Shown piece by piece: positions 1-53,452 of a stretch of 53,452 bases of DNA. Position 1 is the stretch's first letter. Every line of letters begins with the position of its first letter. Source of the DNA: Opitutus sp. GTDB taxonomy: Bacteria > Verrucomicrobiota > Verrucomicrobiia > Opitutales > Opitutaceae. A program made the translations under genes and the position numbers. The notes under the pieces were generated by a model. It had not been told where the DNA came from and did no database searches. It worked only from the letters and a program-made list of their open reading frames with translations. The stretch covers positions 1 through 53,452 of the forward strand of contig PNJQ01000016.1 of the NCBI GenBank assembly GCA_013821985.1. Reading direction: 5' to 3'.

Positions 1-723
1 ACCGGCGGTGGCCGCGGCATCGGCGCCGCGATTGCCCGCGCGCTGCGAGCACACGGCGCGCGAGTCACGGTGCTCGGCCGCGACCTCGCGGCGCTCGATC
101 GCATCGCCGCGGAGATCGGCGCACAGGCGTTCGCGATCGACATCACCGACGAGGCGAGTGTTTCCGGCGCGTTTCTCAACGTCGGCGCCGCGGACATTTT
201 GATCAACAACGCCGGCGCCGCCGAAAGCGCGCCGATCGAACGCACCGACGCAGCACTCTGGGAACGCATGCTCGCCGTGAATCTCTCCGGCGCGTTCCTC
301 TGCACGCAACACGTCCTACCCGGCATGCGCGCGGCCAAATGGGGCCGCATCGTCAACATCGCCAGCACCGCCGCGCTGAAAGGTTATCCCTACGTCACCG
401 CCTACTGCGCCGCGAAGCACGGCCTGCTCGGCTTCACGCGCGCGCTCGCGCTCGAAGTGAAACGCGACGGCGTGACCGTCAACGCCGTATGTCCCGGCTT
501 CACCGAAACCGACCTGCTCGCTGATTCCATTGCGGAAATCCAGCGCGTCACGGGCCGCACCGCCGAGCAGGCACGCGCACAGTTGTTGAAGGACACCCCG
601 CACGGCAAATTCGCCACGCCCGAGGAAGTTGCGGCCGCGGTCGTGCAACTGTGCCTGCCGTCCGCCGCGGCCACGACCGGCGAAGCGATCGTGATCGAAG
701 GCGGCGCGCCCAAAACGCCATGA
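1..723 (+). CDS. SDR family NAD(P)-dependent oxidoreductase (5'-truncated by window edge)
   Basis: Short-chain dehydrogenase/reductase whose first residues lie outside the window. The first codons already read the Rossmann motif TGGGRGIG, so probably only a dozen or so residues are missing. Later come NNAGA, the catalytic Ser region (NIAST) and the catalytic YCAAK (YxxxK), in the order of the classical ~250-residue SDR fold. It is cytoplasmic, with no signal peptide. It starts a + strand series with a crotonase, an acyl-CoA dehydrogenase, an aryl-CoA ligase and RidA. The likely role, by inference, is NAD(P)-linked oxidation of a 3-hydroxyacyl-CoA intermediate in degradation of an (amino)aromatic acid. 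The exact substrate cannot be read from the sequence. The family call is firm; the substrate is a guess. Confidence 0.93.
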   Translation, partial: TGGGRGIGAAIARALRAHGARVTVLGRDLAALDRIAAEIGAQAFAIDITDEASVSGAFLNVGAADILINNAGAAESAPIERTDAALWERMLAVNLSGAFLCTQHVLPGMRAAKWGRIVNIASTAALKGYPYVTAYCAAKHGLLGFTRALALEVKRDGVTVNAVCPGFTETDLLADSIAEIQRVTGRTAEQARAQLLKDTPHGKFATPEEVAAAVVQLCLPSAAATTGEAIVIEGGAPKTP

Positions 724-743
724 GTCTACCGGTGCAATTGTTT

Positions 744-807
744 GATGTAGGAGCCTGCTTGCAGGCGATTCGAGCGTCCTCTTCGCCTGCAAGCAGGCTC
801 CTACATC
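744..807. repeat. GTAGGAGCCTGC palindromic repeat, full copy
   Basis: Two perfect 25-nt arms (744-768 and 783-807) face each other across a 14-nt loop between the SDR and crotonase genes. The core is GTAGGAGCCTGC followed by TTGCAGGCGA. The same arm recurs at six other places in this window, singly or as a pair. It could form a long hairpin in the transcript and affect termination or mRNA stability; that is inference. Confidence 0.9.
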
Positions 808-829
808 CGGACCCACGCCTCCTCTTCCT

Positions 830-1639
830 ATGAAATTCGCCGAGTTCCAACCACAGCACTTCCTCTGGCGCCTCGAAGGCGGCATTGGGCACGTGACGCT
901 CAACCGTTCGGAGAAGAAGAATCCGCTCACGTTCGAGTCCTATGCCGAGCTGCGCGATATGTTTCGCAACCTCGTCGATGCGGACGACGTTCACGCGATC
1001 ATCCTTACCGGCGCGGGCGGAAACTTTTGCTCGGGCGGCGATGTGCACGAGATCATCGGGCCGCTGACAAAAATGGACATGAAGGGTCTGCTGGCCTTCA
1101 CGCGCATGACCGGCGACCTTGTGAAAGCCATTCGCGCGTGTCCGCAGCCGGTGATCGCCGCCGTTGACGGCATCTGCGTCGGCGCCGGTGCGATCCTCGC
1201 CATGGCGTCGGACCTCCGCCTCGCCACGCCGGCAGCGAAGACGGCGTTTCTCTTCACGCGCGTTGGGCTCGCCGGTTGCGACATGGGCGCGTGCGCCATC
1301 CTCCCGCGCCTCATCGGCCAAGGGCGCGCTTCCGAACTGTTGTTTACCGGCCGTAGCATGTCCGCCGACGAAGGACTCGCGTGGGGTTTCTACAACCGCC
1401 TCCACGAGTCTTCCGCCCTGGCAGGGGCCGCGCTTGAGCTCGCGCAACGCCTCGTCGCCGGGCCGACGTTTGCGCACGGCATGACGAAGACGATGCTCAA
1501 CCTGGAATGGAACATGGGCCTCGATCAAGCGATCGAAGCCGAGGCGCAGGCCCAGGCGATCTGCATGCAGACGCAGGATTTCGAGCGCGCCTACCACGCG
1601 TTCGTCGCTAAAAGCACCCCGAAATTCGAAGGCAACTGA
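830..1639 (+). CDS. Enoyl-CoA hydratase/isomerase (crotonase) family protein
   Basis: Crotonase-fold protein of 269 aa acting on a CoA thioester. Oxyanion-hole elements are visible at FCSGGD (residues 66-71) and [11 protein letters not shown] (114-124). The two Glu residues used by classical enoyl-CoA hydratase seem absent: Ile122 stands where GCELA has Glu, and the second Glu position reads FTR. An Asp is present in GCDMG (residue 151), as in dienoyl-CoA isomerase-type crotonases. The reaction may therefore not be plain hydration. Its stop overlaps the ATG of the acyl-CoA dehydrogenase by one base (TGATG), so the two are translationally coupled. The alignment was done by eye. Family certain, reaction uncertain. 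Confidence 0.92.
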
Positions 1640-2811
1640 TGTCCGACCGCACTTACCTCAACTGGCCGTTCTTCGAACCGCGTCACCGCGAGCTCAGCGC
1701 TCAGCTTGAAACGTGGAGCGCGAAACACCTCGCCCATGTGCCGCACGACGAACTTGACCGCACCTGCCGCACGCTCGTCGAGCAGCTCGGCACTGACGGC
1801 TGGCTCAGGCACGCCGCCCCCGATCCGGCGCAACCGGGCGCGAGCTACGACGTGCGCACCATTTGCCTCATCCGCGAAACCATGGGGCGCTACTCCGCAC
1901 TCGCGGAGTTCACTTTCGCGATGCAGGGCCTCGGCAGCAGTGCCATCGCGCTCGCGGGCACGGACGCACAGAAACGCGCGTTTCTCACCGGCGTGCGCGC
2001 GGGCGAACGCATCGCGGCGTTCGCCTTGACCGAAGCCGAGTCCGGCTCCGATCTCGCCTCGGTCGCCACAACCGCGGTGCGCGACGGCGACACGTTCGTG
2101 CTCAACGGTGGCAAAAAATGGATCTCCAATGCCGGCATCGCCGACTTTTATGTCGTCCTCGCGCGCACCGGCGAAGCGCCCGGCGCGAAAGGGCTGAGCC
2201 TGTTCGTCGTCGAGGCCAACACGCCCGGCTTCCGTATCAGCGAGCGATTGAGCACCATCGCGCCCCACCCGCTCGGCTCGCTCGAGTTCAAGGAGTGCCG
2301 CGTCGCGGCGGACCGGCTGGTCGGCCGCGCGGGCGATGGGTTCAAGATCACGATGGCGGCACTCGATGTGTTTCGCACCACGGTCGGCGCGGCCGCGCTC
2401 GGCTTCTCGCGCCGTGCGCTCGATGAGGCGGTCGCGCGCACGACGTCGCGCCAGCTTTTCGGTGCGCCCCTCAGCGCGATGCAGGCGACGCAGGCGAAAC
2501 TCGCCGACATGGCCGTGGCGATCGACGCGAGTGCCTTGCTCGTTTATCGCGCGGCGTGGACCAAGGACTCCGGCGCGGAACGCGTGACGCGCGAAGCGTC
2601 GATGGCCAAGTATTTTTCCACGGAATCGGCCCAGCGCGTGATCGATAGCGCCGTGCAGCTCTGCGGCGCGCTCGGCGTGCTCAGCGGCCACCCCGTCGAA
2701 TCGCTTTACCGCGAAATCCGGGCGCTCCGCATCTACGAGGGCGCGTCGGAAGTGCAGCAGCAGATCATCGCGCGCGCCGTGCTCGCCGACACCGACCAAC
2801 CCCGCCGGTAG
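1639..2811 (+). CDS. Acyl-CoA dehydrogenase family protein
   Basis: FAD-dependent acyl-CoA dehydrogenase, 390 aa, the usual family length. The middle domain has the [11 protein letters not shown] flavin-binding signature followed by GGKKWISNA, and the C-terminal domain has IYEGASE, whose Glu is the expected catalytic base. It would introduce an alpha,beta double bond into an acyl-CoA (here possibly an alicyclic one) and pass electrons to ETF; no ETF genes are in the window. The ATG overlaps the TGA of the preceding crotonase, which fixes the start. Operon context points to a beta-oxidation-like sequence after aryl-CoA formation. Confidence 0.94.
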
Positions 2812-2842
2812 CTCCCGCTGCCGCGCATTCATTCCTACCCCG

Positions 2843-4480
2843 ATGAAGAGCGCCTACCACGACACGTTCGCCGCGGACCATCTCCCTCCGCGCGACCAAT
2901 GGCCCGACCTGATCAACCTCGATCGGCTCGGCTACCCTGAGCAAGTGAACTGCGCCGCCGAACTGCTGGACCGCGCCGTGGCCGAGGGTGACGGCGACCG
3001 CGTTGTGCTGCGTGCGCCCGGTGGCGTGGCGTGGACTTACCGCCAGTTGCAGGAGCAGGCCAATCGCATCGCGCACACGCTCGTGGGCGACATGGGTCTG
3101 CGCACGGGCGAGCGCGTGCTGCTCTTTGCGCCAAACAATCCGATGATGGTCGCGTGCTGGTTCGGCGTCGTGAAGGCCGGCGGCATCGTCGTCGCGCTGA
3201 TGCCAATGCTGCGGGCGCGGGAAATTTGCGTGATGGTGGAAAAAGCGCAGGTGCGCCATGCGCTCTACGATCATCGTCTGGCCGCAGAGATGACCGAGGC
3301 CCGCGCGAAATGCCCGCGCCTCGAACAGGCGCTCGCGTTCGGCGGCGGCGAACTCGAGGCGCGCATGGCGACACAGTCCGCGAACTTCGACGCCGTGCCC
3401 ACGAGCGCGGAGGACGTGTGCCTGATCGCGTTCACGTCGGGCACGACGGGCGTGCCGAAGGGCACGATGCATTTCCACCGCGACGTGCTGGCGATTTGCG
3501 ACACGTTTTCGCAGCACGTGCTGCGACCGACGCGCGACGATTTATTCATCGGCAGTCCGCCGTTGGCGTTCACGTTTGGGTTGGGCGGGCTGGTGCTGTT
3601 TCCGATGCGCGCGCGGGCCGCGACCGTGCTGATCGAAAAGGCGCCACCACCGGAATTGGCGAAGGCGATCGAGCACTTCGGCGCGACGATCAGTTTCACG
3701 TCGCCCACCGGCTATCGGTTCATGTTGGAGCATTGCGGTAACGTTAATCTGACGACACTCCGCACGTGCGTGTCGGCGGGTGAGACGCTGCCGAAGGCAA
3801 CCTCCGACGCGTGGTTTGAGAAGACAGGGCTTCGCATCATCGACGGCATCGGCTCCACCGAGATTCTGCACATCTTCATCTCAGCGGCCGGCGACGACAT
3901 CCGGCCCGGAGCCACGGGCAAAGCCGTGCCACTCTACGAGGCCCGCGTGATCGACGCCAAGGGCAGCGTGCTGCCGCCGGGCACAGTGGGACGTCTCGCG
4001 GTGCGCGGCCCGACGGGCTGTCGTTACCTCGCCGATGATCGCCAGAAAAAATACGTCGTCGATGGCTGGAACGTCACCGGCGACGCCTACTTGATGGATG
4101 CGGACGGCTATTTTTGGTTTCAGGCGCGGGCGGACGACATGATCATTTCGTCCGGCTACAACATCTCCGGTCCCGAGGTGGAAGCGACGCTGCTGGAACA
4201 TCCTGCCGTGAAGGAATGCGCCGTCGTCGGCTCGCCCGACGCGATGCGCGGCGCGGTGGTGAAAGCCTTCGTCGTGTTGCGCGACGGGCACGCGGCGAGC
4301 GACCACCTCGTGCACGAACTGCAGAACCACGTGAAGGCACAGATCGCACCCTACAAGTATCCGCGCGCACTTGAATTCGTCGTGGCACTGCCGAAAACCG
4401 AGACCGGCAAGATCCAACGCTTCAAGCTGCGGCAGCAGGAGGAAGCAAAGGCGGCGGAGAAAAACTCTACGCCAGCCTGA
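2843..4480 (+). CDS. AMP-dependent aryl-CoA ligase (benzoate-CoA ligase family, possibly 2-aminobenzoate-CoA ligase)
   Basis: ANL-superfamily adenylating enzyme of 545 aa that would activate an aromatic or related acid to its CoA thioester with ATP. Visible motifs are the P-loop FTSGTTGVPKGT (about 198-209), GIGSTEILH, the hinge region NVTGDAYLMDADGYFWFQ and the C-terminal PKTETGKIQR with the catalytic Lys. The N-terminal segment and the STEILHIF stretch resemble benzoate/2-aminobenzoate-CoA ligases more than fatty acyl-CoA synthetases; this is judgement by eye. It begins 31 nt after the acyl-CoA dehydrogenase and is followed by a RidA protein, a partner that fits an amino-aromatic substrate. 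Confidence 0.88.
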   Translation: MKSAYHDTFAADHLPPRDQWPDLINLDRLGYPEQVNCAAELLDRAVAEGDGDRVVLRAPGGVAWTYRQLQEQANRIAHTLVGDMGLRTGERVLLFAPNNPMMVACWFGVVKAGGIVVALMPMLRAREICVMVEKAQVRHALYDHRLAAEMTEARAKCPRLEQALAFGGGELEARMATQSANFDAVPTSAEDVCLIAFTSGTTGVPKGTMHFHRDVLAICDTFSQHVLRPTRDDLFIGSPPLAFTFGLGGLVLFPMRARAATVLIEKAPPPELAKAIEHFGATISFTSPTGYRFMLEHCGNVNLTTLRTCVSAGETLPKATSDAWFEKTGLRIIDGIGSTEILHIFISAAGDDIRPGATGKAVPLYEARVIDAKGSVLPPGTVGRLAVRGPTGCRYLADDRQKKYVVDGWNVTGDAYLMDADGYFWFQARADDMIISSGYNISGPEVEATLLEHPAVKECAVVGSPDAMRGAVVKAFVVLRDGHAASDHLVHELQNHVKAQIAPYKYPRALEFVVALPKTETGKIQRFKLRQQEEAKAAEKNSTPA

Positions 4481-4518
4481 AGCTTGCCGTCGCCCCGCGG
4501 TCGACACCTAATCAATCC

Positions 4519-4911
4519 ATGAGCCTGCAGTTTCTCCAACCAAGTGGCTGGCCGCGCCCGAAGGGTTACTCGAACGGCATCGCTGCAAGCGGTCAGATGA
4601 TTTTCGTCGCCGGCCAGATCGGCTGGGACGCGAACTGCCAATGGCAGACCGACGACCTCGCCGAACAAGTGCGCCAGACGCTCGTCAACACGCTTGCCGT
4701 CCTGAAGGCCGGCGGTGCCGGCCCGGAGCACGTCACGCGCATGACTTGGTATATCACCGACAAAGCCGACTACCTCCGCCAAGCCGCGCGCATCGGGGAG
4801 ATTTACCGCGAGCTGATGGGCAAGCATTACCCTGCGATGGCGATGGTCGTGGTCACCGCGTTGATGGAAGACCGCGCCAAGGTGGAAATCGAAACGACAG
4901 CTGTGGTCTGA
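4519..4911 (+). CDS. RidA family enamine/imine deaminase-like protein
   Basis: RidA/YjgF/UK114 family, 130 aa, forming trimers in known members and hydrolysing reactive enamines/imines to ketone plus ammonia. Visible features are FVAGQIGWD near residue 30-40 and the C-terminal DRAKVEIE, whose Arg matches the substrate-carboxylate-binding Arg of RidA. It lies 38 nt after the aryl-CoA ligase. In this setting it may remove the amino group from an alicyclic enamine produced from an aminobenzoyl-CoA; that is inference from neighbourhood. Confidence 0.92.
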   Translation: MSLQFLQPSGWPRPKGYSNGIAASGQMIFVAGQIGWDANCQWQTDDLAEQVRQTLVNTLAVLKAGGAGPEHVTRMTWYITDKADYLRQAARIGEIYRELMGKHYPAMAMVVVTALMEDRAKVEIETTAVV

Positions 4912-5005
4912 GCGGGCTGCGAGAATCGACCGGCGTCCGATTGCGTGGGGAGGCTCGCAATCGATGATAATTTCCGCGGCCGCCGCGTGTTTCGCACGTT
5001 GTTCA

Positions 5006-5030
5006 TCGCCTGCAAGCAGGCTCCTACAAA
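5006..5030. repeat. GTAGGAGCCTGC repeat, single arm
   Basis: One arm (reading ATCGCCTGC AAGCAGGCTC CTACAA) of the repeat found in full at 744-807. No opposing arm is seen nearby. It lies in the spacer after the RidA gene. Confidence 0.85.
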
Positions 5031-5129
5031 GAAATTAGGCCGATAAAGCCGCCGTGCTCCGCCGCAAAACCGGCGGCTATGACACGCGTCTAAAAAATTC
5101 TGCTGGCGCACGCGGCGGAAATTCGCACG

Positions 5130-5315
5130 GTGGGCCCTGCATCAGGAAAGGATCGACGGAGCAATCCGCCGGTTCTGCCAACCGGGTCTAGGAGTGATCA
5201 CGGTGGTTTCGAGCGACGCAAGTCGCCCGGATGTGCGAACCGCAAGGTTCGAACAAAAAAACTCCTCCAGAAAACGGAAAGCCGCCTGATGCTCTCAGGC
5301 GGCTTTCGTTTTTTG
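5130..5315 (+). ncRNA. Candidate structured small RNA ending in an intrinsic terminator
   Basis: This stretch between the RidA gene and a small ORF has no convincing reading frame but dense hairpin potential. The stems are CCGGTT/AACCGG (5169-5174/5180-5185), GCGAC-GCAA-GTCGC (5213-5226) and CGAACC-GCAA-GGTTCG (5236-5251), the last two with GNRA tetraloops. AGGAGT (5190-5195) can pair with ACTCCT (5261-5266) around the last two. An A-rich segment with ACTCCTCC, complementary to Shine-Dalgarno sequence, precedes the terminator. I could not match it to tmRNA, SRP RNA or a riboswitch. It may be a trans-acting sRNA or the leader of the ORF at 5356. The 5' end is a guess. Confidence 0.45.
5278..5314 (+). 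terminator. Rho-independent terminator of the candidate sRNA
   Basis: A 12-bp perfect stem (5278-5289 and 5295-5306, AAAGCCGCCTGA / TCAGGCGGCTTT) with a 5-nt loop is followed by CGTTTTTT. This is the clearest intrinsic terminator in the window. It sits upstream of the 84-aa ORF, so it ends either an independent RNA or an attenuated leader. Confidence 0.88.
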
Positions 5316-5355
5316 GGAAAAGCCCTGGTGCGCGAACCTCAAAAACTCACGCATC

Positions 5356-5610
5356 ATGTCCAACATCATCAGCCTCCCTTCCCTCCGCCTCAACCCGGAG
5401 AATCCGAACCACCACCTTTGGAACAACAACGGCACGTGGTTCCTGCACTACACGGTGTATCCCACCCCGTTCACGAAGGAGCGGGTCCGCCGCTCCCTCG
5501 GCACCAAGGACGTCGAGGTGGCGCGCCAGCGCCGCGACGCCTTCTTCCGCCACCTCACCGGCCAAACCGCCGCCACGAGCATCACGCCGCCGCGCACTGC
5601 CGTGGCCTGA
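5356..5610 (+). CDS. Small protein resembling an integrase N-terminal (arm-binding) domain
   Basis: An 84-aa ORF with its own downstream hairpin terminator. The middle (NNNGTWFLHYTVYP ... RVRRSLGTKDVEVARQRRD) looks like the N-terminal arm-type DNA-binding region of tyrosine recombinases: a GTW-containing strand, then R-SLGT and A-x-RRD. No catalytic core (no Arg/His-x-x-Arg/Tyr) follows in any frame up to 5840. It is either a stand-alone DNA-binding protein or the relic of an integrase. Its position next to a structured RNA containing GGTTCGAAC, which looks like a tRNA T-arm, is suggestive but not proof of an attachment site. Confidence 0.6.
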   Translation: MSNIISLPSLRLNPENPNHHLWNNNGTWFLHYTVYPTPFTKERVRRSLGTKDVEVARQRRDAFFRHLTGQTAATSITPPRTAVA

Positions 5611-5639
5611 GGCACGCCCATTCAGTTCAGCATCGTCAT

Positions 5640-5674
5640 AGCAACAACCCGTGCCGTCCCTGGCGCGGGTTTGT
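5640..5674 (+). terminator. Hairpin after the 84-aa ORF
   Basis: AACAACCCGTGCC and GGCGCGGGTTTGTT form a long imperfect stem ending in a T-rich 3' arm, 30 nt after the stop of the small ORF. It probably terminates that transcript. The rest of the spacer up to 5840 shows no feature I can support. Confidence 0.6.
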
Positions 5675-5840
5675 TATTGGAGCGGGCTAGTTCTTGGAGC
5701 GGATTTGATCAGGGTTCGGCGCTTTCGACTTTTGACCCGCAGATTTTGGGCCGCGGCGTCAGCGCTGTGGGCGCGTCTGCATGAGCGAGCGGTGGGACCT
5801 GCCCGCCCACCTTCAAAGTTCCCAACTCGCGATCGGCGGA

Positions 5841-8800
5841 TTACGGGATGCGCAGACGCTGGCCGACGCGGAGCGCGTTCGCGCCCTGCAGCACGTCGCG
5901 GTTGGCGTTGAAAATTTCCTGCCACCGGCTCGGGGTCCCGTAGTAGCGCAAGCTGAGGCGCGAGAGCGAATCCCCATCGGTCACGACGTGGAAGCGCGTT
6001 TCCGCGGCCGGAGAGGCGGACGGGCCCGCCGGTGTGGGGCTGGCGCCAAAACCGCCGAGCGGTTGCGCGGTTGTCGCAATGCCCGAAGCGGGCGTGCCGA
6101 GGCGTGCCGTGGCGGCGATCTGGTCGAGCGTGCCCTGCGCCTGCGCGAGCCGCGCGGCCAGCGCGCCGTTCTCCTGCCGCAACTGCGCGACGGCGAGTTG
6201 CCGCTCGCGTTCCAGCGAGCGGTTCGAGTCCGACAGGCTTTGATTCGACGTTCGCAACCCCTCCACCTCGCGGCGCAACTGGGCCAGCTGGGCCGTGAGC
6301 GCATCGATGTTTTGCGAGGCGCTGCGCTCCGCGTCGGTGCGCAATTGATCCGCGTTGCGCTGCGCTTGCGCGTAACGGGCGACCTCAGTCTGCGCGCTCG
6401 CGAGCTGTTGCTTCAGCGCGTCACGTTCTTGCGTGAGCTTTTCGTTCAGCTCCGTCAATTCAGCGACGGACGAACCCTGCGACTCGGTGATCTTCTCGAC
6501 ATCGCCCAACCGGGCCTGGAGCGCGGCCAATTCCGCCCGCGCCTTTTCCGCCGCGGTGCGGCTTTCGGTCACGGCGCGCGCGGATTCCGTCTGATCGCGC
6601 TGCAACTGTTCGATCTGTTGCTGGGCGGTCACGAGGCGTGCGCCGACTTCCTTCAGGCGTTCTTCGAGTGCGCGGTTTTCGTCCGCCAGCTTCGAGCCCG
6701 CGGTCGAAGCGTTTTGCTGCGCGGCAGCGAGCTGGCGATTCAGCGTCGCGAGCTGCGTGCGCAACGCTTCGCGCTCCTGCTCGAGCTTCGAATTCGTTTC
6801 GGTGAGTTCCGCGACGTTGGTGTTGTGCGAGCCCTCCGCCTTTTCCGAATCGGCGAGCTGCGCTTCCAATTTTTGCCGCATCTCCTCGAGCGCGGTGCGC
6901 TCGCCCACCAGCTTCTCGTTTTGCCGGCGGAGCTCGTTCCCGGCGGCGGTGAGATCCCGCACGCGGGCCTGCAACTGGTCGAACTCCGTGCGGCTGGGCG
7001 AGTCGTCGGCCTGTTTCGCGGCAAGGAGCGCGCGATTGGCGTCGGCGAGGGCGCGCGAGGTGTCGCGGGCCTTCGTGAGCTGTTCGGCGAGCGTTCCGAT
7101 CTCGCGGGCGGCGGCGGCGCGGTCGTCCTCGACGGCGCTCTCAAGCTGCTTGAGGCGATCCTGCAGCGTGCGGATCTCCATCTTATATGCGTCGGGCGAG
7201 GCGGCGGAAACAGCCTGTGCCTGCGCCGCGAGCGCGGCATCGGCGGTTTTCTGCGCGTTGGTGAAATCCTGTTCGAGCTTTGCGTTGGCGGCCGTGAGTT
7301 CCGCCACCTGCGTGCGCAGCTTCTCGGTTGCCGCCACGGCATCGGCGAGTTCGCCGCGAAGCTTCTCCTCGCCGCTCCGATCGATCGTCGCCGACGGGAC
7401 AGACCGGGCGCGCGCCTGGGCCAGTTCGTTTTCGAGCGCGGCGATCTGCGTGCGGGCATTGTCGAGCGCGCGCGTGTCGTTCGGGGCCGAGGCGAGGCGG
7501 TTGTTTTCCTGGAGCAACTGCTGCACCTGCGCGCGCAAGTTTGTCAGTTGCGCCGCGTCCTGCTTCGCGGTGGCGAGTTCGCGTTCGAGGCGCTCGTTGG
7601 CGGCGGTCAGGGCGGCGACGCTCGCGTCGTGGGATTCGATCGCCCGATTCGCCTCGGCCAGGCGACGCTCGAGCGTGGTGACCTGCCCGCCTTGACCGCT
7701 GCGGGCGGAAGCGAGGTCCCGGGTGAGTTGCGCGAGACGGGCGTCGCGTTCTTCCAGCGCTGCGCGGGCGGTGGCGAGATTGTCCTGGGCGGACTGGCTG
7801 GCGGCGCGCGCAGCGGCGAGCTGGCGTTCGAGTTCCGCGGTTCGGCCGGAAGGCTCGGTCGAGGTCTGCGCGAGTTGCGTGCGCGATGCCGCGAGCTCGT
7901 CGGAACGCGTTTTCAGCGCCTGCTGGGCCGCATCGAGTTCGACGCGGATCCGACCGGCTTCGGCTTCGGCGGCGGTCAGTTGTCCCCGTGTCGTGGCCAG
8001 CGCCGCCTCGAGGGCGGATGACGTGGAGCCGGTCTGCTGCACCGCGGCGAGTTCGCGCTGCAGGTCGGTGATGCGGGCTTCGGCGGCCCCGAGGGTGTCG
8101 CGGGCCTTGCGGAATTCGTCGCGCAGGGCGAGCGCGTCCTCACGAATGCTGGCCCGGTCGGATTCGGAGACAGCGAGCTGGGCCTGGAGATCGTCGATCT
8201 GCTTGCGCGCGGCGAGCAGGGGCGCGTCGTTGCGCTGCGCAGCGACGGACAGCTTTTCGTTCTGCGCGGTCAGCTCCTGCACCGTCTGGCGCAGCTGAGC
8301 GAGCTCGCTCGCCTGCGTCGAGGCGGCTTGTGTGCCGGTGCGGGCATCGGCGAGTTCGCGCTGCAGCGCGGCGAGGTCGGCGACGTGCTTTTCGTTTTCC
8401 GTGCGAGCGACCGCGAGTTGGTCCTGTGCATCGGCGAGTTTGCGCCGCGACGCCTTTTCGGACTCTTGCGCGGCCGTGAGCTGCAGGTTGAGCGCCTCGA
8501 GCTGACCGGCGGTGACCGAATTGTTGCGGAGGCGCTCGACCTCGCTGGTCAAACGGTCGTTGATCGCGCGCAGGCTGCTCGCCTCGCCGGCCAGGCGGCG
8601 GAGACGGACGACTTCGTCCTGCAGGGTGCGCTGGTCGTTGGCGCCGCTGGAGCTGGCTTGGCCGCGAGCGGCGGCGAGGTCGGCAGCCAGGCGCGCGGAA
8701 TTGTTTTCGCTCTGCTGGAGTCGCTGCTGAACGGAAGCGAGTTCAGACCGCAGCGTTTCCAGTTGCGCGGGAATGCTGGCGCGCTCGTTGAGTGATTTTT

Positions 8801-9926
8801 CGAGCGACGCGGCCCATTTTTCGAGTTCGGCCTTGTCGAGTTCCAACTGCGCCTTCTCCGCGGTGAGGCGTTGGTTCACTTCCGCGAGGCGATTGTTCAC
8901 GCCCACGGCCCGCTCGAGGTCCTGCCGGAGAGTGCGCTCGCCCGGCGAGGGCGTGGTGGTGGCGGCCGGAGCCGGCGGTCGGGCCGGAGCGTCGGTGGCG
9001 GCGAGTTGCGGCGATGGTGTGCCCGGACTGCGCTGGAGACGATCGCGCAAGGCAGCGAGCGCGGTTTGTGCACGCGGCAAACTGTCGCCGAGCGTCCCGG
9101 TCACATAGTCGCGCCCCTGCGGCGAAGCGCCGCCTTCGACTGCGATCGTCAGCCAGGCAAACGCCGTGACGGGATCGTTCGGCAAGCCGCCGCGGCCGGT
9201 CGCATACATCAGCCCGAGATTGTTCTGCGCCGGGGCGAAACCCTGATCGGCAGCGGCGGCGTAGTAGGAAGCCGCGGCCTTTTCGTCTTTCGCCACGCCG
9301 CGGCCATCTTCGAGCAGGAGGCCGTAGTTGTATTGGGCGCGGGCGAATCCCTGATCGGCCGCCACTTTATACCAGCGCGCCGCCTGCGCCTCGTCCTTGC
9401 GGAGACCACGGCCCGCTTCGTAGGCGACGCCGAGGTTGTATTGCGCTTCGGCGAGTCCGGCTTCGGCCGCCTGCTTGAACCAGATGCTCGCTTCGAACAG
9501 GTCCTGGTTCACACCTCGGCCCGCGGCATACATGTTGCCGACGTTAAATTGCGCGGCGGTAAACCCGCGCTCCGCGGCGAGCAGATAATGCCGAAACGCG
9601 ACGCGCTCATCGACGGGCACGCCCCGCCCGAGTTCGTGCGCCAGCCCGAGATTGAACTGCGCTGGAGCGAAGCCTTTCGCGGCGGCTTTTTGATACCACG
9701 TCAGTGCCTCCGGAAACCGCTGCGCTTGCGTCAACACATTGCCCAGCGCGTTCTGCGCTTCGACGTCTCCCGCCTCGGCGCGCTGCTGGATTTCAGCCGC
9801 GTTCGGTCCGGTTTGCGCCGGGGCCGTCCCGCCCAAGGCCAGTGCACAGAGGAAAACCATCACGCGCCACAGGCGCGATGACGTCGGACGGACCGTGTTC
9901 CAAAGCAAACCAGCAGAGGGACGCAC
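5841..9926 (-). CDS. Sel1-repeat / long coiled-coil / LysM envelope protein
   Basis: A 1361-aa protein with three parts. Residues 1-38 are a signal peptide with a long n-region (hydrophobic VMVFLCALALGG, cleavage near APAQ); MVFLC (residue 23) is an alternative start. Residues ~40-290 are about six Sel1-like TPR repeats (A-x-x-G-x-x-x-A-Q-x-N-L-G). After a Pro-rich linker, ~330-1280 is almost continuous heptad-like coiled coil rich in A, Q, L and E. The last 50 residues are a LysM domain (DGDSLSRLSLRYYG ... LRVGQRLRIP). It is probably periplasmic, peptidoglycan-bound and elongated, a scaffold or spacer. The GTG start lies 4 nt after the upstream gene's TAG, implying coupled translation. Its function is unknown. 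Confidence 0.85.
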   Translation of the reverse strand: MRPSAGLLWNTVRPTSSRLWRVMVFLCALALGGTAPAQTGPNAAEIQQRAEAGDVEAQNALGNVLTQAQRFPEALTWYQKAAAKGFAPAQFNLGLAHELGRGVPVDERVAFRHYLLAAERGFTAAQFNVGNMYAAGRGVNQDLFEASIWFKQAAEAGLAEAQYNLGVAYEAGRGLRKDEAQAARWYKVAADQGFARAQYNYGLLLEDGRGVAKDEKAAASYYAAAADQGFAPAQNNLGLMYATGRGGLPNDPVTAFAWLTIAVEGGASPQGRDYVTGTLGDSLPRAQTALAALRDRLQRSPGTPSPQLAATDAPARPPAPAATTTPSPGERTLRQDLERAVGVNNRLAEVNQRLTAEKAQLELDKAELEKWAASLEKSLNERASIPAQLETLRSELASVQQRLQQSENNSARLAADLAAARGQASSSGANDQRTLQDEVVRLRRLAGEASSLRAINDRLTSEVERLRNNSVTAGQLEALNLQLTAAQESEKASRRKLADAQDQLAVARTENEKHVADLAALQRELADARTGTQAASTQASELAQLRQTVQELTAQNEKLSVAAQRNDAPLLAARKQIDDLQAQLAVSESDRASIREDALALRDEFRKARDTLGAAEARITDLQRELAAVQQTGSTSSALEAALATTRGQLTAAEAEAGRIRVELDAAQQALKTRSDELAASRTQLAQTSTEPSGRTAELERQLAAARAASQSAQDNLATARAALEERDARLAQLTRDLASARSGQGGQVTTLERRLAEANRAIESHDASVAALTAANERLERELATAKQDAAQLTNLRAQVQQLLQENNRLASAPNDTRALDNARTQIAALENELAQARARSVPSATIDRSGEEKLRGELADAVAATEKLRTQVAELTAANAKLEQDFTNAQKTADAALAAQAQAVSAASPDAYKMEIRTLQDRLKQLESAVEDDRAAAAREIGTLAEQLTKARDTSRALADANRALLAAKQADDSPSRTEFDQLQARVRDLTAAGNELRRQNEKLVGERTALEEMRQKLEAQLADSEKAEGSHNTNVAELTETNSKLEQEREALRTQLATLNRQLAAAQQNASTAGSKLADENRALEERLKEVGARLVTAQQQIEQLQRDQTESARAVTESRTAAEKARAELAALQARLGDVEKITESQGSSVAELTELNEKLTQERDALKQQLASAQTEVARYAQAQRNADQLRTDAERSASQNIDALTAQLAQLRREVEGLRTSNQSLSDSNRSLERERQLAVAQLRQENGALAARLAQAQGTLDQIAATARLGTPASGIATTAQPLGGFGASPTPAGPSASPAAETRFHVVTDGDSLSRLSLRYYGTPSRWQEIFNANRDVLQGANALRVGQRLRIP

Positions 9927-9929
9927 CGG

Positions 9930-11444
9930 CTAAGCTAAGGACAAAACCTTAGCTGGGAGCAAGGCCGCATCCTGCATCCCATGAATGATTTTCTTGTCCG
10001 GAGGGCAAAACGTCGCCAGCGCGCCGGACAAACGGGCCTGTCCTTCGATTACGAAATAATGCGGGCAGAGCCGCAGCCGTCCCGCCCGAAGCGCAGGAGT
10101 CGAAGGCGGCCCCGCCGGCTCGGCCTGCACGTAAAGCGGGTGCTCGACGCGCTTGGGCTTCCGGTATTCCTGCAGGACGTGGAGATTGGTCGGCGCGAGC
10201 GCGAGCGCCTGCTCGACGCCGGCCTGCCACTCCTCGCGCGAGCAATCGCTGCCGAGCACGACACTGCGCGCGCCCCAGGCGGTCTCGTGGAATCCGGAAA
10301 TCTTGATGATGAGATCGCGCTCTTTCTGCGACGCGCCGATGAGGTCGCGCCAGTCGTTCAGTGCGCGACCGCCGACGCGCGGACCGTCGAGCACGGCACC
10401 GGGCGGAAGCGGCGCCGGGTCCATGATCCAGGATTGCGGGATGAGTTTGCGCAACAGGTCGAGCGAACGGCGCGACACGTGTTCCTGCCAGAAATCCTGC
10501 AGCAGGTGGTGATGGAAGAGTGCGAGCGCGAGTTTTTCCTCCTGAAAATGGCGCATCGGCGGCGCGATGACGACGTGGCCGGCGCTCCACGCCTCGAGGA
10601 TATGCGGAGCCACGCGAACGTTGGCCCAATCGAACAACTCAAAGAAGCGATAGATGATGTCGATTTTTTCGGGCGTGCCCTCGATGTCGAAAAACAGTTC
10701 GCCGCCGAGCGGGAACACCTCGTCGGGCGTGAGGCAATAAACGCGCCGGCCGAGCCGTTGCAGTTGCTCGGCGAGCCACTTCATCTCCGGCCGGTAGGTC
10801 GCGGCTTCGTCCGAGACGAGCAGGGCGACGAGCGGATTGCGCGCGTCGGGCCGCAGGGCGGCGAGCGACGCGTGGAAATTCTCGATCATCGCGTCGCCGG
10901 CGCCGAGGATCGCCGCAGCGGCGGACGAGGCGGGAGACGCGATCGCTGAGGCTGGCACCGGCGCGTCCGCCTTGGTCGGTTGCGCGTTCCCGCTGTCCCC
11001 CGCTGCGGGCGCGGAGTTGCCGTAAAGGCGATTGAGAAAGGCCGTGAGGCCGATGCCGCCAGGGACGGAGTCGAGTTCGGTGAGCGCAAAGCCGTCGTCC
11101 GTCAACAGCAGGTCGGGCCGCAATACCGTGGGAAATGCACCGCGATTTTTCGCATCGCGCGCGTGCGCGACGAGTTCCGGCGGCTTGCCGCGATCGAGAT
11201 AGTCCGCGACCCACGGCGCAAGCAGCGGCTTGTTGCGCAGGAGACTTTTTCCGCCGGCGGAACGGAGATAAAGCGTCTCCATCGCCTGGTGAAATTCGAG
11301 ACAGGCCACGCCGATCGCCTCGAGCTGCCGGGCCTGCTCCGGCGTGAGGGGCCAGGCTTGCGGCGAGAGCTGCCACGTCTTGTCCTCGAACAGCGGTTGG
11401 GCTCCGAGGGAACTCTTGATCTGTTCGTAGGCGAGGTCGGGCAT
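9930..11444 (-). CDS. ATP-grasp-like protein (glutathionylspermidine synthase-like?)
   Basis: A 504-aa cytoplasmic protein I do not recognise with certainty. The region FALTELDSVPGGIGL (about 121-135), the segment KIDIIYRFFELFDWANV and the later PMRHFQEEKLALALFH stretch resemble the layout of glutathionylspermidine-synthase-like, circularly permuted ATP-grasp enzymes, which ligate an amine to a carboxylate using ATP. An Ala/Pro-rich low-complexity insert (about residues 145-175) interrupts the N-terminal half. It is immediately upstream of, and probably co-translated with, the Sel1/LysM protein, so it may modify or act with that envelope protein. Family assignment is tentative. Confidence 0.6.
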   Translation of the reverse strand: MPDLAYEQIKSSLGAQPLFEDKTWQLSPQAWPLTPEQARQLEAIGVACLEFHQAMETLYLRSAGGKSLLRNKPLLAPWVADYLDRGKPPELVAHARDAKNRGAFPTVLRPDLLLTDDGFALTELDSVPGGIGLTAFLNRLYGNSAPAAGDSGNAQPTKADAPVPASAIASPASSAAAAILGAGDAMIENFHASLAALRPDARNPLVALLVSDEAATYRPEMKWLAEQLQRLGRRVYCLTPDEVFPLGGELFFDIEGTPEKIDIIYRFFELFDWANVRVAPHILEAWSAGHVVIAPPMRHFQEEKLALALFHHHLLQDFWQEHVSRRSLDLLRKLIPQSWIMDPAPLPPGAVLDGPRVGGRALNDWRDLIGASQKERDLIIKISGFHETAWGARSVVLGSDCSREEWQAGVEQALALAPTNLHVLQEYRKPKRVEHPLYVQAEPAGPPSTPALRAGRLRLCPHYFVIEGQARLSGALATFCPPDKKIIHGMQDAALLPAKVLSLA

Positions 11445-11462
11445 GGCGCGGGAAAGGCTGAA

Positions 11463-11547
11463 GAACTGAAGGCCGAAGGGCTGAAATTGCGAACGCGGAC
11501 TGTGATCGGATTTCTTACAGTCCTTCCGCTTTTCAGCCTTTCAGTTC
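11463..11547. repeat. Imperfect inverted repeat between prfB and the ATP-grasp-like gene
   Basis: GAACTGAAGGCCGAAGGGCT (from 11463) is roughly complementary to TTTCAGCCTTTCAGTTC (11531-11547). It fills the only gap between two - strand genes. It resembles the other spacer palindromes in type but not in sequence. Confidence 0.6.
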
Positions 11548-11551
11548 ATCC

Positions 11552-12698
11552 CTACTCGTCATCCATCTGGATGTCCTTGTTGCGGTGGCGCGGACAACCG
11601 GCCCGGAGCCAGGCATAGACGAAGCGGTCGAGGTCGCCATCGAGCACGCCCTGTGTGTCACTGGTCGAGACGCCGGTGCGGAGGTCCTTCACCATTTGGT
11701 AAGGTTGAAGCACGTAGCTGCGGATCTGACTCCCCCACCCGATCTCGCCTTTTTCCCCGTAGAATTTTTCCATCTCGCTGCGCTGTTCGTCCTGCTTCTT
11801 CTCGTAGAGGCGGGCTTTGAGGACGTTCAGGGCGCTGGCGCGATTCTTGATCTGCGAACGCTCATTTTGGCAGACGACGACGATGCCGCTCGGGATATGC
11901 GTGAGGCGCACGGCGGAGTCGGTCGTGTTGACGCCTTGGCCACCCTTGCCGGAGGAGCGATAGACATCGACGCGGATTTCCGCCTCGGGAATTTCAATTT
12001 CGATTTCATCCGTCACCTCCGCGATGACGTCGATCGCGCAAAAGGAAGTGTGGCGGCGCTTGTTCGAATCGAACGGGCTGATGCGCACGAGACGATGCAC
12101 GCCGCGCTCGGCCTTGGCGTAACCGTAGGCGTTCTCGCCCTTGATGAGGAGCGTGGCCTTGGTGATGCCGGCCTGATCGCCGGCCTGGACGTCCTGCACC
12201 TCGACTTGGAAACCACGACGCTCGGCCCAGCGCAGATACATGCGGAACAGCATGTCGCACCAGTCGTTCGACTCCGTGCCACCGGCACCGGACTGGATGC
12301 TGAAGATGGCGTTGTTGCGGTCGAACTGGCCGGTGAGGAAGGACGAGATCTCGAGCTTGTCGAGTTCTTCGACCATCGTCGTTACGTTCGCGTCGAGTTC
12401 CTTCGCGTAGGCTTCCTGTTCGGCCGGCTCGGCGGACTCGATCAGCTCGACCATGACGGCGGCGTCGTCGAGCTTCTTGTTGAACGCGATCAGACCGTTG
12501 ATGGTCTTCTTGAGGGCGTTGAGCTTCCCGATGTGCTTCTGGGCGCGATCGCTGTTGTTCCAGAAATCCGGGGCGCCCATCTGCGCCTCCATTGCCTCTA
12601 TTTCCCGCTGCTTTTGATCGACGTCAAAGAAACCTCCACAAGTAGCCGGCGCGCTTCTTGATGTTCTCGAGGTGAGAAAAGGTTTCGGGAGCAATCAT
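11552..12698 (-). CDS. prfB: Peptide chain release factor 2, expressed by programmed +1 frameshift
   Basis: RF2 releases completed peptides at UGA and UAA. The C-terminal part carries the GGQ catalytic loop ([10 protein letters not shown]) and the SPF stop-codon-reading tripeptide (ISPFDSN). Translation starts at ATG 12698, reads 24 codons ([10 protein letters not shown]...) to an in-frame TGA at 12626-12624, then must shift +1 at CTT-TGA-C and resume at GAC (12625) to finish at 11552, giving 381 aa, close to E. coli RF2 (365). Without the shift the N-terminal helix is lost. The gene starts 24 nt after the pseudokinase gene stop and may share its transcript. Confidence 0.96.
12623..12638 (-). 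promoter_or_regulatory. prfB: prfB autoregulatory frameshift site
   Basis: On the - strand the sequence reads TGGAGG TTT CTT TGA C, the classic RF2 arrangement: an SD-like GGAGG just upstream, the slippery CTT and a poorly read TGAC stop. When RF2 is scarce the ribosome pauses at TGA, slips +1 and makes RF2. This matches the well-known bacterial mechanism base for base at CTTTGAC. Confidence 0.95.
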
Positions 12699-12722
12699 GT
12701 CGCCCGCATGAACCCAAACGCG

Positions 12723-15473
12723 TCAGGGCGGCGCAAGGGAAATTTGCGCCGCGAGCCGCTCCGGCACGCCGAGATAGACTACCCGGCGATTCCCGATCCA
12801 ATACCAGGTGCGGTTCGCCAGCGGCGCGCCGACGAAAAACGTCCGCGCATCCACCAGTTCGCGCGCCCCGCTGTCGTAGAGCACCAACCCGGCCTCGGGC
12901 CCGGCCGGGACGGGCACGGCAACGGTCACCTCCAGGCCGTGCCGGGGATACACGTCGAGCAACAACTCCGCCCCCACTTTGGCGTAGGCCCGTTGCAGCG
13001 GCGACGACGCCGTCATCCGGCGCACCGCCAGCGGCTGCGGGGCGACCGCCGGGACATCCCACGCCTTCAGCGGTCCGCGGGGCCGCCGGCCGAAGCCATC
13101 GTTGAACTCCTCGAACAGCTGCTGTGCCGCGGCGAGTTCGGCCGCGTCCGCGGCCAGGGTCGGCGTCAGCGTCGCCGGACGGTCCACCAGCGTGGGCGCG
13201 GGCGGAACGCGTTGTGCGGTGACGAGCATCGCCACCACCACCGCGACCGGTGCCACGGCGCTGACGAAACTCGCGACCCAAAATTCGACCAACGACGGCG
13301 CGCGCAACGGCAGCTCCGGCCGGGAACTGAGGCGCAGGGTCCCGATCTCGCGCCGCAACCGCTGGAATTCCGCAGGCCACGGTTCCGCCGGCGGGGGCTC
13401 GATCGCGTGCAAGCTCCGGGTCGCCTCGCCGGCGCATCGCGCGGAACGCGTCGTCCATGTCCACGGTGCCGCCCCGGGCGCGAGCCGCGCGGCCAAGCGG
13501 TTGATCCACGCGTGCGAGCCGCCGCGCAGCGCCACGGCGAAAACCGCCGTCAGGCCCGCCGCCATCCATGCCTCACCCGCCACGCAATAGGCCAGCGGCA
13601 CCGCCCACACGGCCGCAAACACGGGCCACGGTCCGAGCAGCGCCGGACTCGCGACCACCACGCGCCGCAGCCGACGCCAGAAAATCGCCGCGGCCACCCG
13701 GGTGGCGCGCGCGCGCAACTCGACGAACCGTCCCTGCGCCCACTCCGCGTGCGTGATGTAGCCGAAATCCTTGGCGCGCTCACCCGTGAACGCCAGCAGC
13801 GTCAGAGACGCGCGCTCGGGGTTGTCCGCCGCGAACAACGTCGCCAGACGCGCGTTGGCGTTGGTCGCGTAACTCATCCGCAGGCGGTCCCGCCGGGCGA
13901 CGAGGTCCTTGTCGCTCTCGAGCGCAAACCGCAGCACGCGCACCTGCGCGCCGGGATCCGCGGGACCCATCCAGCCGGCCTCCTCGGCTTCGCGGACCGC
14001 CTTGAAGCCCGCGTCGGCAAGCAGCGCCAGCGTGCGGCCCGCGTTGGCATCGAGCGCCTCGACCGCACAGCGGTAAACGCCGGTCGTCAGCGCCTGCGCG
14101 AGGGCCAGCGCCTCGGCCGGCGGCGCATCGGATAACATTTCCTGCAAGCCGGACGGATCGACGCGCCAGCGCTGCACGCTCAGCGGCGGTCGGGTGGAAG
14201 ACGGTGCGAGCGTCAGCCAGGCGAGTCCTGCCACGGCGGACCGTCGTGCGTTGAGCGGAACAGTTCGCCACGCGGGCGTTTCGACCAGCGCGAGCACTTG
14301 CGTCACGCGCTCGCACTCGGCCTTGAGCTGCGGCATCGCCCGCAGGAATCCAAGCATGGTCCCGCTGGATTGGGCGCCCGGAAAGAGCTGCGCTTGTCCC
14401 TCGAGGGCGTAGTCGGGTTGGAGAAAAAATTCGGCCGCCTCCGGCACCGTGAAGGCGCGCCGACGCCAGACAAAGAGCCGCGCGTCACGCGGGAGATCGT
14501 AGCGGTCCGGCGAATGCTCCCGCTGCAACCAGCGCAGGACTTGGTCGGAACCCCACCGGCCATCGCGGGAACTGGCGAGCAATCCGCGCAGCAGGATGCG
14601 CAGGCGGGGATTCGTGCCGTCGGGCAACAGTTCGACCGCACCCGCGCGCACGGCGGACGGATCGCGATCGAGCAGCGCGTTCTCGGCGCGCGCATGCAAC
14701 TCCGGCGGCTGACCGCTGACGTCGCGCTCGAACAGGAGCCCATAAACGTGCCGCCCATGAATCATCTCCTGCACGACGCGGCCGAGCGACCACCAGTCCC
14801 ACGCACAGAGTTCCGGGCCGGGTTTGTGGCGGAAGAGGCCGGCCGCTTCCGGCGGCGAGTAATAGGGGTCCACCTCGAGTGGCATCAGCTCCGGCGACGC
14901 AGGCGAATGCAGCGTCGCAGCCCCGAGACCGCCCAGCATCACTTCGAGATTTCGCTCCGCCTCGTTGACAAATATGGCGTCGGGCCGCAGGCGCAGATGC
15001 ACCACTCCGGCCGCGTGCATGGCTTCGAGCAGCAGCGTGAGCTGGCGCACGATGGTTTCGATTTCGGCCACGCCGACCTGATGGCACGCAATCCAGTCAC
15101 GCAGCGGAGAGCCGCCCGGCACGGAGGTGACTTCGTAGCGCCAGCCTTCCTCCTCGTGGGATTCGCGGAGCGGGACGAGGTTGCCCGCAGGAAGGTTCTC
15201 CAACAATTGCCACGTTTCGCGACGCGCCTCGGCCGAGGAGCCGAGCTGGCGAGCGCACACGACCACGGGCTCCATCGAAAGCGCGTCGGTCGCATCGAAG
15301 GCGCCGGGGCCCTGCACTGGATTGGGTTCGCCGATCTGGTAATTGCGCCAGCGCCGGCCTGGGACCAACGCGCAGCCGGTCTCCGCCGCGGGCAAAACGG
15401 AGTCGGCCGACGCCGGAGCGTCGGGAGTTTCCGGCGGGGAGGTGCCGGTGGTCCCGGTGGCAGGGTCAGTCAT
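12723..15473 (-). CDS. Membrane-associated Ser/Thr pseudokinase
   Basis: A 916-aa protein with a protein-kinase-like N-terminal half. The catalytic loop position reads HLRLRPDAIFVN (159-170), so the HRD Asp is replaced; the DFG position reads GGLGA (181-185); the beta-3 VAIK Lys appears to be Arg (VVVCARQL). In contrast the structural motifs YYSPPEA (APE-like, about 204-210) and DWWSLG (226-231) are kept. The fold is thus retained while catalysis is probably lost. Two hydrophobic segments (about 604-650) and a third (about 730-752) suggest membrane anchoring, followed by a C-terminal domain of unknown type. It is probably a sensor or scaffold. It lies directly upstream of prfB on the same strand. 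Confidence 0.8.
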   Translation of the reverse strand: MTDPATGTTGTSPPETPDAPASADSVLPAAETGCALVPGRRWRNYQIGEPNPVQGPGAFDATDALSMEPVVVCARQLGSSAEARRETWQLLENLPAGNLVPLRESHEEEGWRYEVTSVPGGSPLRDWIACHQVGVAEIETIVRQLTLLLEAMHAAGVVHLRLRPDAIFVNEAERNLEVMLGGLGAATLHSPASPELMPLEVDPYYSPPEAAGLFRHKPGPELCAWDWWSLGRVVQEMIHGRHVYGLLFERDVSGQPPELHARAENALLDRDPSAVRAGAVELLPDGTNPRLRILLRGLLASSRDGRWGSDQVLRWLQREHSPDRYDLPRDARLFVWRRRAFTVPEAAEFFLQPDYALEGQAQLFPGAQSSGTMLGFLRAMPQLKAECERVTQVLALVETPAWRTVPLNARRSAVAGLAWLTLAPSSTRPPLSVQRWRVDPSGLQEMLSDAPPAEALALAQALTTGVYRCAVEALDANAGRTLALLADAGFKAVREAEEAGWMGPADPGAQVRVLRFALESDKDLVARRDRLRMSYATNANARLATLFAADNPERASLTLLAFTGERAKDFGYITHAEWAQGRFVELRARATRVAAAIFWRRLRRVVVASPALLGPWPVFAAVWAVPLAYCVAGEAWMAAGLTAVFAVALRGGSHAWINRLAARLAPGAAPWTWTTRSARCAGEATRSLHAIEPPPAEPWPAEFQRLRREIGTLRLSSRPELPLRAPSLVEFWVASFVSAVAPVAVVVAMLVTAQRVPPAPTLVDRPATLTPTLAADAAELAAAQQLFEEFNDGFGRRPRGPLKAWDVPAVAPQPLAVRRMTASSPLQRAYAKVGAELLLDVYPRHGLEVTVAVPVPAGPEAGLVLYDSGARELVDARTFFVGAPLANRTWYWIGNRRVVYLGVPERLAAQISLAPP

Positions 15474-15560
15474 GTTGGCCCGTGGGTGGCCTTGTTATCG
15501 GCACGGGACCGCGAGGACTGAAACGGAGCCGGTCGCTGCCCCGGGGGAAAACCCAATGCC

Positions 15561-15605
15561 GAGCCAGCCGGCAGGAGAACCGGGCCCAAAAAACCCGGCT
15601 ACAAA
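15561..15605. repeat. Spacer palindrome downstream of fcl region
   Basis: Read on the - strand it gives TGTAGCCGGGTTTTTTGGGC followed by CCGGTTCTCCTGCCGGCT. CCGGG/CCCGG form a short stem around a T run, so it might serve as a terminator on the - strand. Its TGTAGCCGGG end is shared with the element found inside sucB and lpd. Confidence 0.55.
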
Positions 15606-15633
15606 ACAAACCTCACTCGCACCACGCCGGACG

Positions 15634-16572
15634 TTACGCGCGCAGCGTCCCGGCGGCTTTCTCCGCGAGGAACGAGGCGTAGGTCCGCTCGATGCCTTCG
15701 CGCAAACCGATGCGCGGCTGCCAGCCAAGCGCAGTGAGGCGCGAAACGTCCATGAGCTTGCGCGGCGTGCCGTCCGGCTTTGAGGCGTCCCAAGTGATGC
15801 GGCCGGAAAAACCCACCGCATGGGCGACGAGTTCCGTCAGCTCGCGAATGGTGACATCCGTGCCAGTGCCGACGTTGATCCAGTCCGGCGGATTGGCATG
15901 GCGGAGGAGAAAGGCGCAGGCGTCGGCGAGGTCGTCCACGTGCAGAAACTCGCGGCGCGGCGAACCGCTGCCCCAAGCCACGACTTCGGCTTTGCCGGCT
16001 TCCTTCGCCTCGTGGAAACGGCGAATCAGCGCGGGCAGCACGTGCGAATTCAGCGGGTGATAATTGTCCGCGGGGCCGTAGAGATTCGTCGGCATCGCCG
16101 AGTGATAGAGCACGCCGTATTGCTGCCGGTAGTATTGCGTCAGCTTGAGGCCGGCGATCTTCGCGATGGCGTAGGCCTCATTCGTCGGCTCGAGCGCGCT
16201 CGTCAGCAGACAATCCTCGGGCATCGGCTGCGGCGCGAGTTTGGGGTAGATGCACGAACTGCCGAGGAACAACACCCGTTTCACGCCCGCCGTATAGGCG
16301 CCGTGGATGCAATTCGCGGCGATCGCGAGATTCTCGTAGAGAAACTCCGCGGGATATGTGCTGTTCGCGTGAATGCCGCCGACCTTCGCTGCGGCGATGA
16401 TCGCAACATCGGGCTTTTCCGCGGCGTAGAACGCCGCGACCGCCGACTGGCTGGTGAGGTCGAGACCGTCGCGCCGCGAGCGCGTGACAAGCGACACGCC
16501 CGGCTCCGCCTGGAAGCGCCGCACGAGCGCGGCGCCGACCATGCCCTGATGACCCGCGACGAAGAGTTTCAC
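15634..16572 (-). CDS. fcl: GDP-L-fucose synthase (GDP-4-keto-6-deoxymannose epimerase/reductase)
   Basis: An extended-SDR enzyme of 312 aa converting GDP-4-keto-6-deoxy-D-mannose to GDP-L-fucose with NADPH. It has the N-terminal Rossmann motif [19 protein letters not shown] with the catalytic Ser, and the YAIAK motif (YxxxK), all at spacings typical of Fcl/WcaG. Its ATG overlaps the TGA of gmd by 4 nt (ATGA), so the two pathway enzymes are translationally coupled. The product would feed fucose into surface polysaccharide made by the neighbouring genes. Confidence 0.96.
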
Positions 16573-17603
16573 GCGAACGGAGTGCGGGAAGCAGCGGGGA
16601 GCGCGGCGATCTGCGCCTCGCGCTTGGCGAGTTCGAGGTCGTGCTCGACCATGATCTTCACGAGATCCTTGAAGAGCACCTTCGGCTCCCAGCCGAGTTG
16701 CTTGCGCGCTTTGGCGGGGTTGCCAATGAGCAGTTCAACCTCGGCCGGGCGCTCGTAGCGGGCGTCGTGCTTGACGTATTGTTTCCAGTCGAGGCCAAGG
16801 TGACCGAAGGCGACCTCGCAAAATTCCTGCACGCTGTGCGTCTCGTTCGTCGCGACGACATAATCGTCGGGTTTGTCCTGCTGGAGCATCAGCCACATCA
16901 TCTCGACGTATTCCTTCGCGTAGCCCCAGTCGCGCTTGGCGTCCAAGTTGCCGAGATAGAGCGAGTCCTGCAGGCCCATCTTGATGCGCGTGGCGGCGCG
17001 GGTGATCTTGCGCGTGACGAAGGTCTCGCCGCGGCGCGGGCTCTCGTGGTTGAAGAGGATGCCGTTCGACGCGTGGAGATTGTAGCTCTCGCGGAAATTC
17101 ACCGTCAGCCAGTAGGCATAGACCTTCGCGCAGCCGTAGGGCGAACGCGGCCAGAACGGCGTCGTCTCGACCTGCGGGACTTCCTGCACCTTGCCGAACA
17201 TCTCGGAGGAGGAGGCCTGGTAGAAACGCGTTTTCTTCACCAGCCCGGCCTCGCGGATCGCCTCGAGGATGCGGAGCGCGCCCTGTCCGTCGATGTCGCC
17301 GGTGTATTCCGGAATGTCGAACGACACGCGCACGTGCGACTGCGCGGCGAGGTTGTAGATTTCGTCCGGCTGGAGTTCGTAAAGGAGCTTCACCATCTGC
17401 ACCGCATCGGCGAGGTCACCGTAGTGCAGCGTGAGCTTCGCGCCGTTGGCGTGGCGGTTGAAATTCAGGTGGTCGATGCGGCTCGTGTTGAAAGTCGAGG
17501 AACGGCGGATGATGCCGTGGACCTCGTAGCCTTTGGACAGGAGCAATTCGGCCAGGTAGGAGCCGTCTTGGCCGGTGATGCCGGTGATCAGGGCTTTTTT
17601 CAT
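16569..17603 (-). CDS. gmd: GDP-mannose 4,6-dehydratase
   Basis: A 344-aa NADP-dependent dehydratase that turns GDP-mannose into GDP-4-keto-6-deoxy-D-mannose, the step before Fcl. The start [20 protein letters not shown] contains the Rossmann GxxGxxG; further motifs are [18 protein letters not shown] with the catalytic YxxxK, and [17 protein letters not shown], typical of Gmd. It overlaps fcl by 4 nt and starts 56 nt after the valS stop. It belongs to the surface-polysaccharide region stretching to 26637. Confidence 0.97.
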
Positions 17604-17659
17604 TCGGAAGGGGAAAGGTGGCGGACGGCGCGAACGGGTGGCAAGCGCAGAGGTGGTGG

Positions 17660-20398
17660 TTAACCGAGCGACGCGAGGAGCCGCTCGACCTCGGCCCGTT
17701 TGGCTTTCAGGTCGGCGAGTTGTTTACGCGCGCCGTCGAGGACCGCGGGCGGCGCCTTCGAGACGAACGATTCATTTGAGAGACGCGCCTCCGTGCCGGC
17801 GATGTGCTTGGAGACGGCTTCAAGTTCCTTCGTCAGCCGCGACTTTTCGGCAGCCGTGTCGCCGGTCTTGAGCTGGCGGAGGAGATTCCACGAACCGAAC
17901 GGCGTGACGCAGGCGGGCGCGTTGGGCGTCATCGCACCGCGCGTGATTTCGGAGGCGCCGACCATGCGCTTGAGCTTGATGAGATTCGCCTCGAGCACGG
18001 ACCAAGGTGCGTCGGCGGCTTCCACGACGAACTGCGAATCCTTCTTCGCCGCTTCGCCGTTGTCGGCCTTGAAAGCGCGAACTTGCGACGTGAGATCCTT
18101 GAGCGCGGAGACGTTGGCAGAAGCGGCGCGGTCGATCGTCACGCTGCGCGCGGTGAGCGCCGTGATGAGCTGCGATGAATCCTCAATCCGCACATCGCGC
18201 ATCAGGAATTGCGCATCGGTGCCGTAACCGAGCAGGTGCCAGAGTTCCTCGGTGATGAACGGCGTGAATGGATGCAGCAGGAGCAGCGTCTGGCGCAGCA
18301 CGAGATCCTGAATCGCGAGGCAGTTATCCTTCGTCGTCGGTTCCTGCAGCTTCGCCTTCGAGACTTCGACATACCAGTCGCAGAAATCATTCCAGAAAAA
18401 TCCGTAGAGCGTCTGCACGGCGTTGCTGAACTCGAAGTTGGCGAACGCCTGATCGACGGCGCGCGTCGTGGCGAGCAAGCGATCGAGGATGGCGTGGTCG
18501 TCCGCGTCGAACTTCGGGGCGTCGAGCCGCGCCATGATGGCGGCGAGCGAGGAATTGTCGGCCATGTCGCCGCTCATTTGGCGGAAGCGACAGGCGTTCC
18601 AGAGCTTGTTGCAGAAATTCTTTCCGCTCTCGATGCGGTCTTCCTGGAAGCGGATGTCCTGCCCCTGCGGTGCGATCGACACGATGCCGAAGCGCAGGCC
18701 GTCGGCGCCGTAGCTGGCGATCAGATCGAGCGGATCGGGGGAATTGCCGAGGGACTTCGACATCTTGCGGCCCTGCTGGTCGCGGATGATGCCGGTGAAG
18801 TAAACGTCCTTGAACGGAATGCGCTTCTCGAGCGGCTCGCCTTCGTGCGTGTATTCGAGGCCGGCCATGATCATGCGCGCGACCCAGAAGAAGATGATGT
18901 CCGGACCGGTCACAAGCGTGCTAGTCGGGTAGAAATAATCGTAGCCCGCCTTCGTCATCGCGTGCTTGTCCGGCCAGCCGAGCGTCGCGAACGGCCAGAG
19001 CCACGATGAGGCCCACGTGTCGAGCACGTCGTCCTCCTGCACCCAATCGGACGGGTCCGCGGGGCCGGCGAGCGAGACGTGGACTTTTTGCGGGTCGCGC
19101 AGCTCCGCCTCGGTGAGCTTTTCCTTGTCGAGGCCCTTGCGATACCACACCGGAATGCGGTGACCCCACCACAGCTGCCGGCTGATGCACCAGTCCTGGA
19201 TGTTCTCGAGCCAGTGCAGATAAACTTTCGACCAGCGCTCGGGATGGAACTTGATGTGGCCGTCGCGCACCGCGGCCTTCGCTTCTTCGACGCGCGGATA
19301 CTTGAGCCACCACTGCCACGTCAGGCGCGGCTCGATCGGCACGTCGGCGCGTTCCGAGTAGCCGACGTTGTTTTCGTAAGGCTCCTCCTTCACCAGCGCG
19401 CCGCGTTCCTTCAGGAGTTCGGCCGCTTTCTTGCGTCCGGCGAGACGGTCCAGGCCCGCGAGTTCGGGGCCGGCGAGTTCGTTGAGCGTGCCGTCGGCGT
19501 GGAGCACGTCGATCGGCGGGAGCTGATGGCGCTGGCCGATCTCGAAATCCACCTTGTCGTGCGCGGGCGTGATCTTCAGCGCGCCGGAACCGAATTCCTT
19601 GTCCACGGCGCTGTCGGCGATGATCGGGATATCCGCGGTTGGCCCGAGCGGACGGCGGACTTTCTTGCCGATCCAACCGGCATAACGCGGGTCGTCGGGA
19701 TGCACCGCGATGGCGACGTCGCCGGGAATCGTTTCGGGGCGCGTGGTCTTCACCGTCATGAACTGGCCGGGCGCGTCGGCGCGTTCGTAGCGCACCTCGT
19801 AGAGGAAGCCCTTCGCCGGTTTCATGATCACTTCCTCGTCGGAGAGCGCCGTGAGCGAGACCGGGCACCAGTTCACCATGCGCTTGCCGCGGTAGATGTG
19901 GCCCTTGGCGAAGAGATCGACGAACACATTGAGCACCGCCTGCGAGTAGTGCGGGTCCATCGTAAACTGCGTGCGGCTCCAATCGCAGGACGCACCGAGC
20001 GCCTGCAATTGTTTGAGGATGATGCCGCCCTTCTCGTCGCGCCACGACCAGACCTGCTCGAGAAACTTTTCCCGACCGAGATCGCGGCGGTGTTTCTTCT
20101 GCTTGCGCAACTCGCGCTCGACGACCGTCTGCGTCGCGATGCCGGCGTGGTCGGTGCCGGGGAGCCACATCGCCTCGCGACCTTCGAGGCGCGCGCGGCG
20201 GATGAGAATGTCCTGCAGCGTGTTGTTCAGCACATGGCCCATCGTGAGCACGCCGGTGACGTTCGGCGGCGGGATGACGATGCTGTAAGGCTGCTTCGCC
20301 GGATTGACCCGACCCGCGAAACAATCGGCGGTCTGCCAAGCGGCATACCACTTCCCTTCAACGTCGCGCGGTTCGTAGCTCTTGGTGATCGAGGCCAT
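17660..20398 (-). CDS. valS: Valyl-tRNA synthetase
   Basis: A class I aminoacyl-tRNA synthetase of 912 aa that charges tRNA-Val and edits threonine. [16 protein letters not shown] carries the HIGH-type signature (TMGH), [17 protein letters not shown] the KMSKS loop, the editing domain lies between them, and the C-terminal ~70 residues form the coiled-coil tRNA arm ([19 protein letters not shown]...). Length is normal. It is inserted between the PstS-like gene and gmd in the polysaccharide region on the same strand; this looks like accidental linkage of a housekeeping gene. The 147-nt upstream spacer is GC-rich and shows no tRNA-sensing leader I can recognise. Confidence 0.97.
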
Positions 20399-20545
20399 GG
20401 AAAAAGATTAAGCCGCGCAGTGAAAACTCCCCGCCCTGCCCTGACAAGCCCTGTTGCGGGGGGCGAGCGTCGCCGAGGGAGACGCGCCCGGTTCCCCTGG
20501 GCCCGTCGTCACCGGGACGGCGGCGACCACTTCGCGGTGTCGCGC

Positions 20546-21427
20546 CTAGCGCAGTTCCTCGAATTCGAAAATCAGCGCGTTGCGGGCGCTGGCGGGCAAC
20601 GCCAGAAACTGCGAGCCGGCGAGCGCCTCGGCGCATTCTTCGCTGAGGAGAAATTTCAGGAACGGTAACAGGTGCGGCGCGGACACGCGCCGGACCGTCA
20701 CGTAGAGCGGCAGCCGCAATGCGTAGTGTCCGCTCGCGAGATTTTCAGCCGTGGGAGCATAGGCGGGCACCGTCAGACTTTCGGCCAGAGAGATCGCACG
20801 CAAACCGCTGGTTTCGGACGGCACGGCCGAGGTGAGGCCAAGCGTGTTTTCCGCGGCGCGCAGGCGCTGGGCGAGGTGCTCGACGTCTGCGGCAAGCCGG
20901 ACGACGGTCTTGAGGTCGGCGCCGTGGAGCAACAGGCGGCGCGCGAGGGGCAGCGTCAGGCCCGCCTCCGGCGCGAGCGCATGCGCCGCCAGCGGACGCG
21001 CCCGCCAGTCGCCCGAAAAACCCAGATCACCCCAGGTGGAAAAACTTTCACCGGCGCCCTGCGCAAAGACGGCGCGAGCCTGCGCCATGGTCATCTGCGT
21101 GAGCGGGGAGGCGCTGGGGACCACGATCGCCACCGCTTGAAACGCAACGACGCGACTTGCAAACGGTTCGCCGGGCGGTGGTTCGCCGGGCGGCAGGGTG
21201 AACAATCCCACTGCGGCGGCGCCGCCGGCCAGCTCTTCGAGGCCGGGGCGCGTGCCGCGGAGCTCGAGGGAGACGGCGAGACCGTTCTCGTGAGCAAATT
21301 TTCCCACGGCGATACGGAATCGTTCGCCCAGGAGGTCCGAACCGACGACGCGGATGCTCGCGCGCGCCCCCGACGTCGCGACCACCGCACCGCAAAGAAC
21401 AGCGACGAGCCGGGCGCGGAGGTTCAT
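20546..21427 (-). CDS. PstS-like periplasmic substrate-binding protein
   Basis: A 293-aa exported protein: signal peptide MNLRARLVAVLCGAVVATSGARA, then a periplasmic-binding-protein fold resembling phosphate-binding PstS (IRVVGSDLL near the N-terminus, VAIVVPSASPL, MTMAQARAVFAQG corresponding to the usual LT-x-x-q-l-x-x-I-F-x-G segment). No permease or ATPase gene is adjacent. It follows the Wzc-like gene by 15 nt on the same strand, so it is probably co-transcribed with polysaccharide genes. A ligand of phosphate is possible but not shown. Confidence 0.8.
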   Translation of the reverse strand: MNLRARLVAVLCGAVVATSGARASIRVVGSDLLGERFRIAVGKFAHENGLAVSLELRGTRPGLEELAGGAAAVGLFTLPPGEPPPGEPFASRVVAFQAVAIVVPSASPLTQMTMAQARAVFAQGAGESFSTWGDLGFSGDWRARPLAAHALAPEAGLTLPLARRLLLHGADLKTVVRLAADVEHLAQRLRAAENTLGLTSAVPSETSGLRAISLAESLTVPAYAPTAENLASGHYALRLPLYVTVRRVSAPHLLPFLKFLLSEECAEALAGSQFLALPASARNALIFEFEELR

Positions 21428-21442
21428 CGCGGGCGCGGGACG

Positions 21443-23614
21443 TCAGGCCTTGTCGCGCCGGCGCGGCCGCTCCTGGAGCTCAAGCTTGTCGGAGCCGCGC
21501 GACTGGCCGGTGGGATCGGACTTCGCGGCGGCGGCGTCGCCTTCGTGAGAATAATACGAGTAGTTCGCCGTGTAGTAGCCGTAATCCTCGCCGCTGCCGG
21601 TGGGCACTTGGTTGAGAATGACGCCGATGACTTTGGCGTTGAGGCCGTCGGTGATCTGTTTGGCGCGCTGCACCATGCTGGCCGGATTGCGACGATGCTG
21701 GATGAGGAGCACGCTGCCGTCGGTGATGCTCGCGAGGACCGAGGCGTCGCTCACGCCGATGATTGGCGGCGAATCGAAAACGATCCTGTCGTAGCGGGTT
21801 TTGAACTCCGCGACGAGTTCACGAAGCTTGTTCGCGTAAAGCAGGCTGAGTGTCACGCTGCCGCCGGAGCCGGCCGGAAGAATTTCGAGCGTCGTCTGCG
21901 GGTCGCGTTTCAGCGCATCGGTCCAGACGACCTTGTTCGTCAGCACATCGGTGAGGCCGGGTTCGCGCGGGATATCGGCCAGCTTGTGCTGCGTGGGGCG
22001 GCGGACGTCCGAATCAATGAGCAACACCCGCTCACCGGCCTGCGCCATCGCGAGCGCGAGCTGCCGCAGCGTCGTCGATTTGCCTTCGCCCGGTCCGGCG
22101 GAAAAGATGCTGAGCGCGGTGGGCTGGCCGGCGCGAAGTGCGAGGTTGAGATTGGTCTGCAACACGCGGAACGGCTCCCCTTCGGGTGCGCCCAGATCGA
22201 GGAGTTTGGACGGGTCGCGGTTGAAGGGAATGACGCCGAGCACGGGCAAGTTGAGTTTCGTCTCCACGTCCGAGACGTTGCGGAAACTGGTGTCGAAATA
22301 CTCGACGAGCACCGCGGCGCCGACTCCCAGGATCAGGCCGAAGACGCCGGCGAAAAGCATGTTGAGGGTCCAGTTCGGCTTGCTGGCGAAGCGCGCGGGC
22401 TCGGCCGTGTTGAGGATCTCGATCGTCCGCTTCGGCACCTGAAAATCGATTTCGCGCTGACGGAGTGTGAGCTTGAGCGTCGTCAGCAGGCGTTGTTCGT
22501 CCTCGAGTTTGGACGCGGCTTCCTCGAACGGGCGCATGCGGTCGCGCGCGGAGAGGATTTGGTCCACCTTGGCCTGCGCGAGCTGGCGTTCGAGTTCGAC
22601 GACGCGGGCCTCGGCTTCCTTGAAGGAAATCTCGAGCGAGCTTTCGTAGCCTTGCAGTTGGCGGTCAAGTTGCTCGCCGATCTTCACGCTGGCGTCGATG
22701 GCGCCGATGAGATCCGGATGCGCCTCGCCCAGCCGGCCCTTGAGGCGGGAGACGTTTTGGTCGGCGACGAGAAAAGCCTGCAGGAGATTCTGGATGTTGG
22801 GATCGCTGATGAGTTCGGAGTTGACGAGGTTGCGACGGTCCTCGACGCGGATGGAGCGGAAGCGTTCCCAACGCGTCTTGCGGCCAATGGCATCGACGCG
22901 GAGCGCGATGAGCGAATTCTGCATTTGGCGCAGGTTCTCGATCTCCATGTCCGAATGACGCTGGTTGAGATCGACGCCGGAGGTTTCGAGGTCCTTGCGG
23001 AGTTTTTCGACGCGGTCGCGCTGCTGAACGACGGTTTGTTCCTGTTTGTCGAGTTCGCCGCGAAGTTTGGCCAGTCCCTCGCGCTGCTCGGAAGTGGCAA
23101 GGTCAACGCGGTCGGTCGAATAGACGCGCGCGATTTCGTTGGCCATGTCGGCCGCGAGCTTCGGGTCGCGGGAGAAGACGTTGAGTTCGATCAGCGAGGT
23201 GGCGCGGCGCGACTCCACCTGGAGCATCTTTCGCGTCAGGTATTGGTAGGTGAGCGCGCTTTCGAGGGGGCGGCCGTCGTTGAGCTGGCGGCCGAGGACG
23301 TCGTTGAGCTTCAGGTTGTCGATGACGCGGTAGAGAATCTTCTCGGATTGAAGAATCTCGAACTGGTCCTGGATGAAATACGGGTCGTAGTAGGACGAGT
23401 TCTGGTTCTGGAAGAGCTTCACCTCGCTCTCCGGCTTTTCGACGCGGATTTTCGCCGTCGCGAGATACCACTTGGGCAACAGGGCCGTAACTCCGGCGGT
23501 CGTGAGGACGACCAGGCCGAACACCAGCAGCACAAGGCTTTTCCTCAGCCGAAGAAGGCCGACGAAATCGTTGAGCGAGGCACTGTCGGTGCCGGACACT
23601 GGTGGCGATGCCAT
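21443..23614 (-). CDS. Wzc-type polysaccharide co-polymerase / tyrosine autokinase
   Basis: A 723-aa inner-membrane protein that controls polysaccharide chain length and export through cycles of Tyr autophosphorylation. Two transmembrane segments (about 27-46 and 418-437) enclose a long periplasmic Wzz-like/coiled-coil region. The cytoplasmic BY-kinase domain has Walker A GPGEGKS (507-513), Walker A' LLIDSDVRRP (531-540) and Walker B IVFDSPP. A Tyr-rich cluster near the C-terminus (678-688, YGYYTANYSYY) is the expected autophosphorylation tail. It sits between the beta-barrel gene and the PstS-like gene. Confidence 0.94.
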   Translation of the reverse strand: MASPPVSGTDSASLNDFVGLLRLRKSLVLLVFGLVVLTTAGVTALLPKWYLATAKIRVEKPESEVKLFQNQNSSYYDPYFIQDQFEILQSEKILYRVIDNLKLNDVLGRQLNDGRPLESALTYQYLTRKMLQVESRRATSLIELNVFSRDPKLAADMANEIARVYSTDRVDLATSEQREGLAKLRGELDKQEQTVVQQRDRVEKLRKDLETSGVDLNQRHSDMEIENLRQMQNSLIALRVDAIGRKTRWERFRSIRVEDRRNLVNSELISDPNIQNLLQAFLVADQNVSRLKGRLGEAHPDLIGAIDASVKIGEQLDRQLQGYESSLEISFKEAEARVVELERQLAQAKVDQILSARDRMRPFEEAASKLEDEQRLLTTLKLTLRQREIDFQVPKRTIEILNTAEPARFASKPNWTLNMLFAGVFGLILGVGAAVLVEYFDTSFRNVSDVETKLNLPVLGVIPFNRDPSKLLDLGAPEGEPFRVLQTNLNLALRAGQPTALSIFSAGPGEGKSTTLRQLALAMAQAGERVLLIDSDVRRPTQHKLADIPREPGLTDVLTNKVVWTDALKRDPQTTLEILPAGSGGSVTLSLLYANKLRELVAEFKTRYDRIVFDSPPIIGVSDASVLASITDGSVLLIQHRRNPASMVQRAKQITDGLNAKVIGVILNQVPTGSGEDYGYYTANYSYYSHEGDAAAAKSDPTGQSRGSDKLELQERPRRRDKA

Positions 23615-23632
23615 GCTCGGGGCGTAATGCCC

Positions 23633-24811
23633 TTAGAAAGAGAGGCGAGCCGAAACGCCGTAACGCCCGCGCTCCTGGTCGCGCGCGTTGTCGTCCGAGG
23701 CCACGTGGTCGCGGTCGTAGGTGCCGGTGATCACCCAATTTTTCGTCGGGATCCACGAGAGCGCAGCGCCGAAACGGGTGGTCGTCTCGTCGAGATCGGT
23801 CTGGCCGGCGCGGCCCTGCAATTTCGAAGGTTCGATGGTGAAAGAGCTCGAGGCGGTGAAGGCGCCGCTGATGCGGTGCTGGACGTTGAGGAAGAGACGA
23901 TTGACGCGTGTGTCGGTGAACCGGGTGACATCCGACGCCTCCTCGATGGCGAAGGTGTATCCTCCGGTGAAGAACGAGCCCTCGGCGTAGCCGTAGCGGG
24001 CGCTGAGTTCGAGGTAGGGCGAGGTGGTGTCGGCGGCGCCTTCGCGGGTGCGGTCCTCGAAGCCGGCGCGGGCGGAGAGCGTGATTTCCTGACCGGGGTT
24101 GTAATCGACGCCGGCGAGGAGGAAGTGCGACTGCTTGTCCTTGGTGTTGCCCGCAGTGTCGTAGGCGATGTCGAGGTAACGGTATTCGCCGAGGATTTTC
24201 GTCTCGGGCAGCAGCGCGAAATTCATTTCAGCGCCGAACAAATTTTCCATGCGATCGAGCTGAACCGCCAGGGCGGCCGTGTCGTAGGCCATCGCGAGAT
24301 TGCGGTATTTGAACACGAGACCGGTCTTCTGGCCGGCATTGGTCGCGAATCGGGCGTTGAACTCGTTCATCGTGAACGACTGGTCGGAGTTCAGCGGAAT
24401 GCCGGCCAGCAGCGACTGCGGGTTCTTCGAAATCATGTAGCGATCACTCACGTCGATGTTCGTCGCACTGGTGAAGGCGTGCGCGACGCGCGCGAGCAAT
24501 GCATGACTGGTCAGGTTTTTCTTCCCGGGCCGGTCCGCGATGTGGTCGAAGGTCACGTCGTAGCTCGCGGTGGCAAACGTCTGGTCGTTGACGGAGCCGT
24601 TGTAGGAGATGCTGCCCGTCGCGCTATAAACCATGCTGTCGATCTCGCCCGTGGCCGCGCCAAAGATGTTCGAGTCGTGATAGACCGAACCGCCGAGACG
24701 GTAGATCAACGCTTTGCCTTGCTCTTGTTCCGGGATGGGGGCGTAAACCGCGCGGGCGGCGATGGGCAACGACAGGGCAACCAGAGCGACAAAACGGAGT
24801 GACTTGTTCAT
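23633..24811 (-). CDS. Outer-membrane beta-barrel protein of the polysaccharide locus
   Basis: A 392-aa protein starting at ATG 24811 (MNKSLRFVALVALSLPIAARA, a clear signal peptide). An upstream ATG at 24871 would add 20 residues that spoil the signal peptide. The mature part is made of alternating amphipathic strands with many Tyr/Phe and ends in ...GVSARLSF, a C-terminal Phe as in outer-membrane barrels. It resembles the putative porins (BBP2/EpsL-like) found beside Wzc genes in exopolysaccharide loci, where they may form the export pore; that role is inference. It lies 18 nt upstream of the Wzc-like gene. Confidence 0.82.
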   Translation of the reverse strand: MNKSLRFVALVALSLPIAARAVYAPIPEQEQGKALIYRLGGSVYHDSNIFGAATGEIDSMVYSATGSISYNGSVNDQTFATASYDVTFDHIADRPGKKNLTSHALLARVAHAFTSATNIDVSDRYMISKNPQSLLAGIPLNSDQSFTMNEFNARFATNAGQKTGLVFKYRNLAMAYDTAALAVQLDRMENLFGAEMNFALLPETKILGEYRYLDIAYDTAGNTKDKQSHFLLAGVDYNPGQEITLSARAGFEDRTREGAADTTSPYLELSARYGYAEGSFFTGGYTFAIEEASDVTRFTDTRVNRLFLNVQHRISGAFTASSSFTIEPSKLQGRAGQTDLDETTTRFGAALSWIPTKNWVITGTYDRDHVASDDNARDQERGRYGVSARLSF

Positions 24812-24867
24812 AGGGCGCGGAGGGCAATGCGCTCTCCGAGAAATGCCGAACCGCACCGGACAGGCAA

Positions 24868-26637
24868 TCAATTTCCCCGTGGCCGAAAGACGGTGGGATC
24901 GACCAGGAGAACCATATTTTCCGTCAAGCGCTGTGGCGGTCCGCTGAGCGGAAAATTTGCCGGCATCCGCCGCGTCACCAACCCGGCGTAGATCGCGCCC
25001 CAGCCGCCCGCATCCGACAGTGTGCGGATCGCGTCCTCGCGCCGCGCTGCGAGCTCCGTGAAGAACGGTCGGTCGAGCGTCACCGGCGTGAGGAGCAACG
25101 CGCCGATCGGCTGCTGCACCGTGAGCTCATAAAAGTCGCGCAACCGCTCCGGCTTCGCCCACACGCGTTGCTGGCCATACCACGCCGCACCGGCGGGCAC
25201 GTCCGCGGCGACGCCGGTGCCGGGCAGGAAACGCGTCTCGCTGTCGCGCTTCAGCTCCATGAACAAGTTCGGGAAATACGGCGGATAATGAAAATGGACT
25301 TTGCGTGGCTCGAGGCAGTCGCGCACCAGCGGCAATGCTTGCAACAGCAGCAGCCCCGCTGCCGCCCAGCGCCACTGCTGCGTGAGGCGCGGCTGGCTGT
25401 CCACCAGCACGAGAAAAAATCCCGCTCCGAACACGATGAGCAACGGCGCGAGATAATACGCCGGCAGCCGCGGGCTCTCGCCGGAACTGAAATACGGTTG
25501 TGCCGCGAGCAACACGAGCAGCGTCACCGCAAAGCACCACCGCGTGCGGTTGGCCGCGGCGTGCCGGAATTGGTAGGCGAGCCCCGCGACGAAAAACGCC
25601 GTCAGCAGCAAACCTCCGCCGGACCAGATGCGCTCCTTCAGGTTCCGCTCCATGCCGGTGAGTCCCTTGTTGCCGAGCTTCTTCAAATCGAGTCCGGGCG
25701 CATCCGCCGTCGCCGTGTTGCGGTAAGCCCACGGATACGCGGTCGTGTCGTCCGCCTTGAACGCGAGATTCTGCCACGCGAGCCCGAGCGGGTGACCGAC
25801 CACCGCCACGTTGCGGACGAGCCACGGCGTCGCGATGAGCAACGCCACGCCGGCAAAAACACCCAGCGCGGGAACCCGCGCGCGACCCGGCACGCGCCAC
25901 GCGAGGTAGCCGCCGAAAACGAGCAGCGTCAGCCCGGCGGAATATTCAGTCAGAAACAACAACGCACCCAAACCGGCCAACGCCGCAACGCGCCCGAGCA
26001 ACGCGCGATTCAGCACCGGCACGTCCGGCAAATTTTCCTCGAGGCCCGCTACCACGTGAAACGCCGCCGCGAGCAGCACAATCATCAGCGGCAATCCGCT
26101 CACCACCACGGTCTGTTGCCACAGCGTGACCGACCCCGCCGTGGCGAGCGCGGCGACGCCGGCGACACGTTCGTCGAACAACCGCCGCGCCAGCCGCCAA
26201 ATCAGCCCGATCGCGAGCCACAGCAGTGCGAGGTTCACCGCGAGCACGACGTAGTCCGGCGCCCAACCACCCGGCGGCTCGGGCACGTGTTGCCAGATCG
26301 ATTGGGGCAACACCGCAAAGGTCGCCGCAAGCATCAGCGCGTAAAGCGGCGCGTGCTGGAGTTCGGGATAAAGCTTCTTCTCATCGAGCGGCACGCCCCG
26401 CGCTTTTAACACCGCGTAAGTTTGCGGATAATTGACGAGTGTCGTGAAACCCTCGCCGCGCGCGACCTGACGCCCGAGCTCCGCCTGCTGCAGCGTCCAC
26501 TCGTTGGGCAAACCGTGAAATTGCTTCCACGAGAACACGAGCGTGAGCAACACCGCGCCGAGCGCGAGCAACGCGCGCTGCAACCAGCGCGCCCCGGCAC
26601 CCTGCTCCAGCCAGTGAATGATTTCCTGCGTCTTCAC
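24868..26637 (-). CDS. Polytopic membrane protein, GT39/PMT-like glycosyltransferase
   Basis: A 589-aa protein with about ten hydrophobic helices (e.g. residues 21-38, 128-148, 205-250) and a soluble C-terminal part. The first large loop after TM1 (about residues 45-90, with LYPELQHAPLYALML) has the layout of GT-C/ArnT-PMT transferases, which move a sugar from a polyprenyl phosphate to an acceptor on the periplasmic side. I see no conserved DD/DE motif beyond doubt, so the catalytic assignment is tentative. It is the first gene of the - strand polysaccharide set, 56 nt before the barrel gene. Confidence 0.7.
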   Translation of the reverse strand: MKTQEIIHWLEQGAGARWLQRALLALGAVLLTLVFSWKQFHGLPNEWTLQQAELGRQVARGEGFTTLVNYPQTYAVLKARGVPLDEKKLYPELQHAPLYALMLAATFAVLPQSIWQHVPEPPGGWAPDYVVLAVNLALLWLAIGLIWRLARRLFDERVAGVAALATAGSVTLWQQTVVVSGLPLMIVLLAAAFHVVAGLEENLPDVPVLNRALLGRVAALAGLGALLFLTEYSAGLTLLVFGGYLAWRVPGRARVPALGVFAGVALLIATPWLVRNVAVVGHPLGLAWQNLAFKADDTTAYPWAYRNTATADAPGLDLKKLGNKGLTGMERNLKERIWSGGGLLLTAFFVAGLAYQFRHAAANRTRWCFAVTLLVLLAAQPYFSSGESPRLPAYYLAPLLIVFGAGFFLVLVDSQPRLTQQWRWAAAGLLLLQALPLVRDCLEPRKVHFHYPPYFPNLFMELKRDSETRFLPGTGVAADVPAGAAWYGQQRVWAKPERLRDFYELTVQQPIGALLLTPVTLDRPFFTELAARREDAIRTLSDAGGWGAIYAGLVTRRMPANFPLSGPPQRLTENMVLLVDPTVFRPRGN

Positions 26638-26654
26638 GCGAAGCGGGGGGACGG

Positions 26655-26741
26655 TTGGAGGAGCCTGCTGGCCGGCGATAAGGAAATTCGCAGCGCCTGC
26701 CTCCCGCGAAGATCAGGCATCGCCTGCCAGCAGGCTCCTAC
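26655..26741. repeat. GTAGGAGCCTGC palindromic repeat, diverged pair
   Basis: Arms GGAGGAGCCTGCTGGCCGGC (from 26657) and GCCTGCCAGCAGGCTCCTAC (26722-26741) oppose each other across about 45 nt, in the spacer between the response regulator and the membrane protein genes. It belongs to the family at 744-807 with a CTGGC/GCCAG change matched in both arms. Confidence 0.82.
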
Positions 26742-26785
26742 GAATGCGCGGCCATCCATTGCCCCCACTCTGCAAATCGTGGCGC

Positions 26786-28156
26786 TCACCGGTCAACGAC
26801 GTCGAGTTCGGGCCATTGCGCGATCTTGCGATGCAGCGTGCGGCGGCTGATGCCGAGCAACTCGGCGGCCGCGGTGCGGTTGCCGCGCGACTTGATCAGG
26901 GCTTCGCGGAGCAGACGTTTTTCGTTTTCCTCGACCGAGAGTGGATTCGCCGGCGGCAACGAATGCAGCGATGGCGGCAAGTTCGGCTGCCCGCGGAATT
27001 TCGGCTCGAGTTCGAATTCGCTCAGCGTCCCACCGCGCCGGAGCACGACGACGTTTTCGGCAAAATTGCGCAGCTCGCGGATGTTGCCCGGCCACGCGTA
27101 ATGCTGGAGATGCTGCATCGCACCGGGCTCGACGGTGACCGGATCGTAACCGTTCTCCTTCGTGAACTGCTTGATGAAGTGATCAAGCAGCACCGGGATG
27201 TCCTCGGGCCGTTCGCGCAGCGCGGGCGTCGTGATGCGCACGACGTTGAGACGGAAGAAGAGATCCTCGCGGAACTTTCCGTCCTTCACCATCTGCTCGA
27301 GATGGCGATTCGTCGCCGCGACAAGGCGGACATCGACCGTCATCGTCTTCGTGCTGCCGATGCGTTCGAAGCTCTTCGTCTCGAGGAAGCGCAGGAGCTT
27401 CACCTGAATTTCGGGCCCGATCTCGCCGATCTCATCGAGAAAAACCGTCCCGCCGTCCGCCGCCTCAAAGCGCCCGACGCGTCGCTCCGTCGCCCCCGTG
27501 AACGCACCGCGCTCGTGGCCGAACAATTCGCTCTCGAGCAGCGCCGCCGGCAACGCCGCGCAATGCACCGGCACGAACGGCGCGCGCGCGCGGGGACTCG
27601 CCTGGTGGATCGCCTGTGCAATCAATTCCTTGCCGGTGCCGGTCTCGCCTTCGATCAGGATCGTGGCTTTCGAAGGCGCGACGAGCTTCACGCGCTCGAT
27701 CACCTCTTTGAGTTTCTGCGAGCCCCCGATGATGCCGTCGGCGTTGAACTTCTCGTCGAGCCGCTCGTGCAGCTGCTTCACCTCGACTTCGAGCGTGCGC
27801 GTCTTGAGCGCGCGCTGGATGAGAATCTCGAGGCGCTCGATGTTGACCGGCTTGGTCAGAAAATCCACGGCCCCGCGCTTCATCGCCTCGACCGCCGAAT
27901 CGATGCTGCCGTAAGCGGTCATCATGATGACCGCCGGTTTGTTCCCGAGCGTCAGCGCCTTGTCGATGACCTTGAGGCCGCTTTTGCCCGGCATGCGCAG
28001 GTCGGTGACGATCACGTCGAACTCCTGTGCGTCCATTAGGTTAAAGCCCTCGTCGGCGCTCGCGGCAACCGACACGTCGTAGTTTTCCTGCAACGCCTGC
28101 TGCAACCCCTCGCGGGTGTGCTTCTCGTCATCGACGATCAGAACGCTCGGCACCAT
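26786..28156 (-). CDS. Sigma-54-dependent response regulator (NtrC family)
   Basis: A 456-aa transcription activator. Receiver domain 1-120 with the phospho-acceptor Asp52 (VIVTDLRMPG); AAA+ domain with Walker A GETGTGKE (170-177) and GAFTGA (217-222), the sigma-54 contact loop; C-terminal Fis-type helix-turn-helix (NRTAAAELLGISRRTLHRKI). ATG 28156 (MVPSVLIVDDEK) places the receiver at the N-terminus; an ATG at 28216 would add 20 unlikely residues. No kinase gene is adjacent; the NtrB-like kinase at 33853 is a plausible partner. It could control the polysaccharide genes just downstream, as in other exopolysaccharide systems; this is inference. Confidence 0.95.
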   Translation of the reverse strand: MVPSVLIVDDEKHTREGLQQALQENYDVSVAASADEGFNLMDAQEFDVIVTDLRMPGKSGLKVIDKALTLGNKPAVIMMTAYGSIDSAVEAMKRGAVDFLTKPVNIERLEILIQRALKTRTLEVEVKQLHERLDEKFNADGIIGGSQKLKEVIERVKLVAPSKATILIEGETGTGKELIAQAIHQASPRARAPFVPVHCAALPAALLESELFGHERGAFTGATERRVGRFEAADGGTVFLDEIGEIGPEIQVKLLRFLETKSFERIGSTKTMTVDVRLVAATNRHLEQMVKDGKFREDLFFRLNVVRITTPALRERPEDIPVLLDHFIKQFTKENGYDPVTVEPGAMQHLQHYAWPGNIRELRNFAENVVVLRRGGTLSEFELEPKFRGQPNLPPSLHSLPPANPLSVEENEKRLLREALIKSRGNRTAAAELLGISRRTLHRKIAQWPELDVVDR

Positions 28157-28242
28157 GCCCGGATGAAGTCGCCCGGCTCCGGCCCGGTCAACGGGAAATG
28201 AGACGGTCTGGCACACATGCCTTTGCAGCGAGGGTTAGAGGG

Positions 28243-28266
28243 GGCGCCGACGTCCCCGGCGGCGCC
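28243..28266. repeat. GGCGCCG...CGGCGCC spacer palindrome
   Basis: A 24-nt palindrome (GGCGCCGACG TCCCCGGCGGCGCC) lies between two divergent genes. Related copies are at 31044, 31124 and 47883. It may act as a transcription or mRNA-end structure; no function is shown. Confidence 0.65.
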
Positions 28267-28345
28267 AGCTCGCGACGTGTGCCCCAACCGAGTCGCCGCC
28301 GTTTTCCACTCGCGAGCGCCGCGCGCCTCTTCCAGAAAACCCGCC

Positions 28346-28957
28346 ATGCCCCAGCCCACGGATCCGCGCATTGACGCCTACATCGCGAAATCCGCTGCCT
28401 TCGCCCAACCGATTCTCACGCACTTGCGCCGTCTCGTGCGCCGCGCGATCCCCGAAGTCGCGGAAGACATCAAGTGGGGCATGCCGACCTTCCTCTACCG
28501 CGGGAAAATTTTCGGCAGCATGGCGGCGTTCAAAGCGCACGCGACTTTCGGCCTCTGGCACCAAGGCATGGAGAAAATCATCGCGCAGGAAATCGGCCAA
28601 ACGAGCGAGGCGATGGGATCGCTGGGGCGGCTGACGAGCGCGAAGGACCTGCCCGCCGACGCCACGCTCCTTCGCTTGATTCGCGCGGCGCGCGAACTCC
28701 ACGACTCCGGCGCGCCCATGCGCGCCAAGCCCAAATCGCGTGCCGCGCCGCCCATGCCACCCGACCTCACGGCGGCGTTGAAACCCCGGCCGGGTGCCGC
28801 GAAGAACTGGGCCGAATTCAGCCCCAGCGCGAAACGCGAATACATCGAGTGGATCACCGAAGCGAAGCGCCCCGAAACCCGCACCAATCGCCTCGAGACC
28901 ACGATCGAGTGGGTCGCCGAAGGCAAAGCACGGAACTGGAAATACGAGAGCTGCTGA
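28346..28957 (+). CDS. YdeI/DUF1801-type protein (bacteriocin-protection-like)
   Basis: A 203-aa cytoplasmic protein. The N-terminal half (IDAYIAKSAAFAQPILTHLR ... KWGMPTFLYRGKIFGSMAAF) matches the DUF1801/YdhG fold. The C-terminal quarter (FSPSAKREYIEWITEAKRPET, then TIEWVAEGKARNWKY) is the YdeI/OmpD-associated helical region with its K-R-x-x-I-x-W-I motif. The fusion of both is the standard YdeI architecture. ATG 28346 is chosen because upstream in-frame sequence is repeat-like spacer. Biochemical role is unknown; the family name comes from bacteriocin-protection annotations. Confidence 0.85.
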   Translation: MPQPTDPRIDAYIAKSAAFAQPILTHLRRLVRRAIPEVAEDIKWGMPTFLYRGKIFGSMAAFKAHATFGLWHQGMEKIIAQEIGQTSEAMGSLGRLTSAKDLPADATLLRLIRAARELHDSGAPMRAKPKSRAAPPMPPDLTAALKPRPGAAKNWAEFSPSAKREYIEWITEAKRPETRTNRLETTIEWVAEGKARNWKYESC

Positions 28958-28990
28958 GCGGCGGAGGGCGCGCGGATCGGTCCGCTTGCA

Positions 28991-29070
28991 TTTGTAGGAG
29001 CCTGCTCGCAGGCGATAAGCACCGTCGCACCGCGCACGCCAATCATCGCCTGTAAACAGGCTCCTACAAA
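28991..29070. repeat. GTAGGAGCCTGC palindromic repeat, paired copy
   Basis: Arms at 28991-29016 and 29045-29070 (TTTGTAGGAGCCTGCTCGCA and its partner CTGTAAACAGGCTCCTACAA) enclose 28 nt. It lies between the YdeI-like gene and the small EamA-like gene. Confidence 0.88.
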
Positions 29071-29167
29071 AACAGCGTTGCTCGTCGCCGGCGAATTTCA
29101 TCCGGCTGTGCCGGGAGTTCAACGCCGCGCCCTTGCACGCCCAGCCGTCGCGCTCACGCTCGCGCGC

Positions 29168-29581
29168 ATGTATTACGCGTCCCTCGCCTTGGCCGTGTGC
29201 AGCGTCGTCGGCTACCACTCCGCAATGAAGCTCGTGCCGCCGCACGTGAATCCGTTTCTGCCGCTGGCCGCCGCTTACCTGCTGGCGTTTTTGTTCTGCG
29301 TTGGCGGGCTGTTTTTCTGGCCGCAGGGCTCGCGCGCACTCAGCGAACTTCGTCCCGGCGTCCTCGCCATCGCCGTCACGGTCGTCGGCATCGAACTGGG
29401 CTTCCTCCTCGCTTACCGCGCGGGCGTCAGCGTGGGTTACGCGGCCCTCGCGGTGAATGTTGCCTCCGCGCTCGTGCTCATCCCGATTGCGCTCTGGTTC
29501 TTCAAGGACCAACTCACCGTTTCCAAAGTCGCCGGCGTCGCGCTGAGCCTCGGTGGACTCGCGCTGTTGTTGCGCAAATAA
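29168..29581 (+). CDS. Small EamA/DMT-like four-helix membrane protein
   Basis: A 137-aa integral membrane protein with four hydrophobic helices (about 3-20, 34-54, 66-86, 92-112 and a short terminal helix). The last part (LIPIALWFFKDQLTVSKVAG ... LSLGGLALLLRK) is the typical end of an EamA domain: F-x-x-x-x-x-G-x-x-L-x-x-x-G. It is half the length of ordinary DMT transporters, so it may work as a dimer, like SMR proteins. Start ATG 29168; the upstream in-frame extension is spacer. Substrate unknown. Confidence 0.78.
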   Translation: MYYASLALAVCSVVGYHSAMKLVPPHVNPFLPLAAAYLLAFLFCVGGLFFWPQGSRALSELRPGVLAIAVTVVGIELGFLLAYRAGVSVGYAALAVNVASALVLIPIALWFFKDQLTVSKVAGVALSLGGLALLLRK

Positions 29582-29597
29582 TTTTTACCGTCCCGCC

Positions 29598-29951
29598 ATG
29601 ACTCCCGCTCCGCTCAAGCCCACGATCACGTTCGAACAGTTCAGCGCGGTCGATATCCGCGTCGGCACCATCACGGCCGTCGAGGAGGTCGCTAACTCCG
29701 ACAAACTCATGCGCCTCGTCGTCGATTTCGGCGACCACACGCGTCGCATCCTCGCGGGCATCAAAAAGGAGCGCGCCAATCCGCGCGAGATCGAGGGCCG
29801 GCAGGCGTTGTTCGTCCTCAATCTGCCGTCGCGCAAGATGGCCGGCGAAATCTCGGAGGGCATGCTCTTCGATCTCGGCTACGCCGACGGCGTCTCGCCG
29901 TGCCTCGCGATGCCCGAGCACGCCGTGCCGAACGGCACCCGCGCCGGCTGA
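29598..29951 (+). CDS. tRNA-binding OB-fold protein (CsaA/EMAP-II type)
   Basis: A 117-aa protein made of a single tRNA-binding domain: FSAVDIRVGTITAVEEVANSD, then LRLVVDFG-like strand, LAGIKK and RKMAGEISEGMLF, the hallmark order of CsaA and of the C-terminal domain of methionyl-tRNA synthetase. It should bind structured RNA as a dimer; in some bacteria CsaA has chaperone-like export functions. Start ATG 29598, 17 nt after the membrane protein gene stop, so the two may be co-transcribed. Confidence 0.9.
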   Translation: MTPAPLKPTITFEQFSAVDIRVGTITAVEEVANSDKLMRLVVDFGDHTRRILAGIKKERANPREIEGRQALFVLNLPSRKMAGEISEGMLFDLGYADGVSPCLAMPEHAVPNGTRAG

Positions 29952-30080
29952 GCACGCTTCGCCACCGCACGGCATCGGACAATTTCCGTTGCGCGCCGCG
30001 GAAAATTCCCGCGAAAGTGCCGTCCGGCTGCGATTCGCGGAACCGTTCGCATCGCGGCCGTATCTGACCTCTCACGCGCC

Positions 30081-30221
30081 ATGAATTTCTCCCGCTGCCG
30101 CCTCGCCGTTTGCGCCGTCCTCTGCGCCACCCTCCTCACGGTTTCAAGCTGCGCGAACTTCCCGGCCAACCGCCCCTCCGCCCTCAAGCCGCCGCACAAC
30201 GGTCCCGCCGAGGCGCCCTGA
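30081..30221 (+). CDS. Small lipoprotein (46 aa)
   Basis: A short ORF: MNFSRCRLAVCAVLCATLLT, a lipobox-like TVSSC with Cys24, then a 22-residue Pro/Asn-rich tail ending AEAP. The hydrophobic core and Cys make export and lipidation plausible. No domain can be assigned at this length. It lies 52 nt upstream of a second, larger lipoprotein gene and may be co-expressed with it. Confidence 0.62.
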   Translation: MNFSRCRLAVCAVLCATLLTVSSCANFPANRPSALKPPHNGPAEAP

Positions 30222-30273
30222 AGCCGGCCGCCGCTCCCGTTTGCGTGGCGGGCGATTGCGGACATCGTGCCGC

Positions 30274-31029
30274 ATGAGTTTCGTGCACCGCTCATTGTGC
30301 TCGCTGGGACTTCCACTGGCGCTGCTTGTCGCGGGGTGCGGCGCGCCGCCCGGACCTCCCGTCATCCGCACGAACACGACCGAGCGCGCGCCGCCAACGA
30401 TCACCGCGACCGCCGTTCTGCTGGTGGCCGATGATCCGAGCCTCGCGCCCGCGGCACTTGAGGCAAAGCGCGAGGAGGTGTTGAAATTTCTGCGGGAGCG
30501 CGGCGAACTAACCACGCAAGACGTCGTTGTGCACGACACCGCGCGCGCGGACCGACTGATCCGCGTCGTGCTCCGTGGCGATGGAACCTATCGCGTCACG
30601 GCTTTCCGCGCCGGCGGCAAAGCCGCTCTGGCGACCAACGGGGCGCTCGCTCGCGCTGGAAGCTTTCCGCTGATCGAACCCGAGCCGCGCTGGCCGCTCC
30701 AACCCGTTTTCCCCCGCTCCTATCGACGCTATCCCGGTCTGGTCGATCCGCTCAACCCGTTCGACGATCCGTTCGGGCCCGGCGTGTCTTACTACGGTCC
30801 GTATCACCGCGACTACCTGCATCCCGCGCCGCTCTACCCGCGCTACTATCGGCCGACGCCGCCGCCCGTAATCGTGCGTCCGCTCGATCCGCCGCCCATT
30901 CGTCCGCGCGATCGCGGTTACGCCCCCCAAAGTCCGCCCACTCCGCGCGAGCCGCCACCCCCGCCGATGCCACGCCGGGATCCGCCGCCCGCGGTGCGCA
31001 ACGACGACTTTCCGCGCCCGCCGCGGTGA
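30274..31029 (+). CDS. Proline-rich lipoprotein of unknown function
   Basis: A 251-aa predicted lipoprotein: MSFVHRSLCSLGLPLALLVAGC gives a signal peptide with a LVAGC lipobox. The middle part (about 50-115) looks folded, with VVHDTARADRLIRVVLRGDG. From about residue 140 the sequence is extremely Pro/Arg/Tyr-rich, consistent with a disordered, cell-wall-spanning tail. A TTG at 30241 in frame is less likely as start since it would precede the signal peptide. I do not recognise the family. Confidence 0.72.
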   Translation: MSFVHRSLCSLGLPLALLVAGCGAPPGPPVIRTNTTERAPPTITATAVLLVADDPSLAPAALEAKREEVLKFLRERGELTTQDVVVHDTARADRLIRVVLRGDGTYRVTAFRAGGKAALATNGALARAGSFPLIEPEPRWPLQPVFPRSYRRYPGLVDPLNPFDDPFGPGVSYYGPYHRDYLHPAPLYPRYYRPTPPPVIVRPLDPPPIRPRDRGYAPQSPPTPREPPPPPMPRRDPPPAVRNDDFPRPPR

Positions 31030-31043
31030 AAGCGGATCGGGGT

Positions 31044-31147
31044 GGTCGCAGCCGTCCCGGCGGCGACAAAGGACTCGCGCACGCATGCGCCATCGCGAAT
31101 TTCTGCCGCATCCGAAGTCGTTCGGCGCCGTCGGGGACGCCGGCGCC
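31044..31147. repeat. Two GGCGCCG/GTCGCCG palindromes in a convergent spacer
   Basis: 31044-31067 (GGTCGCAGCC GTCCCGGCGGCGAC) and 31124-31147 (GGCGCCGTCGGGGACG then CCGGCGCC) belong to the same family as 28243 and 47883. They lie between the 3' ends of the lipoprotein gene and gltD, where hairpins could stop both transcripts. Confidence 0.6.
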
Positions 31148-31175
31148 CACCTTCATGCGGCGCGATTTTTCCGCC

Positions 31176-32603
31176 CTACTTCGCCGCCACCGGCGCCGTC
31201 AGGTAGCGGTGAATCCCCAGCGCGGCCTTGCGACCGTCGCGCACCGCGTGCACCACGAGGCTCGGGCCGCGCACGGAATCGCCGCCGGCGAAGACGCCGG
31301 GGAGGCTCGTCATCTGATTTCCGTCGGTCTTGAACCCGTCCCACGCATCACGCTCGATTGCCGCGAGCGCACTGCCCTCGGGAAATTTGATCGGATCGAA
31401 ACCATACGCGACGAGGATGAGGTCGGCCGCGAGTGCGAACTCCGAGTTCGGCACGGCGCGCGGCTTGCGGCGGCCGGACGCGTCGGGCGCGCCGAGTTCC
31501 ATGCGGGTGCAGCGCACCTCGATGACGTCGCCATTGCCGTTGCCGACGATCTCCGTCGGATTCGTGAGAAACAAAAACCGCGCGCCTTCCTCGGTCGCGT
31601 TGGCGTATTCCTTTTTGCTGCCCGGCATGTTCGCGAGGTCGCGGCGATAGACGCACGTGACTTCGCTCGCGCCGCTGCGCAGCGCGGTGCGCAGGCAATC
31701 CATCGCCGTGTCCCCGCCGCCGAGCACGACCACGCGTTTGCCGCGCACGTCGATCGGCACGCCATCGACGAGCGGCGAATCGACGTTTTTCTGAATGAGA
31801 AACGGCAGCGCATCGACAATGCCGCGCAGTTCCGCGCCGGGGATGTCGAGCGGCTTGGGCCGCTGCGCGCCGACCGCGAGAAACACCGCTTCGTAATCCG
31901 CGCGCAGTTGCTCGAGCGTGATGTCCCAGCCGATCTTCACGCCGAGCTTGAATTGCACGCCATGCCGCACGAGCAGTTCGATGCGGCGTTCCACGACGCT
32001 CTTCTCCAACTTGAACGCCGGGATGCCGTTCACGAGCAGGCCGCCGGGGATGAGTTGCGATTCGAAAATCGTGACGCTGTAGCCGAGCTTCGCGAGTTCG
32101 TCGGCGCACGCGAGGCCGCCCGGGCCCGAACCGATGATGGCGACGCGATGTCCGTTGGCCGGCGCCTGCACGAGCTCGAACGCGCCGTGGCGGAACGCGT
32201 ATTCGTTGATAAACCGCTCCACCGCGCCGATGGCGACGGCCTCGTTTTTCGCCGTGAGGATGCACGAGCCCTCGCAAAGTTTTTCCTGCGGACAGACGCG
32301 CGAGCAAATCTCCGGCATGTTGCTGGTCGAACGCGAGAGCGCCGCCGCGCCCAGAAAATCGCCCTGCGCCGCCAGCGCGAGCCACTCCGGGATGCGGTTG
32401 TTGAGCGGACACGCCTGCACGCAACCGGGCGTCGGGCACTGGATGCAGCGCAGCGCCTGCGCCTTGACCGTCGCCTCGTCGTATTCGGAATAGATCTCGT
32501 GAAAGTCGCACACGCGCTCCTGCGCCGTGCGTTTCGGCGGAGCGGCCCGGTTGATTTTGAACCAGGCGTATTTGTCGTTTTGCGGTTGGAGGGGAGCGGA
32601 CAT
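31176..32603 (-). CDS. gltD: Glutamate synthase small subunit-like FAD/Fe-S oxidoreductase
   Basis: A 475-aa protein: N-terminal adrenodoxin-like domain with two Cys groups (CIQCPTPGCVQACP and ICSRVCPQEKLCEGSC) for 4Fe-4S clusters, then FAD-binding GSGPGGLACADELAKLG and NADPH-binding VVLGGGDTAMDC motifs. This is the GltD architecture that passes electrons from NADPH to the large glutamate synthase subunit; related subunits serve other partners (NfnB, SudA). gltB is not in the window. ATG 32603 is chosen because the conserved sequence begins there; 52 upstream in-frame codons overlap the spacer to the divergent methyltransferase. Confidence 0.9.
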   Translation of the reverse strand: MSAPLQPQNDKYAWFKINRAAPPKRTAQERVCDFHEIYSEYDEATVKAQALRCIQCPTPGCVQACPLNNRIPEWLALAAQGDFLGAAALSRSTSNMPEICSRVCPQEKLCEGSCILTAKNEAVAIGAVERFINEYAFRHGAFELVQAPANGHRVAIIGSGPGGLACADELAKLGYSVTIFESQLIPGGLLVNGIPAFKLEKSVVERRIELLVRHGVQFKLGVKIGWDITLEQLRADYEAVFLAVGAQRPKPLDIPGAELRGIVDALPFLIQKNVDSPLVDGVPIDVRGKRVVVLGGGDTAMDCLRTALRSGASEVTCVYRRDLANMPGSKKEYANATEEGARFLFLTNPTEIVGNGNGDVIEVRCTRMELGAPDASGRRKPRAVPNSEFALAADLILVAYGFDPIKFPEGSALAAIERDAWDGFKTDGNQMTSLPGVFAGGDSVRGPSLVVHAVRDGRKAALGIHRYLTAPVAAK

Positions 32604-32761
32604 GCGTGGAATTCCGGCCTTGTCATAATGCCCGGAAGCCGCGGCCGCTGCCTCCTGCCTTTTGCGCAACGCTGCGCACGTTTTGGCCCGGTCGCCGGGG
32701 AATCGCGTGCCCGATTTTCGGGCTTTCGCGGCGCGGCCCGGCGCGCACGGTATGCGCACCC

Positions 32762-33583
32762 ATGAGCTCTGCCCCCACCGACCGCGACTACGTCCTCGGC
32801 ACCCACGACGGCGAAATCAACCGCCTCGGCCTGCAACACCGCGTGTGGCGGCCCACCATGCTCGCCGCGTGGCAACGGGCTGGGTTGACGACCGGAGCGC
32901 ACTTCCTCGATGTCGGCGCGGGGCCGGGCTTCGCGACGCTTGACGCCGCGGAGATCACCGGACCGACCGGCCGCGTCATCGCCGTCGAACGCTCGGCGCG
33001 ATTCGTCGCCTCTGCGCGCGAACGCACGCGCGAGCACGCACAGGTGAGCGTGCATGAAGTCGATCTGATGCAGGACGAAATCCCCGCGCAGGAAATCGAC
33101 GTCGCGTGGTGCCGCTGGGTGGCATCGTTCGTGGCTTCGCCCGCGCAACTCGTGCAGCGCATCGCTGCCGCACTGCGACCGGGCGGCCGGGTGGTGTTTC
33201 ACGAATACATCGACTACGCGTCCTGGCGCTACCTGCCGGCCCGTCCGCGGGCCGCCGAGTTCGTCCGCGAAGTGATGGCGTCCTGGCGGGCGGCGGGCGG
33301 CGAGCCGGACGTCGCGGATCGGTTGCCGCCTTTGCTCGCCGAACACGGCTGCCGGATCGTGCATGCGCAACCGCAGGTGTTCTGCGCGCGGCCCGCGGAT
33401 TTCACGTGGCAATGGCCGGCCGCGTTCATCGAGGTGAACCTCGACCGGCTCGTGGAACTGAAGCGCGCCGACGCCGCTTGGGCGCAGGCCGTTCGCGAAG
33501 AACTGCGCGCCGCCGAAAGCGACCCCACCTCGCTCGTCGTCACGCCGATGGTGCTGGAGTTGATTGCGGAAAAGCGCGGGTAG
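32762..33583 (+). CDS. Class I SAM-dependent methyltransferase
   Basis: A 273-aa methyltransferase with motif I FLDVGAGPGFATLD (about 42-55), an acidic residue ending strand 2 (VIAVERS) and a post-motif LRPGGRVVFHEY. The rest shows a long C-terminal cap that I cannot link to a substrate. It is divergent from gltD across a 158-nt spacer, which must hold both promoters; no clear -35/-10 stands out in the GC-rich sequence. Start ATG 32762. Confidence 0.88.
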   Translation: MSSAPTDRDYVLGTHDGEINRLGLQHRVWRPTMLAAWQRAGLTTGAHFLDVGAGPGFATLDAAEITGPTGRVIAVERSARFVASARERTREHAQVSVHEVDLMQDEIPAQEIDVAWCRWVASFVASPAQLVQRIAAALRPGGRVVFHEYIDYASWRYLPARPRAAEFVREVMASWRAAGGEPDVADRLPPLLAEHGCRIVHAQPQVFCARPADFTWQWPAAFIEVNLDRLVELKRADAAWAQAVREELRAAESDPTSLVVTPMVLELIAEKRG

Positions 33584-33630
33584 CGACGGGCGCCGTGGTG
33601 CGGGCCGCATCGTATTGTGGAGCCGCGGCG

Positions 33631-33777
33631 CCCTCGCCGCGGTGAAACGTGAAATGCGGCGAGGGCACCGCGTCCCAACAGAGAGCCTTTCAGTTTTTCT
33701 GTCGCCGGGCTCTCTGAGCCCGGTCGGCGTTTCTTCGCTCGGCGAGGGCCCTCCCGGGGTCAGCGACTCCGGCTACA
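33631..33777. repeat. Composite of two spacer palindromes
   Basis: 33631-33665 has CCCTCGCCGC facing GCGGCGAGGG. 33701-33777, read on the - strand, gives TTGTAGCCGGAGTCGCTGAC CCCGGG..., then CGGGCTCAGAGAGCCCGG: the same family as the coding elements in sucB (43191) and lpd (44652), with an extra ~27 nt in the middle. The 269-nt gap 33584-33852 holds nothing else I can support. Confidence 0.72.
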
Positions 33778-33852
33778 ATTCTTGCAAAGGCTGCATGCCT
33801 CGCGAGAGATCGCACATGAGAGCGATGACTGTGGTCTGCCCCGCCCTCGGCG

Positions 33853-35028
33853 TTACTGCAGCATCCGCACGCGGCGGTGTTTCTGGGGAAATTGCAGCGT
33901 CACGACCGTGCCGACGCCCTCCTTGCTCTCAATGCCGACGTGGCCGCCGTGATCACGCATGATGCGTTGCACGATCATCAGACCGAGACCGTGGCCGCTG
34001 ACTTTTGTCGTGTGATACGGTGAGAAGAGTTTCGACATATCTTCGGCCCTGATGCCGCTGCCCGTGTCGGCCACTGCGACATAAACGGACTCGTCGTCGG
34101 CACGCACGCGCAGGTTGAGCCGGCCGCCGGGCCCCATCGCTTCCATGGCGTTCTTCACGAGGTTGAAAAACACCTGCTTCAATTGATTCCGATCCGCCAT
34201 GATCACCGGCGTGCTGGCGGGCAGGTCACATTGAATGTCGATGTTGCGGTCCTCGAGTTCGCGCGACTGGAAGCGCAGCACGTCCTCGAGCACTTCGACG
34301 AGGTGCACCTCGGCCAAATCCGGCGGACGCGGCCGGATGGCTTCGAGGAAATTGCGGATGATGCCGTCGAGCCGCGCGACCTCGTCCTGACAAATCTTCA
34401 GTGACTCCGCGACGGCGTCGCCGTCCTTCGTGCCGCGCAGCTTTTTCAAGCGGCGCTCGGCGAGCTGGAGGTGAATCGTCAGGGAGTTGAGCGGGTTGCC
34501 TAATTCGTGCGCGACACCCGCGGCGAGCAACAGAATGGACGACACCCGCTCGTTTTCGATCAACTCCTCCGTGCTTTTTTTCTCGCGGGTGATGTCCGTG
34601 AGAATGATCGCGGAGCGCGTGGCTCCACCGGGCCCGTCGTGGAACGGCACGCGGTAGAGCCGCACGACGCGCGGCTGCGGGTAATGGAGTTCGAATTCGC
34701 GTGTGACGAGCGGTGGCGCGTCCCTGGCCTGACCGGCCGGCGTGTCGTCCTCGGCGTCGAGCGAGGCGCGCAGCCCCGGCACGACGCGCCAGAGCGATGC
34801 GCCCACCGCGCTTTCCTTCAGGCCGATGAGGCGCGTGGCCGCGTCGTTGGCGTATTCGATGTTTCCGTCGGCATCGATGACGAGCACGCCTTCCTGCAGC
34901 GTGTTGAACACCGATTCGAGCAACGCCCGCTCGCGCGCGAGGCGTTGCACGAGATTCTGCAGGTTCGCCTGATCGAGCTGATCGAGGCGACCGAGGACCT
35001 TGTCGAGGGAACTGTGCTTTTTCGCCAT
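33853..35028 (-). CDS. PAS-containing sensor histidine kinase (NtrB-like, cytoplasmic)
   Basis: A 391-aa kinase without transmembrane helices. A short coiled coil precedes a PAS domain (about 36-150: LQEGVLVIDADGNIEYAN), a HisKA domain with phospho-acceptor His174 (AAGVAHELGNPLN), and a HATPase_c domain with N box (NLVKNAMEAMG), G1 (ADTGSGI) and G2 (GHGLGLMI). This layout is that of NtrB-like partners of sigma-54 activators; the activator at 26786 is a candidate target. It follows the porin gene by 22 nt and probably shares its transcript. Confidence 0.94.
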   Translation of the reverse strand: MAKKHSSLDKVLGRLDQLDQANLQNLVQRLARERALLESVFNTLQEGVLVIDADGNIEYANDAATRLIGLKESAVGASLWRVVPGLRASLDAEDDTPAGQARDAPPLVTREFELHYPQPRVVRLYRVPFHDGPGGATRSAIILTDITREKKSTEELIENERVSSILLLAAGVAHELGNPLNSLTIHLQLAERRLKKLRGTKDGDAVAESLKICQDEVARLDGIIRNFLEAIRPRPPDLAEVHLVEVLEDVLRFQSRELEDRNIDIQCDLPASTPVIMADRNQLKQVFFNLVKNAMEAMGPGGRLNLRVRADDESVYVAVADTGSGIRAEDMSKLFSPYHTTKVSGHGLGLMIVQRIMRDHGGHVGIESKEGVGTVVTLQFPQKHRRVRMLQ

Positions 35029-35050
35029 GCGTATCCGGCTGACCGGATAC

Positions 35051-36283
35051 TCAGAACAGCACCTGCATGCGCGTCAACAGCCTGCCGCCGTCCGCCGTGC
35101 TGCCGGGCGTATCGCCGAGCAGGTAGTTGACCTGCAACTTCAGGTCGTCGCCCTTGATCAGGTAATTCAAGCCCAAGAGCCACGAGTCGATCACATCGCC
35201 GCCGCGCCGCGAATTCGGGTCGAACGATTCGCGCCGCACCACCGCCTGCAGTTTCGCCGGAAAAAGAAAATAGCCCGCCGTCACGTGCCACGCGTGCGCA
35301 TCGAAATCGGCCTGCGGCACCGCGTTGATCGGGCGGTAATTCATCTTGAGCCACTCCGCCCCGAAGTCGGCGCGGCCAACCGTAACCTGCGCATCCAGCC
35401 CGACGCCCGAGCGTTTGCCCGCGAAAGAATTGCCGGTGAAACCGAGCCCTGGGCGCGTCACCGCGGCGTCCTCTGTCCACAAACCGTTCGCGCCCACCGT
35501 GAGCCGGCCGCTCGCCGTGGCGAACGGCGTGTAGGCCACCCGCGCCGAACGTTGGAATTTGCTGTTGTCGTTCGCGCTGACGTTCGAGCCGATGCCGTTT
35601 CCGGCGACGAGCATGTAGGAGATTTTCTTGTCGAGCAGATCGCCCCACAGCGAAACCGCGAGCTGGCGACCGTCAGTCAGGCGATCGTTGCCGAGGAAGC
35701 GCTCGATCGTGAGAGTCTTCGTGTCGCTCGCGAGCTGCTCGGCGCCGAAGGCGGGCTTCAACTGGCCAAATCGCACCATGGCTCCCGGGTATTTCCGCCA
35801 ATTGATGAAGATCTCGTTACCCTGCGCGCGGTGGCCCGTGCCGGCGCTGAGCGTGTTGCCCTGCAAATCGAGTTCGGCCTTGAACTCAAAATCATCCGCA
35901 AAGCTCCCCGCGACGTAGAGGCGCGCACGGCGGAAGAAAAACCGGTCGCGCACGTCCGCCCAGCGCGGATCGGAAGCATGGCCGAACTCCGCCTGGCCCT
36001 GCAGAAAGCCGCCGACGGAAATCTTCGCTTCCTTGCCGGCGGGTTGCACGACCACCGGCGCAACTACCGCGGGCGAATCGGACGCGGCGGCGGCGTGACT
36101 CGCCGGGGAGGCCGCGGGGTTCGCAGCACCGAGTTGGCGGCGCAGTTCCGCGTTTTCCTCCGCGAGTTGCTCTAACCGCGTCTCAAGCGCCTTCAGCCGC
36201 TCTTCCACCGAGGCCTGGCCACGCGCCCACCCGGTCAGCACGGCAAACGACGTCAGAAGAAGGCAGGCGCGAAATGCTTTCAT
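35051..36283 (-). CDS. OprO/OprP-type outer-membrane porin
   Basis: A 410-aa porin: signal peptide MKAFRACLLLTSFAVLTGWA, a short coiled coil (VEERLKALETRLEQLAEENA, as in trimeric porins), an Ala/Pro linker, then a beta-barrel beginning GGFLQGQAEFG and including RRARLYVAGSFADDFEFKAE, ending in QVLF with a terminal Phe. The pattern fits the phosphate-selective porin O/P family. Start ATG 36283; a further 15 in-frame codons upstream are improbable. It is expressed with the downstream histidine kinase. Confidence 0.9.
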   Translation of the reverse strand: MKAFRACLLLTSFAVLTGWARGQASVEERLKALETRLEQLAEENAELRRQLGAANPAASPASHAAAASDSPAVVAPVVVQPAGKEAKISVGGFLQGQAEFGHASDPRWADVRDRFFFRRARLYVAGSFADDFEFKAELDLQGNTLSAGTGHRAQGNEIFINWRKYPGAMVRFGQLKPAFGAEQLASDTKTLTIERFLGNDRLTDGRQLAVSLWGDLLDKKISYMLVAGNGIGSNVSANDNSKFQRSARVAYTPFATASGRLTVGANGLWTEDAAVTRPGLGFTGNSFAGKRSGVGLDAQVTVGRADFGAEWLKMNYRPINAVPQADFDAHAWHVTAGYFLFPAKLQAVVRRESFDPNSRRGGDVIDSWLLGLNYLIKGDDLKLQVNYLLGDTPGSTADGGRLLTRMQVLF

Positions 36284-36378
36284 AAACGGGCGCAGTGAAC
36301 CGCGTCTTTTGCCGGTTCGCACGTGCAATTAATCGGCCAATGGGACTATCCGGCGTGCTGCCGCGGCGAAAAACGGAG

Positions 36379-37143
36379 CTACTCGCCAAAAAACGTCAGC
36401 TGCCCCTCGAGATCGCGCGGCTGGGCAAAGAGCTTGCGGAGGAAACTGTCCCGGTGCGCGAGGCAGCGCCCGAGCTTGAGGACCGCCTCGCGGTGCTCCT
36501 CGGTGCCGTAGCCCTTGTGCTGCGCGAAGCCGTAGCCGCCGTGGACCTTGTCGAGTTCGTCCATCATGCGGTCGCGCGTCACCTTTGCGACGATCGACGC
36601 CATCGCGATGCAGAGCGAACGCGCATCGCCGTTGACGAGTCCCTCGTGCGGATACGCGAAATGCCGCAGCGGCAGGCCGTCGATGATGATTTTGCACGAC
36701 ACCGTCGGTTGAAACGCTGCACGCTCCTCCGAACTCGCGAACAGATCCGGCTCCAGCTTCCGCTCGAACGCCGTCGGCGGATAAATCCCCTCGAGGGCGC
36801 GGCGCATCGCGAGCTTCGTGGCTCCGAGAATATTGAAGGTCTCGATCTCGGCCACATTCGCGACGCCGAACGTCGCGTGAATCTGCCGCAGGCGCACGAG
36901 TTCCTCGAACTCCCCCCACAACTCCGCGCGTTGCTCCGCGGAGAGCTGCTTGGAGTCATTGACGCGGCCCGATTTCGCGACCGCCCATTTGCACTCGAGA
37001 AATTCGCGCGACACCAACACCGCCGCCGCCACCACGGGCCCGGCCAGCGCGCCCCGCCCGGCTTCGTCCACGCCGATCAGCCCCTCGAAGCCGTAAATCT
37101 GCTTCAGGTCGAATCCGCGGAGTTGGCGGCGTTTGACGGGCAC
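36379..37143 (-). CDS. rnhB: Ribonuclease HII
   Basis: Cleaves RNA-DNA hybrids and removes single ribonucleotides from DNA. The conserved acidic residues are in VDEAGRGALAGP, NDSKQL (structural) and IIDGLPL, with the later SIVAKVTRDR region typical of RnhB. The frame is open far upstream. ATG 37239 is possible, but it would place the N-terminus across an AT-rich, promoter-like stretch and abut the ATG of the divergent gene. GTG 37143 (giving MPVKRRQLRGFDL) gives 254 aa, in the family range, and is my choice with moderate confidence. A second RNase H (HIII) lies 1.7 kb away. Confidence 0.88.
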   Translation of the reverse strand: MPVKRRQLRGFDLKQIYGFEGLIGVDEAGRGALAGPVVAAAVLVSREFLECKWAVAKSGRVNDSKQLSAEQRAELWGEFEELVRLRQIHATFGVANVAEIETFNILGATKLAMRRALEGIYPPTAFERKLEPDLFASSEERAAFQPTVSCKIIIDGLPLRHFAYPHEGLVNGDARSLCIAMASIVAKVTRDRMMDELDKVHGGYGFAQHKGYGTEEHREAVLKLGRCLAHRDSFLRKLFAQPRDLEGQLTFFGE

Positions 37144-37204
37144 GCCGCATTTGAAGGGTGGCCGACCGGCCCAGGCAAGCACCGCGGTCCGGGAAAATGC
37201 TTGC

Positions 37205-37242
37205 CGGCTCACTTTGGTTATTTGGTATTTATCTACCATATG
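37205..37242. promoter_or_regulatory. AT-rich divergent promoter-like spacer with head-to-head CATATG
   Basis: 37213-37238 (TTTGGTTATTTGGTATTTAT region) is strikingly AT-rich for this genome. It ends in CATATG (37237-37242), where an ATG on the - strand (37239) and the ATG of the + strand RHH-like gene (37240) touch. It is probably the promoter and leader of the RHH-like gene. No exact -35/-10 can be fixed by eye. Confidence 0.45.
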
Positions 37243-37542
37243 AGCACCACCCGGAAACCCTCCACGGCGAAAGCCCCCGCCAAACCCAAAGCCGTCGAGC
37301 GCGTGCAAACCGGCATTCGGCTCGAAAAACGCATCCTCAAGGTGCTGAAAGGCATCGCCGAATACCACGACCTCTACCTCGGTGACCTGCTCGAAGGCAT
37401 CTGCCTGCACGCGTTCGAGAACAAGACGCCATTCTCCCCCGCCACGCTCGAACGCATCAAACTCCTGCGCGAGGTTTACCACCTCGATCTCACCGCGGCG
37501 GACAGCCACCAGCTCGTGGAAAGTCCGGGGAATAACCCATGA
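37240..37542 (+). CDS. Small basic, ribbon-helix-helix-like protein
   Basis: A 100-aa protein. A Lys/Ala/Pro-rich N-terminal tail (residues 2-19) precedes RVQTGIRLEKRILKVLKGIA, then EYHDLYLGDLLEGICLHAFE, a strand-helix-helix order like CopG/Arc RHH DNA-binding proteins. The remainder (PFSPATLERIKLLREVYHLD) is helical. Its TGA overlaps the ATG of the exported SRPBCC gene by 4 nt, so the two are co-translated. It may be an autoregulator of this pair; that is inference. Confidence 0.72.
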   Translation: MSTTRKPSTAKAPAKPKAVERVQTGIRLEKRILKVLKGIAEYHDLYLGDLLEGICLHAFENKTPFSPATLERIKLLREVYHLDLTAADSHQLVESPGNNP

Positions 37543-38114
37543 ACAAGCCGCTCCCACGCACCTCCGCGGCACTCGCCGCGCTCTTCGTCATGACCCACCT
37601 CGCCTCCGCTTCCCCGGCTCCTTCTGTCGAAATCGCCCGCCGCGCCCGCGCCGAGCGCGAACACGCGTTTCTCGTCCCTCGCCCGCTCGTGGAGGCGTTC
37701 CACTTCTTCGAGCCCGTCGGCGAAAAAACCTGGGCCGAAGGCTGGCGCCCGATTTTCGCTTCGGAACACGACGCAATGCTGCACGACGGCAGCGTCTTCA
37801 CCGTCACCGCGCCGCACCCAAGCAGCGGCGCTCCGATCGAGTCAGTCTGGACCATCTCCCGCTACGACCCGCCCCATCTGATCGAATACCGCAACGTCCT
37901 CCCCGGCCTGCGCGCCACCCGCATCACCGTGCGTTGCAGCGCCGCAGTCCCGCACGGCACGCGCGTCACCGTGCGCTACACTTATCACGCCTTGAGCGAC
38001 GGCGGCGACGCGTTCGTCGCGCAGATGACCGACGAGAAATTCCGCGGCATGATCGAAAGTTGGCGCGAAGCGATCGCGGCCTACCTCGCGCGCGGCACCC
38101 CGGCCTCGCCGTAA
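37539..38114 (+). CDS. Exported SRPBCC-fold protein
   Basis: A 191-aa protein with signal peptide MNKPLPRTSAALAALFVMTH LASASP. The mature part looks like an SRPBCC (START/polyketide cyclase-like) ligand-binding fold: REHAFLVPRPLVEAFHFFEP at the first strand/helix, TYHALSDGG and a long C-terminal helix (FRGMIESWREAIAAYL). Such folds bind hydrophobic ligands; export is unusual for them. It is translationally coupled to the RHH-like gene by a 4-nt ATGA overlap. Confidence 0.78.
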   Translation: MNKPLPRTSAALAALFVMTHLASASPAPSVEIARRARAEREHAFLVPRPLVEAFHFFEPVGEKTWAEGWRPIFASEHDAMLHDGSVFTVTAPHPSSGAPIESVWTISRYDPPHLIEYRNVLPGLRATRITVRCSAAVPHGTRVTVRYTYHALSDGGDAFVAQMTDEKFRGMIESWREAIAAYLARGTPASP

Positions 38115-38127
38115 CCGCGGGCCGCGC

Positions 38128-39141
38128 TCAATCCCGCCGCCACTCGGTTTTCTCCGGCGGCGGACGCAGCGGGAGTTCGTCGAGTTTGCCCGCCGCGGAC
38201 ACGACTTCGTAGCTCGTGCGGAAATGCAGCTTCGCGAACTGGCCGAGCGCGCGCGCGCCGAGCTTCGCGACGATGCCAGCCGCCTGCTCCTTTGCCGCGC
38301 TGCCGGCGCCCTTGTGGAGTTTCTCGCCGAACGAGCGCGAAAGTTCGTGCATCAGGCGGACATATTCCGCGCGAGCGACGATTGAGGCCGCCGCGACCAC
38401 CGGATCGGACTCCGCCTTCGTGCGCATGTCCAAATTGAACTTCTCCACGCCGCGCTTCACGAGTTCCTTCTGCACGAGCGGCTCCTTCGTGAATTGGTCG
38501 AGCAGGCCGCGTCCGACCCATTTTTTCTGCAACGCCTTCTGCAACGCGATCGCGTGCTGCCAGGCGAGCAAGCGGTTCAGGTTGGCGCGCGGCTTTTGCA
38601 TCAGCTCGTTGTATTTCGCCATGCTGCAGTAACACGTCTCCACGACGACGCCCGGCGTGTTCCGGATGAGATCGTCGAGCTTGAGGATCTGCGACTCGAC
38701 CACGGTCTTCGAGTCGCGCACGCCGGCCTTGATCCATGCCTCAACGGCCGGCCGCTCCGCCACGACCGTCGCGGCCACCACCGGTCCGAAGAGGTCGCCT
38801 TTGCCCGACTCATCGAGTCCCGCGTGCGGCTCGAACCATTCGGGATGATGCACCTCATCGTAGCCGAGCTTCGCGACGCCGGTCACTTCGGCCTCGATCA
38901 CATTCTGGACAAAATCCTCCGTTTCCTTGCCGGCCACGACGACCTTGCCGCTGGTGTAGGCGGTGACGTTCACCTTCGGGCCCTTGAACGCGAACCGCGC
39001 ATACGGCACCTCGACCTCCTCCCAATACTTCTTCGCCACTGCGGCACGCAGGCGTTCCATCTGCACGTCGTCGAGCTTGATGGTGTAGGTGCTGAGCGCC
39101 TTGGGCTTTTCCTCGGCGGTGTCGTCGAACCGTTTCGCCAT
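38128..39141 (-). CDS. rnhC: Ribonuclease HIII
   Basis: A 337-aa RNase H that cleaves RNA-DNA hybrids. GLDESGKGDLFGPVV carries the DESGKGD signature separating HIII from HII (DEAGRG). The N-terminal ~90 residues form the TBP-like substrate-binding domain specific to HIII (TYTIKLDDVQMERLRAAVAK ... FAFKGPKVNVTAYTSGKVVV). Further acidic positions lie in VRDSKTV and SDPVVAAASIVAR. Start ATG 39141; 12 more upstream codons are unlikely. HII and HIII coexisting 1.7 kb apart is notable. Confidence 0.94.
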   Translation of the reverse strand: MAKRFDDTAEEKPKALSTYTIKLDDVQMERLRAAVAKKYWEEVEVPYARFAFKGPKVNVTAYTSGKVVVAGKETEDFVQNVIEAEVTGVAKLGYDEVHHPEWFEPHAGLDESGKGDLFGPVVAATVVAERPAVEAWIKAGVRDSKTVVESQILKLDDLIRNTPGVVVETCYCSMAKYNELMQKPRANLNRLLAWQHAIALQKALQKKWVGRGLLDQFTKEPLVQKELVKRGVEKFNLDMRTKAESDPVVAAASIVARAEYVRLMHELSRSFGEKLHKGAGSAAKEQAAGIVAKLGARALGQFAKLHFRTSYEVVSAAGKLDELPLRPPPEKTEWRRD

Positions 39142-39268
39142 GTGCAGAGGTGGCCACAAAGATCCGGAAAGATACACGAAAAACTTGCAGCAACTACACC
39201 GATCGCAGCGCCGCGAATGCCGGTATCCGGCGCGCCGGCCCGCCTTGCCCGAGCCGGCAAATCCACTC

Positions 39269-39658
39269 TCACCCGCCCGCGAACACCGGCCGGAATCCCG
39301 CTTCGGTCAGAATCGCGGCGATCTTTTCGCGGTGGTCGCCCTGAATCTCGATGTCGCCATCCTTCACGGTGCCGCCGCAACCGCAGGAATTGCGCATCTG
39401 CTTTGCGAGCTGCTCTTTTTCCGAAAGGCCGATCCCGACGAAGCCGGTCACAAGTGTCACCGTCTTGCCACCGCGTCCGGCCGTGGTGCGCTTGAGGTCC
39501 ACGCGCCCGCGATTCCTCGGAGGTTCGATTTTGGATTTTCGATTTTGGAGCGGCGGCGGTGACCCATGGGGCAGGCCCGCCGCGCTCAACGCGCCAAATG
39601 GATTTTGCCCGAGCGATTGCCCGCCGGTGGTCGGAAATTTTTCGTGGCCGCTGCTCAT
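39269..39658 (-). CDS. yciH: SUI1/eIF1-like translation factor YciH
   Basis: A 129-aa protein. The C-terminal ~75 residues are a SUI1 domain: GGKTVTLVTGFVGIG, LAKQMRNSCGCGGTVKDGDI, EIQGDHREKI. SUI1 proteins bind the small ribosomal subunit near the P site and affect start-site fidelity. The N-terminal 50 residues are low-complexity; part of the linker (LQNRKSKIEPP) is encoded by a tandem CGATTTTGGA-TTTT-CGATTTTGGA repeat-like segment at 39525-39549. Start ATG 39658, 14 nt after the stop of the 86-aa gene, so they form a small operon. Confidence 0.92.
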   Translation of the reverse strand: MSSGHEKFPTTGGQSLGQNPFGALSAAGLPHGSPPPLQNRKSKIEPPRNRGRVDLKRTTAGRGGKTVTLVTGFVGIGLSEKEQLAKQMRNSCGCGGTVKDGDIEIQGDHREKIAAILTEAGFRPVFAGG

Positions 39659-39672
39659 GTCGTCGCTTGTCC

Positions 39673-39933
39673 TCAATGCCGGTGCCCGCCGCCGCCGCAA
39701 CCTCCGGGCGGACTCGCGGGCTTCGCGAATTCGCTCCGCCCACCGAGCCAAAGCAACGCCTTGGCATAGCTCCGGCCTTCGAGAAAATGCACCAACTGCG
39801 GGTGCAGTTCCGCACGATGGGTCGTGAGCAGACCGTCCAATTCTCCGAGGGTCGTGGAAATGCCCGCGCCGTCACCGGCTTTGACGGCGGCATCGAACGC
39901 TTCGAGGACAGTTTTGACTCGGCTTTCGGCCAT
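39673..39933 (-). CDS. Small protein with Gly/Cys/His tail
   Basis: An 86-aa cytoplasmic protein. Residues 1-60 look like a helical bundle (AESRVKTVLEAFDAAVKAGD, LGELDGLLTTHRAELHPQLVHFLEGRSY); the C-terminus ends PPGGCGGGGHRH, a tail that could bind a metal. I do not recognise the family. It precedes yciH by 14 nt and is divergent from sucA, so it may be expressed with the translation factor. Confidence 0.7.
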   Translation of the reverse strand: MAESRVKTVLEAFDAAVKAGDGAGISTTLGELDGLLTTHRAELHPQLVHFLEGRSYAKALLWLGGRSEFAKPASPPGGCGGGGHRH

Positions 39934-39948
39934 GGCGGCGGACCTTGT

Positions 39949-39962
39949 TTAAGTTTTCTTAA
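39949..39962. promoter_or_regulatory. TTAAG-TTTT-CTTAA inverted repeat in the sucA divergent spacer
   Basis: A perfect 5-bp inverted repeat around TTTT, in the AT-rich part of the 176-nt spacer between the 86-aa gene and sucA. It may be an operator or overlap a promoter for either side. It is short enough to arise by chance. Confidence 0.35.
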
Positions 39963-40109
39963 TGAGCAAGCCCCCGCGCATAAAACCGGATTTTTCCTCG
40001 GCGCGGCGGCGCCAATACGGTTGAGTCGGTCCCTCGCCGGTGTTCCCTTGGCCGTTCCCTGCCTTAACCGGTTCTAATGATCGGCGGCGGGGCCATCCCT
40101 TCCACGTCC

Positions 40110-42887
40110 ATGAATCCAGTCAATTTCTCCGAACGCGCGAACCTCGCCGTCGTCGAGGAACAATACCAGCGCTGGCTCGCCCAACCCGAGTCGGTTGACG
40201 CCTCCTGGCGGGCCTTTTTCCAAGGCTTCGCCCTCGGCGCCGACGGCCGTTCGCTCACCGGCGGGGCCGCTTCCTCCCCGGCCGCGAGTTCGGTGGGGGC
40301 GAAGACCGGTGATTGCGACTGCATCCCGAAGCAGTCCCAAGTGGACAGCCTTATCTATCATTATCGCGCGATCGGACACATCGACGCACACCTCAATCCC
40401 CTCGGACCGAAGCCCACTCCAACGCGCCGGCTCGCGCTCGAGGCATTCGGACTGAGCGACGCGGATTTGGACACGGAGTTCGAGATCGGCCATTATCTGC
40501 AAGGCGGACGCATGAAGCTGCGCGACATCATCGCGTCGCTGCGCGAGACCTACTGCGGCACCGTCGGCGTCGAATACGTCCATATCCAGGATACCGATGT
40601 CCGCCGCTGGCTGCAGGAGCGAATGGAGCCGAATCGGATGAAACCGAAGTTCACCAAGGCGCAAAAAATCCGCATCCTCCGCCGCCTCTACAAGGCCGAG
40701 CTGTTCGAAAAATTCCTTCACACCAAATACGTCGGGCAGAAACGCTTCTCGCTCGAAGGCGGCGAGACGATCATCGCCGCGCTCGACGCGGTCATCGACT
40801 CCTGCCCGGACCTCGGCGTGAAGGAGATCGTCCTCGGCATGGCGCACCGCGGCCGCCTCAACGTCCTGTGCTCCACGCTGCGCAAATCCTTCGACGAACT
40901 CTTCGAGAAGTTTTCCGAAAACTACATCCCCGACTCCGTGGCCGGCGACGGCGACGTGAAGTATCACCTCGGCTACGAGGCGATCCTCACCACCACGTCC
41001 GGCAAGAAAGTCGAGGTCCGCCTCGCCCCGAACCCCTCCCACCTCGAAATCGTCAATCCCGTCGTCGAGGGCAAGGCGCGCGCGCGCCAGCGCATCCGCG
41101 GCGACATGGACAAGCGCACCAGCGTCATGCCGCTGCTCATTCACGGCGACGCTGCGGTCGCCGGCCAGGGCATCGTTGCCGAGACCCTTAATTTTTCGCA
41201 GCTCCCGGGCTACACCACCGGCGGCACGGTGCACTTCGTCATCAACAACCAGATCGGCTTCACCACCGATCCGCACGACTCGCGCTCGACGCATTACTGC
41301 ACCGACGTCGCGAAGATGATCGAGGCGCCGATTTTCCATGTGAATGGTGACGATCCCGAGGCCGTGTGCATGGTCGCGCAGCTCGCGCTCGAGTTTCGCG
41401 TTCAGTTTGGCCGCGACGTGTTCATCGACATGTATTGCTACCGCAAGCATGGTCACAACGAGACCGACGAGCCGTCTTTCACGCAGCCGCGCCTCTACAA
41501 GCTCATCGCGGCACACCCGCTCGTCTCCGCACTCTACACGCAGCAACTCACCGCCGAGGGCAGCGTGAGCACGTCCGAAGGAGACGCGATCAAGGCCGAA
41601 TACTCCGCCGCCCTTGAGGAGCATCTCGAGAAAGCGAAGGCGCGCGAAGCCGCGAAGACCGCGAAGCGCAAGGCCGACCCGCACGCCGAGTTCAAGGGCT
41701 CGACCGCGGAATTCCAACCGCGCTACTCGTTCGCCAAGGTCGAGACCAAGGTCAGCGCCGCCACGATCGAACGCGTGATCACGGGTCTCACGACCGTGCC
41801 GGAAAATTTCCGGGTCCACCCGAAGATCAAACGCTTCATCGACGCGCGCGCCGACGCGCACAAGAAGGGCGGCCCGTTCGACTGGGGCACGGGCGAGGCG
41901 CTGGCGTTCGGCACGCTCATGCTCGAAGGCACGCCGATCCGCCTCAGTGGACAGGATTGCGAGCGCGGCACGTTCAGCCACCGCCACTCCGTCTGGAGCG
42001 ACCTCGAGACCGGCCACAAATATTCGCCGTTCAAGAACCTCGATCCGAAGCAGGGCCGCTTTTGCGTCTATAACTCGCTGCTCTCGGAGAACGCCGTGCT
42101 CGGCTTCGATTACGGCTACTCGCTCGACTACCCGGACATGCTTTGCCTCTGGGAAGCGCAGTTCGGCGATTTCGCCAATGGCGCGCAGGTCGTCATCGAC
42201 CAGTTCCTCGTCTCCGGCGAATCGAAGTGGCAGCGCGTCTCCGGCATCGTGCTCCTCCTCCCCCACGGCTACGAAGGCCAGGGCCCCGAACACTCCAGCG
42301 CGCGCCTCGAACGCTTCCTCCAGTCGTGCGCCGAGGACAATATTCAGGTCGCGAACTGCACGACACCCGCGCAGTTCTTCCACCTGCTCCGCCGGCAGGT
42401 GCGCCGCAACTTTCGCAAACCGCTCATCGTGATGTCGCCGAAATCGCTCCTGCGTCACCCGGCTGCCGTCTCCCACTTGGACGATTTCACCCAGGGCTCA
42501 TTCGAAGAAATCGTCGATGACACCGTCGCGAAAGCCGACCGCGTCGTGCTGTGCTCGGGCAAGGTTTACTACGATCTGCTCGACTACCGCGCGAAGCACG
42601 CCGAGGCCGCGAACACCTCGCTCGTCCGCGTGGAGCAACTCTACCCGCTCCACCAGAAACGCCTCGACGAACTCGCCAAAAAATACGCGAAGGCGAAACT
42701 CGTCTGGTGTCAGGAAGAGCCCGAAAACATGGGCGCCGCGCGCTGGATCATGCCGCAACTCGCCGCCACGTTCGGCCGCGCACCCGCCTACGCGGGCCGC
42801 CCCGCCGCCGCGTCCCCCGCCGTCGGCATGCTCGCCAAACACCGCGCCCAACTGTCATCGTTCCTGAAGGACGCGTTCACGCTCTGA
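40110..42887 (+). CDS. sucA: 2-oxoglutarate dehydrogenase E1 component
   Basis: Thiamine-diphosphate-dependent E1 of 925 aa that decarboxylates 2-oxoglutarate and transfers the succinyl group to E2 in the TCA cycle. It begins with the E1o N-terminal segment (EEQYQRWLAQPESVDASWRA), then YRAIGHIDAHLNPLG; the core has IVLGMAHRGRLNVL, HGDAAVAGQGIVAET and FVINNQIGFTT; the C-terminal half has FDYGYSLDYPDMLCLWEAQFGDF-type transketolase sequence. ATG 40110 (MNPVNFSE) starts at the conserved N-terminus; an in-frame ATG at 40077 is possible. It is first in sucA-sucB-lpd. Confidence 0.97.
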   Translation: MNPVNFSERANLAVVEEQYQRWLAQPESVDASWRAFFQGFALGADGRSLTGGAASSPAASSVGAKTGDCDCIPKQSQVDSLIYHYRAIGHIDAHLNPLGPKPTPTRRLALEAFGLSDADLDTEFEIGHYLQGGRMKLRDIIASLRETYCGTVGVEYVHIQDTDVRRWLQERMEPNRMKPKFTKAQKIRILRRLYKAELFEKFLHTKYVGQKRFSLEGGETIIAALDAVIDSCPDLGVKEIVLGMAHRGRLNVLCSTLRKSFDELFEKFSENYIPDSVAGDGDVKYHLGYEAILTTTSGKKVEVRLAPNPSHLEIVNPVVEGKARARQRIRGDMDKRTSVMPLLIHGDAAVAGQGIVAETLNFSQLPGYTTGGTVHFVINNQIGFTTDPHDSRSTHYCTDVAKMIEAPIFHVNGDDPEAVCMVAQLALEFRVQFGRDVFIDMYCYRKHGHNETDEPSFTQPRLYKLIAAHPLVSALYTQQLTAEGSVSTSEGDAIKAEYSAALEEHLEKAKAREAAKTAKRKADPHAEFKGSTAEFQPRYSFAKVETKVSAATIERVITGLTTVPENFRVHPKIKRFIDARADAHKKGGPFDWGTGEALAFGTLMLEGTPIRLSGQDCERGTFSHRHSVWSDLETGHKYSPFKNLDPKQGRFCVYNSLLSENAVLGFDYGYSLDYPDMLCLWEAQFGDFANGAQVVIDQFLVSGESKWQRVSGIVLLLPHGYEGQGPEHSSARLERFLQSCAEDNIQVANCTTPAQFFHLLRRQVRRNFRKPLIVMSPKSLLRHPAAVSHLDDFTQGSFEEIVDDTVAKADRVVLCSGKVYYDLLDYRAKHAEAANTSLVRVEQLYPLHQKRLDELAKKYAKAKLVWCQEEPENMGAARWIMPQLAATFGRAPAYAGRPAAASPAVGMLAKHRAQLSSFLKDAFTL

Positions 42888-42890
42888 ACA

Positions 42891-42916
42891 AATGTAGGAG
42901 CCTGCTTGCAGGCGAT
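42891..42916. repeat. GTAGGAGCCTGC repeat, single arm, in sucA-sucB spacer
   Basis: AATGTAGGAGCCTGCTTGCA then GGCGAT, one arm of the 744-807 family, begins 4 nt after the sucA stop codon and before sucB. Confidence 0.85.
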
Positions 42917-42950
42917 TTCACTTACCACCCGCTACTCACTCCCACTCCCC

Positions 42951-44174
42951 ATGGCTATCGAAGTCAAAATCCCCCCGATGGGTGAATCCATCTCCTCCGG
43001 CGTTCTCGCCAAATGGCATGTCGCCAACGGCGCCGTCGTGAAGAAGGACCAAGTCCTCTTCGAACTCGAAACGGACAAGATCACGTCCGAAGGCACCGCC
43101 GAAGCCGCCGGCAAGATCACCTTCGCCGTCGAAGCCGGCACCGAAGTCAAAATCGGCCAGGTCGTCGCCACGATCGACCCCGCCGCTGCTGTAGCCGGGG
43201 TCGCTGACCCCGGCCCGGGCTCAACGAGCCCGGCTACAACCGCATCCGCCGCAGCCAAGTCCGACGCCCTGTCCCCCGCCGTCCGCCGCCTCGCCGCCGA
43301 AACCGGCATCGACCCCGCCAGCGTCGAAGGCACCGGCAAAGCCGGCCGCGTCACCAAGGGCGACATGCTTTCCTCCGAGGTAGGGCGCGCTGTCCCTAGT
43401 GCGCCGTCCGCACCTGCCCCTTCGCCTTCGGCGCAGCCGAAGGACGAACCGCGCCGTAGCTCGCCGAGCGAAGGCGGGCGCCAATCGCGCACGAAGATGA
43501 CCAAGCTCCGCCAGACGATCGCAAACCGTCTCGTCCAGGCGCAGCACAACGCGGCGATGCTCACGACCTTCAACGAGGCCGACATGTCCGCCATCATGGG
43601 CCTGCGCGCGAAATACCAGGATGAGTTCGTGAAGAAAAACGGCGTGAAGCTCGGCTTCATGTCCTTCTTCGTGAAAGCCGTCGTCAACGCGCTCAAGGAA
43701 GTCCCCGGCATCAACGCCCAGATCGACGGCGACCACATCATCAACAATCACTACTTCGACATCGGCGTCGCCGTCTCGACCGACAAGGGCCTCATGGTTC
43801 CGGTCATCCGCGACTGCGACAAGAAGAGCATGGCCGAAATCGAGAAGGACATCGCCGACGCCGCCAAGCGCGCCCGCGACGGCAAGATCACGCTCGCCGA
43901 TCTCGAAGGCGGCGTCTTCACGATCACGAACGGCGGCGTCTTCGGTTCGCTCCTCGCGACACCGATCATCAACGCCCCGCAGAGCGCCATTCTCGGCATG
44001 CACGCTATCAAGGAGCGCCCGATGGCCGTCAACGGCCAGGTCGTCATCCGCCCGATGATGTATCTCGCCCTCAGCTATGACCACCGTCTCGTGGACGGCA
44101 AGGAGTCGGTCACCTTCCTCGTGTCGGTGAAGAACAGCCTCGAAGATCCCGCGCGCCTGGTCCTCGGAGCCTAA
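42951..44174 (+). CDS. sucB: Dihydrolipoyllysine succinyltransferase (2-oxoglutarate dehydrogenase E2)
   Basis: A 407-aa E2: lipoyl domain 1-77 with lipoyl-Lys43 ([10 protein letters not shown]), E3-binding domain about 107-141 ([14 protein letters not shown] ... GRVTKGDML), and a C-terminal catalytic domain with SYDHRLVDG (HxxxDG). It transfers succinyl to CoA. Linker 1 contains residues 81-97 ([17 protein letters not shown]), encoded by a complete palindromic element at 43191-43241. Linker 2 (about 143-181) includes two further repeat-like stretches (43383-43405; 43452-43476). All keep the frame and lie in flexible linkers, so the enzyme should still function. ATG 42951 starts the conserved lipoyl domain. 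Confidence 0.96.
43191..43241 (+). repeat. Palindromic element translated within sucB
   Basis: Two side-by-side hairpins, GGGGTCGCTGACCCC (43197-43211) and GGGCTCAACGAGCCC (43217-43231), are closed by outer arms GTAGCCGGG (43191-43199) and CCCGGCTAC (43229-43237), which overlap the hairpin ends. It is in frame and encodes 17 residues of the E2 linker. The same element, in the same phase, is in lpd at 44652. Confidence 0.92.
43452..43476 (+). repeat. CGCCGTAGC...AAGGCG palindrome translated within sucB linker 2
   Basis: CGCCGTAGCTCG C CGAGCGAAGGCG, an imperfect palindrome with matching CGCC/GGCG and CTCG/CGAG arms. A related palindrome lies in a spacer at 45731-45756. It is translated as part of RRSSPSEGG in the E2 linker. 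Confidence 0.65.
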
Positions 44175-44185
44175 CCAAACTACGA

Positions 44186-44265
44186 CACAGAGGACACGGA
44201 GAACCACAGAGAAGCACTGAACAAAACCTCTGTGCCCTCTGTGAATCTCTTCCGACCTCTGTGAC
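44186..44265. repeat. ACAGAGGACAC / CCTCTGTG inverted repeat in the sucB-lpd spacer
   Basis: ACACAGAGGACACGG (from 44186) faces CCTCTGTGCCCTCTGTG (44227-44243), with a further CCTCTGTGA copy near 44256. It fills most of the 99-nt gap between sucB and lpd; it differs in sequence from the GC-rich families. Confidence 0.75.
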
Positions 44266-44273
44266 TTCCTCTC

Positions 44274-45695
44274 ATGTCTTCTCCATCCTTTGATCTCATC
44301 GTCATTGGCGCCGGCCCCGGCGGCTACGTGTGCGCGTTCCGCGCCGCGCAACTCGGCCTGAAGGTCGCGCTCGTCGATAAACGCGCCGCCCTCGGCGGCA
44401 CTTGCCTCAACGTTGGCTGCATCCCGAGCAAGGCGCTCCTCCACGCCACCGAGCACGTCGCGTGGGCCAAGAATCACGCCGCCGATTCCGGCATCAAATT
44501 CGGCAGCGTCGAAGTCGACCTCGCGCAGCTGATGAAGAAAAAAGACGCCGTCGTCGCCAAACTCACCGGCGGCGTCGCGATGCTGGCGAAAGGCCGCAAG
44601 GTCACCGTCTTCAACGGCACCGCCTCGTTCACCTCGCCCACGGAAGTTTCTGTAGCCGGGGTCGCCGACCCCGGCCCGGGCTCGGCGAGCCCGGCGACAA
44701 CCACGCGCCTCACCGCGAAACACTTCGTCATCGCCACCGGCTCCACGCCCGTCGAGTTGCCGTTCATGAAGTTCGACGGCGAGACGATCGTCTCGAGCGA
44801 CCATGCCATCGCCTTCAAAGAAGTGCCGAAGAAACTCGTCGTGGTCGGCGGCGGCGTCATCGGCGTCGAACTCGGATCCGTCTGGGCGCGCCTCGGCGCG
44901 GAAGTCACCGTCGTCGAGTTTCTCCCGAAAATTATCGCGACCTTTGACGACGACATCGTCCGCCAGTTCACACGCCTGATGCAGAAGCAGGGCCTCAAGA
45001 TCGAAGTCGGCGCGAAGGTCACCGGATATGCCAACGGTATCCTCACTGCCGAACGCGAAGGCACCAAGCTCGAGATTCCCGCCGACAAAGTCCTCGTCGC
45101 CGTCGGCCGCCGTCCGTTCACCGACGGACTCGGCCTCGATCAAGCCGGCGTCGAACTCGACGAAAAGAAACGCGTCAAAGTCGATGCCCATCTCCGCACC
45201 AACGTCGCCCACATCTGGGCGATCGGCGACGTCGTTGCCGGCCCGATGCTCGCGCACAAAGCCGAGGAAGACGGTGTCGCCGTCGCTGAGTGGATCGCCG
45301 GCAAAGCCGGCCACATCAATTGGGACCTCGTTCCTGGCATCGTTTACACGAACCCCGAAGTCGCCTCCGTCGGCCTCGGTGAAGATGACGCGAAGAAGCG
45401 CGGCCTCGCGATCAACGTCGGCAAATTCAACTTCGCCGCCAACGGCCGCGCGATTGCCGCGGATGCGACCGACGGCTTTGTGAAAATCATCGCCGACGCG
45501 AAGACGGACAAAATTCTCGGCGCGCAAATCCTCGGCCACAACGCCGGCGAGCTCATCAGCGAAGTCGTCACGCACATGGAATACGGCGGCAGCGCCGAAG
45601 ACCTCGGCCGCACCATCCACGGCCACCCCACGATGAGCGAAGCCGTCAAGGAGGCCGCCCTCGCGGTCTCGAAATCGGCGATTCACGCCCTGTGA
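44274..45695 (+). CDS. lpd: Dihydrolipoyl dehydrogenase (E3)
   Basis: A 473-aa flavoprotein reoxidising dihydrolipoamide with NAD+. FAD motif IGAGPGGYVC (11-20), redox disulfide C44-x4-C49 (GGTCLNVGCIPSK), NAD motif VVGGGVIGVELGSVW, and the C-terminal His451/Glu456 pair (HPTMSEA). Residues 127-143 ([17 protein letters not shown]) are encoded by the same palindromic element as in sucB, inserted in an FAD-domain loop just before LTAKHFVIATGS; ordinary Lpd proteins have a short turn here. The loop is likely surface-exposed, so activity is probably kept. Third gene of the operon. Confidence 0.97.
   Translation: MSSPSFDLIVIGAGPGGYVCAFRAAQLGLKVALVDKRAALGGTCLNVGCIPSKALLHATEHVAWAKNHAADSGIKFGSVEVDLAQLMKKKDAVVAKLTGGVAMLAKGRKVTVFNGTASFTSPTEVSVAGVADPGPGSASPATTTRLTAKHFVIATGSTPVELPFMKFDGETIVSSDHAIAFKEVPKKLVVVGGGVIGVELGSVWARLGAEVTVVEFLPKIIATFDDDIVRQFTRLMQKQGLKIEVGAKVTGYANGILTAEREGTKLEIPADKVLVAVGRRPFTDGLGLDQAGVELDEKKRVKVDAHLRTNVAHIWAIGDVVAGPMLAHKAEEDGVAVAEWIAGKAGHINWDLVPGIVYTNPEVASVGLGEDDAKKRGLAINVGKFNFAANGRAIAADATDGFVKIIADAKTDKILGAQILGHNAGELISEVVTHMEYGGSAEDLGRTIHGHPTMSEAVKEAALAVSKSAIHAL
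44652..44702 (+). repeat. Palindromic element translated within lpd
   Basis: GTAGCCGGGGTCGCCGACCC then CGGCCCGGGCTCGGCGAGCC and CGGCGACAACC: the same double-hairpin as 43191-43241 with few substitutions, same strand, same codon phase. It encodes 17 residues identical to the sucB insert except Thr to Ala at position 12. Confidence 0.92.
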
Positions 45696-45730
45696 CCGCG
45701 TTCCTCACGAAACCTGCCCGAGTTTTCTCG

Positions 45731-45854
45731 TCCGCCGTAGCCTTGGCGTAGGCGGAAGCCGTCCTCACGGTCAGCAAGTCCGCCACCCACGCGATGTGAA
45801 GGAGCGCAGGCTTCCAGCCTGCCGCTCATGCCGAGCCGGCTGGAAGCCTGCGCT
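45731..45854. repeat. Two palindromes after lpd
   Basis: 45731-45756 (TCCGCCGTAGCCTTGGCGTA GGCGGA) resembles the repeat in the sucB linker. 45803-45818 (AGCGCAGGCTTCCAGC) and 45839-45854 (GCTGGAAGCCTGCGCT) are perfect inverted arms over a 20-nt loop. The 227-nt gap after lpd is mostly occupied by these; either may end the suc-lpd transcript. Confidence 0.8.
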
Positions 45855-45922
45855 ACTTGCTTCTTGCCGCCGCGCCTCCAAGCGCGGCGTTCTTGTTTTC
45901 GCCTCCGCGCGTTTTCAAACCA

Positions 45923-46807
45923 ATGCCCGCCCTCGCCCACCGCCGCGCCGTCCTGCTGATGCTCGCGTCCGCCGCGTTCTTTGTCGCAAACGTGCTGCTC
46001 GTGCGCGCGCTCGGCGTGCTCGGCTCCGCCAACGTTTGGCTCATCGCCGTGGCGCGCTTCGTGGTCGGCCTCGCAATGATTGGCGCGGTTTACCGGCGCG
46101 AGTTCCAGCCGCGGCACCTTTTCCGCAATCGCAAGCTGATCGAGCGCGGCGTCATCGGCGGCGCCGGCGTCTATCTCACTTACCTCACGATCGTGAAACT
46201 CGGCGCGGGTCGCGCGACGTTCATCGGCAACACCTACGTCATCTGGGCGGCATTTCTCGCAGCGTGGATGCTGCACGAGAAACTCCGCGCCTCGGTGCTG
46301 AGCGGCGGCGTGGCCGCGCTCGTCGGGCTGGCGTTGCTGACGAACGCATTCTCCGTCGCGAGCCCGCCGGGCATTTACGACCTGCTCGCCGTCGTCGCCT
46401 CGCTGATGTCGGCGCACGTGGTCGTGACTATTCGTCAGCTTCACGACACCGAGCACACTTCCACGATTTTCGCCGCCCAATGTGTTTACGGTCTGCTCCT
46501 CTGCACGGTGCCGGCCGTGCAAACGTTCACGCCACTGGGTCCCCTCGCGTGGACGGTGCTGATCGTCGCAAGCGTATGCGCCGGCGCCGGACAACTCACG
46601 ATGACGCGCGCCTTCCGTGACCTGCCTGTCGCCGAGGGCTCCCTGATCCAGATCCTCGTCCCGCTCGGCATCGCGCTTGGCGGCTTCGCCTTTTTCGGCG
46701 AACACTTCACCCCGCTGGAACTTCTCGGTGCCGCGCTGATCCTCGCCGGCACCGCGTTCACCGCCCTCCGCCCCGACGCCAAACCCATTCCCCCGGAAAA
46801 CGAGTAG
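45923..46807 (+). CDS. EamA/DMT-family transporter
   Basis: A 294-aa inner-membrane protein with about ten transmembrane helices arranged as two EamA repeats. The first repeat ends ...FLAAWMLHEKLRASVLSGGV AALVGL, the second GGFAFFGEHFTPLELLGAAL ILAGTA: each has the F/W-x-x-x-E-x-x-x-x-x-x-x-x-G pattern. Such transporters export metabolites or amino acids; the substrate cannot be read from sequence. ATG 45923 (MPALAHRR) is chosen; the upstream in-frame region is repeat spacer. Confidence 0.9.
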   Translation: MPALAHRRAVLLMLASAAFFVANVLLVRALGVLGSANVWLIAVARFVVGLAMIGAVYRREFQPRHLFRNRKLIERGVIGGAGVYLTYLTIVKLGAGRATFIGNTYVIWAAFLAAWMLHEKLRASVLSGGVAALVGLALLTNAFSVASPPGIYDLLAVVASLMSAHVVVTIRQLHDTEHTSTIFAAQCVYGLLLCTVPAVQTFTPLGPLAWTVLIVASVCAGAGQLTMTRAFRDLPVAEGSLIQILVPLGIALGGFAFFGEHFTPLELLGAALILAGTAFTALRPDAKPIPPENE

Positions 46808-46848
46808 CTCGCCAGCGCCGGTCGAAATGCGAACGGCGCGCCTCACCC

Positions 46849-46911
46849 GTAGCGGCGAGCGCGGAGCGAGCCGACGACGACAGCAACGGGTCGCTGGCGC
46901 TCCCCGCTACC
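46849..46911. repeat. GTAGCGGCGAGCGC...GCGCTCCCCGCTAC element, copy 1
   Basis: Imperfect palindrome with outer parts GCGGCGAGCGCGGAGCGAGC and GGTCGCTGGCGCTCCCCGC. Both outer parts occur as reverse complements at 51393-51458. It lies between the EamA gene and the HAD gene. Confidence 0.78.
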
Positions 46912-47002
46912 CACCGGCCGCCGCACACTTTCCGAGATTGCGCGCTTCGACAGCCCGCGCACTGACGCGCCGACGCCCCACTGCCAATGAAATCACCAAA
47001 CC

Positions 47003-47079
47003 GCCCGCGAATCACGCGAATCGACGCGAATCAATTCCGGCCGGTTTTTCATTCGCGTTGATTCGCGTCATTCGCGGGC
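47003..47079. repeat. CCCGCGAAT / ATTCGCGGG inverted repeat
   Basis: GCCCGCGAATCACGCGAATC (from 47003) opposes GATTCGCGTCATTCGCGGGC (47060-47079) around CCGGCCGG. It sits 56 nt upstream of the HAD-hydrolase start and is followed by TTTCGTGTC TTTCGTGTG TTTCGTGG, a short degenerate direct repeat. Nothing else is evident in the 328-nt gap apart from this and the 46849 element. Confidence 0.78.
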
Positions 47080-47135
47080 AAAACGGATTCTTTTCGTGTC
47101 TTTCGTGTGTTTCGTGGTCACCAATTTCCTTTCCG

Positions 47136-47816
47136 ATGAAGAAGCTCATTCTCTGGGACATCGACGGCACCCTCATCCGGACCAACCGCGCGGGCATCAT
47201 CGCGCTCGTGCGCGCCTTTGCCGAGATCCACGGCCGCGAGCCGGACATGACGAACGTCGAGGTGGCCGGCCGCACCGATCGATTCATCATCCGCCGCATG
47301 CTGGAGGAGGACCGGGTCGAACCGACGCCGGAGAACGTTCACGCCGTGCTCGAAGGCTACCTGCATCTGCTCCAGGGCGAAATCGCGACGCGTCCCGGCC
47401 GCGTTCTCCCCGGCATCGTTGAACTGCTCGAAACGCTGCACCACCGCACCGACGTCGTGCAAGGTCTCCTCACCGGCAACGTCCAACGCGGCGCGCGCAT
47501 CAAGCTCGAGCACTACCGCGTGTGGCACTACTTCGAGTTCGGCGCCTTCGGCGACGATTCCGCGCTGCGCAACGAACTCGGCCCGCACGCGCTGCGTCGC
47601 GCCAAGGAGCGCCACGAAATCGAGTTCGTGCCCGACCGCGTTTTCGTCATCGGCGACACGCCGCACGACATCGAGTGCGGCAAGGCGATCGGCGCGCGCA
47701 CCATCGGCGTCGCCACCGGCGCCTACTCGCTCGAGCAACTCGCCGCGCACGCGCCCACGGCAACGTTCCCGGATTTCGCCGACACCGCCGCCTTCCTCCG
47801 CGTGATCGAAACGTGA
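47136..47816 (+). CDS. HAD-superfamily hydrolase (phosphoglycolate phosphatase-like)
   Basis: A 226-aa HAD phosphatase. Motif I DIDGTLI (about 8-14, catalytic Asp pair), an alpha-helical C1 cap, motif II LLTGN (Thr), then a conserved Lys region (RRAKER) and motif IV FVIGDTPHDIECGK with the metal-binding Asp residues. Length and cap match phosphoglycolate phosphatase/PGP-like members; the substrate is uncertain. ATG 47136 opens directly with the conserved MKKLILWDIDGT. Confidence 0.92.
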   Translation: MKKLILWDIDGTLIRTNRAGIIALVRAFAEIHGREPDMTNVEVAGRTDRFIIRRMLEEDRVEPTPENVHAVLEGYLHLLQGEIATRPGRVLPGIVELLETLHHRTDVVQGLLTGNVQRGARIKLEHYRVWHYFEFGAFGDDSALRNELGPHALRRAKERHEIEFVPDRVFVIGDTPHDIECGKAIGARTIGVATGAYSLEQLAAHAPTATFPDFADTAAFLRVIET

Positions 47817-47882
47817 GGAGCGCCGGTTTCGCAGCGGCGAAAAATCCGCGCGCTCTACAGCCGAGCCGCGTGCGCCGGAGAT

Positions 47883-47906
47883 GGTCGCCGACGTCCCGGC
47901 GGCGAC
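47883..47906. repeat. GTCGCCG...CGGCGAC palindrome
   Basis: GGTCGCCGACGTCCCGGCGG then CGAC, arms GTCGCCG/CGGCGAC. Same family as 28243, 31044 and 31124. Lies in the convergent gap between the HAD gene and a lipoprotein gene, where it could terminate transcripts. Confidence 0.65.
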
Positions 47907-47943
47907 AGAGAGCGTCACTCCGAAGTCAAAAACCTAGGGGAAC

Positions 47944-48366
47944 TCACCCCTTCCGATAGTCGATCCGCACGACGCGCCCCTGCTGAAACTCCACGCGCAT
48001 CGCTTCGTCGTCTTGGTAGCCACCGGTCGATGTGCTCACACCCAGACTCCCGCCCGAGTGCCGGCCGTAGCTGCCAACGCCGAAGCCGAAACTGAAACGC
48101 GGCGCCTGCCGCGCATAGATCCACACGCGCGTCGCACCGGTGCGCTGATCGACACGTTCGACCTGCCGCACCGGATCGCCGAGTGCGAGCAAGACCACTT
48201 CCTCCGTGTCGCCGATGTCGATTTGACCGCGGCGCACGCGCTCCTGCACGTCGGCGGGAAGTTGCGCGAAGCTCTGCGGGTTGCGCTGAATGCGCGACTC
48301 GGGCGTGGAGGCGCAGCCGGCGAGCGCGACGATGAGGGCGAGGGAGAAAAGGCGAAGCAGATTCAT
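47944..48366 (-). CDS. BamE-like small lipoprotein
   Basis: A 140-aa predicted lipoprotein: MNLLRLFSLALIVALAGC gives a signal peptide with a LAGC lipobox. The mature part (VRRGQIDIGDTEEVVLLALG DPVRQ, then VWIYARQ) has the G-D/T-x-x-E-V-x-x-x-L-G-x-P pattern of the BamE/SmpA fold, a common module in outer-membrane lipoproteins. A Gly/Ser-rich, probably surface-exposed stretch (FGFGVGSYGRHSGGSLGVST) follows. Start ATG 48366. It is divergent from rpiB. Confidence 0.8.
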   Translation of the reverse strand: MNLLRLFSLALIVALAGCASTPESRIQRNPQSFAQLPADVQERVRRGQIDIGDTEEVVLLALGDPVRQVERVDQRTGATRVWIYARQAPRFSFGFGVGSYGRHSGGSLGVSTSTGGYQDDEAMRVEFQQGRVVRIDYRKG

Positions 48367-48457
48367 GGCAAGTGGTGGCAGGATTTTGTTTGCTGGGGCA
48401 AAACGTGACCGGAATAACGACAACCGCAACCCACCCCAGTTCACTCCGCGCCGCATT

Positions 48458-48895
48458 ATGAAGAAATTCTCCCTCGCCCTCGGTTCCGATCACGCCGGCT
48501 ACGCCTACAAGGAAAAGATCAAGGCGATGCTCCTCGCCGAGGGTCACACGGTCCGCGATTGCGGCACGACCTCCGAAGCGCCGTGCGATTATCCGGACTT
48601 CATCCGTCCGGTGGCCGAGGCCGTCGCGCGCGGCGAGGTCGAACGCGGTATCGTGCTCGGTGGCTCCGGCAACGGCGAAGCCATCGTCGCCAACCGCGTG
48701 CGCGGCGTGCGCTGCGGACTTTGCTGGAACGAACAGGTCGCGATCTGGAACCGCTCGCACAACGACGCCAACTGCCTCTCCCTGGGCGCGCGGACCGTGA
48801 CCGAAAACGAGGCGCTGAACATCGTGCGCGTGTGGCTCGCGACCCCCTTCGAAGGCGGCCGGCACATTCCGCGCGTGCAGAAGATCGACGCGTGA
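48458..48895 (+). CDS. rpiB: Ribose-5-phosphate isomerase B (Glu-type)
   Basis: A 145-aa isomerase interconverting ribose-5-phosphate and ribulose-5-phosphate in the pentose phosphate pathway. GSDHAGY (9-15) and GGSGNGEAIVANR (68-80) are typical. The active-site Cys of E. coli-type RpiB is absent: the loop reads SGNGE, with Glu74 as probable base, as in the Mycobacterium tuberculosis enzyme. ATG 48458; upstream in-frame codons overlap the divergent lipoprotein gene. Confidence 0.93.
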   Translation: MKKFSLALGSDHAGYAYKEKIKAMLLAEGHTVRDCGTTSEAPCDYPDFIRPVAEAVARGEVERGIVLGGSGNGEAIVANRVRGVRCGLCWNEQVAIWNRSHNDANCLSLGARTVTENEALNIVRVWLATPFEGGRHIPRVQKIDA

Positions 48896-48912
48896 GGCGG
48901 GTTCGAAAGTTG

Positions 48913-48971
48913 GGCCGGTTTCAACCGGCCGCCGAATCGGGGTCTCCGCTTGGGCCGGCTGAAGCCGGCCC
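48913..48971. repeat. GGCCGG-TTTCAA-CCGGCC hairpins after rpiB
   Basis: Two hairpins, GGCCGGTTTCAACCGGCC (48913-48930) and GGGCCGGCTGAAGCCGGCCC (48952-48971), lie 17 and 56 nt after the rpiB stop. Possibly terminators, though without a T-run. Confidence 0.7.
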
Positions 48972-48991
48972 TACCTCTAGCTGGCGGTGAC

Positions 48992-49078
48992 TTTGTAGGA
49001 GCCTGCTTGCAGGCGATAAAAACGTGCGCCGGAGGGAAAACCGGTGTTCGAAGTCGCCTGTAAAAAGGCTCTTACATT
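48992..49078. repeat. GTAGGAGCCTGC palindromic repeat, paired copy
   Basis: Arms at 48992-49017 (TTTGTAGGAGCCTGCTTGCA...) and 49054-49078 (TCGCCTGTAAAAAGGCTCTT ACA), the second diverged. It is just upstream of the marR gene. Confidence 0.85.
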
Positions 49079-49094
49079 GTCGGCCGACTTTCGT

Positions 49095-49106
49095 TTTGAC
49101 ATTAAA
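49095..49106. promoter_or_regulatory. Candidate MarR operator upstream of marR
   Basis: TTTGACATTAAA, AT-rich and imperfectly palindromic, 27 nt before the marR ATG. A close match in reverse orientation (TTTAACATCAAA) lies just upstream of the dioxygenase gene at 49596-49607; 10 of 12 positions agree after reverse complement. Regulators of this family usually bind such sites in their own operon. Confidence 0.5.
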
Positions 49107-49132
49107 TCATTTCTCGTTTCGCTCCGTGGCTC

Positions 49133-49576
49133 ATGGGAACCCGCCACCACGGAACGATTGAAGAAATCAACGCGCTCAACGCCTTCATTAAGCTCCAACG
49201 CGCGGCCGAATCCGTGTCCACCCGCATCCACCAAGTGCTGCCCGCCGGCCTGACCGTCACGCAGTTCGGCGTGCTCGAATCGCTCTACCACATCGGACCG
49301 CTTTGCCAGGGCGAGCTGGCGGAAAAACTTCTTCGCAGTGGCGGCAATCTCACTCTCGTCGTCGATAACCTCGAGAAGGCAGGTTATGTCCTCCGCGAAC
49401 GCGATCCGGCCGATCGGCGCTTCGTCGTCGTGAAGCTCACCGACAAAGGAACCAAGTTCATCACGGAGCTATTTCCTAAGGTCGTCGCCAACGTCTCGCG
49501 CGAAATGAACCGCCTCTCCTCCACCGAACTCCTCGACCTCAGCCGCCTCTGCAAAAAGGTCGGTCTCCCCGGCTGA
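49133..49576 (+). CDS. MarR-family transcriptional regulator
   Basis: A 147-aa winged-helix repressor. The core has LTVTQFGVLESLYHIGPLCQ, GELAEKLLRSGGNLTLVVDN (recognition helix) and the wing LRERDPADRRFVVVKLTDKG, matching MarR closely; D-x-R-x-x-x-V is present. Position next to a ring-cleaving dioxygenase and an MhqD-like hydrolase parallels MhqR of Bacillus subtilis, which responds to quinones and hydroquinones. Autoregulation is suggested by the two operator-like sites. Confidence 0.93.
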   Translation: MGTRHHGTIEEINALNAFIKLQRAAESVSTRIHQVLPAGLTVTQFGVLESLYHIGPLCQGELAEKLLRSGGNLTLVVDNLEKAGYVLRERDPADRRFVVVKLTDKGTKFITELFPKVVANVSREMNRLSSTELLDLSRLCKKVGLPG

Positions 49577-49595
49577 ATTTTGTTTTACCCAATAC

Positions 49596-49607
49596 TTTAA
49601 CATCAAA
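49596..49607. promoter_or_regulatory. Candidate MarR operator upstream of the dioxygenase gene
   Basis: TTTAACATCAAA ends 6 nt before the dioxygenase ATG and is the near reverse complement of 49095-49106. Its placement would let the regulator block dioxygenase expression. Confidence 0.48.
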
Positions 49608-49613
49608 CGACAC

Positions 49614-50153
49614 ATGAAAACCTCCGCCGCCCTCCTTGGGCTCCACCACATCACCGCCATCGCTTCCGATCCAAAGGCGAATCTCGATTTCTACACGCGA
49701 GTTCTCGGCCTGCGCTTCGTCAAGAAGTCGGTCAATCAGGACGACCCCGGCACCTACCACCTCTACTACGGCGACAACGTGGGTTCTCCCGGAACCGCGC
49801 TGACCTTTTTTCCGTGGCTGGGCCTGCGCCGCGGTCGGCCGGGCTCCGGTCAGGCCTACGCGACCGGCTTTTCCGTGCCCGCCGGCTCCCTCGAATTCTG
49901 GCAGGAGCGGTTCAGAGAACTGAACGTAACGACGTTCGGGCTCGAGACGCGCTTCGGTGACTCCGTGCTGCCCCTCGCCGACCCGGACGGCATGCGCCTC
50001 GAACTCATCGCCACCGCCGAAGCCGATCCGCGCGCACCTGCACCGTCGCAGGACGCGCCCGCCGCCGTCGCCATCCGCGGCTTCCATAGCAGCACGCTCG
50101 CGCTCGCGAGCAGCGAAGCGCCCGACGCGCATGACGCGCATCCGCGCTATTGA
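49614..50153 (+). CDS. Ring-cleaving dioxygenase (MhqO-like), N-terminal VOC half, frameshifted
   Basis: Encodes 179 aa that match the first vicinal-oxygen-chelate module of ~310-aa extradiol dioxygenases of the MhqO/LinE type: LHHITAI supplies the metal-binding His and LADPDGMRLELIA the strand with Glu. The homology continues into IRGFHSSTLALASSEAPDAHD, the start of the second module, then runs out of frame and ends at TGA 50151. The protein continues in the -1 frame (next entry). Either the gene is a recent pseudogene, contains a sequence error, or is read as two polypeptides. No slippery heptamer is obvious. Confidence 0.85.
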   Translation: MKTSAALLGLHHITAIASDPKANLDFYTRVLGLRFVKKSVNQDDPGTYHLYYGDNVGSPGTALTFFPWLGLRRGRPGSGQAYATGFSVPAGSLEFWQERFRELNVTTFGLETRFGDSVLPLADPDGMRLELIATAEADPRAPAPSQDAPAAVAIRGFHSSTLALASSEAPDAHDAHPRY

Positions 50154-50572
50154 CCGGCGCGATGGGCTATCGCTTGCACGCGCAGGAAAAACACCGCGCA
50201 CGCTACACGACCGCCACGGGCGGACCGGGCACCTACGTCGATCTGCTCACGGATCCGGCCCTCCCGCGCGGGCTCAACGGCGCGGGCACGGTGCACCACA
50301 TTGCGTTTCGTGTCGCCACCGACGCCGATCAACTCGCGGCGCACGACCTCCTCGCCGAACTCGGCCTCGGCGTCAGTCCGGTCATCGACCGCGCGTATTT
50401 CAAATCCATCTATTACCGTGAGCCCGCCGGAGTGCTCTTCGAAATCGCCACCGACCAACCCGGCTTCGCGATCGACGAAACGGTCGAGCAACTCGGCACG
50501 ACGCTCTCGCTCCCGCCGCGCCTCGAACCGCACCGCGCCGAGATCGAAGCGATGCTGCCGAAGCTCAGCTGA
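50150..50572 (+). CDS. Ring-cleaving dioxygenase (MhqO-like), C-terminal VOC half
   Basis: Open from 50135 in the frame -1 to the preceding ORF. LTGAMGYRLHAQEKHRARY continues the dioxygenase, and GAGTVHHIAFRV (His) and EPAGVLFEIATDQPG (Glu) give the metal ligands of the second module. TTG 50150 overlaps the upstream TGA (TTGA), so re-initiation as a separate 140-aa product is conceivable, but that TTG more likely encodes the ordinary Leu of an intact gene. Most likely this is the 3' part of one interrupted gene. Confidence 0.83.
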   Translation: MTGAMGYRLHAQEKHRARYTTATGGPGTYVDLLTDPALPRGLNGAGTVHHIAFRVATDADQLAAHDLLAELGLGVSPVIDRAYFKSIYYREPAGVLFEIATDQPGFAIDETVEQLGTTLSLPPRLEPHRAEIEAMLPKLS

Positions 50573-50586
50573 CGCGCGCGGTTTCT

Positions 50587-50654
50587 GGTGGGAGGGGCTT
50601 TACGCCCCGACGATCAGCGACCGTCCAATGTCGGGGCATAAAGCCCCTCCCACC
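50587..50654. repeat. GGTGGGAGGGGC / GCCCCTCCCACC inverted repeat
   Basis: Arms 50587-50610 (GGTGGGAGGGGCTTTACGCC...) and 50631-50654 match except for two positions, with a 20-nt loop, right after the dioxygenase. It might terminate or stabilise the transcript before the hydrolase gene. Confidence 0.85.
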
Positions 50655-50720
50655 CACGCCCCTCCCGCTCTCTTCAACTCCCAACTTCAACTCGCACGGC
50701 GCTCCACGCCGCGCTTCATC

Positions 50721-51341
50721 ATGCCCACGCTCTCCTACCAACACATTTTCGAACCTGCCACCGATCTGTCCGCGCTGCCACTGCTCCTGCTCCACGGCAC
50801 GGGCGGCGACGAACACGACCTGCTCCCGCTCGCGCGCCAGCTTTCGCCGGGCTCGGTGCTGCTGAGTCCGCGCGGTGACGTGCTCGAACGCGGCGCGCCG
50901 CGCTTTTTTCGCCGCCTCGCCGAGGGCGTCTTCGATTTGCCCGACGTCGAGCAGCGCACGCACGCGCTCGCGGATTTCATCGCCGCTGCCGCGCGCGAAT
51001 ACGGTTTCGACGGCGCACGCCTGACCGCGCTCGGTTTTTCCAACGGCGCGAACATCGCTGCCTCGCTGCTGCTCCTGCGTCCGGAGTCGCTCGCCGCCGC
51101 CGTGCTGCTTCGCCCGATGGTCGTGCTGGAGCCGGCCCCGGCCGCGCTTCCCTCCCTGAGCGGAAAACGCGTGCTAATTTCCTCCGGTGAATTCGATCCG
51201 ATCGTCCCCGGCGACCACCCGAATCGTCTCGCGGAAATGTTCCGCCGCGCCGGAGCGAGCGTCACGCTGCGCACGCATCCCGCGAGCCACAACCTCGTCC
51301 CCGCCGACCTCGCCGTCGCGAAGGAGTTTCTGAGCCGATGA
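50721..51341 (+). CDS. Alpha/beta hydrolase, carboxylesterase (MhqD-like)
   Basis: A 206-aa serine hydrolase: oxyanion-hole LLLLHGTGGDEHDLL (about 22-36), nucleophile elbow ALGFSNGANIA (G-x-S-x-G), Asp in SSGEFDPIVP and His near THPASHNL. The family includes phospholipase/carboxylesterases and MhqD, which is co-regulated with hydroquinone dioxygenases in Bacillus. Together with the MarR regulator and dioxygenase it suggests a module for detoxifying quinone-like aromatics. ATG 50721. Confidence 0.9.
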   Translation: MPTLSYQHIFEPATDLSALPLLLLHGTGGDEHDLLPLARQLSPGSVLLSPRGDVLERGAPRFFRRLAEGVFDLPDVEQRTHALADFIAAAAREYGFDGARLTALGFSNGANIAASLLLLRPESLAAAVLLRPMVVLEPAPAALPSLSGKRVLISSGEFDPIVPGDHPNRLAEMFRRAGASVTLRTHPASHNLVPADLAVAKEFLSR

Positions 51342-51347
51342 TAAAAT

Positions 51348-51372
51348 GTAGGGCGGGGTCGCCGACCCCGCC
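51348..51372. repeat. GTAGGGCGGGGTCGCCGACCCCGCC hairpin unit
   Basis: GCGGGGTC G CCGACCCCGC forms a perfect stem. The core GGGGTCGCCGACCCC is the first hairpin of the element in lpd. It begins 7 nt after the hydrolase stop codon. Confidence 0.75.
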
Positions 51373-51392
51373 TTTGGTGCGCCTTACGCTTC

Positions 51393-51458
51393 GGCTCGCT
51401 CCGCGCTCGCCGCTCCATCGATCGTGCGCTCCTTCGCCGCGGGGAGCGCCAGCGACCC
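51393..51458. repeat. GCGGCGAGCGC element, copy 2
   Basis: GGCTCGCTCCGCGCTCGCCG (from 51393) and GCGGGGAGCGCCAGCGACCC (51439-51458) are reverse complements of the two halves of the element at 46849-46911, but in the same order. It is in the gap before the aldo-keto reductase gene. Confidence 0.75.
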
Positions 51459-51523
51459 GGCCCTCTGCGTCAGTCCCGCGTTCCGCGTTAGACAAACGCG
51501 CTCCCGCGTTGCAGAGTCCGCGC

Positions 51524-52510
51524 ATGACTATGCCTTACCGCCGCGTCGGCACGACCGGCCTCAAAGTCTCTGCATTGTCCTTCGGGGCGTGGGTGACGTT
51601 CGGCAACCAGATCGGCGGCGATGTCGCGCGCGATCTCATGCACACCGCCTACGACGCGGGCGTGAACTTCTTCGACAACGCCGAAACCTACGCCGACGGC
51701 CGCGCCGAAACGGTGATGGGCGAAATCCTGAAAAACTCCGGCTGGCGCCGCAGCAGCTACGTGCTCTCCAGCAAAGTTTATTTCGGCGCCGAGAGCGAAG
51801 GCCCGAACGAGATGGGCCTCTCGCGCAAACACGTCATCGAAGGCTGCCACGCTTGCCTGCGCCGCCTGCAGACCGATTACCTCGACATTCTTTTCTGTCA
51901 CCGCCCCGATCCCGACACGCCCGTCCTCGAAACCGTGCGCGCGATGCACGACCTCATCGTGCAAGGCAAAGTCCTCTACTGGGGCACGAGCGAGTGGAGC
52001 GCCGCGGAGATCAACGCCGCCTTCGCCGTTTGCGACAAATACAACTTCCATGCGCCGATCGTCGAACAGCCGCAGTATAATCTTTTTCACCGCACGCGCT
52101 TCGAGCGCGAGCTCACGCCGGTGTTCAAGGAACGCGGCATGGGCACGACGATCTGGTCGCCGCTCGCGAGCGGTCTGCTCACCGGCAAATACAACGAGGG
52201 CGTTCCGGCCGACTCGCGCCTGCACATGGAAAGCCTCGAGTGGCTGCGCAAACGCCTCACCGGTTTTGGCGCGGAGAAGAAGCTCGCCGCCGTGAAAAAA
52301 TACGCCGATCTCGCCGCGCGCGTCGGCATCCCACTCCCGCGCCTCGCTATCGCCTGGTGCCTGAAAAACCCGCAGGTCAGCACCGTCATCATGGGCGCTT
52401 CGAAGGTCGAGCAGCTCCACGAAAACCTCGGCGCGCTCGACATCATGGACAAGCTCACCCCGCAAGTGATGGCCGAGCTCGACCAGATTTCCCGAGCCGT
52501 CGCCGAGTAA
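51524..52510 (+). CDS. Aldo/keto reductase (potassium-channel beta-subunit-like)
   Basis: A 328-aa NADPH-dependent reductase of carbonyls. Catalytic tetrad members are visible: FFDNAETYADG (Asp, Tyr), VLSSKVYFG (Lys) and ILFCHRPDPDTP (His). The C-terminal cofactor site includes ASKVEQLHENLGAL. Pattern and length fit the AKR6/YghZ-like group. It may reduce aldehydes or quinone-derived carbonyls formed in the neighbouring module; that is inference. ATG 51524 is chosen, with ATG 51530 as alternative; the long open upstream frame crosses spacer repeats and is not coding. Confidence 0.92.
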   Translation: MTMPYRRVGTTGLKVSALSFGAWVTFGNQIGGDVARDLMHTAYDAGVNFFDNAETYADGRAETVMGEILKNSGWRRSSYVLSSKVYFGAESEGPNEMGLSRKHVIEGCHACLRRLQTDYLDILFCHRPDPDTPVLETVRAMHDLIVQGKVLYWGTSEWSAAEINAAFAVCDKYNFHAPIVEQPQYNLFHRTRFERELTPVFKERGMGTTIWSPLASGLLTGKYNEGVPADSRLHMESLEWLRKRLTGFGAEKKLAAVKKYADLAARVGIPLPRLAIAWCLKNPQVSTVIMGASKVEQLHENLGALDIMDKLTPQVMAELDQISRAVAE

Positions 52511-52536
52511 CCCACCCGAGCAACGGCGCCGGAGGA

Positions 52537-52690
52537 CAGAAGTCAGAGGACAGAATTCAGAGACCGCACCACCCGCATTCTTTCTCTGTGCACCGTTCAC
52601 CGCTCGCTGCTTCAAGCTCTCCGCGCTCAGCTCCGGCAACTGCTGACCGCTGACTGCTGACGGCTTCTTGCTTAACGCTTACCGCCTACC
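52537..52690. repeat. Degenerate short direct repeats upstream of the MBL hydrolase
   Basis: CAGAAGTCAGAGGACAGAAT TCAGAGA, then TGCTGACCGCTGACTGCTGA, then CGCTTACCGCCTACCGCTTC: three different low-complexity tandem-like stretches in the 191-nt gap. No promoter can be named. Their origin is unknown. Confidence 0.55.
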
Positions 52691-52701
52691 GCTTCCTTCC
52701 C

Positions 52702-53436
52702 ATGCGTCTCACCTACATCGGCCATTCCACGTTCGTTCTCGAAACCTCGTCTCACCGGATCGTGTTCGATCCGTTCTTTGAGCAAAACCCCACCAGCCGC
52801 ACCAAGGTCAAGGATCTGCTCTGCGACTACATCCTCGTCTCGCACGGTCACAGCGACCACTGCTCCGACGCGGTGAAACTCGCGCTGCGCACCGGCGCCA
52901 CGATCGTCGCCAATTTCGAAATCTGCGAATACTTCGCGAAACAGGGCGCCAAAACCCACGCGATGAATCCGGGCGGCGCGCACGATTTCCCGTTCGGTCG
53001 CGTAAAGCTCGTGCCCGCCATCCACACCTCCAGCTTCGACGGCGAACCCGGCGCGCCCTACGCGGGCATCGCCTGCGGCGTCCTCGTCACCGCCGACGGC
53101 AACACGATCTACCACGCCGGTGACACCGCGCTGTTCACCGACATGAAACTCATCGGCGCCGCGAAGCTCGACCTCGCGCTGCTCCCGATCGGCGACAACT
53201 TCACCATGGGCCCCGATGACGCGCTCACCGCACTCTCGTTCCTGAAGCCGAAGCTCGCCGTCCCGATGCACTACAACACGTGGCCGGTCATCAATCAGGA
53301 CGCCGCCGACTTCGCGCAGCGCGCCAAACGCAAAGGCTACCGCGTTAACCCGCTCAAGCCCGGCGAATCGCTCGAGCTCCCCGCGAAGAAGCCGCGCGCC
53401 ACGGCGAAGAAGCGCGCCACAAAACGCCGCGCCTAA
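52702..53436 (+). CDS. UPF0173-type metal-dependent hydrolase (metallo-beta-lactamase fold)
   Basis: A 244-aa MBL-fold enzyme. MRLTYIGHSTFVLET opens the fold; SHGHSDH (about 48-54) is the HxHxDH metal motif; YHAGDTAL supplies the further Asp, and PMHYNTWP the last His. It resembles the UPF0173/UlaG-like family whose substrates are poorly known. The last ~20 residues are Lys/Arg/Ala-rich (KKPRATAKKRATKRRA), an unusual basic tail for this family that may bind nucleic acid or be a lineage-specific extension. ATG 52702. Confidence 0.92.
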   Translation: MRLTYIGHSTFVLETSSHRIVFDPFFEQNPTSRTKVKDLLCDYILVSHGHSDHCSDAVKLALRTGATIVANFEICEYFAKQGAKTHAMNPGGAHDFPFGRVKLVPAIHTSSFDGEPGAPYAGIACGVLVTADGNTIYHAGDTALFTDMKLIGAAKLDLALLPIGDNFTMGPDDALTALSFLKPKLAVPMHYNTWPVINQDAADFAQRAKRKGYRVNPLKPGESLELPAKKPRATAKKRATKRRA

Positions 53437-53452
53437 AGTAGCGCCAGTCTCC

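Follow-up and report, generated by a model that had tools for sequence, protein, structure and literature searches.

In-frame GTAG-tagged REP doublets in the sucB and lpd genes of an Opitutus genome, with a RAYT transposase as their probable mobiliser

Two palindromic stretches that are translated within the adjacent sucB and lpd genes of an Opitutus genome are, very probably, copies of a single GTAG-tagged REP doublet of the REPIN type, that is, a non-autonomous palindromic repeat of the Opitutaceae with a RAYT transposase as its probable mobiliser, whose surviving copies sit in permissive loops. The window in which they were noticed is the whole stretch of DNA that was analysed (53,452 nucleotides), and corresponds to contig C16 of the genome designated here as G000 (3.74 Mb, 117 contigs, estimated completeness 79%). 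Table 1 reports the two genes, their elements and a long copy of the same doublet found elsewhere in the window.

Table 1. Positions in the window of the host genes and of the REP doublets
Feature	Position	Strand	Details
sucB, 2-oxoacid dehydrogenase E2 (dihydrolipoyl acyltransferase)	42951..44174	+	Open reading frame; Pfam domains taken from the orthologue in G001
47-bp REP doublet in sucB	43191..43237	+	A arm 43191-43213, inverted B arm 43215-43237, 1-nt spacer; phase 0
lpd, dihydrolipoyl dehydrogenase E3	44274..45695	+	Open reading frame; matches to E3 proteins in the PDB, best E 1.3e-147
47-bp REP doublet in lpd	44652..44698	+	A arm 44652-44674, inverted B arm 44676-44698; phase 0, loop in the FAD-domain region
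76-bp long form of the same REP doublet	33701..33776	-	Between two convergent genes (locus L029; gene calls)

An earlier note on this DNA had described two near-identical elements on the same strand and in the same codon phase, and this description is borne out, as the 53-nt stretches at 43189-43241 and 44650-44702 share 92% identity. The places that it had assigned to them in the two proteins are likewise confirmed by codon counts in the open reading frames: the sucB element occupies codons 81-97 counted from the ATG at 42951, and the lpd element codons 127-143 counted from the ATG at 44274. Both start on a codon boundary, are read in the phase that makes GTA a codon, and add 16-17 residues to the E2 linker of SucB and to an E3 loop of Lpd. 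Specifically, in the SucB orthologue of G001, a genome of the same genus, Pfam places the lipoyl domain at residues 18-89 and the E3-binding domain at 122-152, with the element at 95-110; the acyltransferase domain is also present. The solved E3 structure 3urh_A has 9 gapped residues where Lpd carries the element.

The unit consists of two inverted 23-nt palindromes with one base between them, and measures 47 bp, or 49 bp with the outer T and A; the 51 nt given previously hold as 17 codons including flanking bases, not as the length of the palindromic unit itself. The term 'double hairpin' suits one copy better than the other. When folded as DNA, the sucB copy forms two hairpins (-21.3 kcal/mol, z -5.6), whereas the best fold of the lpd copy is one long hairpin with arm paired to arm (-24.7, z -5.4), the double hairpin being only one of two possible folds. 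In the lpd copy the outer CTAC of the B arm has become CGAC, and GTAG is found on one side only. A second stretch of the sucB linker (43380-43396), considered as another dispersed repeat in G000, was discarded with 1 exact and 3 two-mismatch matches against 1 for the control.

The 23-nt arm, GTAGCCGGGGTCGNNGACCCCGG, has 24 exact matches in G000 and 97 at up to 3 mismatches, the latter figure including partner arms and some arms counted on both strands. Since the reversed control gave 1 match, the arm is far above chance. Allowing up to one mismatch, we counted 43 arms in G000, 51 in G001, 78 in G015 (another genus; 5,957,605 bp in one contig), 14 in G022 and 1-7 in seven others, and zero in 27 of the 38 genomes. 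REPIN-type inverted doublets are present and single arms occur too, the short palindrome bearing an unpaired GTAG at one end. Doublets are preceded by T in 132 of 141 cases and followed by A in 137 of 141 (a count that contains two duplicate rows).

The position of each copy relative to genes was established with a purpose-built seven-state codon HMM, not a standard annotator, trained on the G000, G001 and G015 loci with sucB and lpd from ten relatives as its starting point; copies at gene edges, which make up 37 of 170 in these three genomes and 6 of 46 in the replicate genera described below, were assigned to neither the in-gene nor the intergenic class. With duplicates removed, G000 has 8 of its 43 copies in genes, 28 between genes and 7 at edges. 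The corresponding figures are 29, 11 and 9 for the 49 units formed by the 51 arms of G001, and 20, 37 and 21 for the 78 copies of G015.

Altogether, 57 of the 170 copies lie within genes, and 56 of these 57 (duplicates removed) are read in phase 0, on either strand. The result was replicated in three further genera (G156, G133 and G086), picked because their RAYT is flanked by the studied palindrome: of their 46 copies, 9 lie within genes and every one of these is read in phase 0. Tabulated by phase and strand, as the earlier note had proposed, the in-gene copies therefore show a strong bias to one phase, but in all six genomes together the A arm lies on the coding strand in 46 cases and on the opposite strand in 20, and the phase bias is mostly forced, because in the consensus arm TAG closes one other phase and TGA closes the remaining one. 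Among copies open in at least two phases, 28 of 29 are in phase 0 (P about 1e-8, in a partly circular test); this lends weak support to a choice at the peptide level, since a second open phase can arise through synonymous change once the copy is in place. Spans were also compared: 1 modulo 3 is found in 0 of 57 in-gene doublets against 22 of 76 intergenic ones, the in-gene spans being 2 modulo 3 in 48 and 0 modulo 3 in 9. These lengths fit the need to keep the gene frame, yet without a single fixed length. In conclusion, the proposal of a dispersed short element with one tolerated, translated frame is supported.

To characterise the hosts we used a set of 49 proteins from 59 in-gene rows of G000, G001 and G015, leaving out 4 G000 rows for sucB and lpd, whose G001 orthologues were scanned instead, and 6 second copies in the same protein. 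A Pfam match was obtained for 47 of the 49, and therefore the hosts are real genes. They are mostly housekeeping proteins, and in G015 they also include uvrA and DNA ligase. Many copies fall between domains, for example in the PDH E2 linker, the SpoU methylase joint, the CobW and YjeF linkers, the PurK joint and the ABC-F region ahead of the C-terminal domain, while others are located inside domains (carboxyltransferase, monomeric IDH, AcrB and E3). In-frame insertion in conserved genes, a trait of the Rickettsia palindromic elements (RPEs), is thus found here as well.

Doublets were classed as compact (up to 55 bp) or long (at least 70 bp). In G000, 6 of the 8 in-gene copies are compact 47-bp doublets, and 25 of the 28 intergenic copies are doublets of 72-79 bp. 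When G000 and G001 are taken together, compact doublets number 30 in genes and 0 between genes, and long doublets 0 and 35, respectively (Fisher 3e-19); the test did not include in-gene copies of intermediate length (3) or with a single arm (4), intergenic single arms (4), or copies at gene edges, of which 9 were long, 2 compact, 2 intermediate and 3 single. The flanks of the long doublets in these two genomes tend to be A/T-rich. The split is absent in G015, with 15 compact doublets in genes and 23 between genes, and 2 and 1 long ones (Fisher 0.56); G156 has 5 and 9 compact doublets and 0 and 4 long ones. Compact doublets of G015 occur as commonly outside genes as inside them, which counts against our preferred explanation. 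The mainly extragenic location typical of GTAG REPs gives a mixed picture here, with 28 of 43 copies intergenic in G000 and 37 of 78 in G015, but 11 of 49 in G001.

Most orthologues of sucB and lpd are without the peptide, and comparison with them indicates that the two stretches are inserts. The clean addition of 51 nt envisaged by the earlier note was not obtained from the alignment; the nearest relative, G001, carries the element at the matching places of both genes. In G015 the peptide is found at the identical codon of lpd and again in sucB, in its other linker; REP-type peptides also occur in two more lpd rows (L099 and L160). The insertion reading, for which the same residues in distant orthologues had been named as a danger, is not refuted, with the qualification that the peptide is present in these three, one of them from another genus; on the tree they stand apart from one another. 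In the lpd tree (83 rows, built by a quick method) the 5 REP-type carriers need 5 changes, at least 4 of them forced by well-supported branches, and an IEN-type filler found in 3 rows needs 3. The named relatives in lpd are Opitutaceae and their neighbours, and the nearest of them is Candidatus Didemnitutus.

A comparable result was observed for SpoU, whose carriers are G000, G001, G015 and G156 (4 of 24 rows). The tree needs 4 changes (4-4 in bootstrap trees), although its well-supported branches force just 1. The same short joint is found in 17 of the 20 non-carriers, and the insert amounts to a net +45 nt in carriers over non-carriers, versus 47-49 for the unit; the doublet spans 47, 50 or 56 bp, depending on the genus. 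In G156, 4 of the 7 in-gene copies (PurL, SpoU, IDH and CobW) match G001 sites, the matches for the replicate genera resting on peptides compared by eye and the Pfam scan covering the G000, G001 and G015 hosts. In addition, G015 has copies in the joint of SpoU and the linker of CobW, G001 and G015 share a second PurL site, and unrelated fillers are found in the PurL, lpd and sucB loops of other relatives. The lpd, sucB, PurL and SpoU comparisons revealed no target-site duplication, clean footprint or precise empty site; in lpd, sucB and PurL many relatives hold other fillers there. Given the copies in Lpd, SpoU, PurL, CobW and IDH of different genera, together with the other fillers elsewhere, these loops look like recurrent landing sites. 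A bolder reading, which we put forward tentatively and with some doubt, is that an in-gene form exists, either as a protein-coding fossil preserved by translation or as a distinct gene-adapted form, and that a few loops (Lpd, SpoU, PurL, CobW and IDH) are docking sites that this and other repeats have filled anew, and independently, in different genera.

As for the route of spread, the earlier note had offered replication slippage or a REP-type transposase outside the window. The transposase fits better than slippage: a RAYT gene, of the Y1 transposase type, has the studied palindrome on both sides in G001 (contig C4), G015, G086 and G156. RAYT relatives at E 1e-20 or better were detected in 61 of 200 sampled genomes of the family. 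None was found at E 1e-20 in G000, an assembly 79% complete, and its 43 arms without a detected RAYT may be explained by this incompleteness or by RAYT loss. A RAYT on contig C29 of G000 (L031), about 75 bp from a REP doublet, was considered as the cognate mobiliser and rejected, having different terminal repeats of its own.

The palindromes bracketing RAYT vary between lineages. Within 400 nt of RAYT, perfect-stem GTAG palindromes occur on both sides at 18 of 30 loci of the RAYT subfamily, on one side at 5 and on neither at 7, in a scan run without a shuffled control and with four loci ending at contig ends; the looser scan with one stem mismatch allowed, also without control, gave 21, 7 and 2, respectively. 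The RAYT of G022, counted as having none, is flanked on both sides by one-mismatch copies of the studied arm. RAYT relatives and the arm do not simply co-occur: among the 12 arm-surveyed genomes with a RAYT relative, 5 are without the arm (G004, G005, G014, G019 and G020), which lineage-specific palindromes may explain.

These data suggest a scenario in which RAYT would move the doublet as single-stranded hairpin DNA, giving scattered insertions from which selection would purge those that break genes. The survivors would be copies read in the single stop-free phase and lying within exposed linkers or loops, where a peptide rich in Gly, Pro, Ala and Ser would be largely harmless. The E2 linker and the E3 loop would be permissive places of this kind, and it is because both are permissive that the adjacent sucB and lpd genes would share the element.

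Occupancy of the same loops in several genera could also derive from a single early entry into lpd, spoU, purL and cobW of the Opitutaceae, with later loss or overwriting in most lineages. In its favour, orientation as compared by eye is mostly the same from genus to genus, being opposite for SpoU in G000, G001, G015 and G156 and forward for PurL, CobW, IDH, WD40 and lpd, although G001 and G015 disagree for YjeF. The register in lpd is the same codon, the one change forced by the strong branches of the SpoU tree makes a single origin with losses possible, and the available part of PMC3116915 reports excision of REP doublets in sequencing reads of Pseudomonas. However, an ancestral insertion has to accommodate the 5 changes of the lpd tree (at least 4 forced) and the 4 of the SpoU tree, as well as spacers that differ by genus at one site (47, 50 and 56 bp in SpoU), and the unrelated fillers in the same loops argue that repeated capture occurs regardless; we consider it unlikely. 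The same site and the mostly same orientation across genera would equally be expected if element-bearing lpd, sucB or spoU segments recombined between Opitutaceae, copying one insertion, but such homologous exchange appears very improbable, as the SpoU and Lpd proteins of carriers, compared outside the loop, fall among those of non-carriers, and the nucleotide sequence next to the SpoU element is not the same in G015, G156 and G000.

A different question is whether the translated peptide is functional, for instance as a selected linker or an interaction tag. The Ala codon departs from the family consensus at its third base in 14 of 24 same-strand in-gene copies of G000 and G001, versus 5 of 39 intergenic ones; between these two genomes, the sucB and lpd copies show 4 synonymous and 2 non-synonymous substitutions (by eye). 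The third-base difference is consistent with synonymous adjustment and therefore shows translation, not function; moreover, it is absent in G015 (5 of 16 versus 12 of 37) and the peptide is missing altogether from most orthologues, which makes a function rather improbable. The idea that nothing was inserted, and that GC-rich genomes converge on low-complexity Ala/Gly/Pro linkers, can appeal to the natural occurrence of Ala/Pro-rich E2 linkers, but is refuted, and retains practically no likelihood, in view of a 47-nt palindrome that recurs almost unchanged in unrelated genes and in intergenic DNA (24 exact arms versus at most 1 in the control) and of the folding of both window copies at z below -5. 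A RAYT-mobilised REP doublet surviving in permissive loops thus stays our preferred explanation.

Di Nocera et al. (2013, PMC3733652) had already described GTAG REPs lying in frame within genes of Opitutus terrae, and the finding therefore belongs to a known kind. According to the available excerpts of that paper, GTAG-17 dimers are arranged head-to-head, their partners 1-2 bp apart, GTAG repeats border the RAYT genes, the named hosts include uvrA and DNA ligase, and REP insertions may be neutral owing to their linker or loop position. The studied element is probably of this Opitutus terrae dimer kind, which it resembles in the GTAG tag, the 1-2 bp dimer spacing, the GTAG-flanked RAYT and the hosts uvrA and DNA ligase; from the description we infer the family to be GTAG-17. 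The same excerpts report no single phase and no compact/long split. They place REPs at about the same recB site in two Xanthomonas species and otherwise at differing sites, while here several loops are common to different genera. We found no nearer precedent in the open-licence literature on REPIN/RAYT systems, Rickettsia palindromes, Opitutaceae, intragenic REPs and palindromes in protein evolution, and, as far as found, neither the separation of compact in-gene doublets from long intergenic ones, seen in two genomes, nor the repeated occupation of particular loops in different genera is in print.

The parallel with the RPEs drawn by the earlier note holds as a likeness of kind, both being short palindromes in frame within genes (as summarised in the available part of PMC3733652), but the in-gene GTAG REPs of Opitutus terrae are the nearer precedent. 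PMC3733652 assigns RPE-4 and RPE-6 to the CGTC superfamily, for which no dedicated transposase is known, whereas the tag here is GTAG, not CGTC. In Coxiella, the repeated element QMITE2 (PMC5896051, in the part available) likewise includes a GTAG REP and lies close to the ends of genes or overlaps them; its effect there is to extend the C terminus by some residues and to supply a stop, and that part of the paper gives no internal in-frame linkers. The free-living bacteria studied here offer a natural series of conserved enzymes with and without the tag, and several genera hold copies in the same loops. The question raised for Rickettsia, of palindromic repeats building new protein segments, thereby becomes testable by comparison and simple enzyme assays. 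Finally, the element shares with the REPINs (Bertels and Rainey 2011, PMC3116915) its inverted REP doublets, hairpins and RAYT association. In the available part of that paper REPINs were studied in extragenic space, whereas here 29 of the 49 copies in G001 lie in genes, a warning that 'extragenic' palindromes can be mainly genic.

In the window's own genome, roughly 75 bp separate a Y1-type transposase ORF, which is bounded on both sides by its own inverted ends (GGGTCAGGCTTTGTAGTTTG), from a long REP doublet (at least 70 bp) of the GTAG-tagged family under study. The window also carries GTAG palindromes of a second family, distinct from the studied one; part of its copies are arranged as inverted pairs, and one copy is found in the sucA/sucB intergenic gap.

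Table. Repeats of the window and the transposase ORF
Feature	Position	Remarks
Second GTAG family, TGTAGGAGCCTGCTTGCAGGCGAT	744-807, 5005-5028, 26654-26743, 28991-29070, 42892-42915, 48992-49019	window
Inverted pair, GGTGGGAGGGGCTTTACGCCCCGAC	50587-50654	25-nt arms, 96% complementary
Perfect 24-nt inverted repeat, AGCGGCGAGCGCGGAGCGAGCCGA	46851-46874 + 51391-51414	copies 4.5 kb apart
GTAGGGCGCGCTGTCCC	43380-43396	inside second sucB linker; with flanks translated as EVGRAVP
Y1-type transposase ORF	1358-2449 of locus L031 (contig C29)	333 aa

Within this genome, GTAGGGCGCGCTGTCCC is not a dispersed repeat; a peptide resembling the one it encodes occupies the same position of the second sucB linker in a relative (G007). 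In addition, IENxxSKIENP-type fillers were observed in the lpd loop and the sucB linkers of relatives (loci L041, L094, L095, L149 and L154, and further relatives). Different Opitutaceae hold such fillers repeatedly at the same linkers, and these look like another translated repeat.
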